Below, piece after piece: positions 1-64,000 of a stretch of DNA of 64,000 nucleotides. The DNA is from Clostridium sp. (GTDB lineage Bacteria > Bacillota > Clostridia > Clostridiales > Clostridiaceae), in contig NZ_JAKVOI010000001.1 in assembly GCF_022482905.1 (NCBI RefSeq), forward strand, positions 3,473,958 to 3,537,957, read 5' to 3'. Made by a program: the position numbers and the translations under genes. Every line of letters starts with the position of its first letter. Position 1 is the first letter of the stretch. The notes beneath the pieces were generated by a model that ran no database searches, was not told where the DNA came from, and saw only the letters and a list, made by a program, of their open reading frames with translations.

Positions 1-366
1 TTCAAGTCCAACTGAGCCTCCGAAAATTATAGTTATAAATGTAGTTAAAAGTTTTACAGGAACTACATTTATATTCATATTTCCATTATTTTTATTTACA
101 CTTTCAATGACTTTTTCTGTACCATGACCCTTTGCATCAGGGGCAAGTTTAAGTATTATAAAACTACTCAAGAATAATGCTAATGGAAGAAATAAGTAAT
201 AAAATTTAAACTTTGAGGTAAAATCAACACCGATTACTATAATTTTTATGAACAATGTCATGAAGGACCCTACCAATAAACCTATTATTACAGATAAAAA
301 AGTCCATTTTAATGTACTTGCAATGAAAATTGATTCATTAATGAAAAGTTTTCTGGAAGATTTCAT
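1..366 (-). CDS. ClC-family chloride channel/transporter (partial, N-terminal part)
   Basis: The gene begins at ATG 366 and runs off the left edge, so only about 122 residues are visible. The start of the protein is basic and is followed by hydrophobic segments. Near the window edge the sequence reads GHGTEKVIE and later FGGSVGLE. These match the ClC family, where the GxGIP/GKxGPxxH selectivity region lies just beyond such a segment. The product should be an integral membrane Cl- channel or H+/Cl- exchanger. It is transcribed divergently from the NfeD/SPFH pair. The family is clear, but whether it is a channel or an exchanger cannot be told from the visible part. Confidence 0.85.
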   Translation of the reverse strand, partial: MKSSRKLFINESIFIASTLKWTFLSVIIGLLVGSFMTLFIKIIVIGVDFTSKFKFYYLFLPLALFLSSFIILKLAPDAKGHGTEKVIESVNKNNGNMNINVVPVKLLTTFITIIFGGSVGLE

Positions 367-481
367 ATAAAGTCACCTCTTAATTATATTATATCATTTT
401 CAAATATGATCACATATTTAGTTTAAGTTTAATATGTATGTTATAATGTTTATAGAACAATGGTGGGATGGAGGTGATTTT

Positions 482-916
482 GTGGCGGTTCTTGTAATGT
501 GGATTGCAATAGGAGTTATAGCCTTGGTAGTAGATATGTTGACAAGTGCCTTCCTATTTGTCTGGTTTACAATAGGTGCGATTTGTGCAATTATAGCCAA
601 TGCACTGGGTTATTCTATAGTAATTCAGTTTACGGTATTTATAGTTGTAAGTATAATATTGGTAGCAGTATGTTATCCTATCATCAGAAAAAATATAAAG
701 AAAAGTGTAAAACCGACTCCACTCAGGGAGAAGACCTACAGGGGAAGAAAGATAGTTATAGATGAAGAAATGGAAAAAAACAATGCGGTAAAGCTGGATG
801 GAGTATTGTGGAATATTGAAAATCAAGACATGAAACTGAAAAAAGGTGACATAATAGAAATATTGGGCATGAATGGAACCAGAGTATTAATAAAAAAGGG
901 AGATGATTCCAAATGA
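482..916 (+). CDS. NfeD family membrane protein
   Basis: A 144-residue protein with two to three hydrophobic segments in the first 75 residues and a small C-terminal OB-fold-like region containing KKGDIIEILGMNGTRVLIKK, typical of short NfeD proteins. I chose GTG 482 because GGAGGTG lies 6 bases upstream; an in-frame ATG at 434 has no comparable ribosome binding site. It overlaps the next gene (SPFH/stomatin) by 4 bases (ATGA), the usual NfeD-stomatin gene pairing. The pair is thought to organise membrane microdomains; its exact role in this organism is not visible. Confidence 0.85.
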   Translation: MAVLVMWIAIGVIALVVDMLTSAFLFVWFTIGAICAIIANALGYSIVIQFTVFIVVSIILVAVCYPIIRKNIKKSVKPTPLREKTYRGRKIVIDEEMEKNNAVKLDGVLWNIENQDMKLKKGDIIEILGMNGTRVLIKKGDDSK

Positions 917-1875
917 TCACAGGTATTATTTTATTGGTGATACTCATACTTGTATTGATTGCTGTTGTATCCTCCGTTAAGGTTGTAAATACCGGATATG
1001 TAAGTATAATAGAGAGATTCGGACAGTATCACAGAACACTGCAGCCGGGATGGCATTTTATAATTCCATTTGCCGACTATATGAGGAGAAAGGTATCTAC
1101 AAAACAGCAGATACTTGATATTGAACCACAGGCAGTTATAACAAAGGACAATGTAAAGATATCAATAGACAATGTAATTTTCTTTAGAATATTGAATCCA
1201 AAAGATGCCATATACAATATAGAGGATTATAGAGCAGGTATAATATTTTCAACTATAACCAATATGAGAAATATAGTGGGAGATATGACTCTTGATGAAG
1301 TGCTGTCGGGAAGAGACAAGATAAATGCGGAGCTTCTCAAAGTGGTGGACGATATAACAGATGCCTACGGAATAAAAATTCTCTCTGTCGAAATAAAAAA
1401 TATAATACCACCTGCGGAAATACAGCAGGCCATGGAAAAACAGATGAGGGCTGAAAGAGACAAGAGAGCTGTAATACTTCAGGCAGAAGGACAGAAACAG
1501 AGTGAAATAGCAAGGGCTGAAGGTGAAAAGCAGGCAAAGATACTTCAGGCGGAAGCCGAAAAAGAGGCAAATATAAGAAGGGCAGAAGGATCAAGGCAGT
1601 CCCAGATACTTGAGGCAGAGGGTAAGTCCAATGCTATAAAACAGGTTGCCGAAGCGGAATCCAAGGCTATTGGTCTGGTCAATAGGGCAATAATAGATTC
1701 GGGTACGGATGAAAAGGTAATAGCATTGAAGCAGATAGAAGCACTTAAAGAAATGGCAAAGAATCCTGCGAACAAGCTTATATTGCCAAATGAATCCATA
1801 TCATCTCTTGGTAATATGGCGGCAATTGCAGACATACTCCAGAAAGATTCCCCGGGTAAAGTTGCTGAAAAGTAA
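913..1875 (+). CDS. SPFH/Band 7 (stomatin/QmcA-like) protein
   Basis: A 320-residue protein with one N-terminal transmembrane segment (about residues 2-22), a Band 7/SPFH domain (VVNTGYVSIIERFGQYHRTL onward) and a long helical coiled coil built from repeated AEGE/AEAEKE units around residues 180-250. This order is diagnostic of paraslipin/QmcA-type stomatins. Translation is probably coupled to the NfeD gene through the ATGA overlap. The likely role is membrane scaffolding or regulation of membrane proteases. Confidence 0.9.
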   Translation: MITGIILLVILILVLIAVVSSVKVVNTGYVSIIERFGQYHRTLQPGWHFIIPFADYMRRKVSTKQQILDIEPQAVITKDNVKISIDNVIFFRILNPKDAIYNIEDYRAGIIFSTITNMRNIVGDMTLDEVLSGRDKINAELLKVVDDITDAYGIKILSVEIKNIIPPAEIQQAMEKQMRAERDKRAVILQAEGQKQSEIARAEGEKQAKILQAEAEKEANIRRAEGSRQSQILEAEGKSNAIKQVAEAESKAIGLVNRAIIDSGTDEKVIALKQIEALKEMAKNPANKLILPNESISSLGNMAAIADILQKDSPGKVAEK

Positions 1876-1932
1876 GGTTTAATTTTAATGATATTGAATT
1901 GTTATAGATTATCGATTTCTTAAGCATAAAAA

Positions 1933-1961
1933 TTGATAAATATTTAAAAATATGCTATAAT
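1933..1961 (+). promoter_or_regulatory. sigma-A promoter of the Kef-type antiporter gene
   Basis: TTGATA (1933-1938), 17-base spacer and TATAAT (1956-1961). It gives a leader of about 150 bases before the antiporter gene. Confidence 0.65.
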
Positions 1962-1967
1962 AATAGT

Positions 1968-2118
1968 CAATAATTTAATATTGTGCCTAAGTAATTTAAA
2001 TTATTTAGTTTTCGGTTGAACAAATGATTTTATTTGATTCGAGATTTTGACTTTTAGGGTGGAAAGTCCGACAGGGACTTTCCACCCTTTTTAGTGTTTG
2101 TAATTGAGGAGGTTTGGT
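1968..2118 (+). promoter_or_regulatory. Structured 5' leader with terminator before antiporter gene (candidate riboswitch)
   Basis: The leader ends in a strong intrinsic terminator: AGGGTGGAAAGTCC (2056-2069) pairs with GGACTTTCCACCCT (2075-2088), followed by a T run ending at about 2093, only 26 bases before the start codon. The terminator lies downstream of the promoter at 1933, so it must be read through for the gene to be expressed. Upstream of it is a smaller hairpin around CTAAGTAATTTAAATTATTTAG-like sequence near 1987. This layout is that of transcription attenuation. A cation-sensing riboswitch is plausible because three Na+-linked transporters follow, but I cannot match it to a known class by eye. 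Confidence 0.45.
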
Positions 2119-3321
2119 ATGGAAAAAACTTTGCTTGATATAGTGTTGATTCTTGTATTTACAAAAATAGGGGGAATAATCAGCAGAAAGCTGAAGATGC
2201 CGGAGGTTTTGGGTGCTTTGATAGCTGGTGTGGTACTGGGGCCAATGCTGTTAAATCTTGTTCAGTATGATGATAATATAAAGCTGCTTTCAAATCTTGG
2301 AGTGATTATGCTAATGTTTCTTGCCGGACTTGAAACCAATGTGGAGGAGCTGAAAAAGGCCGGTCTGTCTTCATTTGTTATTGCAGTGTCAGGAATAATA
2401 GTTCCTCTTGTTCTTGGAACGCTGAGTGCATATATGTTTTTCAATAATTTCTGGGAAAACATTTTTGTTGGAGTTATTCTTACGGCTACAAGTGTAAGCA
2501 TTACAGTGGAGACTCTCAAGGAACTGGGTAAACTCAATACAAGATCCGGTATAAATATTCTTGGAGCGGCTGTAATAGATGATATTCTGGGACTTATACT
2601 TATATCATTAATTCTTGCAATGGCCCAGACTTCAGATCCTGGAACAGGTGCTGCGGCATCATCTCTTGTATTTGTTTTTATAAAGGTAATCCTGTTTTGT
2701 GTATGCTCCATAATTGGAATAGTATATCTGCCAAAGCATATAAATAAATTCACAAGACATGTTAAACCGGGGAGAGAACTCCTTGTATTTTCAATTGCAT
2801 TTGCGCTGCTGATTGCATTTGCTGCTGAAAGTCTGGGGATAGCTGCTATTACCGGTGCATATATAGGTGGACTTATACTTTCATCACTCGCCTACAGAGA
2901 GTATCTGGAGAGAAATGTCAAGGCAATTTCTTCTGGATTTTTATCACTTGTATTTTTCGCAAGTGTCGGTATTGAGGCAAATTTAAAGGGCTTGAATTTG
3001 GAAGTGGTACTGATTACCATAGTAATGTTTGTTGTTGCACTGGTAGGAAAGGTACTTGGATGTGGAGGTGCTGCAAGGCTTCTGAAAATGAGCAGGGGTG
3101 AATCTCTTCAGATCGGTACAGGTATGATTTCAAGAGGTGAGGTAGCTATAATCACGGCCAATATAGGACTGCAGAAGGGTATAATATCCGGGGAAATATT
3201 TGTTCCCACCCTGATTGTTGTCATACTGACTACAATTGTAACGCCTGTACTGCTTAAGATGGCATTTTCACATAAAAATGAAAAACGTATGAAAATGGAT
3301 AAAATCCGTCGGCTTGTATAA
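2119..3321 (+). CDS. Cation:proton antiporter, CPA2 (Kef/NapA) family
   Basis: A 400-residue protein made almost entirely of hydrophobic segments (about 12 predicted), with the CPA2 hallmarks KLKMPEVLGALIAGVVLGP near the N-terminus, LGAAVIDDILGLI (the paired-aspartate region) near residue 155 and GMISRGEVAII near residue 340. No RCK/TrkA-N domain follows, so it resembles Na+/H+ antiporters of the NapA/GerN type more than full KefB/C. ATG 2119 follows GAGGAGG by 6 bases. The gene is followed by nhaA after 24 bases, probably in one transcript. Confidence 0.88.
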   Translation: MEKTLLDIVLILVFTKIGGIISRKLKMPEVLGALIAGVVLGPMLLNLVQYDDNIKLLSNLGVIMLMFLAGLETNVEELKKAGLSSFVIAVSGIIVPLVLGTLSAYMFFNNFWENIFVGVILTATSVSITVETLKELGKLNTRSGINILGAAVIDDILGLILISLILAMAQTSDPGTGAAASSLVFVFIKVILFCVCSIIGIVYLPKHINKFTRHVKPGRELLVFSIAFALLIAFAAESLGIAAITGAYIGGLILSSLAYREYLERNVKAISSGFLSLVFFASVGIEANLKGLNLEVVLITIVMFVVALVGKVLGCGGAARLLKMSRGESLQIGTGMISRGEVAIITANIGLQKGIISGEIFVPTLIVVILTTIVTPVLLKMAFSHKNEKRMKMDKIRRLV

Positions 3322-3345
3322 ATTAGAATAGAAGGAGGAGTTAAT

Positions 3346-4530
3346 ATGAAGAATAAAATTCATAATGGTATCTTTGCTCCTTTTTATAGTTTTTTCAAGA
3401 GAGAGTCCGCTGGCGGACTCGTACTGCTAATGTGTTCCATTGTTGCAATTATTTTTGTGAACTGTGGTTTCTCCCAAATCTATGATAGTATACTTCATAA
3501 AAATATAACTATTGGATATGGTGAATTTTCTCTGTCCATGTCCGTGCTTCATTGGATAAATGACGGCCTGATGACTGTATTTTTCTTCGTAGTCGGTATG
3601 GAGATAAAAAGAGAATTGACGATTGGAGAACTCAAATCCATTAAAAGAACAATACTGCCTGTTTCCGGTGCCATAGGAGGTATGATTTTACCGGCGATTA
3701 TATATGTAGTATTCAATTATGGCAAACCAACTATTACAGGGTGGGCAATCCCAATGGCGACGGATATTGCATTTGCCCTTGGAATACTTTCCATAGCAGC
3801 TAAAAAGGTGCCTAAAGCAATTGTGGTTTTCCTTACAGCCCTGGCTATAGTTGATGATTTGGGAGCTATAGTTGTAATCGCCATATTTTATACTGACCGG
3901 ATTTCATGGATTGCATTTATTACAGGATTAATTGTCCTTTCTATCTTAATATTGGCTAATAAATTTAAAATTAGAGCTTTATCTTTATTTATTATAGGAG
4001 GTCTCGTACTTTGGGTCTGTTTTTTAAAGTCAGGAATACATTCGACAATCTCGGGTGTATTACTTGGAATGATAATGCCTGCTGGTAGGGATGTTGAAGA
4101 ATTTAAAACGTCAATGTTATATAAGTTTGAATATATTTTGACACCATGGTCTTCTTTTTTGGTAATGCCGATGTTTGCACTTGCCAATTCAGGTATAATT
4201 ATTGATATCAATAATTTTTCGATGATGATGTTATCACCTGTTAGTTTGGGAATTATGTGCGGGCTTTTTATTGGAAAACCTGTTGGCATATTTGGGGTTT
4301 CATATATATTGATAAAATTGGGAATTGTGGAACTTTCACCTCAAGTGACTCAAAAACATTTGTATGGTGCAAGTGTTTTTGGAGGCATTGGATTTACTAT
4401 GTCTTTGTTTATTTCATCGTTAGCATTTTCGGATCAAATTATGCTTTCTACAGCAAAAATGAGCATTATGATTTCTTCGATTATGGCAGGAATATTTGGC
4501 ACAATGGTTTTCAAACTAACAAAATATTAA
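3346..4530 (+). CDS. nhaA: Na+/H+ antiporter NhaA
   Basis: A 394-residue protein with the full NhaA pattern: SAGGLVLL, HWINDGLMTVFFFVVGMEIKRE, PMATDIAFALGIL and IVDDLGAIVVIA (the ion-binding aspartates), and a C-terminal HLYGASVFGGIGFTMSLFI. The length equals that of the family. ATG 3346 is preceded by GAAGGAGG. It exchanges external protons for internal Na+ or Li+ across the membrane and supports pH and sodium homeostasis in bacteria that rely on sodium gradients. Downstream DNA is AT-rich with no obvious terminator. Confidence 0.95.
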   Translation: MKNKIHNGIFAPFYSFFKRESAGGLVLLMCSIVAIIFVNCGFSQIYDSILHKNITIGYGEFSLSMSVLHWINDGLMTVFFFVVGMEIKRELTIGELKSIKRTILPVSGAIGGMILPAIIYVVFNYGKPTITGWAIPMATDIAFALGILSIAAKKVPKAIVVFLTALAIVDDLGAIVVIAIFYTDRISWIAFITGLIVLSILILANKFKIRALSLFIIGGLVLWVCFLKSGIHSTISGVLLGMIMPAGRDVEEFKTSMLYKFEYILTPWSSFLVMPMFALANSGIIIDINNFSMMMLSPVSLGIMCGLFIGKPVGIFGVSYILIKLGIVELSPQVTQKHLYGASVFGGIGFTMSLFISSLAFSDQIMLSTAKMSIMISSIMAGIFGTMVFKLTKY

Positions 4531-4546
4531 AAAATTTAATAAATTA

Positions 4547-4575
4547 TTGATAAATTATAAATAATCTGATATAAT
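4547..4575 (+). promoter_or_regulatory. sigma-A promoter of the alanine/sodium symporter gene
   Basis: TTGATA (4547-4552), 17-base spacer, TATAAT (4570-4575), followed by about 65 AT-rich bases to the ribosome binding site AGAAGGAG. Confidence 0.65.
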
Positions 4576-4640
4576 GATTAACATATATTTAAATATATAT
4601 TAATATTTTTTAAAATTTTATAAGAAGGAGATGAATTTTT

Positions 4641-6005
4641 ATGCAAGGAATCGTTAATGCTTTGAACAGTATAGATAGTGCCCTGTGGGGAGTACCTATG
4701 ATTGTAGTACTTTTTGGAACACACATTTTTTTTACTTTCAGGACAGGATTTATTCAAAGAAAAATTTTTACCGGAATTAAATTGTCTGTTACCAAGGATT
4801 CTGATAGTGAAGGGGATGTATCGCAGTTTGGAGCTCTCAGTACTGCATTGGCTGCTACAGTTGGAACAGGAAATATAATCGGTGTTTCAACGGCAATAAC
4901 ACTTGGAGGACCTGGTGCCGTGCTGTGGATGTGGCTGACAGGTGTTTTGGGGATAGCTACAAAATATGCGGAATCTCTTATATCTGTAAAGTACAGAGTA
5001 AAAACAGAAAATGGATCTATGCTTGGAGGAGCTATGTATGCTCTTGAAAGAGGACTTAATATGAAATGGCTGGGAATAATTTTTTGTATTTTTACAACTG
5101 TTGCTGCTTTTGGAATAGGATGTTCAACACAGACGAATGCCATTTCATCTACCCTGAAGGACAGCTTCGGAATACCTATGTGGGCTTCAGGAATTATAAT
5201 TACTGTTTTTATTGGTGTCGTTATCATTGGTGGTGTACAGTCTATTACTAAAGTATGTGAGAGATTGGTACCATTTATGGCTATATTTTATTTGATGGGA
5301 TGTCTTATTATTTTAATAATGAATGTGGACGTTTTAGGACAAGCAATTACTACCATAGTTGCCGCAGCATTTTCCCCAAGTGCAGCAGGAGGCGGATTTA
5401 TAGGTTCAACTGTTGCTGTTGCCTGCCGTTATGGAGCTGCAAGAGGTTTATTTTCAAATGAAGCAGGCATGGGGTCCGCTCCTATTGTTGCAGCAGCAGC
5501 TAAAACAAGGAATCCTGTTAGGCAGGCTCTTGTATCCATGACAGGCCCTTTCTGGGATACAGTTGTAATCTGTCTGATGACAGGTCTTGTAATTGTAAGC
5601 AGTATAATTAAGAATCCAGCTATTGATACGAAGACTTCTTCGCTGCTTACAAGTGCAGCCTGGCATCAGATCCCTGTAGTTGGGTCTGTTATAATAGCAA
5701 TTGCCCTTACAACATTTGCACTCTCTACAGTACTGGGGTGGTCATACTATGGAGAAAGAGCCGCTGAATATCTTTTTGGCAGGAATATCATCAAGCCTTA
5801 TAGAGTTTTGTGGGTAATAGTAGCATTTATAGGGACTATTGCAAGTCTGAATCTTGTATGGACAATTGCAGACATATTAAATGCATTGATGGTAATCCCG
5901 AATGTCATAGCAATGTTTTTACTTAATGGAGTTATTGTATCTGAAACCAAAAAGTACATTAATAATCTGGATCTGCCTTCTGAGGAGAAGGAAAAAGTTT
6001 CCTAA
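4641..6005 (+). CDS. Sodium:alanine (amino acid) symporter, AgcS family
   Basis: A 454-residue membrane protein containing the AgcS signatures ATVGTGNIIGVSTAITLGGPGA, LWMWLTGVLGIATKYAES and GLFSNEAGMGSAPIVAAAAKT. It should import alanine or glycine with Na+, using the sodium gradient maintained by the two upstream antiporters. It has its own promoter (4547) and is followed by a strong terminator hairpin at 6018-6064. Substrate specificity within the family cannot be read from sequence. Confidence 0.93.
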   Translation: MQGIVNALNSIDSALWGVPMIVVLFGTHIFFTFRTGFIQRKIFTGIKLSVTKDSDSEGDVSQFGALSTALAATVGTGNIIGVSTAITLGGPGAVLWMWLTGVLGIATKYAESLISVKYRVKTENGSMLGGAMYALERGLNMKWLGIIFCIFTTVAAFGIGCSTQTNAISSTLKDSFGIPMWASGIIITVFIGVVIIGGVQSITKVCERLVPFMAIFYLMGCLIILIMNVDVLGQAITTIVAAAFSPSAAGGGFIGSTVAVACRYGAARGLFSNEAGMGSAPIVAAAAKTRNPVRQALVSMTGPFWDTVVICLMTGLVIVSSIIKNPAIDTKTSSLLTSAAWHQIPVVGSVIIAIALTTFALSTVLGWSYYGERAAEYLFGRNIIKPYRVLWVIVAFIGTIASLNLVWTIADILNALMVIPNVIAMFLLNGVIVSETKKYINNLDLPSEEKEKVS

Positions 6006-6017
6006 GTTGGGTATTAA

Positions 6018-6064
6018 AAAGGTACTGTACATTTTGTCTTTAGAAAATGTACAGTACCTTTTTT
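6018..6064 (+). terminator. Intrinsic terminator (bidirectional)
   Basis: AAAGGTACTGTACATTTT (6018-6035) pairs with the strand ending in AGTACCTTTT at 6062, followed by T residues. It separates the converging AgcS and CoA-disulfide reductase genes and has A/T tails on both sides, so it can serve both strands. Confidence 0.85.
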
Positions 6065-8497
6065 AGATAAATAAATTTACATTTGAATCTTCAGCTTCTC
6101 CTAAATAGTAGCCAACACCGCCTATTTTAACACCATCGATAAGTTCTTCTTTTCTGATTCCCATGACATCCATGGACATCTGGCAGGCGACTATCTGTAT
6201 TCCACTGTCTACAGCTGATTTTATTAGTTCTTCAAGTGAAGTTATATTTTTATTTTTCATGACTTTCCGTATCATTTTGGCACCAACTCCAAGCATGTTC
6301 ATATTTGAAAGCTTCAATTTTTTACTGCCCCTTGGCATCATGAAGCCGAACATGGAGTCCATGAAGCCTTTTTTTACCGGTACCTTTTCTGGCTTCCTCA
6401 GAATATTCAAACCCCAGAATGTAAAGAACATTGTAACTTTTTTGCCCATTGAGGCAGCTCCATTTGCTATGATGAAAGAAGCTATTGCTTTGTCCAGATC
6501 ACCGCTGAACACTACGATGGTTTTATCATCTCTATATGGATTTTTTAATTTATTCACTGAGTTTTTTTTTATGAGTGCCGATATAGTTGTACCATTTTTG
6601 CTTAAATCAACAAGTCCATTGTTTGTTTTATTGCACCATGATTTTATGTCTTCGTAAAAACCTGGATCTGAGGCTGTTACTTTAAGAATCTGACCATCAT
6701 CTAATTCATCAATGGATTTTTTAACCTGCATAAGTGGTCCTGGACAGCAAAGTCCGCATGCATCCAGAGCCTTATCGTAAGTTTTATCGCAGGAAGTTGA
6801 ACCAAGGGCTACTTCCGATTTAATATTTTTACTGTCTGTATAAAATTTATCAGGTTTAAAATTTAAATTCAATATACTTTTGTATCCACCAGTTATGTTC
6901 TTTACCTTGTATCCATGCTGTGAAAGTATTCTGGAAGCAATGTATCCTCTTAGACCGACCTGGCAGTATGCAATAATTTCCCTGCTTTTATCCAGTTCGT
7001 TCAATCTTTTGCGCAGATCATCTACAGAAATATTTATAGAGCCTTCAATGTGACCATTGTTATATTCCATATCTGAACGGACATCAAGGATTATGGAATC
7101 CTTTTTATCATAGTTTACAAATTCTTCAGGGGTAATGATGTCCATTTTACCGGAAATAACATTTTCAGCAACAAAACCTGCCATATTCACGGGATCTTTT
7201 GCTGATGAAAATGGTGGTGCATAGGAGAGTTCAAGTTCTGTCAGGTCAGATACTGTACCTCCGAGTCTCATAGTTGAAGCGATGACATCAATTCTCTTGT
7301 CAACGCCATTGTAGCCTGTAGCCTGGGCACCTAAAATTTTACCGCTGTTGTTGAATATTAATTTTAAAGACAACGGCGACGATTCTGGATAATAAGATGC
7401 TGTGAGGCAGGGTGAATATAGATGACTTTATATGGTATGTTGTATTTTTTTAGAGTTCTCTCATTATTTCCAGTGCTTGCGGCGGTTAGATCAAATACTT
7501 TGATTATTGCAGTACCCTGTGTACCTTTGTACTCTGAATCCAGTCCAGCTATGTTGTCGGCAGCTATTCTTCCCTGCTTGTTTGCAGGACCGGCAAGGGC
7601 AATTGCAGTATTTTGCTTGTTAACAAAATCCGTTACTTCGATGGCGTCACCTACAGCATATATATTTGGTATATTTGTTTGCAACCTATTATTTACCAGT
7701 ATGTGGCCTTTAGCTCCAAGTTTTATTCCGCTGTCCTTTATAAAATTGGTGTTAGGTGTTACACCTATTGATAATACAACTAAATCTGCTATAATTTTTG
7801 TATCGCTGTTTAGAGTGATTTCGACGGCATTATCAATATCTCTAAAAGATTTTACACCATCACCTAGAATCAGGCCAACACCATTTTGTTCCAGTCCTTT
7901 TTCTACTGCAGTTACCATACCGGAGTCAAAGGAAGAAAGAATATGAGGAGCGGTGTCCACTAAAGTAACCTTGAGACCCCTTTGTTTTAAATTTTCAGCC
8001 ATCTCAACACCTACGTAGCCGCCTCCAATGATTACAGCACTGTTTATATCTTTTCTATCAACCAATGATTTTATATTGTCTGTATCTGGAATATTTCTTA
8101 AAGTCAAAATTCTATTGCTGTTTATACCTTCAATTTTTGGACTGACAGCTTTTGCACCGGGTGATAATATTAAATAGTCATAACTTTCTTCATAGGTACC
8201 TTTATTTTTACTTTTTACTTTAACTGTTTTTTTATTGGTGTCAATATCTATAACTTCACTGTCAATTCTTACATCTATGTTGAATCTGCTATGCATGCTT
8301 TCAGGTGTTTGTACCAGCAGGCGTCCTCTGTCCTTGATTGTCTCACCTATATAATAAGGCAAGCCGCAATTTGCAAAAGAGATGTAGTCATCTTTTTCAA
8401 ATAACACTATTTCCGAATTTTCATCCAATCTTCTGAGCCTTGCTGCAGCAGATGCACCTCCTGCAACTCCACCGACAATCAATATTTTTTTACTCAT
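6063..8497 (-). pseudogene. CoA-disulfide reductase/rhodanese/TusA/DsrE fusion, split by a frameshift
   Basis: Read across one frameshift this is a single protein of about 811 residues. Start ATG 8497 follows AAAGGAGG. The order is: FAD/NAD(P) oxidoreductase (VGGVAGGASAAARLRR; redox Cys44 in SFANCGLPYYIG; second dinucleotide fold IIGGGYVGVEMAE), dimerisation domain, rhodanese (CQVGLRG), TusA-like domain (CGLCCPGPLMQ) and C-terminal DsrE-like domain (ACQMSMDVMG). The first frame stops at 7364. The conserved HPASHASYYPESSPLSLKL junction is read partly in each frame, and it would be restored by one extra base near 7400/7401. The family reduces CoA disulfides or persulfides and passes sulfane sulfur between domains. 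An ArsR gene lies directly upstream. Either a true 1-base deletion or a sequencing error; both halves look otherwise intact. Confidence 0.85.
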
Positions 8498-8510
8498 AAA
8501 AAATCCTCCT

Positions 8511-8786
8511 TTAAAATAAAACTTCAAGCAGCTTTATAACTACTGGATTGCAAATTCTGTAGTTGATTTCAAGACCATTTCTTGTACCTTCTATAATCCC
8601 TGCGGTTCTTAATTTCTGTATGTGTTGGGATAATGTAGACTGAGGTATTTCAAGGCAATGCTGCATATTGCTTACATTGCATGTCCCTTTTTCCAGCAAT
8701 CCCTTGACAATGCAGAGCCTGACTGGATGTGCCAGTACTTTGAGAATTTCGGCCTTTTCATTGTATTTCATAAAATCCTTATTCAT
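8511..8786 (-). CDS. ArsR-family regulator, possibly persulfide- or metal-responsive
   Basis: A 91-residue winged-helix protein: KVLAHPVRLCIVKGLLEKGTC, recognition helix region IPQSTLSQHIQKLRTAGII, wing GTRNGLEINYRICNP. Cysteines lie at 25, 36, 44 and 79. It is immediately upstream of, and co-oriented with, the CoA-disulfide reductase/rhodanese gene (13-base gap). This suggests that it autoregulates the pair in response to persulfide, as known for thiol-based ArsR sensors near rhodanese genes. A metal ligand role for the cysteines cannot be excluded. ATG 8786 is preceded by a GAGGT-type site. Confidence 0.8.
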   Translation of the reverse strand: MNKDFMKYNEKAEILKVLAHPVRLCIVKGLLEKGTCNVSNMQHCLEIPQSTLSQHIQKLRTAGIIEGTRNGLEINYRICNPVVIKLLEVLF

Positions 8787-8799
8787 AATTTTACCTCTT

Positions 8800-8850
8800 T
8801 TATAATATAAATATATTGCTATATTTGTATATTACGATATAACGATAAAA
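8800..8850. promoter_or_regulatory. Divergent control region with imperfect dyad (candidate ArsR operator)
   Basis: The gap between the arsR and ROK genes contains an AT-rich imperfect dyad around TATATTGCTATATT and ATATTACGATATA, with a repeated ACGATA. Its position overlaps the expected arsR promoter. This is suggestive only. Confidence 0.35.
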
Positions 8851-8940
8851 TAGTCAATAGAAATTAAGAATATTGAACTTATTGTCAGAATAAATAAAAG
8901 AGTATATCATATAGATAAATGATGATTAGGAGATAGGACA

Positions 8941-10077
8941 ATGCCAAATACTATAAATAAGATAAGTACACTTAGTAATAGGGATAAAAACCTATTTGAT
9001 ATCATACAAAAAAATGGTCCTGTTACTAAAAATAAATTATTAGATATTACCAAAATGAAATCAAGTACATTAAATCGCAGTATTAAATTTTTACTTAGTG
9101 AAAAAATTATTGTTGAGACTGCAATTGGTGAGTCTACTGGTGGTAGAAGACCTATTTTATATGATATAAATCCAGATGATTTTTATGTTATAGGTCTGGA
9201 TATATCAAGGACATATATTCAAGTTGTTATAACTAACTTGAAAATTCGGGTGGCAAGCGAAAGAACTTTTAATGGTTTTTATAATTCAAGTGATTTAATT
9301 GAAATTATTTCTAATTGTATAGAAAATTTAATGCTGAAATTAAAAATTGATAAATCTATGATTTTGGGAATTGGAATTGGAGTAGTTGAAAATAAAGATG
9401 TTTACAAGAATATGCTGAAAAAAGAAATTGATGTACCTGTATTTGTGGATAATGGTGCTAATACAGCTGTAATTGGTGAATACTATTTTGGATTGGGAAA
9501 ACGTAAAAGTAATATCTCATATATCAACTGCGGTGTAGGGATAAGAACAGGTGTGATATCCTCTGGAGTACTCATACGTAAAATAAATAATTCAGAAGAT
9601 GCTCTGGGTCATATGATTGTGGACATAGATGGAGAACTGTGCTGGTGCGGTAACTATGGTTGTGTGGAAAGTTATGCATCAATAAAAAAAATAACACAAA
9701 AATTTATATCTAAAGTAAAGAAGGGAAGGGGAATACATATAGATAAGAATTTGGAAGACATAAATTATATTGATGTATGCAATTTGGCGGAAGATAAAAA
9801 TGAAATTGCAATGAACATAATATTAGATGCTGCAATTCATTTTGGAACCGGCCTGGCCAATTATATAAAATTATTTAATCCTCAATTGATAATTTTAAGT
9901 GGTCCGCTTATTAAACATTCACCTTTATTTTATAAGATTTGCGCAGGAATAGCATTAAAAAAGTGTCATATTGACAAAAATGAAAAAATTGGATTCAGTC
10001 GGGGAGGCTATTTTGGAGATAAATCTATGGCTGTGGGAGCAGCGGTAATGGTTGTACAAGAAATGATAAAATTATAA
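8941..10077 (+). CDS. ROK-family transcriptional regulator (NagC/XylR type)
   Basis: A 378-residue protein with an N-terminal winged helix (NGPVTKNKLLDITKMKSSTLNRSIKFLLSEKIIVE, then GGRRPILY), followed by a ROK domain with VIGLDISRTY and the zinc-binding motif CWCGNYGCVES. Such proteins repress sugar-utilisation genes and respond to sugars. No intact sugar gene adjoins it on the same strand; the next 1.4 kb is decayed DNA, and the PTS operon beyond has its own regulator. Its original target may have been lost. ATG 8941 follows an AGGAGATAGGACA region. Confidence 0.85.
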   Translation: MPNTINKISTLSNRDKNLFDIIQKNGPVTKNKLLDITKMKSSTLNRSIKFLLSEKIIVETAIGESTGGRRPILYDINPDDFYVIGLDISRTYIQVVITNLKIRVASERTFNGFYNSSDLIEIISNCIENLMLKLKIDKSMILGIGIGVVENKDVYKNMLKKEIDVPVFVDNGANTAVIGEYYFGLGKRKSNISYINCGVGIRTGVISSGVLIRKINNSEDALGHMIVDIDGELCWCGNYGCVESYASIKKITQKFISKVKKGRGIHIDKNLEDINYIDVCNLAEDKNEIAMNIILDAAIHFGTGLANYIKLFNPQLIILSGPLIKHSPLFYKICAGIALKKCHIDKNEKIGFSRGGYFGDKSMAVGAAVMVVQEMIKL

Positions 10078-10099
10078 ACTTACATGTTAATTTACAAGC

Positions 10100-10217
10100 A
10101 GGAATATTGATGTGTATATTTTTAATTATTGGTTCAATTTTTGGTGCAAAAATAGCTCATATTATACCATTGGCAATTTTAAAGAAGAGTTTTGGACTAC
10201 TTATGGGGGTCAGTTCA
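10100..10217 (+). pseudogene. Remnant of a TauE/SafE (TSUP) membrane permease, C-terminal tail
   Basis: Without any start codon, the frame from about 10100 reads AGILMCIFLIIGSIFGAKIA and then IPLAILKKSFGLLMGVSS. This matches the conserved last transmembrane segments of TauE/SafE sulfite/sulfonate-type permeases (xxxGSxxGAKxAxxIPxxxLKxxFGxxL). It runs directly into the nitrogenase-like remnant at 10218, so a deletion or recombination joined two unrelated gene pieces. Short, so the family call is moderate. Confidence 0.6.
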
Positions 10218-10740
10218 GTTTGAGACACCTTTTTTTAATACAAATTGGCGTGGAGACTATTTGGAAATTGTAAGGATTTTAAAGAATATAGGTTTTGAAG
10301 TAAATGTACTCTTTGGATCACAAAGTGGTGGAGCAAAAGAATGGAAGGAAATTCCCAAAGCACAATTTAATCTTGTAATATCACCCTGGGTAGGAGTAAA
10401 TATTGTGAAACACCTGGGAAAAAATATAATCAGCCTTATTTCATATTCCTGTAATACCTGTTGGTGAGGAAGCTACTACAGCTTTTATAAGACAATTAGT
10501 TGAATATACAGGAATCGATGCTGGAAAAGCAGAAGCGTTTATTGCAGAAGCTGATTTCGGTTCAGGAGTTCCATTGATATTGGGTTCAACATGGGAATCC
10601 GATGTAGCACGACAAAAAAATGCATTGCTAATAGAAATAAATTCACCTTCTTCCGAGACGGTAGTGCTGAACAGATGTCATATAGAGGTGCTCTGCAGTT
10701 GATAGAGAGAATTTATACATCAACTATAGGCGGAAAGTAA
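10218..10740 (+). pseudogene. Decayed duplicate of the nitrogenase-like second subunit
   Basis: Nearly identical at the base level to the C-terminal part of the intact gene at 56468-57817. Position 10218 corresponds to 56992. The copy lacks the first ~525 bases of the gene. It has a 1-base loss in the CCTGG-A-run (near 10420), another 1-base loss in TTATTTCATATTCC (near 10440), a 294-base deletion equivalent to 57321-57614, and a 7-base loss near the end. The gene cannot be functional. High identity suggests a recent duplication or recombination followed by decay. Confidence 0.9.
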
Positions 10741-10754
10741 GAAATAAATTTTAC

Positions 10755-10794
10755 AAATAATAGATAGATCTTGTTAGGACATATCTATTATTTT
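10755..10794 (+). terminator. Terminator hairpin of the remnant, like the one after the intact gene
   Basis: AAATAATAGATA pairs with TATCTATTATTTT. The same stem (AATAATAGATAG/CTATCTATT) follows the intact gene at 57925, so the duplication included the 3' flank. Confidence 0.65.
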
Positions 10795-10859
10795 GGGGAA
10801 TTATTATGGAATACTACTGGCAATGAATAATGAAAGCCATATGAGTTAAGAGGTTCATG

Positions 10860-11277
10860 TACAATTTTGAGAGAGACTTAGAGGCAGATTTCCTTTGTCT
10901 ACTCACTTTGTAGTTGTATGTAAAAAAGAAGACGAACCTGGAAAAACAATAAATTATGCAGTGGGCAATAAAAGAGGATTTATGAATTATCTTTTAGATG
11001 ACAGTACTATTTCCAAAAACCTATCGGAAAAGAGCATAAGAGCATTTATAATAGGAAGGAAAAATTGAATCTTCAGTGGAAACCCCAGGAGCTGAATCTA
11101 GTGCCGCGGTTTATAGCATAATTGAAACGGTTCAGGCTAATAGATTGGAACCTTATAGATACCTTGAATTTTTGTTTAAAAATCTATCTGGTATTCAGTT
11201 TCAGGCACATCTTGAATTCTTAGAAAGATATCCACTTTGGGATCCATGGGTACAATCCTCCTGTAAAAAAGGCAAAT
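10860..11277 (+). pseudogene. Remnant of an IS66-family transposase (C-terminal part)
   Basis: Frames broken by stops encode INYAVGNKRGFMNYLLDD, SEKSIRAFIIGRKN and then GAESSAAVYSIIETVQANRL followed by YRYLEFLFKNL. These match the ordered C-terminal motifs of IS66 TnpC (the ...RSIKPFVIGRKNW...GAxxSAxxYSxIETAKANGL...YLxYLL block). The N-terminus is missing and there are at least two frame changes, so it is inactive. It marks past insertion activity next to the galactitol operon. Confidence 0.75.
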
Positions 11278-11319
11278 AAAAAGTTATGATCATTCTAACG
11301 AATGTCCATAACTTTTTTT
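11278..11319 (+). terminator. Intrinsic terminator hairpin
   Basis: AAAAAGTTATG (11278-11288) pairs with CATAACTTTTTTT (11307-11319). It follows the IS66 remnant and insulates the PTS operon. Confidence 0.75.
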
Positions 11320-11385
11320 ATTTTTCCAAATGTATACAGTGTAATTCACCGCTTATGTTTAAATAGTTAGGATAAGAAAAAATCG

Positions 11386-11415
11386 TTGTTAAAAATATAG
11401 TTAATAAATTATTAT
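11386..11415 (+). promoter_or_regulatory. Probable promoter of the galactitol operon
   Basis: TTGTTA (11386-11391), 18-base spacer, TATTAT (11410-11415). The predicted start point falls inside the palindrome at 11419-11455. Confidence 0.5.
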
Positions 11416-11418
11416 ATG

Positions 11419-11455
11419 GTCAATCTATTTCCTATCAGATAGGAAATAGATTGAC
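11419..11455. promoter_or_regulatory. 37-base perfect palindrome at the operon start point (operator candidate)
   Basis: Two 18-base arms (11419-11436 and 11438-11455) are perfectly complementary around a single central A; the core reads CTATTTCCTATC-A-GATAGGAAATAG. It lies just downstream of the predicted -10 and 52 bases before the regulator start codon, where a repressor or activator dimer would act. As RNA it would form a very stable hairpin without a T run, so it is not a standard terminator. Confidence 0.6.
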
Positions 11456-11507
11456 TATGTTAAACCATGAAGTGATGATAAAATTTAATCATACCGGAGG
11501 GATTCAA

Positions 11508-13457
11508 ATGGTAAACATACAAAATAAAAGACTTGTTAAAATTTTAAAGCTATTACTAAATAGTAAGAGTTTTTTAACCGGAGAGGAAATATCAGGATTG
11601 ACAGGGGTATCTTCAAGGACAATAAGAACAGATATAAAAAATTTAAATCATCTATTAAAAGAAAATGGAGGGATAATAAATTCAGATAAGTCAAAAGGAT
11701 ATAGTTTAGAAATTAAAGATAAAAAAGCATTTAACAAGTTTGTAATAAACGAGAAGGAAGTCAACTATCTCCTTGAAGTAAAGGTTTCCGCACCAGAAGA
11801 ACGTATTTCTTATATAATGACAAAATTATTATTTAATGCATTAAATGATGAACAAATAACACAGATGGATTTGGCTGATGAAATGTTTATAAGTTTATCT
11901 ACATTAAAAAATGATCTTAAAAAGGTTGAAAATAAATTAGCTAAATACGATTTAAAAATAATTAGTTACAAAACAAAAGGAATGATGGTTTACGGTAATG
12001 AATCTCAGATAAGGTATTGCATCTCTGAATATATTTTTAATAATACAGAAGATTATAAAATAGAAGATAATAAGTTTTACAGAGATATATTTAAGGAAAT
12101 AGACTTAAATAAAATTAGAAAAGTTATGCTAAAAATTATCTCTAAGTATTCTATTAAATTGACGGATGCTGCTTTTAAAAATATGTTGATTCACATTGCT
12201 ATAATGATTGAAAGGTCAAATAATAAAAATTTAATAGTGTATACAATAGATCAAATGAGTGTAATTGAGAAAACAAAAGAATATAGAATAGTAAACGAAT
12301 TAATGAAAGAAATTTATAAAGAACTAAATATGGATATGATCGAAACAGAAGTATACTACATTACACAACATCTAATAGCAAGTAAGAAATATTCAGAAAT
12401 AGACCATAATGAAACTGATGAGGAATATAAACACATAATTAAGTTGATTATTAATAAAGTAGATGAAGTCACGAACATTGATTTTAATAATGATAAACAA
12501 CTCATAGACGGATTAAAAATACATTTAAAAACAGCAATAAATAGAATGAAATTTGGTATGAACATTAGAAATGAAATGTTAGAAGTTATAAAAAACAATT
12601 ATCAATTAGCGTTTCAAATAGCTGTTATAGCAAGTAAGGTAATAGAGGAAAAAGAGAAGATAGCTATAAATGAAAATGAAATTGGATTTATTGCAATACA
12701 TTTCGGAGCAGCATTAAGCAGAAAAGGAATAAACAATGAAATTAATTTTAAGACAGCAATCATAGTTTGCTCTACTGGAATTGGAACTGCAATTTTAATT
12801 AGAGAAAAAATAAAAGAATATTTCAAAAATAAAATAAAGGTGGTTAGAACAATTTCATTGTATGAGATGGATAAGAAAATTGTAGATAATGTGGATATGA
12901 TATTAACCACAATTCCTATTAAAAATATAAAGTCAGAAAAGATAATAGAAGTTAGTAATCTATTGAATGCTAATGAAGTAAAAAAAATTGAAAACCTAAT
13001 AATGGGAAAAGAAGGTAGTAATGAACTAAAATATGAAGCATTTTTTAGAAAAGACTGCTTTTATAAAGAAAAGAGTTTAAAAACTAAAGAAGAAGTAATA
13101 CAATTTTTGACTAATGAAATGATTAGAAAAGGATTTATGACTGAAGTAACAAAAGATTCAGTTATAGAAAGAGAAAATATGTCATCAACAGAACTCGGAC
13201 ATTTGGTAGCAGTACCTCATCCTATAGTCAATGACATGAATGTATCCTCAATAGCAATTTTAGTTTTGGACAAGGCGATAATGTGGGATGAACATCATGT
13301 GCAAGTTGTATTTTTAATAAGCATATCTAAGGATAAATTTAAATTATGGGAAACTATATTTGTGAAATTATTCAAGTATCTGGTAGAGGAGGGGGGAGTA
13401 AAAGAATTAATAAAACACAGCGATTATGATAAGTTCATGAATAGTTTTATAGGATAA
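11508..13457 (+). CDS. PTS-regulated transcriptional activator (MtlR/LicR type) with PRDs, EIIB and EIIA domains
   Basis: A 649-residue protein: N-terminal HTH (residues ~8-60, SRTIRTDIKNLN), second Mga-like HTH (~110-160), two PRD domains (~170-400, with NEIGFIAIHFGAAL), an EIIB-like domain (CSTGIGTAILIREKI, ~430-510) and a C-terminal EIIA-2 domain (HLVAVPHPI). This is the domain order of MtlR/LicR regulators, whose activity is set by phosphorylation from the PTS. ATG 11508 is preceded by GGAGGG; an upstream in-frame start at 11451 lies in the palindrome and is unlikely. It heads the galactitol operon and probably controls it. Confidence 0.9.
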   Translation: MVNIQNKRLVKILKLLLNSKSFLTGEEISGLTGVSSRTIRTDIKNLNHLLKENGGIINSDKSKGYSLEIKDKKAFNKFVINEKEVNYLLEVKVSAPEERISYIMTKLLFNALNDEQITQMDLADEMFISLSTLKNDLKKVENKLAKYDLKIISYKTKGMMVYGNESQIRYCISEYIFNNTEDYKIEDNKFYRDIFKEIDLNKIRKVMLKIISKYSIKLTDAAFKNMLIHIAIMIERSNNKNLIVYTIDQMSVIEKTKEYRIVNELMKEIYKELNMDMIETEVYYITQHLIASKKYSEIDHNETDEEYKHIIKLIINKVDEVTNIDFNNDKQLIDGLKIHLKTAINRMKFGMNIRNEMLEVIKNNYQLAFQIAVIASKVIEEKEKIAINENEIGFIAIHFGAALSRKGINNEINFKTAIIVCSTGIGTAILIREKIKEYFKNKIKVVRTISLYEMDKKIVDNVDMILTTIPIKNIKSEKIIEVSNLLNANEVKKIENLIMGKEGSNELKYEAFFRKDCFYKEKSLKTKEEVIQFLTNEMIRKGFMTEVTKDSVIERENMSSTELGHLVAVPHPIVNDMNVSSIAILVLDKAIMWDEHHVQVVFLISISKDKFKLWETIFVKLFKYLVEEGGVKELIKHSDYDKFMNSFIG

Positions 13458-13475
13458 CTTTAAAGGAGTGTAAAC

Positions 13476-13937
13476 ATGGATATAAATGATTTAATACAAG
13501 ATAAATTAATAAATATAGCAAAAAAAGATTTAGATTATAAAGAAGTTATTAAATACTTGGGAAAAACACTTTTAAATAATGAGTATATTAAGAAACAATA
13601 TATAAATGATGTATTGACTAGAGAAGAAAGTTTCCCAACAGGATTAGAGTTAAAAAATATGGGTATTGCGATACCGCATGCAAATCCTGATAACGTTTTA
13701 AAAAATGGTATATCGATTTTAAAGCTCAAAAATCCAGTTAGATTTTCAAATATGGAAACAGGAGATCATGTATATGTAAGTATAGCATTTATGTTAGCAT
13801 TAAAGGATCCTAACGATCATTTGAAAATGCTCCAAAGCCTGTTCATAATGTTTCAAAAAGAAAAGGTAATGGATGAATTAATAAATGCATCAAATAAAGA
13901 TGAAATAAAGAGAATTATGTTAAATAATTTAATGTGA
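13476..13937 (+). CDS. gatA: PTS galactitol-type EIIA component
   Basis: A 153-residue EIIA of the mannitol/fructose type, with the phosphorylation-site region LKNMGIAIPHANPDNV (His near residue 69) and a C-terminal DPNDHLKMLQSLFIMFQ. It is 18 bases after the regulator and precedes separate EIIB and EIIC genes, the arrangement of galactitol PTS systems. It takes phosphate from HPr and passes it to EIIB. RBS AAAGGAGTG. Confidence 0.88.
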   Translation: MDINDLIQDKLINIAKKDLDYKEVIKYLGKTLLNNEYIKKQYINDVLTREESFPTGLELKNMGIAIPHANPDNVLKNGISILKLKNPVRFSNMETGDHVYVSIAFMLALKDPNDHLKMLQSLFIMFQKEKVMDELINASNKDEIKRIMLNNLM

Positions 13938-13971
13938 AATTAAAAATATTAACTTTTAGGAGGAATAAATT

Positions 13972-14250
13972 ATGAAAAAAGTAATAGTAGCGTGTGGTGG
14001 GGCTGTAGCAACTTCAACAGTAGCAGCAAATGCAATAAAAGATCTTTGCGAAAAAAATGGTGTCAAAATAGAAATAATACAAATCAGAATGTCAGAAATA
14101 GAAAGTAGATGTGACGGGGTAGACCTAATTGTTACAACAGCTAGAATGAAAAAGAAATTTGATGGAATTCCATATGTAAATGGCATGGCATTTTTGACTG
14201 GAATAAATAGAGAAGCTGTAGAAGAAAAGATTTTAAGTTATTTAAAATAA
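13972..14250 (+). CDS. gatB: PTS galactitol-type EIIB component
   Basis: A 92-residue EIIB with the P-loop MKKVIVACGGAVATSTVAAN (phospho-accepting Cys8) and LIVTTARMKKKFDGIPYVNG, characteristic of the GatB family. It lies 34 bases after gatA with RBS TAGGAGG. It carries phosphate to the sugar transported by EIIC. Intact, normal length. Confidence 0.92.
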   Translation: MKKVIVACGGAVATSTVAANAIKDLCEKNGVKIEIIQIRMSEIESRCDGVDLIVTTARMKKKFDGIPYVNGMAFLTGINREAVEEKILSYLK

Positions 14251-14287
14251 CCTAAGATATAAATTTTGAGTAGGGGGAATAATTATT

Positions 14288-15658
14288 ATGCAAACGGTAT
14301 TAAATGTTATTCAGTTCTTTGTAAACTTAGGACCATCAGTAATGCTTCCAATAGTAATTTTTGTAGTGGCTTTATGTTTAGGGCAAAAACCAGGAAAGGC
14401 ACTAAAGTCCGGAATTTCAATAGGTATAGGTTTTGTTGGCATAGGTTTAGTTATCGGACTTATGTTAGATAATTTAGCACCAGCAGCTTCAGCTATGGCA
14501 AAAAACTTTGGACTTAGCATGAGTGTAATTGATGTAGGTTGGCCAGGTTCATCACCAATGACTTGGGCAAGTAAGATAGCTTTATTTGCAATACCGATAG
14601 CTATAGTTACTAATCTAATTATGTTGGTGCTTAGACTTACTAGAGTTGTAAATATTGATATATGGAATATATGGCACTATGCATTTACAGGCGCTTTGTT
14701 AAACATAGCAACAGGAAGTTTTTGGATTGGTGTAGTAGGTATTATTATACATGCAGCATTAAGTTACAAATTTGGAGATTGGTTCTCACCTGTTACAGAA
14801 GATTATTTTGGTCTTGAAGGTATTGCAATACCTCATGGTTCCTCTGCATGGTTTGGACCAGTGGCAGTTCCAATAGACTGCTTGTTAAATAAAATACCTG
14901 GAATAAAAGATATAAACATAAGTACAGATAAAATAGCAAGTAAATTTGGTGCTGTTGGAGACCCGGCAATAATGGGTGGAATTTTAGGAGTATTAATTGG
15001 AGCATTAGCAGGATATGATGTTAAAGGAGTTTTAACATTAGGTATACAAATGGCAGCTGTTATAATTCTTATGCCGCAAGTTGTAAAGCATATTATGACA
15101 GGTTTACTTCCAATTTCAGAATCAGCTAAGAAAATGTTACAAAAAAGATTTAGTGGAGGAAATTTCTATATTGGATTGGATCCGGCAGTGTTATTAGGAG
15201 ACTCTACAGTTGTTACAGCATCGCTAATATTTATACCGCTGACTATATTAATAGCTATGATTGTACCAGGAAACCAAGTATTACCATTTGGTGATTTAGC
15301 AACTATAGGTTTCTTTGTGGCAATGGCGGTTGGTATTCATAAAGGAAATCTATTTAGAACCTTAATATCAGGAAGTATCATAATGTTTATAGCTATATGG
15401 ATATCAAATCAAACAATTGGATTCCATACAATATTAGCACAAAATGCAGGTCAACTAAAAAATGGAGTAACTAAAGTAGCATCGTTAGATCAAGGTGGCT
15501 CACCAATCACATATATATTAACTCAGGTATTTAATGCAACTAATTTACCAGGATTTATAGTTATTGGGGTAGGGTATGTATTTTGCTTAATATTTACGTA
15601 CTTCTGGTATAAAGATAAGAAAAAAGAAATGGAAAATAAAGAGGAGATGACAGTATAA
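14288..15658 (+). CDS. gatC: PTS galactitol-type EIIC permease
   Basis: A 456-residue hydrophobic protein with typical GatC motifs: AKNFGLSMSVIDVGWPGSSP near residue 75, IPHGSSAWFGPVAVPIDCLLN near residue 180 and DPAVLLGDSTVV near residue 300. It forms the membrane channel that imports galactitol, which is phosphorylated to galactitol-1-phosphate. RBS AGGGGGAAT. The stop overlaps the start of the dehydrogenase by one base, so the genes are translationally coupled. Confidence 0.92.
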   Translation: MQTVLNVIQFFVNLGPSVMLPIVIFVVALCLGQKPGKALKSGISIGIGFVGIGLVIGLMLDNLAPAASAMAKNFGLSMSVIDVGWPGSSPMTWASKIALFAIPIAIVTNLIMLVLRLTRVVNIDIWNIWHYAFTGALLNIATGSFWIGVVGIIIHAALSYKFGDWFSPVTEDYFGLEGIAIPHGSSAWFGPVAVPIDCLLNKIPGIKDINISTDKIASKFGAVGDPAIMGGILGVLIGALAGYDVKGVLTLGIQMAAVIILMPQVVKHIMTGLLPISESAKKMLQKRFSGGNFYIGLDPAVLLGDSTVVTASLIFIPLTILIAMIVPGNQVLPFGDLATIGFFVAMAVGIHKGNLFRTLISGSIIMFIAIWISNQTIGFHTILAQNAGQLKNGVTKVASLDQGGSPITYILTQVFNATNLPGFIVIGVGYVFCLIFTYFWYKDKKKEMENKEEMTV

Positions 15659-16698
15659 TGGAATATATGAAAGCACTTGTAATTGAAGATGTAAAAAAGT
15701 TAGTATATAAAGATGTAGAAATTCCCAAAGTTGAAGAATGCAAAGTGCTTATTCGCGTTAGAGCATGTGGAATATGTGGTTCAGATATACCTCGTGCGAG
15801 AGATGGAGGAGTTCATAGTTTCCCGCAAATAGTAGGACATGAGTTTGCAGGAGATATTGTAAAAATTGGAGAAAAAGTTGGAAACTATAAAGTTGGAGAT
15901 AGAGTTACAGCAGCACCTTTAGTACCTTGCGGAAAATGTAAAAACTGTCAAAAGGGTCATCCGGCCATGTGCACAAGTTATTCTTTCATAGGTTCAAGAG
16001 AACCAGGAGCTATGGCAGAATATGTTGCAGTACCTGGTAAGAATCTTATAAAATTAGCTGATAGTGTAACTTACGAGCAAGGAGCATGTATAGAACCAAT
16101 AACAGTAGCGCTTCATGGAGTTGAAAGAGTAAATATAACTTCAGGAAAAAAAGCTATAGTTTATGGTTGCGGTACAATAGGGATTTTATTAATGCAATGT
16201 TTGAAAGCTAAAGGGTTAGAAAAAGTATATGTAGTAGATATAGACGATTTTAAATTATCTATGGCAAAAGAATTGGGAGCGTATGAAGTAATTAATTCTC
16301 TTAAAACAGATGTTATAGAATATTTTAATGAACATGGAAAAGTTGACTATGTTTTTGAAACTGCAGGTGTAAACTTTATACAAAGTCAGGTATTAAATTT
16401 AGTGGATAAATTAGGAAGCGTAGTTTATGTTGGAACAGCTAATAAGGATGTAACAATAAATCATAAAACTTTTGAGAATATTTTGAGAGGAGAATTAAAT
16501 GTAACAGGTTCATGGATGTCATACTCAGCACCATTTCCGGGCAACGAATGGAAAGCTGCAGTGGAGTATTTAGAATCAGGAAAGATAAATGTAGATAAGA
16601 TAATAACTCATCGATTTAAATTAAAAGATGGTTATAATGCATTTGAAGCTATGCTTAGCAAAGATGAAAATTCAATAAAAGTGATGTATATATTATAA
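15658..16698 (+). CDS. gatD: Galactitol-1-phosphate 5-dehydrogenase (zinc MDR family)
   Basis: A 346-residue zinc-dependent medium-chain dehydrogenase. Visible are the catalytic zinc ligands CGICGSDIPR and GHEFAGDI, the structural zinc cluster CGKCKNCQKGHPAMC and the nucleotide fold VYGCGTIGILLMQ. In this operon it should oxidise galactitol-1-phosphate to tagatose-6-phosphate. An alternative start ATG lies at 15667. Related sorbitol/iditol dehydrogenases share the fold; the operon context makes GatD the best name. Confidence 0.9.
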   Translation: MEYMKALVIEDVKKLVYKDVEIPKVEECKVLIRVRACGICGSDIPRARDGGVHSFPQIVGHEFAGDIVKIGEKVGNYKVGDRVTAAPLVPCGKCKNCQKGHPAMCTSYSFIGSREPGAMAEYVAVPGKNLIKLADSVTYEQGACIEPITVALHGVERVNITSGKKAIVYGCGTIGILLMQCLKAKGLEKVYVVDIDDFKLSMAKELGAYEVINSLKTDVIEYFNEHGKVDYVFETAGVNFIQSQVLNLVDKLGSVVYVGTANKDVTINHKTFENILRGELNVTGSWMSYSAPFPGNEWKAAVEYLESGKINVDKIITHRFKLKDGYNAFEAMLSKDENSIKVMYIL

Positions 16699-16711
16699 AA
16701 TATGGAGGTAG

Positions 16712-17572
<861 letters not shown>

Positions 17573-17655
17573 ACCTAAGATGGCGTAAAATAAAGTATCT
17601 TAAAGACTATATTTAGAAAAAAAAAATTTAAGTATAAACCCAGATAGGAATTTTG

Positions 17656-17690
17656 AATAATTAATATGCTATATCCTATATGAAGCAAGG
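17656..17690. promoter_or_regulatory. Imperfect dyad related to the operon palindrome
   Basis: The gap before the kinase holds AGATAGGAATTTT around 17643 and TATATCCTATATG around 17672, partial matches to the arms of the 37-base palindrome at 11419. It may be a weaker second operator for the same regulator. Tentative. Confidence 0.25.
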
Positions 17691-17718
17691 ATTATTAAAA
17701 AATAGGGGGAATTATTTT

Positions 17719-18648
17719 ATGATATTGGTTTTGAACCTTAATGCATCTTTGGATAAAAGATACGAAGTAACAGATATGGTTAAAGGAAAAGTTATAAGGG
17801 CAAAGCAAGTTCAAAATACCCCTGGTGGTAAGGGGATACATGTAGCAAATGTAATAACAATATTAAATGAGGAATGTATAGCTACAGGCCTACTGGGAGG
17901 TAAAGCAGGAGAATTTATCAATGAAAAATTAAATGAATACAAAATAAAACACGATTTTGTAAATATAAATGGAGAAACAAGATCATGCTTAGCTATCATT
18001 TCAGATGATCTTGTGCAAACTGAAATACTTGAGCCAGGACCAGAAGTAAGTAAAAATGAACAACAATATTTTTTAGATAAATATATAGATTTAGTTAAAG
18101 ATGTCGATATAGTTGTAGCATCTGGAAGCGTACCAAGGAATATTCCAAGTAATTTTTATAGAAAATTAATAGAAATGACTAATTCACAAGGGAAAAGATT
18201 TTTATTAGATACTAGTGGAGAACTTTTAAAAGAAGGAATTAAAGGAAAGCCATATTTTATTAAACCAAATAGAGATGAAATAGAAGCTTTGACAGGAAGA
18301 AAAATTGATACAATAGAAGATGCAGTAGAGGAAATAAAAAGATTTCAATCTCAAGGTGTAGAATTTGTTGTAATATCACTAGGTGTTGATGGTTCTGTTG
18401 CAGGAACTAATGGAAAATTCTATAAAGTAAATATTCCAAAAGTAAAAGCGATTAATCCTGTAGGATCAGGAGATTCTTATGTTGCAGGAGTAGCAATATC
18501 TATTCAGAGGGGATATACAATTGAAGAAACTTTAAAATTTGCATCAGCTTGCGGGACTGCTAACGCAATGGAAAAAGAAAGTGGTTTTGTAACAAAATTT
18601 GTAGTTGATGAATTAACTACAAAAATAAGAGTAGAGGAAATTCAGTAA
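17719..18648 (+). CDS. Tagatose-6-phosphate kinase / 1-phosphofructokinase family (PfkB)
   Basis: A 309-residue PfkB-family sugar kinase with N-terminal LNASLDKRY, the signature NTPGGKGIHVANV and the C-terminal ATP/anion-hole motif NPVGSGDSYVAGVA with catalytic Asp. In this operon it supplies the missing step, tagatose-6-phosphate to tagatose-1,6-bisphosphate. ATG 17719 follows AGGGGGA; the longer in-frame start at 17680 has no good site. FruK-type 1-phosphofructokinase activity is the alternative. Confidence 0.88.
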   Translation: MILVLNLNASLDKRYEVTDMVKGKVIRAKQVQNTPGGKGIHVANVITILNEECIATGLLGGKAGEFINEKLNEYKIKHDFVNINGETRSCLAIISDDLVQTEILEPGPEVSKNEQQYFLDKYIDLVKDVDIVVASGSVPRNIPSNFYRKLIEMTNSQGKRFLLDTSGELLKEGIKGKPYFIKPNRDEIEALTGRKIDTIEDAVEEIKRFQSQGVEFVVISLGVDGSVAGTNGKFYKVNIPKVKAINPVGSGDSYVAGVAISIQRGYTIEETLKFASACGTANAMEKESGFVTKFVVDELTTKIRVEEIQ

Positions 18649-18651
18649 ATT

Positions 18652-19247
18652 GAATTATTTTGGAAATATCATGCTCCAATTTTATTTCCTATAAGTTTTC
18701 TTTATATATAACATATACTCTCCAAGAAAATTGTGTTAAGATAACTTATACTGTATTAAATTTAGATGATAAACAAATATATTTTTCCATCGGTGCACAC
18801 CCAGCATTCATGTGTCCTATTGAAAAAAATGATTTATTAGAAGACTGCTATTTGGAATTTAATAAGAATGAAACTATTTCTAAATATGGAGTAAATAAAG
18901 ATGTATATCTTTCAAGAAAACCAGAAGAATTTTTAAATGATGAAAATATACTGCCGTTATCAAAGGGATTATTTAAGGATGGACTTTTGATGTTTGATGA
19001 ACTTAAATCAAACAAGATAGCTATAAAATCTAAAAATAATAATAAATCTTTGGGAGTTGGGTTTGATGGATTTCCGTATTTATGCTTATGGGCTCCAGAG
19101 AAAGGTGCACCATTTTTATGTATAGAGCCATGGTTTGGACATCCAGAGTATGAAGATTTTGCTGGTAAATTTAAAGATAGGGAAGGTACGGTTTCATTAA
19201 AAGCTGGTAATAAATTTAATTGTACTTACAAAATATTTGTTGATTAG
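18652..19247 (+). pseudogene. Truncated aldose 1-epimerase-like gene (LacX type)
   Basis: Three bases after the kinase stop, one frame reads ELFWKYHAPILFPI, matching the early LacX motif (yWxxxAPILFPIxG). The rest continues in another frame from about 18693 with SLYITYTLQENCVKITYT, FSIGAHPAFMCP and FPYLCLWAPEKGAPFLCIEPW. About 60 residues expected between are missing, together with the N-terminus and the frame. The enzyme would have equilibrated sugar anomers for the tagatose pathway. The decay marks the right end of the operon. Confidence 0.75.
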
Positions 19248-19323
19248 TAATACAACAAATTATATAGAATTATAGATAATGTTACTTTATTAGAATTTAT
19301 TTAAGGCTTGTATATATGAGTTA

Positions 19324-19371
19324 TACAAAGTAAATTGTGGAATCAATCCAAAACAATATCTAATTATATAA
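19324..19371 (+). pseudogene. Possible tail of an AraC-family regulator
   Basis: A 15-codon stretch ending in TAA reads YKVNCGINPKQYLII, resembling the end of the AraC HTH (xxxGxxPxxYR). Too short for certainty. Confidence 0.3.
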
Positions 19372-19425
19372 ACTAGAAAAACTAATATTGGAGGCTATTT
19401 TAAACTACACCTAATGTAACTGTTA

Positions 19426-19659
19426 AGCTTTTCAAAGGCATTTGGGATAGAATATGTAATAAACTACTTAGATATTCCACATGAAGATACCTACGCAAGA
19501 GGTGACAGCACCAATGATTTACCAATGCTTGAGTATGTAAAAAACAGTATAGCTATGGGAAATGGCAACCCATTATTATTTGATTTAGTTTCATTTGTAA
19601 CAAAGGACATTGAAGACGATGGAATAGATTATGCTTTAAAACATTATAAAATAATATAA
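19426..19659 (+). pseudogene. Remnant of a Cof-type HAD-IIB phosphatase (C-terminal part)
   Basis: A startless frame ending in TAA 19657-19659 reads SFSKAFGIEYVINYLDIPHE followed by YARGDSTNDLPMLEYV and SIAMGNGN. The GDSxNDLPML block is the conserved motif IV of HAD-IIB sugar phosphatases. Only the last ~77 codons remain, so it is a dead fragment. Confidence 0.75.
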
Positions 19660-19794
19660 AAGAAGTAGTGCAATGTAAGCGGTAAATTGGTACTTTGACA
19701 ATCGACAGATTTTTCGAAAACTCTAAAGGTGAGAGAATATAGATAGATTTTGTCAGGGACCATCTACTATTGTTTTTAGAATTATTTATGTTTA

Positions 19795-19830
19795 CTTTGG
19801 TATCTGATGATATATCATCAGATACCAAAG
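19795..19830. repeat. 36-base perfect palindrome
   Basis: Arms CTTTGGTATCTGATGATA and its exact complement meet without a spacer, followed by TTATTTTATTTT. It could act as a terminator for the + strand. The 20 bases before it (AGAATTATTTATGTTTACTT) recur at 54385-54405 ahead of the T-box promoter. Confidence 0.6.
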
Positions 19831-19901
19831 TTATTTTATTTTCTATTTTAGTATCTGACCTTTTATCAGACAACGCCACTATACAAATAGCAATGATTGA
19901 A

Positions 19902-19937
19902 AATATATAAGTGGGCAGTGAAACACCGTATGATGTG
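19902..19937 (-). repeat. Dispersed ~30-base repeat, copy A
   Basis: TGAAAATATATAAGTGGGCA followed by GTGAAACACCG closely matches 58338-58373 (TGAAAATATATAGGTGGGTG, GTGAAACGCCG). At the second site it lies upstream of a small toxin gene on the minus strand; here the corresponding downstream sequence holds no clear toxin, so this may be a decayed locus. Confidence 0.5.
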
Positions 19938-19997
19938 ACCCCAATAAGTAGTCCTTTTTTATTCCTAATTTTTGTAAATTGGGGGCAGACTATTTAA

Positions 19998-20063
19998 TTA
20001 TAATTGGCATTTGACAATAACTATAAATAGGAGTAACATGAAAGTGGCAAATGCCAATTATAA
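19998..20063. repeat. 16-base inverted repeat flanking a 34-base segment upstream of mrp
   Basis: TTATAATTGGCATTTG (19998-20013) and CAAATGCCAATTATAA (20048-20063) are exact complements. They enclose ATAGGAG and lie just before the mrp ribosome binding site, so an RNA stem here could hide an alternative start or act as a regulatory hairpin. Confidence 0.55.
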
Positions 20064-20079
20064 AAATGGAGATGATTGT

Positions 20080-20955
20080 ATGTCAAATTGTAATTCATGT
20101 CCATCAAACGACGGATGTGAAAAGGATAAAGAAAGCTGTATGATTAAAAACAATCCTATGAATAATGTGAAAAAAGTAATAGGTGTAATGAGTGGAAAGG
20201 GAGGGGTGGGCAAATCTACAATTTCGGTATTATTGGCAAAAGAACTCAATAAAAAAGGTTTTAAAGTAGGTATACTTGATGCTGATATTACAGGACCAAG
20301 TATTCCAAAATTGCTGAATTTGAAAAATAAAAGAGCAGAATCCATAAAAAGGAATATTGTGCCTGTAACTACTAAAGAAGGTATAAAAGTTATATCACTT
20401 AACTTATTGATAGAAAATGAGGAAGAACCTGTAATTTGGAGAGGCCCTATAATAGGCAGCGTTGTTGAACAGTTTTGGACAGATGTGTTGTGGGGAGAAC
20501 TTGATTATTTGGTAATTGACATGCCTCCCGGAACGGGAGATGTAGCTATTACTGTAATGCAGTCAATACCTATTGATGGAATAATAATGGTATCAGTATC
20601 TCAAGATTTAGTATCCATGATAGTTTCAAAAGCTGTAAATATGGTAAAGAAAATGGATATTAAAATTTTAGGCATTATTGAAAATATGAGCTATGTAAAA
20701 TGTCCAAATTGTAATAAAAAGATCAAAATTTTCAATGGGGAAAATACTTATGAATTTTTAGAAAAAATGAATTTAAAACTTCTCGGGGAATTGCCTGTCG
20801 TAGACGGTATATGTAACTCATTGCCTTCCAAGAATAAAAATACAGATAATAGTATAGGTTCAATATTCAGTCAAATAGTTGAAAATATAATTAAAAGCTT
20901 AGAGAAGGAGATAAAAGATGAAAAAAGTATTGGAATTTCACAAGGAAGGATATAA
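20080..20955 (+). CDS. Mrp/NBP35-type P-loop ATPase (iron-sulfur carrier)
   Basis: A 291-residue protein with N-terminal cysteines (4, 7, 13, 20), the deviant Walker A GKGGVGKSTIS, LDADITGPSIP, switch/Walker B DYLVIDMPPGTGD, and CPNC near the C-terminal third. This is the Mrp/ApbC/NBP35 family, which binds and transfers Fe-S clusters. ATG 20080 has GGAG 10 bases upstream; the in-frame start at 20011 lies inside the inverted repeat and is unlikely. It overlaps the next gene by 38 bases and heads a cluster with NifX-like and DUF134 genes. Confidence 0.88.
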   Translation: MSNCNSCPSNDGCEKDKESCMIKNNPMNNVKKVIGVMSGKGGVGKSTISVLLAKELNKKGFKVGILDADITGPSIPKLLNLKNKRAESIKRNIVPVTTKEGIKVISLNLLIENEEEPVIWRGPIIGSVVEQFWTDVLWGELDYLVIDMPPGTGDVAITVMQSIPIDGIIMVSVSQDLVSMIVSKAVNMVKKMDIKILGIIENMSYVKCPNCNKKIKIFNGENTYEFLEKMNLKLLGELPVVDGICNSLPSKNKNTDNSIGSIFSQIVENIIKSLEKEIKDEKSIGISQGRI

Positions 20956-21277
20956 TTGTGCAGAATCTATTGTAAAAGCCATAAATGAAGAAAAAGAAAC
21001 AAATATTCCAGTCTCTATAGCTAGTCCTTTTGGATCAGGTATGACTGTTGGAACTACCTGTGGAGCTGTTACTGGAGCATTAATGGCTTTAGGTTCAATA
21101 AAGGGAAGAGAGACAAGTAAAGAATCAAATGAAACGAGAGAAATCACCAAAGAAGTAATGAATAGAGTAAAAGAAAAATATGGAACCTTTGAGTGCTCAA
21201 AGCTGAAGAAAAAAGGCATATCTTGTGATGAAATAATAGAATATACTTATGAAATTTTGAGAGAATGTCTTAAATAA
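20918..21277 (+). CDS. C_GCAxxG_C_C family redox protein
   Basis: A 119-residue protein with the family pattern GYNCAESI near the start, FGSGMTVGTTCGAVTGALMALG in the middle and two further cysteines near residues 92 and 104. The family is thought to bind a metal or redox cofactor; its function is not established. RBS AGAAGGAG lies inside the end of mrp, so the two genes are translationally coupled. Confidence 0.85.
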   Translation: MKKVLEFHKEGYNCAESIVKAINEEKETNIPVSIASPFGSGMTVGTTCGAVTGALMALGSIKGRETSKESNETREITKEVMNRVKEKYGTFECSKLKKKGISCDEIIEYTYEILRECLK

Positions 21278-21324
21278 GTCAATATATTAAAATTATTAAA
21301 AATAGAATACAGGGAGGAATAAAA

Positions 21325-21681
21325 ATGAAAATTGCAGTAGCAAGTGAAGGAAAACAAATAAGTGGACATTTTGGACATTGTGGAGGATTTGCGATTTATG
21401 AAATAGGAGAGGATAAGTCTTTAAAAAAGGACTTTGTGCAAAATCCGGGACATAAGCAAGGATTTTTACCGATATTTTTGAAGGATAAGGATGTAAATGT
21501 AATAATATCAGGTGGGATGGGGGAAACTGCAGTTCAATTATTTAAAGATAATAAAATAGAGGTTGTTACAGGTGTTCAAGGTTTGTGTGACGATGCGGTA
21601 CAGAAATATATAAATGGAGATTTGAGGTCTACTGGAAGTGTATGTACAGAACATCAACATGAAGGAAATTGCAGTAATTAG
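21325..21681 (+). CDS. NifX/NifB-C-terminal-like (dinitrogenase Fe-Mo cofactor biosynthesis) domain protein
   Basis: A 118-residue protein with MKIAVASEGKQISGHFGHCGGFAIYE, then IISGGMGETAVQLF and a His/Cys-rich tail. The domain occurs in NifX, NafY and the end of NifB, and also in many non-nitrogen-fixing clostridia next to Mrp ATPases, where it is thought to handle metal clusters. RBS AGGGAGG. Its presence does not prove nitrogen fixation, but it could serve the nitrogenase-like enzyme at 54.9 kb. Confidence 0.88.
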   Translation: MKIAVASEGKQISGHFGHCGGFAIYEIGEDKSLKKDFVQNPGHKQGFLPIFLKDKDVNVIISGGMGETAVQLFKDNKIEVVTGVQGLCDDAVQKYINGDLRSTGSVCTEHQHEGNCSN

Positions 21682-21694
21682 TTAAATCCAATTT

Positions 21695-21895
21695 GTGAGG
21701 TGGATATTTGGATATGGAATGAGCTATTATGGATTAAAAATATACAGTAAAAAACCTCTTCATATTCATTTTAAATGTACTAATTGCAATGATATAATAG
21801 ATATAGATGATAGCAAGAATATTGTTTTATTCGGAATATGCAGCAAATGCAGGGAGGTTTTAAAATGCCAAGGCCGACAAAATTTAGAAGAGTAG
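21695..21895 (+). CDS. Small zinc-ribbon protein (hypothetical)
   Basis: A 66-codon frame with two cysteine pairs, FKCTNCNDI and GICSKCREVLKC, preceded by HIH. It may be a small zinc ribbon, with some resemblance to the metal-binding half of Fur-like proteins. The start is uncertain: GTG 21695, or ATG 21719 within the same frame. It overlaps the DUF134 gene by 31 bases. A real gene is likely because the cysteine spacing is orderly, but it could be a fragment. Confidence 0.5.
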   Translation: MRWIFGYGMSYYGLKIYSKKPLHIHFKCTNCNDIIDIDDSKNIVLFGICSKCREVLKCQGRQNLEE

Positions 21896-22299
21896 AATTT
21901 TTCCCGGAGGATACCTACTTTGTCCCATGGGGGAAACCTAGATGCAAGATTGAGGAAATGGTTTTGAAGGTAGAGGAGCTTGAAGCAATGAGACTCAAAG
22001 ATATTGAGGGACTGAATCAGGAAGAGTGTGCAAAAAAAATGCAGGTGTCCAGGCAGACATTCCAAAATATCATCGACAATGCAAGAAAAAAAGTAGCTGT
22101 TGCCCTTACAGAAGGTAATGCAATAAGAATAAATGGAGGAAATTATAAGGCTACATTTTGTAAATTTAAATGTCTTAATTGCGGAAATGTGTATGAGATA
22201 AAATATGAGAATGACAAATATGCATGTCCTGTGTGTGGTTCAAATAAAGTAGCTTGTAGTAAAAAGGTCGGCTTTTGTAAAAGATGGTGCAAAGATTAA
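21865..22299 (+). CDS. DUF134 family HTH/zinc-ribbon protein
   Basis: A 144-residue protein beginning MPRPTKFRRVEFFPEDTYFVPWGKP, with a sigma-70 region 4-like HTH (LNQEECAKKMQVSRQTFQNIIDNARKKVA, residues ~62-90) and a C-terminal zinc ribbon (CLNCGNVYEI, CPVCGS). DUF134 genes usually sit beside NifX-like genes and are probably their regulators. ATG 21865 follows GCAGGGAGG. A terminator follows at 22309. Confidence 0.88.
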   Translation: MPRPTKFRRVEFFPEDTYFVPWGKPRCKIEEMVLKVEELEAMRLKDIEGLNQEECAKKMQVSRQTFQNIIDNARKKVAVALTEGNAIRINGGNYKATFCKFKCLNCGNVYEIKYENDKYACPVCGSNKVACSKKVGFCKRWCKD

Positions 22300-22308
22300 A
22301 TTAATTTT

Positions 22309-22343
22309 AGTGGATAAAACCAAGGTGGTTTATCCACTTTTTT
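22309..22343 (+). terminator. Intrinsic terminator of the mrp-DUF134 cluster
   Basis: AGTGGATAAACC pairs with GGTTTATCCACT, followed by TTTTTT. Confidence 0.85.
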
Positions 22344-22357
22344 AATATAAAAAAGTG

Positions 22358-22424
22358 TTGACTTGAGGGTATTATAGTATTAAAATATATTTTGCATACG
22401 AAATATATTGATGCGAAATATATT
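22358..22424 (+). promoter_or_regulatory. Promoter and operator of the MarR/ABC exporter operon
   Basis: TTGACT (22358-22363), 17-base spacer, TAAAAT (22381-22386). Overlapping and following it are an inverted repeat AATATATTT (22384-22392)/AAATATATT (22401-22409) and a second CGAAATATATT at 22414-22424, 15 bases after the first. This is a typical binding arrangement for an autoregulating MarR dimer. Confidence 0.6.
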
Positions 22425-22445
22425 CAAGAAGGGGAAAAATATTAC

Positions 22446-22889
22446 ATGAATAATGTTCAAGATGCCATGTACCTGCTTAAAATTATAAAAAGGGTTATGA
22501 GAAATGTTCACAAAGACGTGGAAAATCATTTCAAGGAGCTTAATATGACCGCACCGCAGGTGTTTGTGGCTATTACGCTAATTCATAACGGTAAAATAAA
22601 AATAAGTGATTTAAGCCGGAAAATTGGTCTGTCAAACAGTACTGTATCCGGAATTGTGGACAGAATGGAAAAACAGGGATGGGTAAGCAGAATCAGGAGC
22701 AAGGATGACAGGAGAGTTGTATATGTGGATGTGACTCCTGAATTCATGAAAATTGCCAGATCAAAGCACGATGAAGTTTATGGTACGTTCCAATCCATGG
22801 TTGACAGTGCAACCGGCGAGGAAATGAATGTAATAAGCAGAGGGCTCATTACACTGGAGAGGGTTATGGACAGACAGGAAATAAAATAA
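22446..22889 (+). CDS. MarR-family transcriptional regulator
   Basis: A 147-residue winged-helix protein: helix-turn-helix ISDLSRKIGLSNSTVSGIVDRMEKQGWV and wing RIRSKDDRRVVYVDVT. ATG 22446 is chosen because AAGGGGAA lies upstream; an in-frame start at 22392 falls in the operator. It heads an operon with two ABC exporter half-transporters and probably represses it until a toxic ligand binds. Confidence 0.9.
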   Translation: MNNVQDAMYLLKIIKRVMRNVHKDVENHFKELNMTAPQVFVAITLIHNGKIKISDLSRKIGLSNSTVSGIVDRMEKQGWVSRIRSKDDRRVVYVDVTPEFMKIARSKHDEVYGTFQSMVDSATGEEMNVISRGLITLERVMDRQEIK

Positions 22890-22904
22890 GGAGTAGGTGA
22901 AATA

Positions 22905-24998
22905 ATGCTTAAGTTGTTGAAATATTTGAAGCCGTTTATTGCGTTGGTTGCAGGTGCAATAATTTTACTTTTTGTACAGGCGATGTGCGACCTGTCACTT
23001 CCGGATTATATGTCCAATATCGTAAATATTGGGATACAGCAAAATGGAATTGAAAATGCGGTGCCCAAGGCACTTAGAAAATCTGAAATGAATAAACTTA
23101 AAGTGTCCATGAATGAAGACGATAGACTGGAGATCGTGAAAAATTACAACCTGATTGACAGATCGAGTCCGGATTATGATAAATATGTAAAGGACTATCC
23201 GGGACTGCAAAAGGAGCCGGTATATGTTTTGAAAAATATTGAAAAACCTGAAATAGACAGAATGAATCCAATAATGGGAAGGGCGTTTCTTTCTGCATCA
23301 GGGGCTGATAAGAAATTCAATCTGTCCGGCGAAGATATGGTGACGCAGGCTTCAGTTGGTTTTGTAAAGGCCGAATACACCATGCTCGGGATGAATACAG
23401 ATAAGATACAGAGAAATTATATTATCCATACTGGAGTAATAATGCTGCTTTTTTCTCTTATGAGTGTGGTCTGTACCGTGGCGGTGGGATTTCTGGCTGC
23501 AAGAACCGCAGCCGGATTCTGCCGCAATCTGCGAAAGGATTTGTTTGAAAAAGTCGAGAGTTTTTCCAGCAGGGAATTTGACAAATTTTCCACAGCCTCT
23601 CTTATAACGAGAACTACAAATGACATTACCCAGATACAGCTTGTTATTTTTCTTGCCATAAGGATGATTATATATGCTCCGATTTTGGGAGTTGGAGGAA
23701 TCATGAGGGCCGTCAGCAACAGCACATCCATGTCATGGATTATCGCCCTGGCAGTTGTGGTCCTGCTTGGCTTGATCGGGTGCATATTTGCAGTTGCATT
23801 TCCTAAATTTAAAAAAGTTCAGAAACTGGTTGACAGGCTGAATCTTGTTACACGTGAAAGTCTATCAGGGATGATGGTAATAAGGGCTTTCAACAACCAG
23901 AAGTTTGAAGAGAACAGGTTCGATGAGGCAAACAGGGATCTGACAAATACGAATCTGTTTATAAATCGCATAATGTCCATGATGTTTCCCGCAATGATGC
24001 TTATAATGAACGGAATTACCATACTTGTAGTATGGGTGGGAGCTCACCAGATTGCAAATTCAAGCATGCAGGTAGGAGATATGATGGCATTTATGCAGTA
24101 TGCCATGCAGATAATATTTGCATTTCTCATGATGTCATTTATGTTTATTCTGATACCGAGGGCATCGGTATCCGGTCAGAGAATCAGTGAGGTCCTTGAA
24201 GTAAAACCGGCTATTCTGGATCCTGAAAGGCCTCTGCACTTTAAAGGAGGGGTAAAGGGAATGGTGGAATTCAAAGATGTCTTCTTCAAATATGAAGGGG
24301 CGGAAGAATATGCACTCAAGAATATAAACTTCAGGGCATTTCCAGGACAGACAACTGCCTTTATCGGTTCTACAGGCTCGGGAAAATCAACTCTTGTCAA
24401 TCTTATTCCGCGTTTTTATGATGTAACTGAAGGGCACATTACGATTGATGGGACTGATATAAGGGATATTACCCAGAATGAATTGAGGGATTCAATAGGT
24501 TATGTTCCTCAGAAAGGTTCACTTTTCAAAGGTACCATTGAATCGAATTTAAAGTATGCCAGGGAAGATGCAACAGAGAAAGATATAAGAAAAGCGGCAG
24601 AGATTGCACAGGCAGAGGAATTTATTGATGAAAAGCCGGAAAAATTCAAGAGTGAAATTTCCCAGGGAGGGTTAAATGTGTCGGGAGGACAGAAGCAGAG
24701 GCTTTCAATTGCACGTGCTCTGGTGAAAAAACCGGCAATATATATATTTGATGACAGCTTTTCAGCTCTTGATTTCAAAACTGATTCCAGATTGAGAAAG
24801 GCACTGGAATCTGAAACAAAATCAAGTACCATTTTGACTGTGGCACAGCGTATTTCTACAATAAAGAACGCTGATCAGATAATAGTTCTTGATAAAGGCA
24901 GAATAGTAGGTAAAGGCACTCATGAAGAACTTATGGAGAACTGTACAACATATAGGGAAATTGCACTATCACAATTATCTGAGGAGGAATTGGCATGA
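22905..24998 (+). CDS. ABC exporter half-transporter, degenerate-site subunit
   Basis: A 697-residue type IV ABC exporter half: six transmembrane segments with an extra ~110-residue extracytoplasmic insertion after the first, then an ATPase domain with Walker A GSTGSGKS, Q-loop YVPQKGSLF and signature NVSGGQKQR. The Walker B ends FDDSFSALD, with Asp where the catalytic Glu is normally found. This asymmetry is typical of heterodimeric exporters such as BmrCD. It overlaps the next gene by 4 bases (ATGA). Likely substrates are drugs or lipids; not determinable. Confidence 0.9.
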   Translation: MLKLLKYLKPFIALVAGAIILLFVQAMCDLSLPDYMSNIVNIGIQQNGIENAVPKALRKSEMNKLKVSMNEDDRLEIVKNYNLIDRSSPDYDKYVKDYPGLQKEPVYVLKNIEKPEIDRMNPIMGRAFLSASGADKKFNLSGEDMVTQASVGFVKAEYTMLGMNTDKIQRNYIIHTGVIMLLFSLMSVVCTVAVGFLAARTAAGFCRNLRKDLFEKVESFSSREFDKFSTASLITRTTNDITQIQLVIFLAIRMIIYAPILGVGGIMRAVSNSTSMSWIIALAVVVLLGLIGCIFAVAFPKFKKVQKLVDRLNLVTRESLSGMMVIRAFNNQKFEENRFDEANRDLTNTNLFINRIMSMMFPAMMLIMNGITILVVWVGAHQIANSSMQVGDMMAFMQYAMQIIFAFLMMSFMFILIPRASVSGQRISEVLEVKPAILDPERPLHFKGGVKGMVEFKDVFFKYEGAEEYALKNINFRAFPGQTTAFIGSTGSGKSTLVNLIPRFYDVTEGHITIDGTDIRDITQNELRDSIGYVPQKGSLFKGTIESNLKYAREDATEKDIRKAAEIAQAEEFIDEKPEKFKSEISQGGLNVSGGQKQRLSIARALVKKPAIYIFDDSFSALDFKTDSRLRKALESETKSSTILTVAQRISTIKNADQIIVLDKGRIVGKGTHEELMENCTTYREIALSQLSEEELA

Positions 24999-26809
24999 GC
25001 AGAAGGAAAGGGCCTGCAGCCATGATGAAAGGCAGTGAGAAGTCCCATAATTTCAAACCGACCATGAGAAAACTTATCGGATATTTAAGCGATTATAAAA
25101 TATCATTGATTATCGTACTTATATTTGCAATTGTAAGTACAATATTTTCAATAGTAGGTCCCAAAATACTTGGGAAGGCTACAACAAAACTGTTTGAAGG
25201 TGTCATGAAAAAAATATCCGGCATCGGTGGTATAGATTTTAATTATATAGGAAACATAATCGCTCTTCTTGCAGTGTTGTATGTGATAAGTTCGGTATTT
25301 GCCTATATCCAGGGATGGATTATGTCCGGAATATCAATGAAGGTGAGCTATAAATTCAGAAAGGACATTTCAGAAAAAATAAATAGAATGCCGCTGGGGT
25401 ATTTCGACAGGACAAATCATGGGGAGGTACTGTCGCGTGTTACAAATGATGTAGATACATTGAGCCAGACCCTTAATCAAAGCCTGGGACAGATTATTAC
25501 ATCAGTTACAACCGTCATCGGCGTAATGATAATGATGTTTACCATAAGCTGGCAGATGTCTCTTGTGGCCCTCTGCATAATTCCGGTATCTATGCTGCTC
25601 ATAGCTGTCATTGTAAAACATTCCCAGAGGTATTTCAAACAGCAGCAGGATTACCTTGGGAACCTGAACGGACACGTTGAGGAGATGTATGGTGGTCATA
25701 TTGTTGTGAAAGCCTTCAATGGTGAAAAAGAGAGTGTAGATAAGTTCGACGGTATGAACAGAAAGCTTTTTGGAGCTGCATGGAAATCACAGTTTCTGTC
25801 CGGAATAATGATGCCGGTTATGAATTTTGTAGGGAATCTGGGGTATGTGGCAATATGTATTCTGGGAGGATGGCTCGCAGCCAAGAGGACCATCGAAGTT
25901 GGTGATATACAGGCATTTACCCAGTATGTCCGCTCGTTTACACAGCCTATTTCACAGATTGCCAACATCTCAAATATACTTCAGCAGACAGCAGCTTCGG
26001 CGGAACGTATATTTGAATTTCTGGAGGAAGAGGAAGAGACAGCCGAAACATCAGTCCCGGTGAAACCTGACAGCATAGAGGGCAGTGTTGAATTCAGAAA
26101 TGTCCGCTTCGGCTATGATCCGAAGAAGGTAATAATAAATGATTTTTCCGCCCTTATTAAACCGGGACAGAGAATTGCAATCGTAGGACCTACCGGGGCA
26201 GGAAAGACAACCATAATAAAGCTCCTTATGCGTTTTTACGATATAAATAGCGGATCAATACTTGTAGATGGCAATGATATAAAGGATTTTACGCGAAATG
26301 ATCTTAGATCCATATTCGGAATGGTTCTCCAAGATACCTGGCTTTACAATGGAAGCATAATGGAGAATATAAGATATGGAAGACTTGATGCCTCTGATGA
26401 TGAGGTAATTGAAGCCTCAAGAGCGGCACATGTTGACGAATTTGTGCATGCTCTTCCCGATGGCTACAATATGATTCTGAACGAGGAAGCCAGCAACGTA
26501 TCGCAGGGTCAGAAGCAACTGCTTACTATTGCAAGGGCCATACTTGCCGATCCAAGGATACTTATTTTTGATGAAGCTACAAGTTCGGTAGACACCCGTA
26601 CGGAAGTTCAGATCCAGAGAGCCATGGACAATCTCATGAAAAATCGCACGAGCTTTATAATTGCCCATAGATTGTCAACAATCCGCAATGCTGATTTAAT
26701 ACTTGTCATGGATCATGGAGATATTGTGGAGCAGGGCAGTCACCGGGAACTCCTTGAAAAAGGAGGGACATATGCAAATTTATACAACAGTCAATTTGAA
26801 GCAGACTAA
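24995..26809 (+). CDS. ABC exporter half-transporter, catalytic subunit
   Basis: A 604-residue exporter half with six transmembrane segments, RMPLGYFDRTNHGEVLSRVTNDVDT intracellular loop, Walker A GPTGAGKT, Walker B LIFDEATSSVD with the catalytic Glu, and an unusual signature NVSQGQKQL. Together with the preceding subunit it would form one complete and one degenerate ATP site: the degenerate site combines the Asp Walker B of the first and the altered signature of this subunit. Its end overlaps the end of the convergent aspartate decarboxylase gene by 4 bases. Confidence 0.92.
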   Translation: MSRRKGPAAMMKGSEKSHNFKPTMRKLIGYLSDYKISLIIVLIFAIVSTIFSIVGPKILGKATTKLFEGVMKKISGIGGIDFNYIGNIIALLAVLYVISSVFAYIQGWIMSGISMKVSYKFRKDISEKINRMPLGYFDRTNHGEVLSRVTNDVDTLSQTLNQSLGQIITSVTTVIGVMIMMFTISWQMSLVALCIIPVSMLLIAVIVKHSQRYFKQQQDYLGNLNGHVEEMYGGHIVVKAFNGEKESVDKFDGMNRKLFGAAWKSQFLSGIMMPVMNFVGNLGYVAICILGGWLAAKRTIEVGDIQAFTQYVRSFTQPISQIANISNILQQTAASAERIFEFLEEEEETAETSVPVKPDSIEGSVEFRNVRFGYDPKKVIINDFSALIKPGQRIAIVGPTGAGKTTIIKLLMRFYDINSGSILVDGNDIKDFTRNDLRSIFGMVLQDTWLYNGSIMENIRYGRLDASDDEVIEASRAAHVDEFVHALPDGYNMILNEEASNVSQGQKQLLTIARAILADPRILIFDEATSSVDTRTEVQIQRAMDNLMKNRTSFIIAHRLSTIRNADLILVMDHGDIVEQGSHRELLEKGGTYANLYNSQFEAD

Positions 26810-28464
26810 CTTATACCTGCAGGTTTCTTATTAGACTTTTCCCACTTGCATGCATAGTCTTCCAGTACGTTGTGGAGCACCTCACCTATTTTTTTATAAT
26901 CTTCATCCTCCAGGTTGGCGAGGGATATTCTTATGGACCATTCAGGTCCCTTGAATCCAGCTCCGCTCAGCAGTACTATTGAAGATTTTTCTGCAAGCGA
27001 GAACAATATGTCCACAGGCTTGTAATTGGATTTTAGATATCCTGTAAATTCCTCACCATAAAAATTTTGAGACAGTTCAAGTATATCAAATTCGGTGTAG
27101 TAGGAAGCACTGTACGGATCTTCTGTTAAATCCAGTCCCAGACTTTCAAAGAGCTTTCTTTTACGCCTCCTGCAGATATCCTGTATAATCTGCTTGTAAC
27201 TGTGGTTTCTGTCAATAAGGGAAAATACGGCGAAAAAAGCCATTTGAACCTGCTGGGGTGTGGACAGTCCGGCGGTATGGTTCAAGGCAACCTGTCTGCT
27301 GTCTGCAGCTATTCTGTCTATAAATTTTATGTTTTCCGGATTAGTGGACAGTGCTTCATAACGCCTTCTGGCTGATTTTCTTTCGTGTTCCGGCAGTGCT
27401 TCAAGCAGATGGTCAAATACATTTTGTCTTGCCAGGGAAATAGTACCGAGACGCCATCCTGTAACTCCGAAATATTTTGAAAAGGAGTATACCCCTATTG
27501 TATTGAAGGGGAGGTATGATGCCGCAGACTTAAAATCATCTACAAAAGTGCCATAGACATCATCTGATATTACCATGAGATTCGGATTGTATTTTTTTAC
27601 TATGGCTGTCAGTTTTTCCATGGATTCGGGTCTTATGGCCACAGAAGGCGGATTACTCGGATTTACCAGAAATAATGCCTTTATGTCATTATTGGCAAGC
27701 TTTTCGATTTCCTCATCGGAGTAGTGCCAGCTCTTTTGACCGTTTCGGGAAAATTCAGAGGCCTGAATGTTGATGATCTTGAAACCATAACGGGGTATGA
27801 GCGGAATTTCCAGATAAGGAGTGAAAATAGGAGTCATGATTGCAATGGTATCATCTATTTCCAGGAGGTTGTTTGCAATGAGCGAATCGAATATATAGCA
27901 CATCCCGGCAGTTGCTCCCTCTACTGCAAACATGTCAAACTCAGGGGATGGATCTTCAGAGTATATTTCTTCTTTCAGGTAATCCTGAACCACATCTGCA
28001 ATATGCGGCAGTATCCTTACAGGCGAAGGATAGTTGTCGCCTATTATTCCATCTGCCAGTTCATAGATCCAATTATCGGGATCAAATCCCTTTTGTTCCG
28101 TTCCGTAATTTATTATTTCATTTAGCAGGTTCATTCCAGGCATATAACTGTGTTTCTCCGCATATTTTTTGAATTCCTCCGCTATACCTGTTTTTTTGGG
28201 CATGCCTGCCAGTAAATTCTGACAGTCACATGTTTTCCAGGTCTTCCTTGCTGCGTGTACTGCAAATTGGCCGAATGTAAAAAATGCTTCTCTGGGTGGA
28301 GCAGCCGTCCAGTTTGGGTTTCCCCTGCCTGCATCTAAAAGCGTATGTGCACTTTTTTTACCTTCATCCCTGGCAAGCTGAATTAGGCTGTTTCTCAATT
28401 CAAAAGGGCTTATTATGCCGTAGATTCTTTCTATTTCCATACGTTCAATGTTTTTTGTATTCAT
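26806..28464 (-). CDS. asdA: Bifunctional aspartate transaminase / aspartate 4-decarboxylase
   Basis: A 552-residue PLP enzyme of the AsD family: LLDAGRGNPNW near residue 45, FAVEGATAGMCYIFDSL, NPSNPP, the PLP lysine motif YSFSKYFGVTGWRLG and C-terminal GPEWSIRISLANL. The family makes alanine and CO2 from aspartate or transaminates aspartate with 2-oxoglutarate. The length (about 530-550) is right. It lacks the usual AspT aspartate:alanine antiporter neighbour. It is divergent from amtB. Confidence 0.88.
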   Translation of the reverse strand: MNTKNIERMEIERIYGIISPFELRNSLIQLARDEGKKSAHTLLDAGRGNPNWTAAPPREAFFTFGQFAVHAARKTWKTCDCQNLLAGMPKKTGIAEEFKKYAEKHSYMPGMNLLNEIINYGTEQKGFDPDNWIYELADGIIGDNYPSPVRILPHIADVVQDYLKEEIYSEDPSPEFDMFAVEGATAGMCYIFDSLIANNLLEIDDTIAIMTPIFTPYLEIPLIPRYGFKIINIQASEFSRNGQKSWHYSDEEIEKLANNDIKALFLVNPSNPPSVAIRPESMEKLTAIVKKYNPNLMVISDDVYGTFVDDFKSAASYLPFNTIGVYSFSKYFGVTGWRLGTISLARQNVFDHLLEALPEHERKSARRRYEALSTNPENIKFIDRIAADSRQVALNHTAGLSTPQQVQMAFFAVFSLIDRNHSYKQIIQDICRRRKRKLFESLGLDLTEDPYSASYYTEFDILELSQNFYGEEFTGYLKSNYKPVDILFSLAEKSSIVLLSGAGFKGPEWSIRISLANLEDEDYKKIGEVLHNVLEDYACKWEKSNKKPAGIS

Positions 28465-28620
28465 AAAAATTCTCCGTTACTAAATTATTGTTTATTGCAA
28501 TTTCATTTTTTATGGTCTGCAGAATTATACGAAATTATTCTTCATTGAACATATAGATAAAATAACAAATCTAATAAAATCTTAATATTTCTATTGATAA
28601 TATGCCTAAAAACGAGTAAA

Positions 28621-28657
28621 ATATAAACAAGTTTTTTAAAAGCTTGTTTATATTTTT
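28621..28657 (+). terminator. Terminator-like hairpin in the amtB leader
   Basis: ATATAAACAAG (28621-28631) pairs with CTTGTTTATAT (28643-28653), then TTTTATT. The upstream gene diverges from amtB, so this hairpin has no gene to terminate on the + strand and may be an attenuator controlling amtB. Confidence 0.5.
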
Positions 28658-28692
28658 ATTCTTAATTTTTATTTTTTAGAGGAGGTCTTTTT

Positions 28693-29916
28693 ATGATAAG
28701 TGGAGTAGATACTACGTTTGTAATTGTATGCGCGGCGTTGGTAATGATAATGACTCCGGGATTGGCTTTATTTTATGCAGGAATGGTAAGAGGAAAGAAT
28801 AGCTTGAACAGTACTCTTCACAGTTATTCAGCTCTCGCTATAGTATCTGTACAGTGGATACTTATAGGATATACACTTAGTTTTGGTACGGATATTGGAG
28901 GATTTTTAGGAGGTTTTAATTTTGCAGGATTAAAGGGAGTTGGTTTCGCAGCAAATCCGGATTATTCTGCTACAATACCTCAGCAGGTATTTATGTTATT
29001 TCAAATGATGTTCGCAATAATAACTCCAGCACTTATATCAGGATCAATAGCAGAAAGAATGAAGTTTTTACCATGGGTTGCTTTTCTAATACTTTGGACA
29101 ACCTTCGTATACGACCCGATTGCCCACTGGGTATGGGGTGCAGGTGGATGGTTAAAGAATCTTGGAGCTCTCGATTTTGCAGGTGGAGATGTAGTCCATA
29201 TAAGTTCAGGAGTATCGGCACTTGTAGCAGCCATTATGCTTGGCAAGAGGAAAAATGTCGGGAAACCAAGTAACCTGCCTATGACCTGCATGGGAGCTGC
29301 AGTGCTCTGGTTTGGATGGTACGGTTTCAACGCAGGAAGTGCACTGGCCGTAAACAGCGTGGCTGTAAATGCTTTTATAACTACAAATACTGCGGCAGCA
29401 GCTTCAGCTTTGAGTTGGAGTCTGTGTGAGCTTGCATATAGAAAGAAAGTAACTTCTCTTGGAGTTGCAAGTGGAATAGTTGCAGGTCTTGTAGCAATAA
29501 CACCCGGTGCAGGTTTTGTAAGTCCTCTTGCTTCAATTCTTATAGGGCTGATAGGAGGAGCAATTTGTTATACATCGGTTACATTTGCAAAATCCAAATT
29601 TGGATATGATGATGCACTTGATGCTTTTGGATGCCATGGTGTAGGTGGTATATGGGGCGGAATTGCAACGGGAATATTTGCATGGCAGGCAATAAACTCT
29701 GCTGGTGCAAACGGACTTATTCATGGAAATCCCAAATTGGTTCTGATACAGATTATAGGTATTCTGGCAAGTGTGATTTACTCCGCAGTAGTTACATTTA
29801 TTATAATCAAAATAATTAAGGCTGTAAGCGGCATAAGAGTAAGTGACAAAGCCGAGGAAACTGGATTGGATGTTACAGAACATGGTGAGGAAGCTTATGG
29901 TGGATTGAACAGCTGA
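28693..29916 (+). CDS. amtB: Ammonium transporter AmtB
   Basis: A 407-residue Amt/Rh protein with 11 expected transmembrane helices: TPGLALFYAGMVRGKN, PIAHWVWGAGGWL, DFAGGDVVHISSGVSALV, and AFGCHGVGGIWGGIATG with the pore histidines. It moves ammonium across the membrane and is gated by the PII protein encoded 99 bases downstream. RBS AGAGGAGG. Full length. Confidence 0.95.
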   Translation: MISGVDTTFVIVCAALVMIMTPGLALFYAGMVRGKNSLNSTLHSYSALAIVSVQWILIGYTLSFGTDIGGFLGGFNFAGLKGVGFAANPDYSATIPQQVFMLFQMMFAIITPALISGSIAERMKFLPWVAFLILWTTFVYDPIAHWVWGAGGWLKNLGALDFAGGDVVHISSGVSALVAAIMLGKRKNVGKPSNLPMTCMGAAVLWFGWYGFNAGSALAVNSVAVNAFITTNTAAAASALSWSLCELAYRKKVTSLGVASGIVAGLVAITPGAGFVSPLASILIGLIGGAICYTSVTFAKSKFGYDDALDAFGCHGVGGIWGGIATGIFAWQAINSAGANGLIHGNPKLVLIQIIGILASVIYSAVVTFIIIKIIKAVSGIRVSDKAEETGLDVTEHGEEAYGGLNS

Positions 29917-30015
29917 TAAATTTATTTGGGATGTTGACTAAATTAAATAAATTAGCATAGAATTATATTATAGTAATTTGCATTATAAAAATGTATTATA
30001 AAAGGAGGTATAATC

Positions 30016-30384
30016 ATGGCTGATAAGCTTACAAAAATAGATATTATTACTTCACAGGGGAAGTTTGAGGAATTGAAAAAGGCTCTTGGTGATATCGGAA
30101 TTGCCGGGATGACTGTTACCAATGTTCTGGGGTGCGGAATGCAAAAGGGACACAAGGAATATTATCGTGGCTTGACAATGGATATAAATCTTCTTCCAAA
30201 AATAAAAGTAGAAGTAATAGTTTCCGAGATACCTGTTGAAACCGTGGTTGAAACTGCAAAGAAGGTTCTCCACACTGGAGAAATAGGCGATGGAAAAATA
30301 TTTGTATATGATGTACAGAATGTTATACGAATAAGTACCGGAGATGAAGGAAAAGCTGCCCTTCAATATAAGAAGGAAAGCTGA
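30016..30384 (+). CDS. glnK: Nitrogen regulatory PII protein (GlnB/GlnK type)
   Basis: A 122-residue PII protein with NVLGCGMQKGHKEYYRGLTMDINLLPKIKVEV, containing the T-loop tyrosine region (residues 49-50), and the C-terminal GEIGDGKIFVYDVQNVIRI. The gene order amtB-glnK indicates the partner that blocks AmtB when cellular nitrogen is high. RBS AAAGGAGG. T-loop sequence (GHKEYYRG) is longer in basic residues than E. coli GlnK but normal for clostridia. Confidence 0.92.
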   Translation: MADKLTKIDIITSQGKFEELKKALGDIGIAGMTVTNVLGCGMQKGHKEYYRGLTMDINLLPKIKVEVIVSEIPVETVVETAKKVLHTGEIGDGKIFVYDVQNVIRISTGDEGKAALQYKKES

Positions 30385-30390
30385 ATCATA

Positions 30391-30432
30391 CAGGGACGTA
30401 CAGGATTAATTTCCATGTATGTCCTTGTTTTT
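30391..30432 (+). terminator. Intrinsic terminator after glnK
   Basis: CAGGGACGTACA and the complementary TGTATGTCCTTG flank a short loop, followed by TTTTT. Confidence 0.75.
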
Positions 30433-30493
30433 ATAGAGATTTTATTCTACAATTATAATTGTATATTAAATAATTGCATATGGAGTGATGATT

Positions 30494-31447
30494 ATGAAGA
30501 TTTCAGTTATCGAACCGCTTGGACTTTCCGAAGATGAACTCAGAAACATTGCGAAACCGATTACAGACAGAGGACATGAACTTGTAATCTATAACAATAA
30601 AGTTACAGACACAGGGATTTTAAAAGAGAGAGTTCGTGATTCAGAAGTAATTGTACTTGCGAATATGCCACTTAAAGGTGAGGTAATAGCCACCGATGAT
30701 AAACTCAAGATGATTTCCATAGCTTTTACAGGAGTTGACCATGTTGAGCTTAAAGCATGCGGCAAAAATGTGGTTGTTTCAAACGCAGCAGGCTATAGTA
30801 CGGATTCTGTAGCCGAGCTTGCAATAGGACTCACTCTATCGCTTCTCAGAAACATCGTACCATTGGACAGGTCTACCAGGGAGGGAAAGACAAAAGACGG
30901 ATACAGCCAGAGAGATCTGAGCGGGAAAACATTTGGCGTAATTGGAACCGGAGCAATTGGATCTGCAGTCTGCAGACTGGCAAAGGCATTCGGGTGCAGT
31001 GTTCTTGCATATAATAGAAGCAGAAAGCAAGAACTTGAGAGTATTGGCATAAAATATGTAACGTTGGATGAACTCCTTTCAAAAAGTGATGTTGTTTCAG
31101 TCCATCTTCCTCAAAATGATGACACAAAGGGGCTCATAAGCAGTGAAAAAATTGCCTTGATGAAGGAAAGTGCCCTGCTTATAAATGCAGCGAGAGGGCC
31201 GATTGTCGACAATGCAGCTCTTGCACAGGCATTGAAAGCTGGAAAGCTTGGAGGGGCAGGGATAGACGTATTTGACAGTGAGCCGCCTCTTGAGGACATA
31301 TATCCTCTTTTGGATGCACCAAACACGGTACTTACTCCACATATAGGATTTGCAACAAAGGAAGCTATGGTAAGGAGGGCACATATAACCTTCGAGAACA
31401 TAATCAAATGGCTTGATGGACAGCCTCAGAATCTGGTGAAATTCTAA
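30494..31447 (+). CDS. D-isomer 2-hydroxyacid dehydrogenase (NAD-dependent)
   Basis: A 317-residue protein with the D-2-hydroxyacid dehydrogenase pattern: NAAGYSTDSVAELAIGL, nucleotide fold FGVIGTGAIGSAVCRLAKAFG, INAARGPIVDNAALAQAL, GAGIDVFDSEPPL and catalytic His in LTPHIGFAT. The exact substrate (glyoxylate, hydroxypyruvate, phosphoglycerate or others) is not visible. I prefer ATG 30494, 8 bases after GGAG; GTG 30485 and ATG 30488 are alternatives in the same frame. Confidence 0.85.
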   Translation: MKISVIEPLGLSEDELRNIAKPITDRGHELVIYNNKVTDTGILKERVRDSEVIVLANMPLKGEVIATDDKLKMISIAFTGVDHVELKACGKNVVVSNAAGYSTDSVAELAIGLTLSLLRNIVPLDRSTREGKTKDGYSQRDLSGKTFGVIGTGAIGSAVCRLAKAFGCSVLAYNRSRKQELESIGIKYVTLDELLSKSDVVSVHLPQNDDTKGLISSEKIALMKESALLINAARGPIVDNAALAQALKAGKLGGAGIDVFDSEPPLEDIYPLLDAPNTVLTPHIGFATKEAMVRRAHITFENIIKWLDGQPQNLVKF

Positions 31448-31528
31448 TCTGTATTTAAATAGGCCTTGCAAATGTGCAGGGCTTTATTTAATATATTATA
31501 CATATAATGTATTAAGGGGGAATATCTA

Positions 31529-34500
31529 TTGAGTATAAAATTTATATACGGAAGGTCCGGAAGTGGAAAAAGCCACTACTGCTTTTGGGATATCGGCAGA
31601 AAAATTCAATGTAACGGACCAGATCCCCTTATATTGATTGTACCGGAACAGTTCTCATTTCAAACGGAGAAAAATATAATAGAAAGTATAGGGCATAACG
31701 GAATATTGAAGGTTAAGGTTGTAAGCTTCAAAAGGATGGCGGATTATGTAATGGATGAAGTGGGAGGAGAAACAAACAGGCATATCAATGATTCGGGAAA
31801 GAGCATACTTCTATATAAAATACTTGAGGAGAACAGGGATAAATTGAAGGTTTTCAAGAAAGGTGCCAGGAAAAGGGGGCTTGTATCCGATATTTCAACA
31901 ACTATAAAGGAGTTTAAAAGGTATGGTATAAACCCTGATGGATTGAAAGACATCATAAATGGAAATAAGGTGAAAAATCCATCTCTATACAATAAGCTGA
32001 GTGACGTAGCAACGGTATTTTCACAGTTCCAGAGCAGGATGAAGCAGAGTTATGTGGATGATGAAGATAAACTTGACATATTGACACAAAAGCTTGATGA
32101 ATCCTCCATGTTTGATGGTGCACAGGTATGGGTTGATGAGTTCTCTACTTTTACCCCGCAGGAATACAATATACTGGAAAAAATAATGATACGGGCTGAT
32201 AAAGTGAATTTTACACTCTGCATGGATTCAAATGATGATCTCTTTCTGCCCTGCGGAACTACAGAAAAAAAGTTACTTGAAATGGCAGAACGGAATAACA
32301 TCTGCTATGAAAAACCCGTTGTTCTGAGCGGCAGACCATGCTATAAGTTCAAATACAGCAGTGAGCTTCAGCATCTGGAAAGCTACATGCTCTCATATCC
32401 ATACAGACAGTATGAATACAAGCCTAAAAATATAAGTATACTCAGATCTCTGAACAAATACACCGAAGTGGAAAATACGGCAAGAAATATAATTTCATTA
32501 TGCAGGGACAACAATTTCAGATTCAGGGACATGGCAGTTGTAAGTGGCGATCTAGAAGGCTACGAAAATATAATAAAGGCTGTGTTTACACAATATGGCA
32601 TACCGTTTTTCATTGATAAAAAGAGAAATATAGACGACAATCCAATAGTAATTTTAATAATTTCCGCAGTAAATATAATTTCCCAAAACTGGTCCTATGA
32701 GTCGGTATTCAGATATTTGAAGACCTGGCTTCTTGACTTTGACAATGAAGATATAGATCTGTTGGAAAACTATGTTCTGGAAAATGGGATAAAAGGTTCA
32801 AAATGGACAATGGAGAAACCATGGGAATTCAGGATGAGCTACAGTACCAATGAAAACGAGGATGACAACCAGGAGGAGCTCCTGCAGAAGATAAACTCCA
32901 TAAGGGACAGAGTAAGGGAACCTATTATAAAACTGTCCTCCTCCATCAAGGGAAGAAAAAGCGGCAGGGACAAATGTATCGGACTTTACAATTTCATATG
33001 TGATATAAAAATACCTGAGAAGATAGAAAATATAATAGTTGAATTCAAGGAAAGTTCACGTCTTGACAAAGCCAGGGAATACAGTCAGATATGGAACATA
33101 GTCATGGATACCCTGGATCAGATAGTAGATACCACAGGTAATGATGTCTTCGGCATGGATACCTTCAGCCATATACTTGAAGCTGGATTCAGCGAGTATA
33201 AAATAGGTGTCATACCGCCTTCTCTTGATCAGGTACTCGTAGGAAGTATTAGCAGGATAAGGAGTCATGATATAAAGGCACTTTATATAGTTGGTGCAAA
33301 TGATGGGATTTTTCCCGCATGCATGGTTTCTGATGGAATCCTTACGGACGGAGACAGGGACGAACTCAGGGAGATGGGTATGGAACTTGTGGAAAACAGC
33401 AGGACGAGAGCCTTTGAAGAGAGATTTCTCATATATACAACCTTGACTATAATGAGTAGGTATCTCAGGATCAGTTATGCCATAGGAGATGATGAGGGAA
33501 AGTCGAAGAGACCGTCTATTATAATATCCAGGCTGAAAAAAATTTTCCCGGAACTTGTAGAAGAAAGTGATCTTATTGATGAAGGTGTTGAGACAAAAGG
33601 CGGAATGGAATCTGTGAGCGTACCCGGGGCCACTTTCAACAAGCTTATTCAGAATATAAGATATGATTCGCTAAAAAAGGCTGCTGATCCAGTCTGGCTT
33701 GATGTATACAGATGGTATGAAGGCAGTAAGGACTGGAGTGCTAAGTTGAACAGCATACTTGAAGGATTCAGCTACACCAATGAAATGGAGATAGCAGATA
33801 CCAGAAAGGTAAGAAATCTCTATGGAAAACATCTCAACATGAGTGTTTCAAGGCTTGAAAAATTTGTACAGTGTCCATTTGCATACTTTGTACAGTACGG
33901 TTTGAAGGCAGGGGAGAGGAGAATATACAATCTTACACCTCCTGACATAGGAAGCTTCATGCACAGTGTACTTCAGGTATTTTCCACCAAATTAAAGGAG
34001 GAAAAACTTACATGGAGGGACATAGACAAAGAATGGTGCAGCCAAAATGTCTCCCTTGTAATTGAAAATATGCTTGAGGAAAGGCCAAATTCAATATTGA
34101 ACAGTTCAAACAGATACAGACATATTACAACAAGACTGAGAAGGGTTGTTACAAGAGCTGTCTGGCTTGTGACGGAGCACATAAAAAAGAGCCGATTTGA
34201 TCCGGAGGGATATGAGGTTTCCTTTGGAAAGTCCGGAGATTTTCCGCCTATTTCAGTGAAGCTCCATTCAGGTGAGGAAATAAGCCTCTCGGGAAGGGTT
34301 GACAGAATAGATATAATGAGACAAGATGGGGCAGACTATCTGAGGGTGATAGATTACAAATCCGGAGTAAAGGAATTTGATATTTCAGATCTATATTACG
34401 GACTTCAGATACAGCTTCTCGTATATCTGGATGTGATACTTTCTGAAATTGAAAAGCAGACGGAAAAAGCTGCCATTCCGGGAGGAATGCTGTACTTCAA

Positions 34501-34963
34501 GCTGGATGATCCCATAATCAGCGGCAAGGAAGGCATGACGTACGAAGAAATAGAAAGAAAAATAGTAAAAAGCCTCAGGATGAACGGGCTACTGCTGGAT
34601 GATCCTGATATAATAAGGGATATGGATGACAGCATTGATGGAGCTTCGGATATAATACCGGCATCCATAAAAAAGGACGGCAATATTTCATACGGCAGAT
34701 CATCTGTTGCTACACTGGACCAGTTCAACATGCTTAGAAAGTATGTGAGAATTACCATGGCAGATGTATGCGAGAGGATACTTGAAGGTGATATAGAAAT
34801 TTCACCCTGCAGGGAAAATCTGAAAAGCGGCTGTGATTTTTGTATTTATTCTGCCATATGCCAGTTTGATGTTATGGTAAGGGGAAACAGATACAATGTA
34901 CTTCAGAAAAAGAGCGTAGATGAGATATGGAGGGATATAGAAAGACAAGTAAATGATAGATAA
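31529..34963 (+). CDS. addB: ATP-dependent helicase/nuclease subunit AddB
   Basis: A 1144-residue protein beginning [15 protein letters not shown] (Walker A), then LIVPEQFSFQTE, and ending in a RecB-type nuclease domain (VSRLEKFVQCPFAYFVQYGL, LRVIDYKSGVKEFD) with the Fe-S cysteines CRENLKSGCDFCIYSAIC. This is AddB of AddAB, the double-strand break resection complex. The start is TTG 31529 after AAGGGGGAA. The usual partner addA does not follow; MgtC and SurE genes do. Confidence 0.93.
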   Translation: MSIKFIYGRSGSGKSHYCFWDIGRKIQCNGPDPLILIVPEQFSFQTEKNIIESIGHNGILKVKVVSFKRMADYVMDEVGGETNRHINDSGKSILLYKILEENRDKLKVFKKGARKRGLVSDISTTIKEFKRYGINPDGLKDIINGNKVKNPSLYNKLSDVATVFSQFQSRMKQSYVDDEDKLDILTQKLDESSMFDGAQVWVDEFSTFTPQEYNILEKIMIRADKVNFTLCMDSNDDLFLPCGTTEKKLLEMAERNNICYEKPVVLSGRPCYKFKYSSELQHLESYMLSYPYRQYEYKPKNISILRSLNKYTEVENTARNIISLCRDNNFRFRDMAVVSGDLEGYENIIKAVFTQYGIPFFIDKKRNIDDNPIVILIISAVNIISQNWSYESVFRYLKTWLLDFDNEDIDLLENYVLENGIKGSKWTMEKPWEFRMSYSTNENEDDNQEELLQKINSIRDRVREPIIKLSSSIKGRKSGRDKCIGLYNFICDIKIPEKIENIIVEFKESSRLDKAREYSQIWNIVMDTLDQIVDTTGNDVFGMDTFSHILEAGFSEYKIGVIPPSLDQVLVGSISRIRSHDIKALYIVGANDGIFPACMVSDGILTDGDRDELREMGMELVENSRTRAFEERFLIYTTLTIMSRYLRISYAIGDDEGKSKRPSIIISRLKKIFPELVEESDLIDEGVETKGGMESVSVPGATFNKLIQNIRYDSLKKAADPVWLDVYRWYEGSKDWSAKLNSILEGFSYTNEMEIADTRKVRNLYGKHLNMSVSRLEKFVQCPFAYFVQYGLKAGERRIYNLTPPDIGSFMHSVLQVFSTKLKEEKLTWRDIDKEWCSQNVSLVIENMLEERPNSILNSSNRYRHITTRLRRVVTRAVWLVTEHIKKSRFDPEGYEVSFGKSGDFPPISVKLHSGEEISLSGRVDRIDIMRQDGADYLRVIDYKSGVKEFDISDLYYGLQIQLLVYLDVILSEIEKQTEKAAIPGGMLYFKLDDPIISGKEGMTYEEIERKIVKSLRMNGLLLDDPDIIRDMDDSIDGASDIIPASIKKDGNISYGRSSVATLDQFNMLRKYVRITMADVCERILEGDIEISPCRENLKSGCDFCIYSAICQFDVMVRGNRYNVLQKKSVDEIWRDIERQVNDR

Positions 34964-34977
34964 GGGGGATATTTATA

Positions 34978-35640
34978 ATGAATGAATGGGAGATGATATT
35001 GAGACTGCTTCTGGCAGGTGTGCTCGGAGCATTTATAGGATTTGAGAGAAGAAGCCATTTCAAGGATGCGGGACTCAGGACACATTTTGTAGTTTCACTT
35101 GGAAGTGCTCTTATAATGCTCGTATCAAAATATGGCTTTTTTGATCTTGCAGGAATTGATTCTGTAGGACTTGATCCAAGCAGGGTGGCTGCACAGGTTG
35201 TAAGCGGGATTGGATTTCTCGGGGCGGGAACTATAATAGTGGAGCACCAGTATGTAAGAGGTCTTACTACTGCCGCTGGATTATGGGCTACGGCAGGCAT
35301 CGGCCTTGCTATTGGAGCTGGAATGTATATACCGGGGGCAAGTGCCACCCTTCTCATACTTGTAGGACTTGAGATATTCAACAAACTTCAGAGAAGTGCC
35401 CTGTATTCCATTGTAAAGGCAGATATGTCCATAGAAGGTGTAAATCCCTCGTTGGATGTGTTGAAGGATTCAAAAATGAGAATATCGAATATACGTGTAG
35501 ACAGGCATCACAATAAAAAAGACAGGGATTTTGAAGTAAGAATTACATTCAGGCTGTACAGTAAAAGTCCGGATGATACCAGACAGATTATGATAAGTCT
35601 TCTTAAAGTAGAATATGTAAAAAATGTGAATGTAGATTGA
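34978..35640 (+). CDS. MgtC/SapB family membrane protein
   Basis: A 220-residue protein with about five transmembrane segments and the family signatures LLAGVLGAFIGFERRS, AGLRTHFVVSLGSALIML, RVAAQVVSGIGFLGAGTII and GLTTAAGLWATAGIGLAIGAG, then a cytoplasmic C-terminal ACT-like domain. The family is linked to Mg2+ limitation and membrane energetics. It starts 14 bases after addB, so it is probably co-transcribed. Confidence 0.9.
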   Translation: MNEWEMILRLLLAGVLGAFIGFERRSHFKDAGLRTHFVVSLGSALIMLVSKYGFFDLAGIDSVGLDPSRVAAQVVSGIGFLGAGTIIVEHQYVRGLTTAAGLWATAGIGLAIGAGMYIPGASATLLILVGLEIFNKLQRSALYSIVKADMSIEGVNPSLDVLKDSKMRISNIRVDRHHNKKDRDFEVRITFRLYSKSPDDTRQIMISLLKVEYVKNVNVD

Positions 35641-35667
35641 TGATAATATTGATTTGGAGGTAAATAT

Positions 35668-36441
35668 ATGAAATTGTTGTTGACCAATGATGATGGAATA
35701 AATGCACAGGGACTTTACACCCTGGCAAAACACCTTGAAGAGGATAATGAAATTATAATCGCCGCACCATCGCAGCAGAGAAGTGCCAGCAGTCATTCCA
35801 TAACTGTGGCAAGGGGGATAGCGGTGAGACAGAAAAAAATTCAGGGAATAAGAGCCGAGGCATACAGTGTAGACGGTACTCCGGCGGACTGTGTCAGGGT
35901 TGCAGTGGATAAAATAGCAGGAGATGTGGACATGGTAATATCGGGAATAAATGAAGGGTATAATGTAGGAATCGATGTAGTGTATTCTGGAACAGTTTCT
36001 GCTGCAATTGAAGCTGCTCTCTGCAAAATACCTTCCATGGCAGTATCCATGGGTGTGGGTCAGCCCGGATATGACTATAATATAGCTGCGGACTATGCAA
36101 GACAGGTTCTGAATACTGCAAAACAAAAAAGATACCTCAAGGATGATATAGTGCTGAGCCTCAATGTACCGCCTTTGAAGCAGGAGGATATAAAGGGCAT
36201 AAAGGTATGCAGAACAGGCTTTAAAATGTATGATGATTTTTACGTAGAAAAAGAGGATGAAAACAAAAATAAAGATTTTCATCGTCAGGGGAAATTGACG
36301 GGATACGATGTGGAAGGAACGGATCTCTACTATATAAGGAGAGGTTATGCCACACTTACGCCACTTCACTATGATTTGACAAACCATGATATATTGAACA
36401 ATGTCAAGAATATATTTGAGCAGAGAAAAAATGGACAGTGA
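35668..36441 (+). CDS. surE: 5'/3'-nucleotidase SurE
   Basis: A 257-residue protein with the SurE N-terminal metal site LLTNDDGINAQGL, APSQQRSASSHS, SVDGTPADCVRVAV and SGINEGYNVGIDVVYSGTVSAAIEA. SurE removes phosphate from nucleoside monophosphates and is used in stationary phase. RBS TTGGAGG. Its stop codon lies in the terminator stem at 36425. Confidence 0.95.
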   Translation: MKLLLTNDDGINAQGLYTLAKHLEEDNEIIIAAPSQQRSASSHSITVARGIAVRQKKIQGIRAEAYSVDGTPADCVRVAVDKIAGDVDMVISGINEGYNVGIDVVYSGTVSAAIEAALCKIPSMAVSMGVGQPGYDYNIAADYARQVLNTAKQKRYLKDDIVLSLNVPPLKQEDIKGIKVCRTGFKMYDDFYVEKEDENKNKDFHRQGKLTGYDVEGTDLYYIRRGYATLTPLHYDLTNHDILNNVKNIFEQRKNGQ

Positions 36442-36464
36442 AGCATTTCACTGTCCATTTTTTC
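36425..36464. terminator. Bidirectional terminator between surE and cotJC
   Basis: AAAAAATGGACAGTGAA pairs with TTCACTGTCCATTTTTT, with T runs on both strands. It serves the converging surE and cotJ transcripts. Confidence 0.88.
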
Positions 36465-36466
36465 TA

Positions 36467-37069
36467 CTAGCAGTTACAGCCTTTTTCAGGCTTCATATAA
36501 AAATTCTTTTTCATACCTACGCCGCCCTGTACATCCATGAGAGCTTCTCCAAAACGCTGAAAGTGGACTACTTCCCTCTGTCTTAGAAACCTCAGTACAT
36601 CTCTCAGATCAGGGTCATCTGTCAGGTCTGACAGATGCTCATAGGTCATTCTTGCCTTTTCCTCTGCAGCCAGATCTTCATGCAGGTCGGCAATGTGGTC
36701 ACCGGTAGATGCAAAGTAGGCGGCTGTCCAGGGTACACCGTTTGCATCCACCAAAAATGGGGAATGATCGTGCTGGACATAATTTGCTCCAAGACCGGCA
36801 GCCTCCAGTTCTTTCGGCGTCACACCTTCAACAAGCTGATGGAACATTGCACCTATTATCTCTACATGTGCGAGTTCCTCCGTACCTATGTCTGTAAGTA
36901 AACCTTTTGTTTTGCCTGTGGGCATTGTGTAACGCTGGGTTAAATATCTCATGGAAGCACTCAGCTCACCGTCAGGTCCTCCAAACTGGGTTATGAGATA
37001 TTTGGCCATCCGGACGTCTTTTTTCTTTATATTTACAGGATACTGCAACTTTTTTTCATAATTCCACAT
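36467..37069 (-). CDS. cotJC: Spore coat protein CotJC (manganese catalase family)
   Basis: A 200-residue ferritin-like protein: MWNYEKKLQYPV, GGPDGELSASMRYL, DIGTEELAHVEII (metal-binding EExxH), HDHSPFLVDANGVPW, and C-terminal REVVHFQRFGEAL. This matches CotJC, the Mn-catalase-like coat protein. The carboxylate/histidine ligands expected for the dimanganese site are present. It is the last gene of the cotJABC operon; RBS TAGGAGGAT. Confidence 0.93.
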   Translation of the reverse strand: MWNYEKKLQYPVNIKKKDVRMAKYLITQFGGPDGELSASMRYLTQRYTMPTGKTKGLLTDIGTEELAHVEIIGAMFHQLVEGVTPKELEAAGLGANYVQHDHSPFLVDANGVPWTAAYFASTGDHIADLHEDLAAEEKARMTYEHLSDLTDDPDLRDVLRFLRQREVVHFQRFGEALMDVQGGVGMKKNFYMKPEKGCNC

Positions 37070-37080
37070 AATCTATCCTC

Positions 37081-37386
37081 CTATTTCTCAGATTCCCAAG
37101 GCCATGGATCGTTTATCCAGCTCCAGGGATACTTGCTTGTGCTTGATCCAAAATTGGTCAGCATACCATAATTGTCCTCATACTCCTTTTTCAATGAAAG
37201 AAGCTGTGTGGTATATTTGTTATATGCTGACAGTGCATCCCGGTTGTTTGGAAAGTTGTCGAGGTATAGATTGAGATCTACTGCAGCAAATTCAAGTTCT
37301 CTTATTTTGTTCAAGAGGCTTTTCCTGCTCAGTTTACTGCCCTTATTGTTTTTACTGCCAATATTGGCGTTGTTATTATCCTTCAT
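37081..37386 (-). CDS. cotJB: Spore coat protein CotJB
   Basis: A 101-residue protein; the core LLNKIRELEFAAVDLNLYLD followed by NRDALSAYNKYTTQLLSLKKEYEDNYG matches CotJB, with the usual C-terminal PWSWINDPWPWE. The N-terminal ~20 residues are rich in Asn, Lys and Ser and vary among species. RBS AGGAGGAG. The function is structural, in the spore coat, with CotJA and CotJC. Confidence 0.9.
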   Translation of the reverse strand: MKDNNNANIGSKNNKGSKLSRKSLLNKIRELEFAAVDLNLYLDNFPNNRDALSAYNKYTTQLLSLKKEYEDNYGMLTNFGSSTSKYPWSWINDPWPWESEK

Positions 37387-37401
37387 GGTTCTCCTCCTAT
37401 A

Positions 37402-37629
37402 TTATTTTTTTTTCGGATTGTAGGGCTTGACAAGATTGGGAAATACTGTTCCTTCCCTCAGTGCTTCCTTGAGTGGCAGCAGCCCAATAAAAGGCTGGGG
37501 CATTATATAAACCCTAGCAAGCTGCATCTGCGGCATCATATTTGGAGGAGGCATGAAATTGGGCCTCACGTTTGGTCCCATATTGGGTCCCATGTTCGGA
37601 GCCATATAAGGCATGAAATTTGGATACAA
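37402..37629 (-). CDS. cotJA: Spore coat associated protein CotJA
   Basis: About 75 residues, with Met/Pro/Asn-rich low-complexity repeats (MAPNMGPNMGPNVRPNFM) near the start and the conserved CotJA tail ARVYIMPQPFIGLLPLKEAL followed by REGTVFPNLVKPY. I favour TTG 37629 because AGAGGTG lies 6 bases upstream; the in-frame GTG at 37638 is itself part of that site. First gene of the cotJ operon, normally sigma-E dependent in Bacillus; I could not fix a promoter. Confidence 0.85.
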   Translation of the reverse strand: MYPNFMPYMAPNMGPNMGPNVRPNFMPPPNMMPQMQLARVYIMPQPFIGLLPLKEALREGTVFPNLVKPYNPKKK

Positions 37630-37824
37630 TGTTTTCACCTCTAATAGTTGTTTACAATGTCAATATATTCATTTTCAATTAAAATGTTAATGATATATGT
37701 AGAGTATTCGTTATAGATTTAATTATATAAATTTATGATAAAATTTTTAAATATAGGTTTAATACATACTCATTTAATGGTATAATCATATTAATTAGTG
37801 AATTTTAGTATTTATGCAGTTAAA

Positions 37825-37984
37825 TTTATGTAAACCTCCATGGATCATATATATGTGTACCCTCCAGTTATATGCTCTTATATATGTCGGAAGTTTACAT
37901 AAATCTTTCTTCTATATTATTATACGATTGGAATTGTCAAAATGCTTCAAATTTATTTTTATATAATTTGAAGCATTTTGTATT
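37825..37984 (+). ncRNA. Candidate structured RNA with terminator upstream of the coat-F gene
   Basis: ATTTATGTAAAC (about 37827-37838) pairs with GTTTACATAAAT (about 37893-37904), enclosing an internal CATATATA/TATATATG stem and CC-rich unpaired segments (CCTCC, ACCCTCC). A perfect 16-base terminator stem follows (CAAAATGCTTCAAATT 37938-37953 with 37965-37980, then TATTTTAATTTT), 55 bases before the next gene. Aptamer-like fold plus terminator suggests attenuation, but because the first element is a dyad it could also belong to the opposite strand upstream of cotJA. Not matched to a known class. The rest of the 37630-37825 gap is AT-rich with nothing recognisable. Confidence 0.4.
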
Positions 37985-38039
37985 TTAATTTTGAATAAAT
38001 AAGAACACCAAGGCAAATAATAAAATCGGAGGTGTTTTT

Positions 38040-38531
38040 ATGTCAATTACTTTAAGCAACAAGGAAAGAACTTTGCTGGAAGATCAAAAAACCCACGAAC
38101 AAATATGCATAGAAAAGTATACCAATTATTCAAATCAGACACAGGATCCCCAGCTAAAAAAAATATTTACGGACAATGCCAATGCTGAAAGGGAACACCT
38201 GAACAGTATAAATTCTCTTTTGAGCGGGCAGATACCAAATGTGAGTGGAGGTTCCAGCACAGCACAACAGCCAGCACAGCTGCCTCTGGCAGGTACTGCA
38301 TCTGCAGGCCTTCAGCCCCAGCCGGGTGCTGCAGGGCCAAATGATGCGGATTTCTGCAAGGATATGCTTATGACGGAAAAATACGTATCGGGAGCTTATG
38401 ATACCACAATATTTGAATTCAGGGATAAAAATGCAAGGGATGTTCTGAATCACATACAGAAGGAAGAACAGCAGCACGGTGAATCCATATACAACTATAT
38501 GGCCAGCAAGGGATTGTATAAAGTGCAGTAA
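38040..38531 (+). CDS. Coat F domain (ferritin-like) spore coat protein
   Basis: A 163-residue protein with two helical ferritin-like halves. The N-terminal half is LLEDQKTHEQICIEKYTNYS and the C-terminal half is the Coat F domain DFCKDMLMTEKYVSGAYDTT, DVLNHIQKEEQQHGESIYNYM. They are joined by a Gly/Ser/Pro/Gln/Ala-rich linker (residues ~65-105). Similar to clostridial CotF-like proteins. RBS CGGAGGTG. A terminator precedes it and another follows. Confidence 0.85.
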   Translation: MSITLSNKERTLLEDQKTHEQICIEKYTNYSNQTQDPQLKKIFTDNANAEREHLNSINSLLSGQIPNVSGGSSTAQQPAQLPLAGTASAGLQPQPGAAGPNDADFCKDMLMTEKYVSGAYDTTIFEFRDKNARDVLNHIQKEEQQHGESIYNYMASKGLYKVQ

Positions 38532-38551
38532 AAGTCTGAACTCAAAATTGA

Positions 38552-38592
38552 CTGTCGCATTAGCATATTTTTTATGCTAATGCGACAGCATT
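38552..38592. terminator. Intrinsic terminator between the coat-F and LRAT-like genes
   Basis: CTGTCGCATTAGCATA pairs perfectly over 16 bases with TATGCTAATGCGACAG. The genes converge here. Confidence 0.8.
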
Positions 38593-38608
38593 TTGTATAT
38601 TGGTGTAT

Positions 38609-39421
38609 TTATTGAAGATTTATTCCCATGGACATAAACAGCCTGATCTGGGCTATTTCGCTGCTTGAGAGTCTGTCTAGCTGATAGGATCTGGCATTTC
38701 CTGTCTTTGTCCATACAGCAAAGTGTTCGCAGTTATTTTGAAGAAGATTGTAGCTTTTTTCACCAAGTCTTGATTTTGCCCTTCTTACTGTCTCATAGGA
38801 ATTGAATTTAGCTCCATTTCCAAGGTCCAGTACAAAATACTTTCCCTTTTTGAAATATGGATATAGGCTGGTTTCCTGTATTTCAGTATCAGACACCTTT
38901 CCGTTGCTGCTGCAGTAGTGAATAATCCTGTTGTTTCCAACATAAACTCCATAGTGGTCGTATTTGTAGCCCATATAAACATCGGATGTGCCTACTATAT
39001 CCCCATATCGGGGTGTTCTTTTTACCTTCTTTGGCAGAGGTGCATCCTCGTTCTTGACTTTGAATTTCACTATTTTATCTTTGTCCATACTGCCATTTTT
39101 GAAGTGGAGGTTGTGTGAAATGGTGATGTAATACAGGTTGTCATGTGTAAAGCCATTTACAGGTGGATTTATCAATATGTCTTTTTTGCCGGTATCCAAA
39201 AATGCATATACCTTGATGGGCTGTCCATTACTGTTTTTTACGGATATACTTTTCCTCGAGGTAGAATCCCAGACTATTTCCCCGTGCATTGAAATCTTGA
39301 TCTGGCTGTATCGGTCCTCGACACTGAAGTTGTTTCTAGCGAAATATATCCTGTAGCTGGAATATGCTGCTATAATTACAGCAATCAGTATCAGTATTTT
39401 TAAAAGTTTATTCTTTTTCAT
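38609..39421 (-). CDS. Membrane-anchored LRAT/NlpC-P60-like protein
   Basis: A 270-residue protein with one N-terminal membrane anchor (residues ~7-25), a ~100-residue beta-rich extracellular part and a C-terminal LRAT-like domain. The domain has GDIVGTSDVYMGYKYDHYGVYVGNNRIIHY (catalytic His) and LLQNNCEHFAVW (catalytic Cys). The circularly permuted papain-like fold is used by acyltransferases, hydrolases and some phospholipid enzymes. Its substrate is unknown. ATG 39421 follows AAGGGTG; the longer in-frame start at 39535 overlaps the next gene. Followed upstream by a DUF4491 gene 10 bases away. Confidence 0.8.
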   Translation of the reverse strand: MKKNKLLKILILIAVIIAAYSSYRIYFARNNFSVEDRYSQIKISMHGEIVWDSTSRKSISVKNSNGQPIKVYAFLDTGKKDILINPPVNGFTHDNLYYITISHNLHFKNGSMDKDKIVKFKVKNEDAPLPKKVKRTPRYGDIVGTSDVYMGYKYDHYGVYVGNNRIIHYCSSNGKVSDTEIQETSLYPYFKKGKYFVLDLGNGAKFNSYETVRRAKSRLGEKSYNLLQNNCEHFAVWTKTGNARSYQLDRLSSSEIAQIRLFMSMGINLQ

Positions 39422-39431
39422 AAAAGCACCC

Positions 39432-39716
39432 TTACAATGTATTATTTTTTCTAGGGAACCATCCTCTGGCGACTCTTTTTTTCTGTTTGAATACCTCGGA
39501 TATACTCCATAGTGATGTAAAACCAAGTATTCCAAGAAAACCAGACAACAATATATTTTTTACCATAAAGGAGACTATTATACCTGCTGTTCCTACCACA
39601 AAGAACAGTACCCATATTTTCACTCCGAAATGGTATTCACCTTTTATTACGGCTATATGACCTATTGCTGTTAGCACAAGAACTGACAGACCCATCAGAA
39701 TTCCATAATTATTCAT
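39432..39716 (-). CDS. DUF4491 family small membrane protein
   Basis: A 94-residue protein with three hydrophobic segments: NYGILMGLSVLVLTAIGHIAVIKGEYHFG, WVLFFVVGTAGIIVSFM and ILLSGFLGILGFTSLWSI, then EVFKQKKRVARGWFPRN-like C-terminus. This matches DUF4491, of unknown function. RBS AAGGAG. It is likely co-transcribed with the LRAT-like gene. Confidence 0.85.
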   Translation of the reverse strand: MNNYGILMGLSVLVLTAIGHIAVIKGEYHFGVKIWVLFFVVGTAGIIVSFMVKNILLSGFLGILGFTSLWSISEVFKQKKRVARGWFPRKNNTL

Positions 39717-39791
39717 ATTTTTGTAGCTCCTTGTATTGATTATATTATTATTATATCATTTAATTGAATTAATGTATCGGGGGTGTGGAAT

Positions 39792-40421
39792 ATGACAATA
39801 TTATACATAATGCTGGATATGATTTTGGTCATAATAGCAGCTGCTGTAATTTTTTTAATGCTTCCCGTAAAATATTCTGTGGATGTTTTAATGGAGGACA
39901 GACATGTGAGCTTCAATTTCAAAGTTGCGCTTATCTTCAATATGATTTTACTGGAAGGCGGTGGCTGCGGTAAAGACATTGAAATAAACATCAAAATATT
40001 CTTTTTCAAAAAGAAGTTGAACCTCAAGACTAAAAAAACTAGAAATACCAATAGAAAATTCAACTTCACCATACATGATCTGCTTACAAATATAAAGGAA
40101 TATAAAAATCATTTTCACAAGATATTGGACAAGCTTAGGCCGGAATACTTTAAATTGGAGGGAAAGTATGGCTTCAGCGATCCGTCATGTACCGGAATGC
40201 TTGCAGGGCTTATTTATATGGTCAGGCCATTTTTCAAATTTTCCTGTATTGATATTAAGCCGGATTTTTTGGAGGAAGAACTGTATATAAGTATGGGCAT
40301 TTGTGGTAAAATAAGACCTGTAGTCATTATTAATTTTGGAGGTGTGTCATGGATATTAAAGAAAATGCAGAGGCGCTTTTTTCAAAGCTTGAAAACTTCT
40401 TTAAAACAGAAACCGTCGTAG
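39792..40421 (+). CDS. DUF2953 family protein
   Basis: A 209-residue protein with one N-terminal transmembrane segment, a strongly basic middle (FFFKKKLNLKTKKTRN) and LEGKYGFSDPSCTGMLAGLIYMV with IDIKPDFLEEELYISMGICGKIRP, the DUF2953 pattern. Usually found next to ytfJ in spore formers. ATG 39792 has GGGGGTG upstream. Its end overlaps the next gene by 73 bases. Confidence 0.85.
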   Translation: MTILYIMLDMILVIIAAAVIFLMLPVKYSVDVLMEDRHVSFNFKVALIFNMILLEGGGCGKDIEINIKIFFFKKKLNLKTKKTRNTNRKFNFTIHDLLTNIKEYKNHFHKILDKLRPEYFKLEGKYGFSDPSCTGMLAGLIYMVRPFFKFSCIDIKPDFLEEELYISMGICGKIRPVVIINFGGVSWILKKMQRRFFQSLKTSLKQKPS

Positions 40422-40726
40422 GAAAACCTATAAAGATAGATGATGAAATAACACTTGTTCCATTTATAACTGTAACCTTTGGATGTGGTACGGGTACGGG
40501 AGAAGGAACCGATCCCGGCAAGAAACAGTCAGGAGAAGGGGGAGGTCTGGGTGCAGGTGCCAGAATAACTCCAGATGCGGTACTTGTAATAAAAGGTGAA
40601 ATGGTGCAGATGATTCCCATAAGAAACAAGGGTAATCTTGACAAGCTCGTGGAACTTGTTCCCGGAATAATTGAAAAGCTTGACAAGGGAATAAAGGAAC
40701 ATAAGGCAAAAAAAGAGGCGAAATAA
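40349..40726 (+). CDS. ytfJ: GerW (YtfJ) family sporulation protein
   Basis: A 125-residue protein with ENAEALFSKLENFFKTETVVGKPI, GCGTGTGEGTDP, the Gly-rich GGGLGAGARITPDAVLVI and C-terminal LVELVPGIIEKLDKGIKEH. This is YtfJ/GerW, a spore-associated protein needed for germination in some Bacillus. RBS GGAGGTG 6 bases before ATG 40349, inside the DUF2953 gene, so the pair is coupled. Confidence 0.9.
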   Translation: MDIKENAEALFSKLENFFKTETVVGKPIKIDDEITLVPFITVTFGCGTGTGEGTDPGKKQSGEGGGLGAGARITPDAVLVIKGEMVQMIPIRNKGNLDKLVELVPGIIEKLDKGIKEHKAKKEAK

Positions 40727-40761
40727 GTTTTGTGAACCTATTTCAGCTTTGTATAATGTGT

Positions 40762-40795
40762 AAGGTGCTTTCAACTTTGGAAAGCACCTTTTGTT
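40762..40795 (+). terminator. Intrinsic terminator after ytfJ
   Basis: AAGGTGCTTTC pairs with GAAAGCACCTT, followed by TTGTTTTG. Confidence 0.8.
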
Positions 40796-40874
40796 TTGTG
40801 GGCTATGTTGAAAAGTTATTAAAGGTTTTCATTAATGAAATCAAAAATAGTGTATTTATTTTATTAGTGAAATA

Positions 40875-40884
40875 TAATCGATTA
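40875..40884. promoter_or_regulatory. Candidate upstream activator site
   Basis: A perfect 10-base palindrome TAATCGATTA lies 88 bases upstream of the sigma-54 promoter. A near copy (TAATCGATA) is at 46386, upstream of the second dehydratase pair. It may be bound by the PrpR-type activator. Confidence 0.35.
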
Positions 40885-40971
40885 ACTGTAGTTTTATTTT
40901 ATATGTCTATATTCAATTTATATAGCTACTTTTAGGAGCTTGATTCAAAATCCAGCTGTAATATTATTTTT

Positions 40972-40987
40972 TGGCATGATACTTGCT
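40972..40987 (+). promoter_or_regulatory. Sigma-54 (-24/-12) promoter of the sugar-acid operon
   Basis: TGGCATGATACTTGCT matches the RpoN consensus TGGCAYRNNNNTTGCW exactly. It lies 47 bases before the DapA-family start codon, and an enhancer-binding activator with a GAFTGA motif is encoded in the same locus at 44604. Confidence 0.85.
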
Positions 40988-41033
40988 CATAAAATATAAA
41001 CGTTAACACGATTTTGAAATTGGAGGTATAAAA

Positions 41034-41915
41034 ATGTTAAAAGGTATAATTACACCAATGATTACTATTCTTAACAAGGAGAGGAGGATTGATTTTGAAG
41101 GAAATAAAAAAATGATTGAAACTCTGATAGAAGGAGGAGTAAACGGAATTCTATTTATGGGCAGTATAGGTGAATTCTTTGCCATGAAAATGGAGGAAAG
41201 AAAGGAATTCATCAGTTTTGCAGTAAAAACCGTAAATAAAAGGATCCCTGTCCTTATAGGGACTGGAGGAACTTCAGTAGATGAAGTTATTGAACTTACA
41301 AAGTTTGCCGAAACAGAAAAAGCTGATGCAGCTGTCATAATTTCTCCCTATTATTTTAAACTTAATGACGAGACTATTTACAACTACTACAGTGATATTG
41401 CTAAAAATACAAAATTACCTGTTTTTATATACAACTTCCCGGAAAGGACAGCTGTAAATATAAATCCTAAACTTGTTCTAAAATTAGCTAGTGAATTTTC
41501 CAATATAGTTGGTATAAAGGATACGGTAGATGGCATGAGCCATACCAGGGAACTTATCGATATAGTAAAAGGTGAAATCCCGGATTTTGCTGTATTTTCC
41601 GGATTTGATGAATATCTAATACCTAATTTGCTGTCAGGGGGAAATGGACTTATAGCAGGGCTTACAAACGTTTTCCCAAAATTGTTTACAGATGCGTATA
41701 AAGCGTTTACTAGAGGAGATTTTCAGGAAATAAATAAATTTCAGAAGAAAGTAAACAGACTTATGTCTGTATATTCCGCAGCACCGCATTTTATTACTAC
41801 TATAAAGACTATAAAAGCTCTGCAGGGTCTTGATATAGTTCCTATGCCTAAAAAGCCATATGGTCTTTTGGATAATGACAGTATAGAAAAAGTCAAGAAA
41901 ATTATTGAGGAGTGA
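41034..41915 (+). CDS. DapA-family lyase (2-keto-3-deoxy sugar-acid aldolase/dehydratase-like)
   Basis: A 293-residue TIM-barrel enzyme of the dihydrodipicolinate synthase/N-acetylneuraminate lyase superfamily, with FMGSIGEFFAM, catalytic Tyr133 in FIYNFPERT and Schiff-base Lys162 in VGIKDTVDG. The locus (KDG permease, UxaA-type dehydratases) suggests a 2-keto-3-deoxygluconate aldolase or 5-keto-4-deoxyglucarate dehydratase; a lysine biosynthetic role is unlikely. First gene behind the sigma-54 promoter. RBS TTGGAGG. Confidence 0.8.
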   Translation: MLKGIITPMITILNKERRIDFEGNKKMIETLIEGGVNGILFMGSIGEFFAMKMEERKEFISFAVKTVNKRIPVLIGTGGTSVDEVIELTKFAETEKADAAVIISPYYFKLNDETIYNYYSDIAKNTKLPVFIYNFPERTAVNINPKLVLKLASEFSNIVGIKDTVDGMSHTRELIDIVKGEIPDFAVFSGFDEYLIPNLLSGGNGLIAGLTNVFPKLFTDAYKAFTRGDFQEINKFQKKVNRLMSVYSAAPHFITTIKTIKALQGLDIVPMPKKPYGLLDNDSIEKVKKIIEE

Positions 41916-41920
41916 GTAAT

Positions 41921-42898
41921 ATGAAAATAATGAAAACTGTTCAAAAAGTTCCTGGTGGAATGATGGTAGTTCCACTGCTCATAGGTGCATTAATAAATAC
42001 TTTTGCACCAAATGCCCTTAAAATAGGATCTTTTACTACGGCACTCTTTTCTAATGCTGCTGTTGCTACAGTAGTTGGCATGCAGATATTTTTTATAGGT
42101 ACCAATTTAAAAATCAAGGAAGTGCCTGAAGCTATGAGGAGAGGGGCAATCTTATTGATAGCCAAGTATGCTGCCGGTGCGCTTCTTGGTATAGCAGTGA
42201 GTAAAATATTTGGGAGGGCTGGTTTTATGGGAGTGTCGGCTCTTGCAATAATCAGTTCCGTTACGGGGGCCAATGGAAGCCTGTACCTTTCTTTGATGGG
42301 TGAATATGGGGACTCCAAAGATGCAGCAGCTATGGGAATTATGAACATACATGATGGACCTTTTCTTGCACTGCTTACATTGGGAGCCTCCGGGCTTGCC
42401 AATATTCCACTGATATCGCTTTTTGCTGCTGTAGTACCTCTGATAGTAGGTTTTATTTTAGGAAATCTTGATGTTGATGTTAGGAAGTTCTTTTCTGCAG
42501 GTGTTGGCATGGTAATACCATTTATAGGTTTTTCAATTGGTGCAGGTATAAATTTTGGAAATATAGTAAAAGCTGGCTTAAGTGGTATTTTGCTGGCTGC
42601 AATGGTATTTTTCATTGGAGGCGGAGTAGCATTATTTGCCGATAAGTTTATAGCAAAAAGACCTGGATATGCAGGGGCGGCTATAGCAAGTGCGGCAGGT
42701 AATACAATAGCGACACCGGCTGCAGTAGCATTGATTGATCCTACATGGAAGCCATTTGTTGCATCTGCCACTACACAAATTGCAGCTGCAGTTGTAATAA
42801 CAGCTATAGTAGTTCCGCCATTTGTTGACTTTATAGCAAAAAAATATGGCTGTCCTAAATTTGACAGGGAAAATGCGGAAGAGCTGAAAACGACATAA
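41921..42898 (+). CDS. kdgT: 2-keto-3-deoxygluconate permease KdgT
   Basis: A 325-residue, ~10-helix membrane protein: VPGGMMVVPLLIGALINTFAP, GTNLKIKEVPEAMRRG, SVTGANGSLYLSLMGEYGD, IGFSIGAGINFGNI and ASAAGNTIATPAAVALIDP. This is the KdgT family (H+-coupled 2-keto-3-deoxygluconate uptake). ATG 41921 lies 8 bases after GGAG; GTG 41912 is an alternative overlapping the previous gene. Confidence 0.92.
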   Translation: MKIMKTVQKVPGGMMVVPLLIGALINTFAPNALKIGSFTTALFSNAAVATVVGMQIFFIGTNLKIKEVPEAMRRGAILLIAKYAAGALLGIAVSKIFGRAGFMGVSALAIISSVTGANGSLYLSLMGEYGDSKDAAAMGIMNIHDGPFLALLTLGASGLANIPLISLFAAVVPLIVGFILGNLDVDVRKFFSAGVGMVIPFIGFSIGAGINFGNIVKAGLSGILLAAMVFFIGGGVALFADKFIAKRPGYAGAAIASAAGNTIATPAAVALIDPTWKPFVASATTQIAAAVVITAIVVPPFVDFIAKKYGCPKFDRENAEELKTT

Positions 42899-42967
42899 TA
42901 AGTAGTATTTAGAATAATTTTAATAAATTGAATATTTTAAATTTATAAAAGAAAGAGGGAGATTTAA

Positions 42968-43267
42968 ATGGCAAAAGTAAAGGCAATTGTAATTAAGGCT
43001 ATTGACAATGTAGCTACAGCAACTAGCGAAATTCTGCCTGGAACAGATATAGTTTTAAAGATCAACAATGATGATTTGAAGTTACATGTACTGGAAAAGA
43101 TACCTTTCGGACATAAACTTGCAATTAGGAATATTGATGAAGATGAAAAAATAATCAAATATGGAGAGGCCATTGGAGTAGCTTCAGAAAATATTAAACA
43201 AGGAGAGCATGTTCATGTTCACAATCTCAAGCCTATTCGCGGCCGTGGAGATTTGAATCAAAAATAA
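42968..43267 (+). CDS. UxaA-type dehydratase small subunit (SAF domain), copy 1
   Basis: A 99-residue SAF-domain protein with the core LEKIPFGHKLAIRNIDEDEKIIKYGEAIGVASENIKQGEHVHVHNL, as in the N-terminal part of altronate dehydratase (UxaA), GarD and the sulfolactate lyase SuyA. In this organism it is a separate gene, followed 30 bases on by the large subunit. RBS GAAAGAGGGAG. Confidence 0.88.
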   Translation: MAKVKAIVIKAIDNVATATSEILPGTDIVLKINNDDLKLHVLEKIPFGHKLAIRNIDEDEKIIKYGEAIGVASENIKQGEHVHVHNLKPIRGRGDLNQK

Positions 43268-43297
43268 AAAAATTTATATTTATTGGAGGATATAATT

Positions 43298-44461
43298 ATG
43301 GAATTTATGGGATATCGCCGACCTGATGGATCAGCCGGCATTCGTAATCATGTTTTGATTTTGCCTACAGTAGTTTGTGCTAATCGTGTGGCAAGAGGAA
43401 TTGCAGATAATGTTTCAGGAACAGTATGGATTGAACATCAGCATGGATGTTCTGAACTTGCACCAGATGCAGAACAGACAGGAAGAGTATTTATAGGACA
43501 TGGGATAAACCCTAATGTCTATGGTGTAGTTGTGGTTGGTCTTGGATGTGAAGTTGTGAGAGCACAGGACATAGCCAAGGAAATAAAAAAACAATGTCCA
43601 TATAAGCCGGTACACTGTGTTATAATTCAGGATGCAGGTGGCTCATACAAGGCAATAGCAGATGGTTCAAGTGCAGCAAACAAGATGATGGAGGCTGCAA
43701 CAAAGTTAAAACGTGAGCCAATTGATATGTCTGAGCTTATTCTTGGAACAGAATGTGGTGGTTCGGATGCATGCTCGGGAATTTCAGGTAATCCAGCTTT
43801 AGGAGAAGCCAGTGATATACTGATAGATGCTGGAGGAACTTCAATTCTGGCTGAGACTCCAGAATTAATTGGAGCCGAACATATAATTGCGGCAAGAGCT
43901 GTAAATGAAGAAGTTTCCAGGAAATGTTTTGAAAAGGTTAAAATGTGTGAAGATTCTGCTAAAGCTTTAAATGTTGATATGAGAGGTGGAAACCCGTCGC
44001 CGGGAAATATTGAAGGAGGGCTGTCTTCTATTGAGGAAAAATCACTTGGATGTGTTCATAAAGCAGGTACCAAACCTCTAGTTGATGTAATTGACTATGC
44101 TGAAAAGATAACTGAAAAAGGACTTGTATATATGGATACTCCGGGTAATGATATTGAGCAGCTATCTGGTATGGCGGCAGGCGGATGTCAGGTATGTGTG
44201 TTTACAACTGGAAGAGGTACACCTACAGGTTCAGCTATTGTACCTACTATAAAAGTTTCAACTAATTCTGAGATATTTGAAAAAATGAGGGATAATATAG
44301 ACCTAAATGCAGGTACTATAATTGATGGCGATGAAACAGTTGAGGATGTAGGAAAAAGGATAATAGAAGAGATAATTGATGTAGCTTCTGGAAAACTTAC
44401 AAAAGCTGAAATTCTCGGGGAAAATGATTTCGGAATTTGGCGTATAGGACCTACTATGTAG
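43298..44461 (+). CDS. UxaA-type dehydratase large subunit, copy 1
   Basis: A 387-residue protein of the altronate/galactarate dehydratase large-subunit family: GYRRPDGSAGIRNHVLILPTVVCANR, EHQHGCSEL, GLGCEVV, GTECGGSDACSGISGNPALG, NPSPGNIEGGLSSIEEKSLGCVHKAG and FTTGRGTPTG. The conserved cysteines and acids for an Fe/Fe-S site are present. Related enzymes include altronate, galactarate and D-threo-type dehydratases and the sulfolactate sulfo-lyase SuyB, so the substrate is not certain. ATG 43298 follows TTGGAGGATA. Confidence 0.85.
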   Translation: MEFMGYRRPDGSAGIRNHVLILPTVVCANRVARGIADNVSGTVWIEHQHGCSELAPDAEQTGRVFIGHGINPNVYGVVVVGLGCEVVRAQDIAKEIKKQCPYKPVHCVIIQDAGGSYKAIADGSSAANKMMEAATKLKREPIDMSELILGTECGGSDACSGISGNPALGEASDILIDAGGTSILAETPELIGAEHIIAARAVNEEVSRKCFEKVKMCEDSAKALNVDMRGGNPSPGNIEGGLSSIEEKSLGCVHKAGTKPLVDVIDYAEKITEKGLVYMDTPGNDIEQLSGMAAGGCQVCVFTTGRGTPTGSAIVPTIKVSTNSEIFEKMRDNIDLNAGTIIDGDETVEDVGKRIIEEIIDVASGKLTKAEILGENDFGIWRIGPTM

Positions 44462-44603
44462 TCCTATATATTTGTCAGAAATAGGAATTGCTGTAGATTT
44501 AGATAAAATTCCTATTTCTGTATCAAGAAATCATGATATTCTTTGCAGCGTATAGTAATATAATTAAATAGAGCACTAATATTAATTAGGTGGTGAGTTT
44601 AAT

Positions 44604-46388
44604 ATGAATAACAATATATTATTGGTTGCACCTTATCATGGGCTTGAAATCTTAGCAAGGAAGTTCAATGAAAAATCTAAAGTTAAGTTATCTATCATAG
44701 AAGGAAATATGAATCAGAGTATTGATGAAGTAAACTATGCCGTAAAAAATGGTATAAGGATTGTGCTTAGCAGGTGGGGTACATCAAACTATTTGAAAGG
44801 CAAAGTTGATGTGCCAGTAATTGACATATCTGCAACGCCTGTTGATGTATTGAAGGCTGTGAATAAAATAATCATTGAGGGCTACAAAAAGGTTGCTATT
44901 GTCAATGTATCAAATATCATCGGTAAAAGTGAAAGACAGTATCTCAATAAAATTTTGGGTATAAATTTGCAATTTTCAGTGTGCCATGGAGTAAATGATG
45001 TCAGAATGAAAGTGAAGTATCTTGCAGAAAAAGAGCACATAGATGCTATAATTGGTGATGTAACCGCAGTATATGAAGCTAGAAAAGCAGGAATATATGC
45101 AGAACTGCTTGAATCTGGAGAAGAATCTATTGTGAATGCATTGTCATTATGTACCAATATACTGAATTATGATTTTATTAGCAGGTATAGGAATGAACAG
45201 ATAAGAATTTTGTTGAACAGAGCTGAAGAAGGGATTGTCCTCAAAGATAAAACCGGTAATTTATTGTTTAACTCCAACATAGAAAGATTATTTAGATATT
45301 ATAATACAGATATTAGCAAGGAAAATCTATATAAAATTTTAAATGGCAGTAGATATGAAGAAATTCCAGTAAACGTGGACAAAAAATATGTTGGAAGTGT
45401 ATTTTTAATAAATCAAAAAAGTGCCAATGCAGTGACAAAGAATAATTTAGAATTCAGAGCCAAGTATAAACTCACTGATATCATAGGCCAGGATGATATA
45501 AAAACAAAAGCAGCTAAATTTGCAAAATCAAATGAAACTGTAATTATTTACGGAGAAACTGGTACGGGAAAAGAATTATTTGCCCAGAGTATTCATAATG
45601 AAAGTAAAAGATCAGGTGGGCCTTTCATATCTGTTAATTGTGCGGCTCTAAGTGAATCATTAATTGAGAGTGAATTATTTGGATATGAAGACGGTGCATT
45701 TACAGGAGCTGTGAAGGGAGGGAAAAAAGGATTATTTGAATTGGCAAATAACGGTACCCTATTTCTTGATGAAATTGGGGAAGTTTCCTTGAATTTTCAA
45801 AGAAAACTATTGAGGGTGCTTCAGGAAAATGAAATCAGGAGAGTTGGAGGAAATAGGAATATTCCGGTGAATGTGCGCATTATATGTGCAACAAATAAGA
45901 ATTTGAAAGAAGAATGTAGAAAAAATAATTTTAGATATGATTTGTATTACAGAATAAATGTCCTTGAATTGAAACTGCAACCTCTCAGATTCAGGAAAAA
46001 AGATATAATACCTCTGTTTGAAAGATTTATAGACAAGCAATGTATTATTGAAGGTAAGAAACTTAACTGGAATAATGATAAAATATTTTTACCACTTTTG
46101 AAATATAGTTGGTATGGTAACGTGAGAGAACTACAGAACTTTGCTAAATTTGTTGTAGCCTGTTCAGAAGGTACCGAATTAAATGAGCAAATTATTTCTA
46201 ATATGCTTGAGTCAAGAAATTTGGAAAACAGTGATGAAATAAATATTAGATTTTCTTATGATTTAAAAGAGATGGAAAGTGAAATATTTAATACTCTGTT
46301 AGATAGATACAATGGTGATAAAGATAAATTATGCCTGGATTTTAATATTAGTAGAACAACTTTGTGGAGAAAATTAAATTCCATGTAA
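44604..46388 (+). CDS. Sigma-54-dependent activator with PrpR-type sensor domain
   Basis: A 594-residue protein: N-terminal PrpR_N-like sensor (residues ~1-185, [28 protein letters not shown]), a short PAS-like segment, AAA+ domain with Walker A GETGTGKE, the sigma-54 contact loop GAFTGA, Walker [11 protein letters not shown], and a C-terminal Fis-type HTH ([18 protein letters not shown]). It should sense a pathway intermediate and activate the promoter at 40972. RBS TTAGGTGGTG. Confidence 0.9.
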
Positions 46389-46471
46389 TCGATAGCAATC
46401 GAAAAAGTACTAAGATATATAGGGCTTTTCGGTAAAATTGCAAGATTAGTTATTATGAAAGGATGATGGAG

Positions 46472-46765
46472 ATGGGAAATAAAATAAATTCACTTATAAT
46501 AAGTGAAAAGGACAGTGTTGCAGTTGCCCTAGAAGAACTTAATAAAGACGATGTCACGAGCTATAAATCAGGCGATAAAGTTGTAAGTGTAACTATATTA
46601 CAGCATGTTCCTATATATCATAAATTTTCTATTAAGAATGTAAAAGAAGGGGAGCTTGTATATAAATATGGGCAGGTGATTGGAAAGGCTACCCAGAATA
46701 TAAAAAAAGGTCAGCATGTACATTCTCAAAACTTAGTAAGTATACGTGAATTTATTGAAGATTAA
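46472..46765 (+). CDS. UxaA-type dehydratase small subunit (SAF domain), copy 2
   Basis: A 97-residue SAF-domain protein with ILQHVPIYHKFSIKNVKEGELVYKYGQVIGKATQNIKKGQHVHSQNL, paralogous to the gene at 42968 but clearly diverged. Start codons at 46463 and 46466 are alternatives; I prefer ATG 46472, 8 bases after AAAGG. Followed 17 bases on by its large subunit. Confidence 0.85.
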   Translation: MGNKINSLIISEKDSVAVALEELNKDDVTSYKSGDKVVSVTILQHVPIYHKFSIKNVKEGELVYKYGQVIGKATQNIKKGQHVHSQNLVSIREFIED

Positions 46766-46782
46766 GGAAGGGAGATTTTACT

Positions 46783-47943
46783 ATGAATTTTTTAGGATAC
46801 AGAAGACCAGATGGAAAGGTTGGAATTAGAAATCATATTCTAATACTTCCTACCTGTTCCTGCTCCAGTGAAACTGCAAGGGCAATTTCAAATCAGGTTG
46901 AAGGTACTACCAGCATAATAAACCAGAATGGATGTGCACAGGTTAAAGGTGATCTTAAGATTACTATGGACATACTTTCTGGACTTGCAGCAAATCCAAA
47001 TGTTTATGGTACCGTACTTGTAGGACTTGGATGTGAAAACGCACAGCCTAGAGATATGTATGAACTTATAAAGTCAAAGACAAATAAACCGCTTGAAATG
47101 GTTATAATACAGGAAGAAGGTGGAACTCTTGCTACTATAAAAAGAGGTGCGGAATATGCAAGAAGGATGAGAATGGAAGCGTCAATGAAGCAAAGAGAAA
47201 AAGTTCCACTGTCAGAACTGATTGTTGCCACTAACTGTGGAGGTTCAGATCTTACATCAGGACTTGCTTCAAATCCTGTGCTCGGAAATGCAACTGACAG
47301 GCTAGTTGATCTGGGTTCAACCTCTATATTATGTGAAACGACAGAGTTTATAGGAGCAGAGCATATTCTTGCAGAAAGGGCAGCTACTTCTAAAGTAAAG
47401 GACAGGATATACGAAATTATAAAAAGATATGAGGAGCATTTAAAAAATGTTGGAGAAAATCTTAGAAATGGGAACCCCTCACCTGGAAACAAGGCTGGAG
47501 GAATAACTACCCTTGAAGAAAAGTCACTTGGATGTATACACAAGGGTGGACATAGACCTATTGAGGAAGTTACAGACTATGGTGTCGGTCCAAGCAAAAA
47601 AGGACTTGTCATAATGGATACCCCAGGATATGATATAGCTTCTGTAACAGGGCTTGTTGCAGGAGGTGCACAAATAGTTGTGTTTACTACAGGGAGGGGA
47701 ACTCCGACAGGAAATGGACTTGTACCTGTTCTTAAAATGACAGCAAACAAGATAACGTTCAATAAGATGAGAGAAAATATAGATTTTGATGCAAGTCCTA
47801 TAATTAAAGGGACAAAATCCATAGAAGAAATGGGAAAAGAACTGTTAAATGAGATAGTAGCTGTTGCAAATGGAAAGGTTGTAAAGGCTGAAGCCTTTGG
47901 TTTCAATGACATTGCAATAAGTAGACTGTGCAATTATGTATAA
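46783..47943 (+). CDS. UxaA-type dehydratase large subunit, copy 2
   Basis: A 386-residue paralogue of the protein at 43298, with GYRRPDGKVGIRNHILILPTCSCSSETA, GLGCENAQ, ATNCGGSDLTSGLASNPVLG, NPSPGNKAGGITTLEEKSLGCIHKGG and FTTGRGTPTGNG. The acidic/cysteine pattern is kept but the substrate-facing segments differ (NQNGCAQVKGD versus EHQHGCSELAPD), so it likely acts on a different stereoisomer or on a later intermediate. Confidence 0.85.
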   Translation: MNFLGYRRPDGKVGIRNHILILPTCSCSSETARAISNQVEGTTSIINQNGCAQVKGDLKITMDILSGLAANPNVYGTVLVGLGCENAQPRDMYELIKSKTNKPLEMVIIQEEGGTLATIKRGAEYARRMRMEASMKQREKVPLSELIVATNCGGSDLTSGLASNPVLGNATDRLVDLGSTSILCETTEFIGAEHILAERAATSKVKDRIYEIIKRYEEHLKNVGENLRNGNPSPGNKAGGITTLEEKSLGCIHKGGHRPIEEVTDYGVGPSKKGLVIMDTPGYDIASVTGLVAGGAQIVVFTTGRGTPTGNGLVPVLKMTANKITFNKMRENIDFDASPIIKGTKSIEEMGKELLNEIVAVANGKVVKAEAFGFNDIAISRLCNYV

Positions 47944-47969
47944 ACTTATTATAACAAGGGGATGATTAT

Positions 47970-48866
47970 ATGAAATTTGTAACTTTTAGTTTCAACAACC
48001 AGCAAAAACTTGGTATGTATGATTTGAATATGAAAAGTGTAGTTGATATTGGCAATCTGAAGAACCTTGAAGGACATTATGATAGCATGGTTGAGCTTAT
48101 CAAAAAACTTAGGGAGGATGATATAGCAAGACTTCAAAAAATATGTAGAGAACCAGAAAATTATAAGCAGTATCATCTGTCAGATATCAAGCTGTGTACT
48201 CCTATAGAAAAATTTGACAATGATATAATATGCCTTGGACTTAATTATAAGGAACATGTAGAAGAAACTTCTAGAAGTTTCAAAGATAGTTCTATAAAAG
48301 TTCCTGAAGCTCCTGTGTATTTTTCGAAAAGGGCAAATAAACCTATAGGTCCGGATGATTTTATAGACAGCCACCCGGATGTTACTGGTCAATTGGATTA
48401 TGAGGTTGAATTGGCTGTTATAATAGGTAAAGAAGGATCAAATATACCTAAAGATAAGGTGGAAGAGTATATATTTGGCTATACAATTATGAATGATGTC
48501 AGTGCAAGAGATATACAGCAGAAGCATGTTCAATGGTACATGGGAAAGAGCTTGGACACGTTTACTGCATTTGGACCATGTGTAGTTTATAAGGATGAAA
48601 TAAAGTTTCCCGTAGAATTGAATCTTTGTAGCAGAATAAATGGTGAACTCAGACAGAATTCAAATACGAAAAATTTCATATTTGACATTTCAGCTATAAT
48701 TCATGAACTTTCTTCAGGTATGACACTGAGAGCTGGGGATGTTATAGCTACAGGAACTCCATCGGGAGTCGGGATGGGATTCAACCCTCCTAGATTCTTG
48801 AAAAAAGGTGATACTGTAGAGTGTGAGATTGAGAACATAGGTGTTCTCAGAAACAGGGTTGTTTAA
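47970..48866 (+). CDS. Fumarylacetoacetate hydrolase (FAH) family protein
   Basis: A 298-residue FAH-fold protein: IICLGLNYKEHVEE, PVYFSKRANKPIGPDD, metal-binding LDYEVELAVIIGKEG, NDVSARDIQ, and LRAGDVIATGTPSGVGMGF. The family contains 2-keto acid hydrolases, dehydratases and decarboxylases such as 2,4-diketo-3-deoxy sugar-acid hydrolases. In a sugar-acid locus the latter role is attractive. RBS AAGGGGATG. Confidence 0.88.
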   Translation: MKFVTFSFNNQQKLGMYDLNMKSVVDIGNLKNLEGHYDSMVELIKKLREDDIARLQKICREPENYKQYHLSDIKLCTPIEKFDNDIICLGLNYKEHVEETSRSFKDSSIKVPEAPVYFSKRANKPIGPDDFIDSHPDVTGQLDYEVELAVIIGKEGSNIPKDKVEEYIFGYTIMNDVSARDIQQKHVQWYMGKSLDTFTAFGPCVVYKDEIKFPVELNLCSRINGELRQNSNTKNFIFDISAIIHELSSGMTLRAGDVIATGTPSGVGMGFNPPRFLKKGDTVECEIENIGVLRNRVV

Positions 48867-48897
48867 TAATAATTAATCTTAATAAAGAGGTGTAATC

Positions 48898-50067
48898 ATG
48901 GAAAATTTTACATTCAAAAATGCTACCGAGATAATTTTTGGCAGAAACACTGAAAATCTTGTAGGCAAAAAAGTACGGGAATATACAGACAAAGTGCTTT
49001 TCTGCTATGGTGGAGGCAGTATAAAGAGATCCGGCCTTTATGAAAGGGTTGTGAATTCTCTCAGGGAAAATGAAATCGAATTTATAGAACTTCCGGGAAT
49101 AAAACCCAATCCCCGTCTGAGCCTTGTAAGAGATGGAATAAGGTTGTGCAGGGAAAATGATATAAAATTTGTTCTGGCAGTAGGCGGCGGAAGTGTAGTT
49201 GATACTGCAAAGGCCATCTCGGTAGGAGTTCCATATAAGAGGGATGTGTGGAACTTCTACATTGGAAAGGCAATTGTAAAGGAGTCACTTCCTGTAGGGG
49301 TTATAATAACTCTTCCTGCAACGGGAAGTGAAGCCAGCAACAGCTCGGTCATTACGAATGAGGATGGATGGTTCAAGAAAGGGCTCAATTCCGAATATAT
49401 AAGGCCGGCTTTTTCAATTATGAATCCCGAGCTTACATTTACACTGCCGGCCTACCAGACGGCCTGCGGGGCTGCCGACATCATGGCTCACGTAATGGAG
49501 AGATATTTTACAAATGTGAAACATGTGGATTTTACGGACAGGCTTTGTGAAGCAGCGCTCAGGACGGTGATAAACAATGCGGAAATTGTACTGAAGGAAC
49601 CGGAGAATTATGATGCAAGGGCGGAGATAATGTGGACCGGGACCATTGCACACAATGATCTTTTAAGTACTGGGAGAATAGGGGACTGGGGCTCCCACAA
49701 GATAGAGCATGAGCTTAGCGGATTATATGATATTTCCCATGGAGCAGGACTTTCAATCATATTTCCAGCATGGATGAAATATGTCTACAAACAAGACCTA
49801 AACAGATTCGTGCAGTTTGCAGTCAGAGTGTGGGATGTGGATCTGGCCTATGATTCCTATGATAAAATTGCGCTTGAGGGCATAAACAGGATGACAAAGT
49901 TTTTCAGTAAAATGGGACTTCCAGTTACATTGAAGGAGGCAAAAATTGGATATGACAGGTTTGAAGAAATGGCAGATAAATGTACTGTTGAAGACAACAT
50001 TACTGTAGGACAGTTTGTTAAATTGAAGAAGCAGGACGTCATGAACATACTTGAACTTGCAGAATGA
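48898..50067 (+). CDS. Iron-containing alcohol dehydrogenase (BdhA/YugJ type)
   Basis: A 389-residue Fe-ADH: nucleotide-binding VLAVGGGSVVDTAKAIS, ITLPATGSEASNSSVI, metal ligands in ACGAADIMAHVMERYF and GSHKIEHELSGLYDISHGAGLSI. It resembles NADH-dependent butanol dehydrogenases and should reduce aldehydes to alcohols. GC content and codon use look slightly higher than in the adjacent sugar-acid genes, so it may be an independent gene. RBS AAAGAGGTG. A terminator follows. Confidence 0.88.
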   Translation: MENFTFKNATEIIFGRNTENLVGKKVREYTDKVLFCYGGGSIKRSGLYERVVNSLRENEIEFIELPGIKPNPRLSLVRDGIRLCRENDIKFVLAVGGGSVVDTAKAISVGVPYKRDVWNFYIGKAIVKESLPVGVIITLPATGSEASNSSVITNEDGWFKKGLNSEYIRPAFSIMNPELTFTLPAYQTACGAADIMAHVMERYFTNVKHVDFTDRLCEAALRTVINNAEIVLKEPENYDARAEIMWTGTIAHNDLLSTGRIGDWGSHKIEHELSGLYDISHGAGLSIIFPAWMKYVYKQDLNRFVQFAVRVWDVDLAYDSYDKIALEGINRMTKFFSKMGLPVTLKEAKIGYDRFEEMADKCTVEDNITVGQFVKLKKQDVMNILELAE

Positions 50068-50093
50068 ATTTGCAGCAGGGACTTGTCTTAAGA

Positions 50094-50137
50094 GAGAACC
50101 TTCTCAAAACATGTATTTTGGGAGGGTTTCTTTTTTT
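50094..50137 (+). terminator. Intrinsic terminator
   Basis: GAGAACCTTCTCAAAA pairs (with G-U pairs) with TTTTGGGAGGGTTTC, followed by seven T residues. Confidence 0.8.
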
Positions 50138-50199
50138 GAAAAAGTTTCTTCCTATATTGTCCCAAAGTGCATATATGTTATGTGAAAGGAGATGATAGT

Positions 50200-50421
50200 A
50201 TGGCTGCTCAATCAACAAAACTGCAGACCTCGCTTGTAATCAAATATCAGGATGGGGTGGACGAAGATGGGAAGGACGTAGTTAAGTCACAGAAATTTTC
50301 CAAAGTAAAGGTTATGGCTACAGATGACGAAATCTACAATACCTCAATGGAAATAGGAAAACTCATTGGTAAAACTCTGGACGAGATAATAAAAATAGAC
50401 CAGAACAACATAACTGGTTAA
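50200..50421 (+). CDS. DUF1659 family protein
   Basis: A 73-residue protein (QTSLVIKYQDGVDEDGKDVV, FSKVKVMATDDEIYNTSMEIGKLI) matching DUF1659. ATG 50200 follows AAAGGAGATGATAGT; an in-frame start at 50167 lacks a site. DUF1659 and DUF2922 genes are paired widely in clostridia; their function is unknown. Confidence 0.85.
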   Translation: MAAQSTKLQTSLVIKYQDGVDEDGKDVVKSQKFSKVKVMATDDEIYNTSMEIGKLIGKTLDEIIKIDQNNITG

Positions 50422-50437
50422 AAAGGGGGATATTTAG

Positions 50438-50656
50438 ATGGAAAGGTCACTTGTAATGAATTTCTTGAATGAAGGTGGACAGAAAACTTCTCTGAGGGTC
50501 TCAAATGTGAAGGAGGCCCTCACTGAAGCCGAGGTCAAGACTGCCATGGAGGCTGTAGTTGAAAACAATATATTTGAGTACAAGGGTGGAGATCTGAAGA
50601 CCATAGATTCGGCGCATATTCTGGAAAATGAGACAGTTGAACTGAATGTGAAGTAG
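50438..50656 (+). CDS. DUF2922 family protein
   Basis: A 72-residue protein (MERSLVMNFLNEGGQKTSLR, VKEALTEAEVKTAMEAVVENNIF) matching DUF2922, 16 bases after the DUF1659 gene. RBS AAGGGGGAT. A terminator follows at 50682. Confidence 0.85.
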   Translation: MERSLVMNFLNEGGQKTSLRVSNVKEALTEAEVKTAMEAVVENNIFEYKGGDLKTIDSAHILENETVELNVK

Positions 50657-50681
50657 CAGCTCCGTCTAGTGAAAGTTATCC

Positions 50682-50718
50682 AAATGCCCATTTGCCTTTT
50701 TGCAGATGGGCATTTATA
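50682..50718 (+). terminator. Intrinsic terminator after DUF2922
   Basis: AAATGCCCATTTGC pairs with GCAGATGGGCATTT; the T run is weak (TTTATAAT). Confidence 0.7.
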
Positions 50719-50742
50719 ATACATATATATGGGAGGTAGTGT

Positions 50743-52023
50743 ATGAATAGAAAAAAGATGATTTTGAATATCGTACTTGGTGCTGCAATTGTATCTTCTT
50801 CGGTTGCTGCGGTACCCCAAAAGGCATTTGCAGCAATTTCAAGATTCGGAGGAGCGGACAGGTATGAGACATCCGTTGAAGTTTCAAAAGGTGGATGGAA
50901 AAATGGTGCCGATCATGTAATACTTGCAGGTGGGGAAGGTTATGCGGATGCTCTCTGTGCCGCACCACTTGCGAAAAAATATGATGCCCCGATATTTCTT
51001 ACAGATGGCAAAGTCCTTAATGAAAAAGTAAAGGCTCGCATATCCGAGTTGGGTGCCAGTCATGTAACAATTATAGGGGGAAGTGGGTCGGTTTCAGATT
51101 CTATACAGGAAGAACTGGAGTCCATGAATATTGAGGTTGATCGTATATGGGGATCGAATAGATATGAAACTTCAGTTGCAGTAGCAAAAAAGCTTGAGAA
51201 CTCAGGCAGCGTAGTTTTAACTTCAGGATTGGGTTATGCGGATGCCCTTTCAATAGCACCTTTGGCTGCAAGTCAGGGAATGCCAATACTTCTTACAGCT
51301 AGGGATTCTGTTCCGGAAAATGTTAAAAATTATATAGATGATATAAAAGATGGTATAACAAATACCTATGTTGTAGGGGGAAACGGGATTATAACGGATG
51401 CTTCTGTTGCTTCACTGCCTAAAGAGACGAGAATAGGTGGAAGTGACAGGTATGAAACAAATGTGGATGTTATGGATTACTTCAAGGGAAGAATTGATTT
51501 CAGTGATATATATGTAGTCAAGGGAAATGGACCTAATGGTGACGAATTCGCAGATGCTCTCTCGGCTTCTTCACTTGCTGCAAAAACATCTTCGCCAGTT
51601 GTGCTTACAGACAATATTCTGCCAAAGTGCACGGAAGACTTTATCAAAGAGGATGTAGATGATAATAAAAATGTCATTGCAATAGGTGGACAGGGTGCTG
51701 TCCCTGATGATCTTCTAAGTTATGTACAGTTTGTATCAAAAATTGATGAATTTAGATCAATACCGGGCGAACTAAAATCCATAGCTGATTCTGTGGAAAA
51801 TGAGGATGAGAAAAATGTACTTCTGCATTTGTCCTCAATTATAGAAAAAGCAGTAAACTCCGGTGACTTTGGGACTGATTTTGAAACTGATATGGCTGAT
51901 GCTGAAGAACTTCTCGGAAATCTAACCGACAGTGAACAGGTGGATCTATATAATAGAATCTCAGCCGATAAAGAACTGATGCAGAAGCTTCAGGATTTGA
52001 ACAGCAGCGGTTTCAGCGAATAA
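50743..52023 (+). CDS. Secreted cell wall-binding protein with three CWB2 repeats
   Basis: A 426-residue protein with a signal peptide (residues 1-30, cleavage near KAFAA) and three CWB2 (PF04122-type) repeats, each starting R(F/W/I)GG(A/S)(D/N)RYETSV/N: near residues 35, 133 and 227, with GGxGYADAL and IIGGSGSVSDS motifs. The last ~90 residues are helical (NRISADKELMQKLQDL). CWB2 domains bind anionic cell-wall polymers, so this is surface protein; no enzymatic domain is visible. RBS GGGAGGT. Confidence 0.92.
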   Translation: MNRKKMILNIVLGAAIVSSSVAAVPQKAFAAISRFGGADRYETSVEVSKGGWKNGADHVILAGGEGYADALCAAPLAKKYDAPIFLTDGKVLNEKVKARISELGASHVTIIGGSGSVSDSIQEELESMNIEVDRIWGSNRYETSVAVAKKLENSGSVVLTSGLGYADALSIAPLAASQGMPILLTARDSVPENVKNYIDDIKDGITNTYVVGGNGIITDASVASLPKETRIGGSDRYETNVDVMDYFKGRIDFSDIYVVKGNGPNGDEFADALSASSLAAKTSSPVVLTDNILPKCTEDFIKEDVDDNKNVIAIGGQGAVPDDLLSYVQFVSKIDEFRSIPGELKSIADSVENEDEKNVLLHLSSIIEKAVNSGDFGTDFETDMADAEELLGNLTDSEQVDLYNRISADKELMQKLQDLNSSGFSE

Positions 52024-52060
52024 ATAATGAAATAAAATTATTGGAATCTAGGAGCTGAAT

Positions 52061-52957
52061 ATGAAAAAAACCAAATTGCGAACAGGGAAAATAGTATTAT
52101 TAATAGTTGTTTTGATTATAGCAGCGGCAGTATTTTTTTCACTTATATTCTGGAATTCTTCTTATGATGTCAAGAAATATAAGGTTTCATCGGAAGTATT
52201 TGCTAAAATAATCAAAATACAAAAAGATGGTGGAACCATAAAGTTTAATTCAGAAGAAGTAAATGAACTCATATCTTCATTTGAGGGAAATCAGAAAACT
52301 TCTGGAGGTATTACGGTCAGGGGTGTAAATGCAGATATTACGGATAATACACTGAAATTCTACATACCGGTAACTTACAGAAAGTTCAATTTTCTCATGA
52401 CCTCTGAAGGTAGAGTGTATTTGAAAAATCAAAGAATAATATATGATCCCTCATATTTTAAGGTTGGGAAGGTAAATATACCTGAGAAGTATGTGCTTGG
52501 AAGGCTTTCAGAAAAGTTGAATGGCAAATTGAAAGTCGAGGGAAATGTCATAAGCATGCCTTCCAACATGATTCCAGTAAAGGTGGAAAGTATCGGAGTT
52601 CAGAATAAAATGCTTTTCATAAATGCAGCCAAAGGTGATATGAGTATTGAACAGAAGTTGAAATGGTTCAGAAATACGCTCAAGGATACGCTAAATTCTT
52701 CTGAAAATACAGGGCAGGATCAGGCGGGTTCTACTGGGAACGCTGGTACCAAGTCGGCAAGTACGGCATCAGAAAATGAGAAGAAAGTTATATCAGAGAT
52801 AATATCTGCTATAAACAGTCATGATGAGACTATGCTTGTTTCTGCACAGGCTGACTATGAGAGGCTTTCACCTGAAGGTAAAAAACGCGTAAAAGCTGCT
52901 GTAACGTCGAGTCTTGATGAAGATACACTGAAAGAAATTCAGGAAAAGCTCAATTGA
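52061..52957 (+). CDS. YpmS-like (DUF2140) membrane-anchored protein
   Basis: A 298-residue protein with one N-terminal transmembrane segment (residues ~10-30, LLIVVLIIAAAVFFSLIF), a DUF2140-like region (FNSEEVNELISSF, VRGVNADITDNTLKFYIPVTYR, MLFINA) and a Ser/Gly/Ala/Gln-rich linker (~220-240) leading to a helical C-terminus. Function unknown; outside face of the membrane. It may form a surface unit with the CWB2 protein 37 bases upstream. RBS TAGGAGC. Confidence 0.75.
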   Translation: MKKTKLRTGKIVLLIVVLIIAAAVFFSLIFWNSSYDVKKYKVSSEVFAKIIKIQKDGGTIKFNSEEVNELISSFEGNQKTSGGITVRGVNADITDNTLKFYIPVTYRKFNFLMTSEGRVYLKNQRIIYDPSYFKVGKVNIPEKYVLGRLSEKLNGKLKVEGNVISMPSNMIPVKVESIGVQNKMLFINAAKGDMSIEQKLKWFRNTLKDTLNSSENTGQDQAGSTGNAGTKSASTASENEKKVISEIISAINSHDETMLVSAQADYERLSPEGKKRVKAAVTSSLDEDTLKEIQEKLN

Positions 52958-53028
52958 GCAAATTATGAAGCTGGCTCGACTTTAGTTGTATGGAAGCCAA
53001 ATAGACAGAGTGAAGTTTGGGGGAAAAA

Positions 53029-53739
53029 ATGCTTGGAACAATAGTTAATTCATTGACCATAATAGGAGGATGCCTGATAGGTCTTGTTGTAAAGGAAAGA
53101 TTGACAGAAAAAATCAGTAAAACTATAATGAGCGGATTGGGTTTATGTGTATTATACATAGGTATATCCGGGGTACTTAAAGGTCAGGATACTTTGCAGA
53201 TAATAATCTGTATGGCAGTAGGTGCATTTATAGGTGAGATAATTGATATTGATATGAGTTTAAATAATCTGGGTAAATTCATAGAAAAGAAAATAAATAA
53301 TACAGGAAAAAGTAACTCAGGTGAAAGAATTCCCATATCGGAGGGTTTTGTAACAGCGAGTCTGTTATTCTGTGTTGGGGCAATGGCGGTAGTTGGGTCA
53401 CTGCAGAGCGGACTGCAGGGGAACAACAGTACATTATTTGCAAAATCCATATTAGATGGAGTATCTTCAATAATATTTGCTTCGTCTTTAGGAATAGGAG
53501 TAATACTTTCTTCAATAGCAGTGTTTATATACCAGGGAAGTATAACACTACTTGCAGGAGGACTTTCAACAGTACTTACTTCAGAAGTGATTTCAAATAT
53601 GTCAGCAGTCGGAAGCCTTTTAATTCTGGGACTTGGACTTAATATGCTGGGAGTAACTAGAATAAAGGTCGCAAATTTGCTTCCTGCCATATTTTTACCG
53701 ATTATATATGGAACTTTAAAAACTATCCTGGGAAATTGA
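53029..53739 (+). CDS. DUF554 family membrane protein (YdfK-like)
   Basis: A 236-residue protein of about seven transmembrane segments: GTIVNSLTIIGGCLIGLV, MAVGAFIGEIIDID, GFVTASLLFCVGAMAVVGSLQSGL, LFAKSILDGVSSIIFASSLGIGV and NMLGVTRIKVANLLPAIFL. This is DUF554, a family of putative transporters without known substrate. ATG 53029 follows TGGGGGAAAAA; GTG 53017 is an alternative. Confidence 0.88.
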   Translation: MLGTIVNSLTIIGGCLIGLVVKERLTEKISKTIMSGLGLCVLYIGISGVLKGQDTLQIIICMAVGAFIGEIIDIDMSLNNLGKFIEKKINNTGKSNSGERIPISEGFVTASLLFCVGAMAVVGSLQSGLQGNNSTLFAKSILDGVSSIIFASSLGIGVILSSIAVFIYQGSITLLAGGLSTVLTSEVISNMSAVGSLLILGLGLNMLGVTRIKVANLLPAIFLPIIYGTLKTILGN

Positions 53740-53783
53740 TTATATTAGATTTATAAAAACTGTTTTAAATTGCAAGTGTACCA

Positions 53784-53859
53784 AAATAGCCGCGTGTTTT
53801 GTTACTCCTGAGTATTGATATCAAATCAGTTCAAAGGAAACTAAAACATGCGGTTATTT
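53784..53859. repeat. 17-base inverted repeat with 42-base loop
   Basis: AAATAGCCGCGTGTTTT (53784-53800) pairs over all 17 bases (two G-U) with AAAACATGCGGTTATTT (53843-53859). No T run follows. Possible small RNA, distant terminator or mobile-element relic between DUF554 and the HxlR remnant. Confidence 0.5.
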
Positions 53860-53865
53860 CTATCT

Positions 53866-54076
53866 GCACCTATTTTGTGATCTGAGTTTTCTGATGCTCT
53901 CAAAAAACTTAAAAGAATTTGAAGAAGACTCCCTTGTTATTCGTCATAAATACAATGAAATTCCACCAAAAGTAGAATATGAATTATCAAAGCTTAGTCA
54001 AAGACTTATAATTGTTTTAAAGGCTTTGGATAAATGGGGGAGCGAAGTTTATAAATATAAAAAAACATCCATATAA
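53866..54076 (+). pseudogene. Remnant of an HxlR-family regulator
   Basis: The frame LHLFCDLSFLMLSKNLKEFE and then EEDSLVIRHKYNEIPPKVEY matches the HxlR winged-helix domain (RFxDLxxxxxxIsxkMLsxxLKeLEedGLI...PPkVEYxLT). The N-terminal third is missing and about 7 residues between FCDL and FLML appear deleted. No start codon with a good site. Dead regulator. Confidence 0.7.
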
Positions 54077-54202
54077 CATACAACTACCGTTGATTATATA
54101 ATAAAATATAATTGCTTCGGGATAATTTATCATTCAACTGCGAATGAGCACAGTCTGCAAAGAAATAATTTTAACTCCAGCGTGGGAGAATTGTTCTAGG
54201 AC

Positions 54203-54307
54203 TTATTTTTTCTTCTTTTTAATGGACATATTACTACAACAAAGGGCTATTGCAATGCAAATAATTAAAGCTATAATACTTCCAGTTGACCATCCACCGA
54301 AATTCAT
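54203..54307 (-). CDS. 34-residue hydrophobic small membrane peptide
   Basis: ATG 54307 is preceded by GGAGG with 7-base spacing. The peptide starts MNFGGWSTG, has one hydrophobic stretch of about 16 residues ending in LCCS and a C-terminal run of lysines (KKKKK). Small proteins of this shape are either type I toxin-like or regulatory membrane peptides. It is encoded divergently from the T-box promoter. I do not recognise a named family. Confidence 0.55.
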   Translation of the reverse strand: MNFGGWSTGSIIALIICIAIALCCSNMSIKKKKK

Positions 54308-54411
54308 CTTCCAGTCCTCCAATTATAAAATTTTTGTCTACATTAGGTATAGTATCATAGATTCTAACTATAAGTCTATATTGTAGAATTATTTATGTTT
54401 ACTTTTTTTAC

Positions 54412-54440
54412 TTGACTGTATTGAATTTATATAGTATTAT
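54412..54440 (+). promoter_or_regulatory. Promoter of the T-box/nitrogenase-like operon
   Basis: TTGACT (54412-54417), 17-base spacer, TATTAT (54435-54440). Transcription would start about 35-45 bases before T-box Stem I. Confidence 0.7.
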
Positions 54441-54483
54441 TTGAAGCATAAGTCTAATATATAATAGACTGTTTAATAATTTA

Positions 54484-54776
54484 ATTGCTATGATGAGAAG
54501 AGTAGGCTGCACAATGCTACGAGAGAGAATTCCCCCTGGGTGTAAGGAAATTTTAGCTAAAATGTAGTCGAATTGCATCTTTGAGCACTGAGTTGAATCC
54601 TAGTAGATTTCAGCGTGTACGTACGTTAGAACGTTGAGGTATGATTGTACCAATAATTAGTTTTTACATATGAACTGTATTTGTGTAATTTATACAGTTT
54701 AATATGCGATAAACAGAGTGGAACCGTGAAAGTGACCTTTTGCCTCTGTATAGAGACGGAAGGTTTTATATATTTT
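54484..54776 (+). promoter_or_regulatory. T-box riboswitch, tRNA-Cys specific
   Basis: Stem I: GATGAGAAGAGTA (K-turn and AGTA), helix GGCTGCA (54505-54511)/TGTAGTC (54563-54569), AG bulge GAGAGAG and distal loop GGGTGTAAGG. The specifier loop reads GAAT-TGC-A, so the codon is TGC (54574-54576), cysteine. T-box sequence: ACAGAG (54713-54718), TGGAACCGTG and CTCTGT (54744-54749). Its tRNA-binding bulge TGGA (54719-54722) pairs with UCCA ends, meaning discriminator U73, as in tRNA-Cys. The competing terminator is ACCTTTTGCCTC (54735-54746)/GAGACGGAAGGT (54753-54764) plus TTTTATATATTTTT. Uncharged tRNA-Cys would switch the operon on. Confidence 0.9.
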
Positions 54777-54820
54777 TATATAATTTTGATTATAATTCTT
54801 AGTTGACCAGATATACTGGA

Positions 54821-54862
54821 GACTAGGTAAGCAGAAAGTTGATGCTTGCTTGGTCTTTTTTT
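54821..54862 (+). terminator. Second terminator in the leader
   Basis: GACTAGGTAAGCA pairs (three G-U) with TGCTTGCTTGGTC, followed by seven Ts, 31 bases before the start codon. A further checkpoint after the T-box terminator, with no gene in between. Confidence 0.7.
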
Positions 54863-54892
54863 GTATTTAAATTATGAAGAAAGGGTGATAAA

Positions 54893-56446
54893 ATGTCAAA
54901 AAAAACAATAAATCTTAACTTGACGCAAGTAGAAAACAGGGAGACTAGATTAGGGACCATAACTGCCTGGGATGGTTCGGCAACTGAGTTGTGGAAGGAA
55001 TCAAACTATGAATTGAGAAGTCAGAGGAAACATGATGGCTGCAAAAAACAGAAAGTTTGTCGATTGTGTGAATTAAATTCACCGATAAATCAACAGACAA
55101 TGTGTGCTAATGCCATTGTTGAATGCCAGATAGGGAATATTACAGACTGTGTACTTATTCAGCATGCTCCAGTTGGTTGCTCGGCAGATAATGCCTGGTT
55201 TAATCTTGCCTTTAACATGGGACTTGGAAGAAGGAACAAGCCGCCACAGAATTTACAGATTTATAGCACAAATCTTTTAGAAAATGATATGGTTTTTGGT
55301 GCTTCAGATAAACTAAAACAGACAATACGGGATGCAAAGGAACGTTTTAATCCCAGAGCAATTTTTATTTCAATGTCGTGTGCTACGGCTATTATAGGTG
55401 AAGATATAGATAGTGTTGCACAAGAGATGGAAAAAGAAATTGGAATAACAGTTATTCCATTGCATTGCGAAGGCTTTCGCTCAAAACACTGGAGCACTGG
55501 ATTTGATATTTCACAGCATGGAGTTTTACGTCAAATAGTAAAGCGCAAACCTGAAAAACAGAAGGATTTAATTAATATTGTGGCTTTGTGGGGAACTGAT
55601 TATTTTACAGAAATATTAAAACCTCTTGGCTTGAAAGTAAATTATATGATAGACATGGCAAGCTATGATGAACTTGCTCAGGCATCGGAAGCTGTGGCTA
55701 CAGCAACTTTTTGTCACACACTTGGTTCTTATATGGCTACAGCACTTGAGGAACATTTTGGTGTTCCGCAGATTGACGCACCTCAGCCTTATGGAATTTC
55801 AGGTACGGATGCATGGTTGAGGGCAATCGGTAAAGTTGTTGGGAAGGAAAAGGAAACCGAAGAATACATAAAAAGCGAGCATGAAAGAGTACTTCCCAAA
55901 ATTAAGGAACTGCGAGAAAAGTTTAAAGGAATTAAAGGGTTTGTCATGACAGGTTCATCTTATGCACATAGTCTTATTTCAGTTCTGCGTGAATTGGGAA
56001 TAGGTGTTGATGGTTCTGTGGTATTCCACCATGACCCTGTTTATGACGGTGGACATGAGAATCAGGATACGCTTAGAGAGCTTATCGGCACTTATGGAGA
56101 TATCCCTAATTTTACAGTAAGTAAAACACAGGCATTCCAATTAAATGCCCTATTTAAACGGGTGAAGACAGATTTTGTAATAATTAGACATCAGGGACTT
56201 GCACCTGAGGCGGCAAAACTCGGTATCCCATCTTTGGCCATGGGTGATGAGCATTTTCCTGTTGGTTATGATGGAATAATTCGAACGGGTGAGGTTTTGC
56301 TGGATATTCTTGCAAGAAAGAAGTTTAATGAGGTTCTTTCTAGACACGTTAAAAGTCCGTATAATGAATGGTGGCTTAGCCAAAATGATCCATTTTTGCT
56401 TGCAAAACATCCTGAAGTGCTTGATGAAAGAGTAAAACTTGTGTAA
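54893..56446 (+). CDS. Nitrogenase-like component 1, NifD-type subunit
   Basis: A 517-residue protein of the nitrogenase component 1 superfamily. Cysteines 71, 96 and 163 (MCANAIVEC, PVGCSADN, SMSCATAIIGEDI) sit where P-cluster ligands are expected. Cys274 in ATFCHTLGSYMATALEEHFGVP aligns with the FeMo-cofactor cysteine of NifD (HCYRSMNYI), and His454 in MGDEHFPVGYDG may match the cofactor histidine. Extra N-terminal cysteines 50, 56 and 59 are unusual. Overall it does not look like NifD, AnfD, VnfD, BchN or CfbD, and is closest in style to methylthio-alkane reductase-type proteins. Controlled by a Cys T-box. No NifH-like gene is in the window. RBS GAAAGGGTG. Confidence 0.85.
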   Translation: MSKKTINLNLTQVENRETRLGTITAWDGSATELWKESNYELRSQRKHDGCKKQKVCRLCELNSPINQQTMCANAIVECQIGNITDCVLIQHAPVGCSADNAWFNLAFNMGLGRRNKPPQNLQIYSTNLLENDMVFGASDKLKQTIRDAKERFNPRAIFISMSCATAIIGEDIDSVAQEMEKEIGITVIPLHCEGFRSKHWSTGFDISQHGVLRQIVKRKPEKQKDLINIVALWGTDYFTEILKPLGLKVNYMIDMASYDELAQASEAVATATFCHTLGSYMATALEEHFGVPQIDAPQPYGISGTDAWLRAIGKVVGKEKETEEYIKSEHERVLPKIKELREKFKGIKGFVMTGSSYAHSLISVLRELGIGVDGSVVFHHDPVYDGGHENQDTLRELIGTYGDIPNFTVSKTQAFQLNALFKRVKTDFVIIRHQGLAPEAAKLGIPSLAMGDEHFPVGYDGIIRTGEVLLDILARKKFNEVLSRHVKSPYNEWWLSQNDPFLLAKHPEVLDERVKLV

Positions 56447-56467
56447 AAACATATGAGGAGGATTAGA

Positions 56468-57817
56468 ATGTCTGAAACTAAGATAGAGAAAAAAAGCAGT
56501 ACAATAGTACATCCACATTATGCTTGTGCAGTAGGCGGCGCATATACTGCAGTAGCAATTAAGAATGGTGTTCCAATTACAAACTGTGGACCGGGGTGTA
56601 TGTACAAGCAATACTTTTTTATGGGATTTGAAAATGGCTTTCAAGGTTCTACCAGTACCGGCGGAGGTAATGTTCCCAGTGTAAATGTAGGTGAAAATGA
56701 TATAGTATTCGGAGGTGAAAAAAAGCTTGATAATTTAATAAAATCAGTTTTAGCAATTTATAATGGTGAATTGTTCGTGGTAGCTACAGGCTGTACTGGA
56801 GAACTTATAGGAGATGATGTCGGAGCAGTTGTAAAGAAATATCGTGAGGCGGGTTATCCTATAGTGTATGCAGATACAGCTGGTTTCAAAGGTTCAAACC
56901 TTATAGGTCATGAAATTGTTGTGAAAGCAATTATAGATCAATTTGTTGGAGATTATGAAGGGGAAAAGAAAAAAGGATTAATCAATTTGTGGTTTGAGAC
57001 ACCTTTTTTTAATACAAATTGGCGTGGAGACTATTTGGAAATTGTAAGGATTTTAAAGAATATAGGTTTTGAAGTAAATGTACTCTTTGGACCACAAAGT
57101 GGTGGGGCAAAAGAATGGAAGGAAATTCCCAAAGCACAATTTAATCTTGTAATATCACCCTGGGTAGGAGTAAATATTGCGAAACACCTGGAAAAAAAAT
57201 ATAATCAGCCTTATTTGCATATTCCTGTAATACCTGTTGGTGAGGAAGCTACTACAGCTTTTATAAGACAATTAGTTGAATATACAGGAATCGATGCTGG
57301 AAAAGCAGAAGCGTTTATTGAAGAAGAGACAGAATTGTATTATTACTTTTTAGATTCTTTTTCACATTTTTTCTCAGAGTATTGGTATGGCCTGCCCTCC
57401 CGATTTGCTGTTGTAGGCGACAGTGCTTATACGCTTGCCTATACAAAATTTCTATCAGATCAGATGGGGCTTATACCTGTAAAGCAGATTATTACAGATA
57501 ATCCACCGGAGCAATTCAGAGAGAAAATAAGCAAGGAATTTAGGAATCTGTCTGAAGGTGTGTCTGTGGAAGTAGAATATATTGAAGATGGTTATCTTGC
57601 AGAAAAATCACTTGCAGAAGCTGATTTCGGTTCAGGAGTTCCATTGATATTGGGTTCAACATGGGAATCCGATGTAGCACGACAAAAAAATGCATTGCTA
57701 ATAGAAATAAATTCACCTTCTTCCGAGACAGTAGTGCTGAACAGATGTCATATAGGATATAGAGGTGCTCTGCAGTTGATAGAGAGAATTTATACATCAA
57801 CTGTAGGCGGAAAGTAA
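56468..57817 (+). CDS. Nitrogenase-like component 1, NifK-type subunit
   Basis: A 449-residue partner of the preceding protein, 21 bases after it. Cysteines 20, 40/44 and 109 (HYACAVGG, NCGPGCMYK, ATGCTGELIGDDVGAV) are P-cluster-like. Other family segments: YADTAGFKGSNLIGHE, PVGEEATTAFI, SRFAVVGDSAYTLAYTKFL and GYRGALQLIERI. ATG 56468 follows GAGGAGG. The two subunits should form a heterotetramer needing an external NifH-type reductase. A decayed copy lies at 10218-10740. Confidence 0.85.
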   Translation: MSETKIEKKSSTIVHPHYACAVGGAYTAVAIKNGVPITNCGPGCMYKQYFFMGFENGFQGSTSTGGGNVPSVNVGENDIVFGGEKKLDNLIKSVLAIYNGELFVVATGCTGELIGDDVGAVVKKYREAGYPIVYADTAGFKGSNLIGHEIVVKAIIDQFVGDYEGEKKKGLINLWFETPFFNTNWRGDYLEIVRILKNIGFEVNVLFGPQSGGAKEWKEIPKAQFNLVISPWVGVNIAKHLEKKYNQPYLHIPVIPVGEEATTAFIRQLVEYTGIDAGKAEAFIEEETELYYYFLDSFSHFFSEYWYGLPSRFAVVGDSAYTLAYTKFLSDQMGLIPVKQIITDNPPEQFREKISKEFRNLSEGVSVEVEYIEDGYLAEKSLAEADFGSGVPLILGSTWESDVARQKNALLIEINSPSSETVVLNRCHIGYRGALQLIERIYTSTVGGK

Positions 57818-57924
57818 GAAGAATATATATTTACCGTTATAATTTTTATGTTATTGTGGTATAATATTAGTAATAAGAAGGGTGGATTATGAATTTAGTC
57901 TGCTTAATTAAATTTATATGCTTG

Positions 57925-57966
57925 AATAATAGATAGATCTTCCAAGGGACTATCTATTATTTTTTA
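57925..57966 (+). terminator. Terminator of the nitrogenase-like operon
   Basis: AATAATAGATAG pairs with CTATCTATTATT, followed by TTTTTT. The same stem is found after the decayed copy. Confidence 0.8.
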
Positions 57967-58021
57967 AAAATATTGTTATTTATATTGACTATTAATAGAC
58001 AATAGGTGTATTGTATAATTA

Positions 58022-58160
58022 ACTTAAGAATAGAGATAATAAAAGCAGGATGCTGGTAACATCCTGTAGTATACAACTCAGTTGCTCGACCAACTGATAA
58101 AGCTTAAACTATAAAAAGTAGCCATACCAATTGAGACGGGTGGGCTACTTCTTTATGTTA
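58022..58160 (+). ncRNA. Probable antitoxin small RNA
   Basis: Downstream of TATAAT (58014-58019) come two tight hairpins, CAGGATG/CATCCTG (58046-58066) and TCAGTTG/CAACTGA (58079-58098), and then AGTAGCC...GGGCTACTT (58115-58150), which ends in T-rich DNA. The last stem is also the terminator of the toxin gene on the opposite strand, so the two RNAs overlap at their 3' ends, as in Bacillus TxpA/RatA-type systems. The -35 is not clear. Confidence 0.6.
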
Positions 58161-58240
58161 TTTATAAGCACGATAATTAAATTTATCAAAGCTATCAAAA
58201 ACGATAGAGCAGCAAAAACTACTATAAACATTTCGTACAT
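58145..58240 (-). CDS. Type I toxin-like small membrane peptide (Hol_Tox/TxpA type)
   Basis: A 31-residue peptide starting MYEMFIVVFAALSFLIALIN, almost wholly hydrophobic, ending in charged NNIKK. ATG 58240 is preceded by AAGGGAGGTGATACAT, an exceptionally strong ribosome binding site typical of type I toxins. The peptide closely fits the putative holin-like toxin family. A TATAAT box on the minus strand at 58315-58320 would give a leader of about 70 bases. Paired with an RNA encoded on the + strand. Confidence 0.8.
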   Translation of the reverse strand: MYEMFIVVFAALSFLIALINLIIVLINNIKK

Positions 58241-58337
58241 ATGTATCACCTCCCTTCTTAAAGGGATGGCAATACCAGCTGCCCACACGCAACTTATTGA
58301 ATTGTACATTTCATATTATATCATAGAATGTGAGTGC

Positions 58338-58373
58338 TGAAAATATATAGGTGGGTGGTGAAACGCCGATACC
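58338..58373 (-). repeat. Dispersed ~30-base repeat, copy B
   Basis: TGAAAATATATAGGTGGGTG then GTGAAACGCCG; related to copy A at 19902. It lies just upstream of the toxin promoter on the minus strand. Confidence 0.5.
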
Positions 58374-58454
58374 TACCACTATTAAAAACTTTCGGGACAA
58401 TTATAAAATAAAAAAGAACCTACCATCCTGTAAGTCCTTTGATTTCAACATTTA

Positions 58455-58530
58455 TGGCAGGGGTAGAAGGCTTCGAACCCTCAACCAATGGTTTTGGAGA
58501 CCACTACTCTACCAATTGAGCTATACCCCT
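58455..58530 (-). tRNA. trnW: tRNA-Trp (CCA anticodon)
   Basis: 76 bases on the minus strand including the encoded CCA. Acceptor AGGGGTA/TACCCCT, D arm TAGCTCAATTGGTAGAGTA, anticodon loop CTCCAAA with CCA anticodon, and T loop GGTTCGAAGCC. Discriminator G73, as expected for bacterial tRNA-Trp. Confidence 0.95.
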
Positions 58531-58590
58531 ATAATATAAATATCTATCGACAGAAGTTATTATATTACATAAAGGTGTACTCGTCAAGTT

Positions 58591-59520
58591 CTAGTTGTTG
58601 TTTTTTGGCTCATATACTTTTCTGAGGCTTTCCATGTTGTATTTAATAGTATCTTCATAGGTTTCCCGTCCGTCAAACATATGTATTTTGGCAGTCTTAA
58701 TATGAGAATTTTTTATTACATCGTAATTGCTTTTCAACTCAGAATCATTGGTATACAGAAGAACTGTAGAGCTGTCCAATTTGTCCTGTAAAGATTTACG
58801 GTCTACAGGATCTACTGGGAGAATATTCCCCATGGAGGAATTTATATTCATGAGTTTCAGTCTATTGTAATTCGTAAAATATGCTAGATTTTCATTTAAT
58901 GTTATAAAATTGTACTCCTTCAAATTTTCATTTATGTCGTTTATATCCTTTTCATAATCCTGAATTTTTTTTAGTTCGTCTGAGAAGTTCTTTTCATAAA
59001 AGGATCTATTTTGTGGATCTTTGTCCTCTACTGCGTTTTTTATATTGACAAGTATGACCTTGTAATTGTCAAGATTCATAAAATAATAAGGATTTTGATT
59101 TACTGTAATATTGCCGTATTTTAAAGGTTTGTCATAGGATAAAAGTTTTGCACCTCTTGAAGAATTTATTATTCCAACCTTGTTTTTGTCAAGTTTTTGT
59201 GTGAAACTATCTATCCATGGCTCAAATCCAGCACCCACATATATAAATAGATCTTCTCTGGAAATATTATTTAAACTGTCATATGTAAATTTAAAATTAA
59301 TTTCACTTTCTCTATTTTTAAACATATAGTTTACTCTGTGCTTGTCTTTTACAATGGTTTTTACAATTGTATACAGTAGTTTGTCGGTAGTCATTATATC
59401 CAACTTTACGCTGGAATCCTTTGGCGCTTTATATGTAGGAATATCGCTGCTGGTCTTTGAATTACTGCAGGCGGTAAGAAATAACAATGTAATAATTAAT
59501 ACGATCAAAACCTTCTTCAA
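58591..59520 (-). CDS. Metal ABC transporter substrate-binding lipoprotein (ZnuA-like), orphan
   Basis: About 309 residues. TTG 59520 (AGAGGTG 6 bases upstream) gives a clean lipoprotein signal MKKVLIVLIITLLFLTACSN with lipobox Cys. The in-frame GTG 59529 lies in the ribosome binding site. The domain has the ZnuA/TroA layout (DLFIYVGAGFEPWID, NPYYFMNLDNYKVILVNI), but the usual histidine ligands are sparse. No permease or ATPase gene is nearby. Zn/Mn/other metal unclear. Confidence 0.75.
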   Translation of the reverse strand: MKKVLIVLIITLLFLTACSNSKTSSDIPTYKAPKDSSVKLDIMTTDKLLYTIVKTIVKDKHRVNYMFKNRESEINFKFTYDSLNNISREDLFIYVGAGFEPWIDSFTQKLDKNKVGIINSSRGAKLLSYDKPLKYGNITVNQNPYYFMNLDNYKVILVNIKNAVEDKDPQNRSFYEKNFSDELKKIQDYEKDINDINENLKEYNFITLNENLAYFTNYNRLKLMNINSSMGNILPVDPVDRKSLQDKLDSSTVLLYTNDSELKSNYDVIKNSHIKTAKIHMFDGRETYEDTIKYNMESLRKVYEPKNNN

Positions 59521-59713
59521 AATTTTCACCTCTATACGGCTTTATAAGATTCTGTAATAAGTATATTTTACATAATGTGTTTTAACAATGCAAACAATGT
59601 ATAATTCATATATGTTTCTTATTTTACCATTTTTAACTTAAAATACTTTGGATAAACTATTTATTATGATAAAATAAAAATTAGTTATATATTTTTTTAT
59701 AAGGAGTTTAATT

Positions 59714-60985
59714 ATGAAGATAAGCATGGATAAAATAATAAGAGCTATGTCGATTGCATTGGATTTGGCACAGATGAGTTCAAGAGGAAGTAATTATAAT
59801 ACCCCTATTATAGAAAAAATAACGAACATAAACTATTCTAATCATAGATTTATGCATCATTCACAAAGAACTACTTATATTGCTCTTAAAATTGCTGAAC
59901 AGTTGAATTTGAGTGAGGATAGGAAAAAATATATATATGTGGTTTCTCTTCTTCATGATATAGGAGCGTCAAATTGTCTTGATGAAAGTCATTCATCAAG
60001 TTTATTTATAAAGAAACACTGCATTACAGGTGCGAATATAATCAGCACTTTCCCAAAATTTAAAGGAATTGATAGAATAATATTGTACCATCATGAAAAT
60101 TTTGATGGCAGTGGTGCCATTGGACTGAAAGGAGACTCTATCCCTATAGAGAGTCAGATAATCAGGGTTTCCGATATAACTGAACTTCTGTATAAAGAAG
60201 ATGAAAATGTTTTTAAACAGAGGGAGTACATCAGAAATTGGATAAAAAGGAAAAGTGGCATTATATTTTCAAAGGAGATAGCGGATGCATTTCTGGATAT
60301 TTCATCCAAAGATATATTCTGGTTTGATATGGAAAACATATCTTTTATGGATATAATCCTGGATAAGGTAAGACCAAAACTGAATATATATTTTGATTTA
60401 AATGAATTTGCAATAATAGCAGGAATATTTGCAAATATTATAGATGACAAGAGCAAATTTACGGCTACACATTCCAAAGGTATAGCTGAGCTGGCTTATT
60501 TGGTTTCAATACATATTGGATATGACAGGGAGAAATGCAGTAAAATGAGGATAGCAGGGCTTTTACATGATATAGGAAAACTTGCCATTCCAATAAGTAT
60601 ACTTGACAAGGAAGGAGCTTTGACTCCTGAAGAATTTGAAATAATAAAGTCACATGTATATTACACAAGGATAATACTCGACAGGATAGAGGATATACCG
60701 GATATAAGTACATGGGCATCAAATCATCATGAAAAATTGAATGGAAAGGGATATCCAGAGGGGCTTACAGCAAAAGATCTGTCGGAGGAATCAAGAATTC
60801 TTGCCGTATGTGATATATATCAGGCCTTGACGGAAGACAGACCGTATAGAATTGGAATGGAACGTGGGAAGGCATTTTCCATAATGGATGATATGGTCAA
60901 GGGAGGATTTATATGTGGAAGAGCTTTTGGAAATTTAAAATGTGCATTGAATTCTATAAATGAAATTAAGGATGTAGCGAGGTGA
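59714..60985 (+). CDS. Two-HD-domain protein with C-terminal HD-GYP
   Basis: A 423-residue cytoplasmic protein. The N-terminal HD half has HHSQRTTYIALKIAEQL, LLHDIGASNC and HHENFDGSGA. The C-terminal half is a full HD-GYP domain (THSKGIAELAYLVS, LLHDIGKLAIP, HHEKLNGKGYPEGL). HD-GYP proteins hydrolyse cyclic di-GMP or related dinucleotides. No sensor domain is visible. RBS AAGGAG. The gene directly abuts tsaE. Confidence 0.85.
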   Translation: MKISMDKIIRAMSIALDLAQMSSRGSNYNTPIIEKITNINYSNHRFMHHSQRTTYIALKIAEQLNLSEDRKKYIYVVSLLHDIGASNCLDESHSSSLFIKKHCITGANIISTFPKFKGIDRIILYHHENFDGSGAIGLKGDSIPIESQIIRVSDITELLYKEDENVFKQREYIRNWIKRKSGIIFSKEIADAFLDISSKDIFWFDMENISFMDIILDKVRPKLNIYFDLNEFAIIAGIFANIIDDKSKFTATHSKGIAELAYLVSIHIGYDREKCSKMRIAGLLHDIGKLAIPISILDKEGALTPEEFEIIKSHVYYTRIILDRIEDIPDISTWASNHHEKLNGKGYPEGLTAKDLSEESRILAVCDIYQALTEDRPYRIGMERGKAFSIMDDMVKGGFICGRAFGNLKCALNSINEIKDVAR

Positions 60986-60991
60986 GTGTCA

Positions 60992-61447
60992 GTGGATTTC
61001 TTTTCGGGCAGTGAGGAAGACACCGTAGGTTTGGGTGAGAGACTGGGGAGGCTTCTGAAGGCTGGAGACATAATTTGTTTAAATGGAGAACTTGGTACAG
61101 GGAAAACACATTTTGTAAAGGGATTGGCAAAAGGACTTGATATAGATGATACAATAACGAGTCCGACTTTTGCCATAGTGAATGAATACAAGGGGAGATT
61201 GAAACTCTATCATTTTGATGTATACAGGGTAAATGATCCTGATGAAATAGAGGCTATAGGATTTGATGAATATATTTTCAGCAATGCAGTGAGTATTATA
61301 GAGTGGTCGGATTATATAGAACAGCTTATACCGGAGGAACACATAAAAATAAATATAGAGAAAGACGCATTGCAAGGATTGAATTTTAGAAAAATAAGTA
61401 TAAATTATTGTGGTGAAAGATATGATTATATAAAGGAGTTAGTTTAA
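60992..61447 (+). CDS. tsaE: tRNA threonylcarbamoyladenosine protein TsaE
   Basis: A 151-residue P-loop protein with Walker A NGELGTGKTHFVKGLAKGL, SPTFAIVNEY, HFDVYR and EWSDYIEQLIP. TsaE is the ATPase for t6A modification of tRNA with TsaB/TsaD. GTG 60992 is chosen because GAGGTGAG lies 5 bases upstream; GTG 60986 overlaps this site. Followed by tsaB and rimI, the usual order. Confidence 0.92.
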   Translation: MDFFSGSEEDTVGLGERLGRLLKAGDIICLNGELGTGKTHFVKGLAKGLDIDDTITSPTFAIVNEYKGRLKLYHFDVYRVNDPDEIEAIGFDEYIFSNAVSIIEWSDYIEQLIPEEHIKINIEKDALQGLNFRKISINYCGERYDYIKELV

Positions 61448-61449
61448 AT

Positions 61450-62166
61450 ATGAAAGTACTGAGTCTGGATTCTTCAACGGAATGTGCAGCATGTGCAGTA
61501 TTATCCGAGGAGAAATTGTATGGGGAAATATTATTTAATTATAAAAAACAGCATTCCAGGATATTGATGCCCATGATAGATAGTCTGCTCAACAATATCG
61601 GAATGGATGTGAATTCATTGGATGGATTTGTAGTTTCAAAGGGTCCGGGATCATTTACAGGACTTAGAATTGGGGCTGCAGTAGTGAAGGGACTGAGCCA
61701 GGGAAGCAGCAAACCTTTCGTGGGAGTATCTTCCCTGGATGGATTGGCATATAATTTATCCTATACTGAGGGAATAATATGCCCCATGCTCGATGCTCTT
61801 AGGGGGAATGTCTATACTGCTGCCTATAAGTTTCAAAATAGTCAGCTTGTTAGGATGAGTGAATACATGGTAGTTCCCATAGGGGATCTGATAAACAGGT
61901 TGAATTCTATGAAGCAGCAGATTTGTTTTATCGGGGATGCTGTTTCAAAATTCAGAGAGGAAATCTTGAAGAGCAGTACAAATACGGTGATATTTGCACC
62001 TGTCAGTATGAATATTGTAAGGGCTTCTTCTATAGGAGAAATTGGAATTAAGCTTATGAGGGATAAAAAATATGATGACATATACAGCTTTGCACCTTTT
62101 TATCTAAGAAAATCACAGGCGGAAAGAGAATATGAAAGGAAAGCGAAATTGGAACATCATGAGTGA
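61450..62166 (+). CDS. tsaB: tRNA threonylcarbamoyladenosine protein TsaB
   Basis: A 238-residue protein with LSLDSSTECAACAVL, KKQHSRILMPMID and SKGPGSFTGLRIGAAVVKGL. TsaB is the partner of TsaD in t6A synthesis. It starts 2 bases after tsaE and overlaps rimI by 8 bases, which indicates a translationally coupled operon. Confidence 0.94.
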   Translation: MKVLSLDSSTECAACAVLSEEKLYGEILFNYKKQHSRILMPMIDSLLNNIGMDVNSLDGFVVSKGPGSFTGLRIGAAVVKGLSQGSSKPFVGVSSLDGLAYNLSYTEGIICPMLDALRGNVYTAAYKFQNSQLVRMSEYMVVPIGDLINRLNSMKQQICFIGDAVSKFREEILKSSTNTVIFAPVSMNIVRASSIGEIGIKLMRDKKYDDIYSFAPFYLRKSQAEREYERKAKLEHHE

Positions 62167-62611
62167 TATAGAGATAGTACCATTGAAATTGGAGCATATG
62201 GACAGAGTGGAAACAATAGAAAGACTTTCGTTTTCAATACCATGGAGCAGAGAATCAATGGTTCAGGAGATTGAAAACAATAAATTTGCAAGGTATATAG
62301 CTGCAATAAAATTCGGCACGATAATAGGATACGGAGGAATGTGGGTTGTACTCGATGAAGCGCATATAACAAATATAGCAGTACACCCTGAGTACAGGGG
62401 TATTGGAGCGGCAAGTGCCATTATGGAGGGACTCATGGAATTATGCAGACTTGAGAATATAGCTGCAATCACTCTGGAGGTTAGAAAATCAAATATAGTA
62501 GCCCAAAGCCTGTATAAAAAGTACGGATTTGTGGAAGAAGGACTGAGGAAAGCCTACTACGTGGACAATAAGGAGGATGCCATAATAATGTGGAATCATA
62601 ACGTGTTGTAA
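62159..62611 (+). CDS. rimI: Ribosomal protein S18 alanine N-acetyltransferase RimI
   Basis: A 150-residue GNAT enzyme: NIAVHPEYRGIGAASAIMEGLME (acetyl-CoA loop) and LEVRKSNIVAQSLYKKYGFVEEGLRKAYY. The gene order tsaE-tsaB-rimI is common. ATG 62159 lies in the tail of tsaB; a start at 62132 is less likely. Confidence 0.92.
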   Translation: MSDIEIVPLKLEHMDRVETIERLSFSIPWSRESMVQEIENNKFARYIAAIKFGTIIGYGGMWVVLDEAHITNIAVHPEYRGIGAASAIMEGLMELCRLENIAAITLEVRKSNIVAQSLYKKYGFVEEGLRKAYYVDNKEDAIIMWNHNVL

Positions 62612-62690
62612 AATTAATATCGATATTATAGAGGAAATAGGAACTTTTTATAGAATATTTTAAGTAGGAAATAGAAAGGATGTGTTGTAT

Positions 62691-63104
62691 ATGTCAAAGA
62701 AAAAAATTTTGGTACCACTCGATGGAACTGAGAGAAGTATGCACTCCCTTGATTGGCTTAAAAAAATGTTTCGGAGTGATAGCGTGAAAATAACACTTAT
62801 GAATATTAAAGAAATAGTTATAGCAAATGATATGGTTATTACGAATGATGAAATTAAAAGAGTGCAGAAGGAAAGTGAAGATGTTTTAAATGATGCCGAG
62901 AAGCAGCTTGAAGGTTACGAGGTTGAAAAGTATTGTGCTTTTGGATATGCAGCAGATGAAATACTACTGAAAGCAAAAAGAGATAACTATGATATGATAA
63001 TCATGACCAAATCTACAAAAAAAGGTCTGGCCAGGATGATTGGTTCGGTAACCTCCAAAGTTGTGAAAAATGCACAGACTCTGGTAATGATTGTACCTGA
63101 ATAA
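62691..63104 (+). CDS. Universal stress protein (UspA family), copy 1
   Basis: A 137-residue protein with KKILVPLDGTERSMHSLDWL, ENLxx-less middle and the nucleotide-binding end MIIMTKSTKKGLARMIGSVTSKVVKNAQTLVMIVP. RBS AAAGGATGTG; ATG 62691 (the in-frame TTG 62682 is less likely). It is paralogous to the following gene (about two-thirds identical by eye). A terminator follows at 63127. Confidence 0.9.
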   Translation: MSKKKILVPLDGTERSMHSLDWLKKMFRSDSVKITLMNIKEIVIANDMVITNDEIKRVQKESEDVLNDAEKQLEGYEVEKYCAFGYAADEILLKAKRDNYDMIIMTKSTKKGLARMIGSVTSKVVKNAQTLVMIVPE

Positions 63105-63126
63105 ATAGATATAACTTTAAATTCAG

Positions 63127-63161
63127 ATGGCTATAATATTTGTATGTTATAGCCATTTTGT
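63127..63161 (+). terminator. Intrinsic terminator after the first usp gene
   Basis: ATGGCTATAA pairs with TTATAGCCAT, followed by TTTTGTG. Confidence 0.7.
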
Positions 63162-63276
63162 GCATAGGTGACAAACGATGTTATAAATTTAACAAATTTA
63201 GTATTTAAATAGAGGAAATAGGCTGTTTATGTAGAATAATATTATTATATAGATTAAGAAAGGGTGTGCTATCATT

Positions 63277-63690
63277 TTGGATAATAGAAAAAAAGTTTTA
63301 ATCCCGGTAGATGGATCTGAAAGAAGTATGCATTCTATTGAATGGGTTAAAAAATTATTTAAAGAAGATGAAGTGGATATAACTCTCATAAATGTTATAG
63401 AAATAGTTCTTGTAAATGACAAGGTCGATCTTGATCAGAGATATAATGCAGAGAAAATAAGCAATGAATTTCTGGAAAAGGCAGCTGAAAAGCTAGAAGG
63501 ATATGATGTAAAAAAATATTGTACCTTTGGATATGCTGCGGATAGAATATTGAAAAAAGCAAAATTGGATAAGTTTGATATGATAATTATGACCAGATCC
63601 ACTAAAAAGGGACTTGACAAGATAATTGGTTCAGTAACTACCAAAGTAGTAAAAAATGCTGAAAATTTAATCCTGATCGTTCCGGAATAA
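63277..63690 (+). CDS. Universal stress protein (UspA family), copy 2
   Basis: A 137-residue paralogue (KKVLIPVDGSERSMHSIEWV; MIIMTRSTKKGLDKIIGSVTTKVVKNAENLILIVP). The start is TTG 63277, with AAAGGGTG 11 bases upstream, so translation may be weak. It is followed by an imperfect hairpin (63705-63733) and then fhs. Confidence 0.88.
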   Translation: MDNRKKVLIPVDGSERSMHSIEWVKKLFKEDEVDITLINVIEIVLVNDKVDLDQRYNAEKISNEFLEKAAEKLEGYDVKKYCTFGYAADRILKKAKLDKFDMIIMTRSTKKGLDKIIGSVTTKVVKNAENLILIVPE

Positions 63691-63809
63691 GTTGATATTT
63701 TATGAGCCATAATGTTAATGATGCATTATGGCTATTGTATGTGTATAAAAATTTGTTATAATATATCTGAAATTGCGAACTGATATACATAATTATGGAG
63801 GTATTTAAG

Positions 63810-64000
63810 ATGACTTTTAAATCAGACATAGAAATAGCCCAGCAGTGTAATATGCAAAACATATTGAATATTGCCGAAAAATTGAACATACCAGAAGAAA
63901 ATGTAGAATTATATGGTAGATACAAGGCTAAGATAGACTATAATGTTCTAAAAAAAACACCCGATAAAAATGGGAAATTGATATTGTGTACTGCTATAAA
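63810..64000 (+). CDS. fhs: Formate-tetrahydrofolate ligase (partial, N-terminal part)
   Basis: The gene begins at ATG 63810 after GGAGG and runs off the right edge (about 63 codons seen). The start [20 protein letters not shown] and [13 protein letters not shown] match clostridial formyl-THF synthetases, which activate formate in the Wood-Ljungdahl methyl branch and in purine metabolism. The nucleotide-binding region lies outside the window. Confidence 0.93.

Follow-up and report, generated by a model that had tools for sequence, protein, structure and literature searches.

Regulatory Leader and Gene Content of the Locus

Why does an operon of the nitrogenase superfamily stand behind a cysteine-sensing leader, and how is it controlled? 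The question arises at positions 54405..57817 of the window, i.e., the whole 64,000-nt stretch of DNA that was analyzed, where the original prediction had described a cysteine-specific T-box in front of a two-gene nitrogenase-like enzyme. The observation as a whole was confirmed, and its interpretation is supported. The host genome belongs to a relative of Clostridium tyrobutyricum. The leader is followed by two coding sequences (54893-56446 and 56453-57817), each containing one Oxidored_nitro domain, which bears out their original assignment to the nitrogenase component 1 superfamily. The following features were identified:

54412..54440, forward strand: promoter-like site TTGACT-17-TATTAT, located 5' of the T-box (consensus scan, 10/12 matches)
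54481..54750, forward strand: cysteine T-box riboswitch with specifier UGC (54574-54576) and T-box bulge UGGA (54719-54722), assigned by RF00230, specifier register, and U73 of tRNA-Cys
about 54735..54768, forward strand: T-box terminator hairpin with one C-A mismatch and a short, interrupted U run (fold -12.1 to -13.8 kcal/mol)
54798..54827, forward strand: second attenuator, antiterminator-type hairpin RGUU-GA-CYAG-ANANA-CYRG-A-GRCY, the lower stem here having 7 bp
54820..54862, forward strand: intrinsic terminator belonging to the second attenuator (z -3.8, folding at -23.5 kcal/mol); the 3' strand of hairpin 54798..54827 doubles as its 5' strand
54893..56446, forward strand: marD-type gene, 517 aa, with C71, C96, and C163 (P-cluster), C274 and H433 (cofactor), and R432
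56453..57817, forward strand: marK-type gene, 454 aa, with C25, C49, and C114 (P-cluster)

Support for the promoter-like site is weak, since 23 such sites were counted in the region vs. 17.7 expected by chance. The mar operon consists of two genes only and includes neither marH nor marB; NifH and NifB-like genes are encoded elsewhere in the genome. The terminator/antiterminator layout proposed originally stood with respect to the T-box elements, but not as a single layout, as two attenuators are arranged in series (54735-54768, then 54798-54862).

Identity and Specificity of the T-box

The RF00230 covariance search, suggested together with the original prediction, matched the forward-strand T-box over the full length of the model (positions 1-219 of 219; 80.6 bits, E = 6.6e-18 in 551 nt searched). 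In the whole-genome search it is one of 34 T-box matches (E = 1e-17). The default Rfam scan misses it because its score is below the gathering score of 93. The other UGC T-boxes of the genome, at positions 447882 (87.5 bits) and 2637072 (75.6 bits), are likewise under this cut-off.

The TGC specifier was fixed by its register, which is shared with the specifiers of approximately ten other T-boxes in the genome. In the reference T-boxes, preceding valS-, pheS-, metG-, serS-, ileS-, alaS-, proS-, and leucine-type genes (assigned by visual inspection of the ORF starts), the specifier is located 7 nt ahead of the Stem I closing strand. Both tRNA-Leu sequences read (one of them CAA) carry A73, which speaks against UUG, the specifier in the neighboring register. 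The UGGA bulge, previously matched to tRNA-Cys, is complementary to UCCA, and the 3' end of tRNA-Cys(GCA) is indeed U73-CCA; among the 29 distinct tRNA sequences read, out of 65 tRNA hits in the genome, U73 was otherwise found only in three tRNA-Gly and in tRNA-Thr(GGT). The specifier register and the UGGA/U73 match therefore agree on cysteine, as predicted. Judged by its calculated fold, the T-box terminator is weak (-13.8 kcal/mol, vs. -24.0 kcal/mol for a related T-box terminator in genome G126).

The Nitrogenase-Like Enzyme

The two proteins are 57% (MarD) and 50% (MarK) identical to the subunits of the methylthio-alkane reductase of R. rubrum. Conservation extends to all 12 active-site residues of MarD, the Arg-His hallmark included, and to all three P-cluster cysteines of MarK (residue list from PMC12552129), and the best PDB hits of the two subunits are 9fmg/9d9u. 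In a 29-row tree, representing a reduced set of relatives without IsrD, the window MarD falls into a 26-row Mar-like group. Within this group R. rubrum MarD occupies a different subclade, and the NifD-, NifE-, and third Nif-type rows of the host genome lie apart from the window MarD. The NifD residues are replaced by Arg-His, Trp, and Phe, and the TIGR01282 score is 145.5 bits vs. a cut-off of 653.6. A NifDK identity was rejected on residues, clade, and score, in agreement with the original view that the enzyme is not of the N2-fixing type.

The two-gene operon is thus predicted from its sequence to encode the catalytic component of an enzyme of the methylthio-alkane-reductase type, acting on a methylthio-ether or another organosulfur substrate; the Mar-type assignment and, given the cysteine T-box, the sulfur-scavenging reading of the original prediction both held. 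The genome encodes ten MarD-type subunits. It also carries a large nitrogenase-like cluster besides genes of the nif type, and these would have to supply the reductase and cofactor assembly (NifH and NifB). In R. rubrum, Mar chemistry liberates methane, ethane, and ethylene (PMC12552129).

Origin of the Leader

The window T-box is 83-84% identical at the DNA level to T-boxes that precede a methyltransferase/PLP-enzyme pair (a methionine-to-cysteine-type operon) in sister species, and in the closest mar operon of the sister species a SAM-I riboswitch occupies its place. By sequence comparison, the mar leader is a composite, in which a T-box like that of the methionine-to-cysteine-type operon takes the SAM-I position. 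The T-box core is absent within 500 nt upstream of 76/79 named MarD relatives, while for the other three (L125, L126, and L153) the upstream DNA available is too short. Among the relatives, the pattern gave five degenerate matches, all located within the gene or more than 2 kb away, and Rfam at its cut-off gave no T-box match at 13 of the 79. A scan of 30 further loci of the family for the core yielded one degenerate match, 660 nt upstream at L200, with two mismatches. Conservation of the T-box together with mar was rejected, since no T-box core was found near any testable relative.

The Second Attenuator

The second attenuator probably carries much of the control. Its model, R1, has one convincing site in the window (54797-54828, 45.6 bits, E = 1e-9), the next being at E = 0.67. 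Folded alone, the hairpin adopts the predicted structure (-12.0 kcal/mol). It would exclude the next terminator because the two share a strand, and as the hairpin state is approximately 6 kcal/mol less stable than this terminator, it needs an effector. In searches of 4227 Rfam families at E up to 10, the window element was unmatched except for a chance-level miRNA model overlapping its 3' part; 20 other motif loci searched at E up to 0.5 gave only mir-75 on L334 (30 bits, half its cut-off). The element belongs to no known Rfam or riboswitch family.

The exact pattern had 62 hits in 22/206 genomes of the family and none in the reversed control, while R1 was found in 38/206 genomes, with up to 28 copies (G148). 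Compensatory changes were observed in the hairpin, although the search pattern partly predefines it. The two base pairs left free by the pattern are standard in 62/62 hits, and the pair just outside it is standard in 60/61 sites (0/2000 shuffles as high). For one of five covariation measures, namely base pairs altered in both strands, 40/500 shuffles reached the observed value. Beyond 4 bp, the lower stem shows a slight excess at pair -3/24 only (47/2000 shuffles), and long lower stems are not significant (23 sites with at least 6 bp; shuffled mean 15.6, maximum 24). A9, A11, A13, and UUGA occur in 61/61 sites, all being predefined by the pattern. An intrinsic terminator begins at the 3' side of the hairpin in 49/61 sites; the other 12 failed the terminator test.

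The motif precedes Mar/NifH/NifB-like, transporter, and metK genes. Downstream proteins (n = 60) comprise 24 nitrogenase-type, 20 transport, and 2 MetK proteins and 1 Cys/Met PLP enzyme, and the regulon often includes transporters of the sulfonate type. A SAM-I riboswitch is located upstream of the motif at 17/61 sites by pattern (10 of them confirmed by Rfam). In G008 and G030 the motif precedes metK on its own. A close MarD is encoded in 27/38 motif genomes vs. 36/206 overall; the overlap is imperfect, with 9/36 MarD genomes lacking an R1 match and 11/38 R1 genomes lacking a close MarD. Six motif-rich clusters, inspected by eye for a shared regulator, contain enzymes, transporters, a DNA-binding-type response regulator with its kinase, cell-wall-type and a few other proteins, and no candidate partner protein.

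Proposed Mechanism and Alternatives

In our judgment, the locus is likely to be a MarDK-type operon under tandem transcription attenuators, a cysteine T-box followed by the conserved hairpin, which would place organosulfur scavenging under AND control. Uncharged tRNA-Cys would pair with UGC and UGGA, stabilizing the antiterminator and letting RNA polymerase pass the first gate. At the second gate, the hairpin would preclude the intrinsic terminator if some factor available when sulfur is limiting stabilizes it; an RNA-binding protein is the most likely candidate. The mar genes would be transcribed only with both gates open, and MarDK, carrying a P-cluster and an [Fe8S9C]-type cluster, would reductively cleave the C-S bond of an organosulfur compound. 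The model builds on observed sequences, conservation, covariation, hairpin/terminator overlap, neighboring genes, and the T-box/SAM-I swap, from which we infer tRNA binding, antitermination, the direction of control, AND logic, the substrate, and the use of NifH and NifB encoded elsewhere. More generally, RGUU-GA-CYAG-ANANA-CYRG-A-GRCY rather probably represents a novel regulatory RNA class that responds to an effector of its own, either an undescribed antiterminator protein or a directly bound sulfur metabolite. It would command a clostridial organosulfur-scavenging regulon (nitrogenase-like C-S lyases, cofactor genes, sulfur transporters, and metK), serving as a module paired with SAM-I riboswitches and, in the present genome, a cysteine T-box.

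Two alternatives concern the enzyme and the T-box. It is possible, if doubtful, that the enzyme is some other C-S lyase related to methylthio-alkane reductase, e.g., of the sulfite-releasing isethionate-reductase type (Isr): the window MarD lies outside the R. rubrum subclade, the available part of PMC11423573 describes Isr as an independent clade near MarD, and sulfonate-type transporters abound in the regulon. The identity to R. rubrum MarDK and the retention of all checked Mar residues argue for the Mar type, with Isr judged here from its published description; a search for IsrD among plasmids gave two distant homologs only. The T-box, in turn, might be a decaying copy of little effect that leaves control to the second attenuator. 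Its modest score, its terminator (approximately 10 kcal/mol weaker than that of G126, mismatched, and with an interrupted U run), the lack of T-boxes at the other mar genes tested, and a C. acetobutylicum ubiG cysteine T-box reported, in the accessible portion of PMC2940859, to be not fully functional are consistent with this, but the specifier, UGGA, and hairpins are all intact and the two other UGC T-boxes also score below the cut-off, so that we consider decay unlikely.

Two further alternatives concern what acts on the second element. The element could be a very small riboswitch whose pocket, formed by the ANANA and internal loops, accepts SAM, methionine, homocysteine, or some other sulfur metabolite. 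The invariant, though pattern-fixed, loop letters, the solitary copies before metK, and the missing protein candidate in the six clusters would fit; yet the element spans only approximately 26 nt, and a SAM-binding version would duplicate the sensing already done by the SAM-I riboswitches found alongside it. We consider direct metabolite binding improbable. Binding by an ANTAR response regulator is suggested by such a regulator and a PdtaS-type kinase adjoining the nitrogenase-like cluster. It was rejected as the trans factor and is very improbable: no ANTAR domain was detected in 11/38 motif genomes, including G148 with its 28 copies, and the element is one hairpin with an ANANA pentaloop, not two hexaloops with A1 and G4 as the available text of PMC3369931 describes.

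Significance and Comparison with Known Systems

In searches of the open-licence PMC literature, no report of a T-box on mar genes or of the motif was found; an earlier version of PMC10418091 contains the words nitrogenase-like, T-box, and riboswitch, the latter two being absent from v4. For bacilli, the portion of PMC2965389 consulted mentions an attenuator, given no name, upstream of a sulfonate transporter, its alignment standing outside our motif comparison. The locus would tie a nitrogenase-superfamily enzyme to amino acid starvation via a tRNA-sensing RNA. In many anaerobes, the conserved element is the mark of a putative sulfur regulon, and it predicts which uncharacterized nitrogenase-like paralogs serve sulfur scavenging.

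The clostridial ubiG-mccBA operon has a cysteine T-box with the same UGC specifier and layout, as far as the available part of PMC2940859 describes it, whereas the window T-box precedes a nitrogenase-superfamily enzyme and has a weaker terminator, with a second attenuator downstream. R. rubrum MarHDK (PMC12552129) shares with the window MarDK the P-cluster and [Fe8S9C] cluster residues and the Arg-His loop; the window pair differs in its limited identity, subclade, lack of adjacent marH/marB, and leader with T-box and attenuator. Tandem riboswitches, e.g., T-box or SAM combinations, also place serial attenuators before one operon (PMC12452182, in the part available). Compared with those described there, the second attenuator of the window lies outside the known riboswitch families. 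In BglG/LicT RAT systems, protein-dependent antitermination relies on a small hairpin that shares sequence with an intrinsic terminator and prevents it from forming. ANTAR dual hairpins likewise overlap and exclude such a terminator, according to the accessible text of PMC3369931. Unlike the ANTAR targets described in that text and the RAT, the window element is a single hairpin, closed by a pentaloop and interrupted by a GA/A internal loop, and it is associated with sulfur genes.

Cysteine T-box in the composite leader

The original prediction placed a cysteine-specific T-box ahead of a two-gene nitrogenase-like enzyme, and the stretch 54405-57817 does contain the features it described. With a second element that the prediction lacked, the layout is:

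54481-54750, T-box (RF00230)
54798-54862, hairpin RGUU-GA-CYAG-ANANA-CYRG-A-GRCY with overlapping intrinsic terminator (the second element)
54893-56446, marD-type gene
56453-57817, marK-type gene

The covariance-model scan gave a full-length RF00230 match (80.6 bits, E 6.6e-18), on which the default Rfam scan is silent because the score lies below the curated cut-off of 93. The genome (one contig, 3,567,184 bases) has 34 T-box matches, this one included. Specifiers were read by register, the codon lying 7 nt ahead of the closing strand of Stem I, with reference to T-boxes of the same genome ahead of valS-, pheS-, metG-, serS-, ileS-, alaS-, proS- and leucine-type genes, as identified by eye. 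The common register yields UGC in the window, and the UGGA bulge is complementary to UCCA, the U73-CCA 3' end of tRNA-Cys(GCA). A competing reading of the specifier, UUG, would call for tRNA-Leu; the tRNA-Leu(CAA) and tRNA-Leu(UAG) that were read carry A73. The cysteine T-box is confirmed, with the specifier and tRNA end originally proposed.

A DNA search of 206 genomes of the family with 54440-54892 revealed different relatives for the two parts of the leader, which by similarity is composite. The segment 54449-54767 is 83-84% identical to cysteine T-boxes of three genomes (G126, G127 and G134), located in G126 and G127 immediately 5' of a methyltransferase/PLP-enzyme pair and separated in G134 (locus L207) from the methyltransferase gene by an IS200-like transposase ORF (by eye). 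The segment 54773-54892 is 79% identical to the leader immediately 5' of nifH-marD in G126 and G127, which in G126 carries a SAM-I riboswitch (Rfam) at the place of the window T-box. MarD of G127 and the window MarD-type protein share 95% identity.

Mar-type enzyme

Each of the two proteins contains one Oxidored_nitro domain (Pfam), and both score far under the NCBIfam cut-offs of every listed Nif, Vnf, Anf, Bch and CfbD model. The closest solved relatives are 9fmg and 9d9u (652 bits for D, 530 bits for K; next-best structures 141 and 86 bits). The former is the methylthio-alkane reductase of R. rubrum (PMC12552129); the latter, judging from the common K chain, would be the same enzyme. Compared with the R. 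rubrum enzyme, the D subunit shows 57% identity across 498 positions and the K subunit 50% across 439, and all 12 MarD residues and all three MarK P-cluster cysteines taken from that paper are present. A tree was built from 29 alpha subunits (26 Mar-like, and three Nif-type from this genome); in it the window D subunit groups with the Mar-like sequences, separately from the Nif-type ones (support 100/100). Its position is outside the R. rubrum MarD subclade, in another Mar-like subclade. At the level of sequence comparison the Mar-type enzyme is confirmed, and residues, identity and tree make a Mar-type cofactor well supported, a support that extends to the cofactor type and not to the substrate.

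Neither marH nor marB is found next to the marDK-type genes; NifH (three strong matches: 435, 425 and 398 bits) and a NifB-like radical-SAM gene are encoded elsewhere in the genome. A large nitrogenase-like cluster at 1,090,000-1,128,000 (loci L045-L047) comprises eight MarD-type and seven MarK-type subunits, one NifH, a NifB-like gene, sulfonate-type ABC transporters and Cys/Met PLP enzymes, and one more D/K pair lies near 971,000.

Second attenuator

The short hairpin and intrinsic terminator fall within 54773-54892, the part common to the nifH-marD leaders of G126 and G127. An initial pattern, allowing at most two mismatches, matched 31 of the 206 genomes (reversed control, 0). A second pattern, requiring exact matches and leaving two base pairs free, gave 62 matches in 22 genomes (control, 0), and both free pairs are standard in all 62 (CA/UG, UA/UA and UG/CA, three with G-U). 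A class sample gave matches in 5 of 391 genomes, one of them outside the family (control, 2). Merging two duplicates and adding one class site left 61 distinct sites. The base preceding the pattern is G in all of them, and the pair immediately outside it is standard (AU, GC, GU or UA) in 60, a value reached in 0 of 2000 shuffles. Across the eight pairs of the hairpin, 99.8% of cells are paired, compared with 94.4% when shuffled and no more than 51.3% when slid; of five measures, one was not significant (40/500 shuffles reach the observed value). Since the pattern fixed letters in five of the eight pairs, only the two pairs left free, the outer pair and the preceding conserved G count as independent evidence. 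The covariance model detects the motif in 38 of the 206 genomes; this genome has 15 copies, and the number elsewhere reaches 28.

On its own, the 32-nt element adopts the predicted hairpin at -12.0 kcal/mol, which makes up 94% of the ensemble; together with downstream sequence it folds into the terminator (-23.5 kcal/mol). The two share 54820-54827 and are mutually exclusive. The terminator begins at the 3' side of the hairpin in 49 of 61 sites; the test failed at 12, in some of which the terminator extends deeper into the hairpin (by eye). As modelled, the element is of antiterminator design. The forced hairpin state costs ~6 kcal/mol, and therefore an effector must stabilise it; once stabilised, the hairpin would exclude the terminator through the common strand. 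The small size of the element suggests a protein effector.

An ANTAR regulator was considered as the trans factor, since one, with a PdtaS-type kinase, adjoins or belongs to the L045-L047 cluster. It was rejected: 11 of the 38 motif genomes are without a detected ANTAR domain, and the RNA is unlike the dual-hexaloop ANTAR target described in PMC3369931. No recognisable RNA-binding protein common to six motif-rich regions was found.

Genes downstream of the motif

One downstream protein per site was chosen by a length-and-distance rule (60 of 61 sites) and scanned against Pfam. Nitrogenase-type proteins account for 24 of the 60 (11 Oxidored_nitro, 6 NifH, 6 NifB-like, 1 Nitro_FeMo-Co) and transport proteins for 20 (7 ABC ATPases, 4 permeases, 9 binding proteins), followed by two MetK, one Cys/Met PLP enzyme and eight others (1 M20 peptidase, 2 phosphodiesterase-type, 2 PNPOx, 2 Fer4_5/FMN_bind, 1 TatA). 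Five had no match at the chosen cut-off; when four of them were rescanned less strictly, two matched as radical-SAM proteins, one weakly as radical-SAM and one as TatA-like. The radical-SAM proteins immediately follow the motif at L224, L250 (G123) and L297 (G148; weak), and by analogy with IsrB for Isr are perhaps partners of other nitrogenase-like enzymes. A close MarD occurs in 27 of 38 motif genomes versus 36 of 206 overall (P 1e-17, kinship ignored).

By pattern, SAM-I riboswitches lie upstream of 17 and downstream of 3 of the 61 sites, and a T-box upstream of one, that of the window; upstream DNA spanned only 300 nt at many sites. All Rfam-scanned cases were confirmed as SAM-I (10 upstream, 3 downstream).

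Near 721,300 in this genome (L332:94-838), two motif copies (36.0 and 31.9 bits; no obvious terminator) precede a 152-aa ORF in which sulfur residues make up 45% (51 Met, 17 Cys); it has no Pfam match and is perhaps a sulfur store.

Other window features

58045-58309, minus strand, BsrG-like RNA (type I toxin-antitoxin; 39 bits, cut-off 55, E 9.7e-8), accompanied by a short hydrophobic ORF at 58145-58309
2014-2068, Na+ riboswitch (RF03071, 51.4 bits) just 5' of a gene at 2104, antiporter-like by eye

Novelty and related leaders

The combination of a T-box with a Mar-type enzyme is new. We rate the second element as the more important novelty, and it may deserve the status of a new regulatory RNA class. 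UGC is read in the same register in four further T-boxes of this genome.

Further UGC T-boxes
L010, no clear gene within the next kilobase
L011, ahead of a cysK-like gene
L054:3855-4260, minus strand, near 2,637,000, followed by a SAM-I riboswitch, then ABC permease and ATPase (by eye)
L052, ahead of a methyltransferase, a Cys/Met-type PLP enzyme and a CBS/CysK-like gene

L054 represents another two-sensor leader. The L052 genes compare with ubiG-mccBA (PMC2940859).
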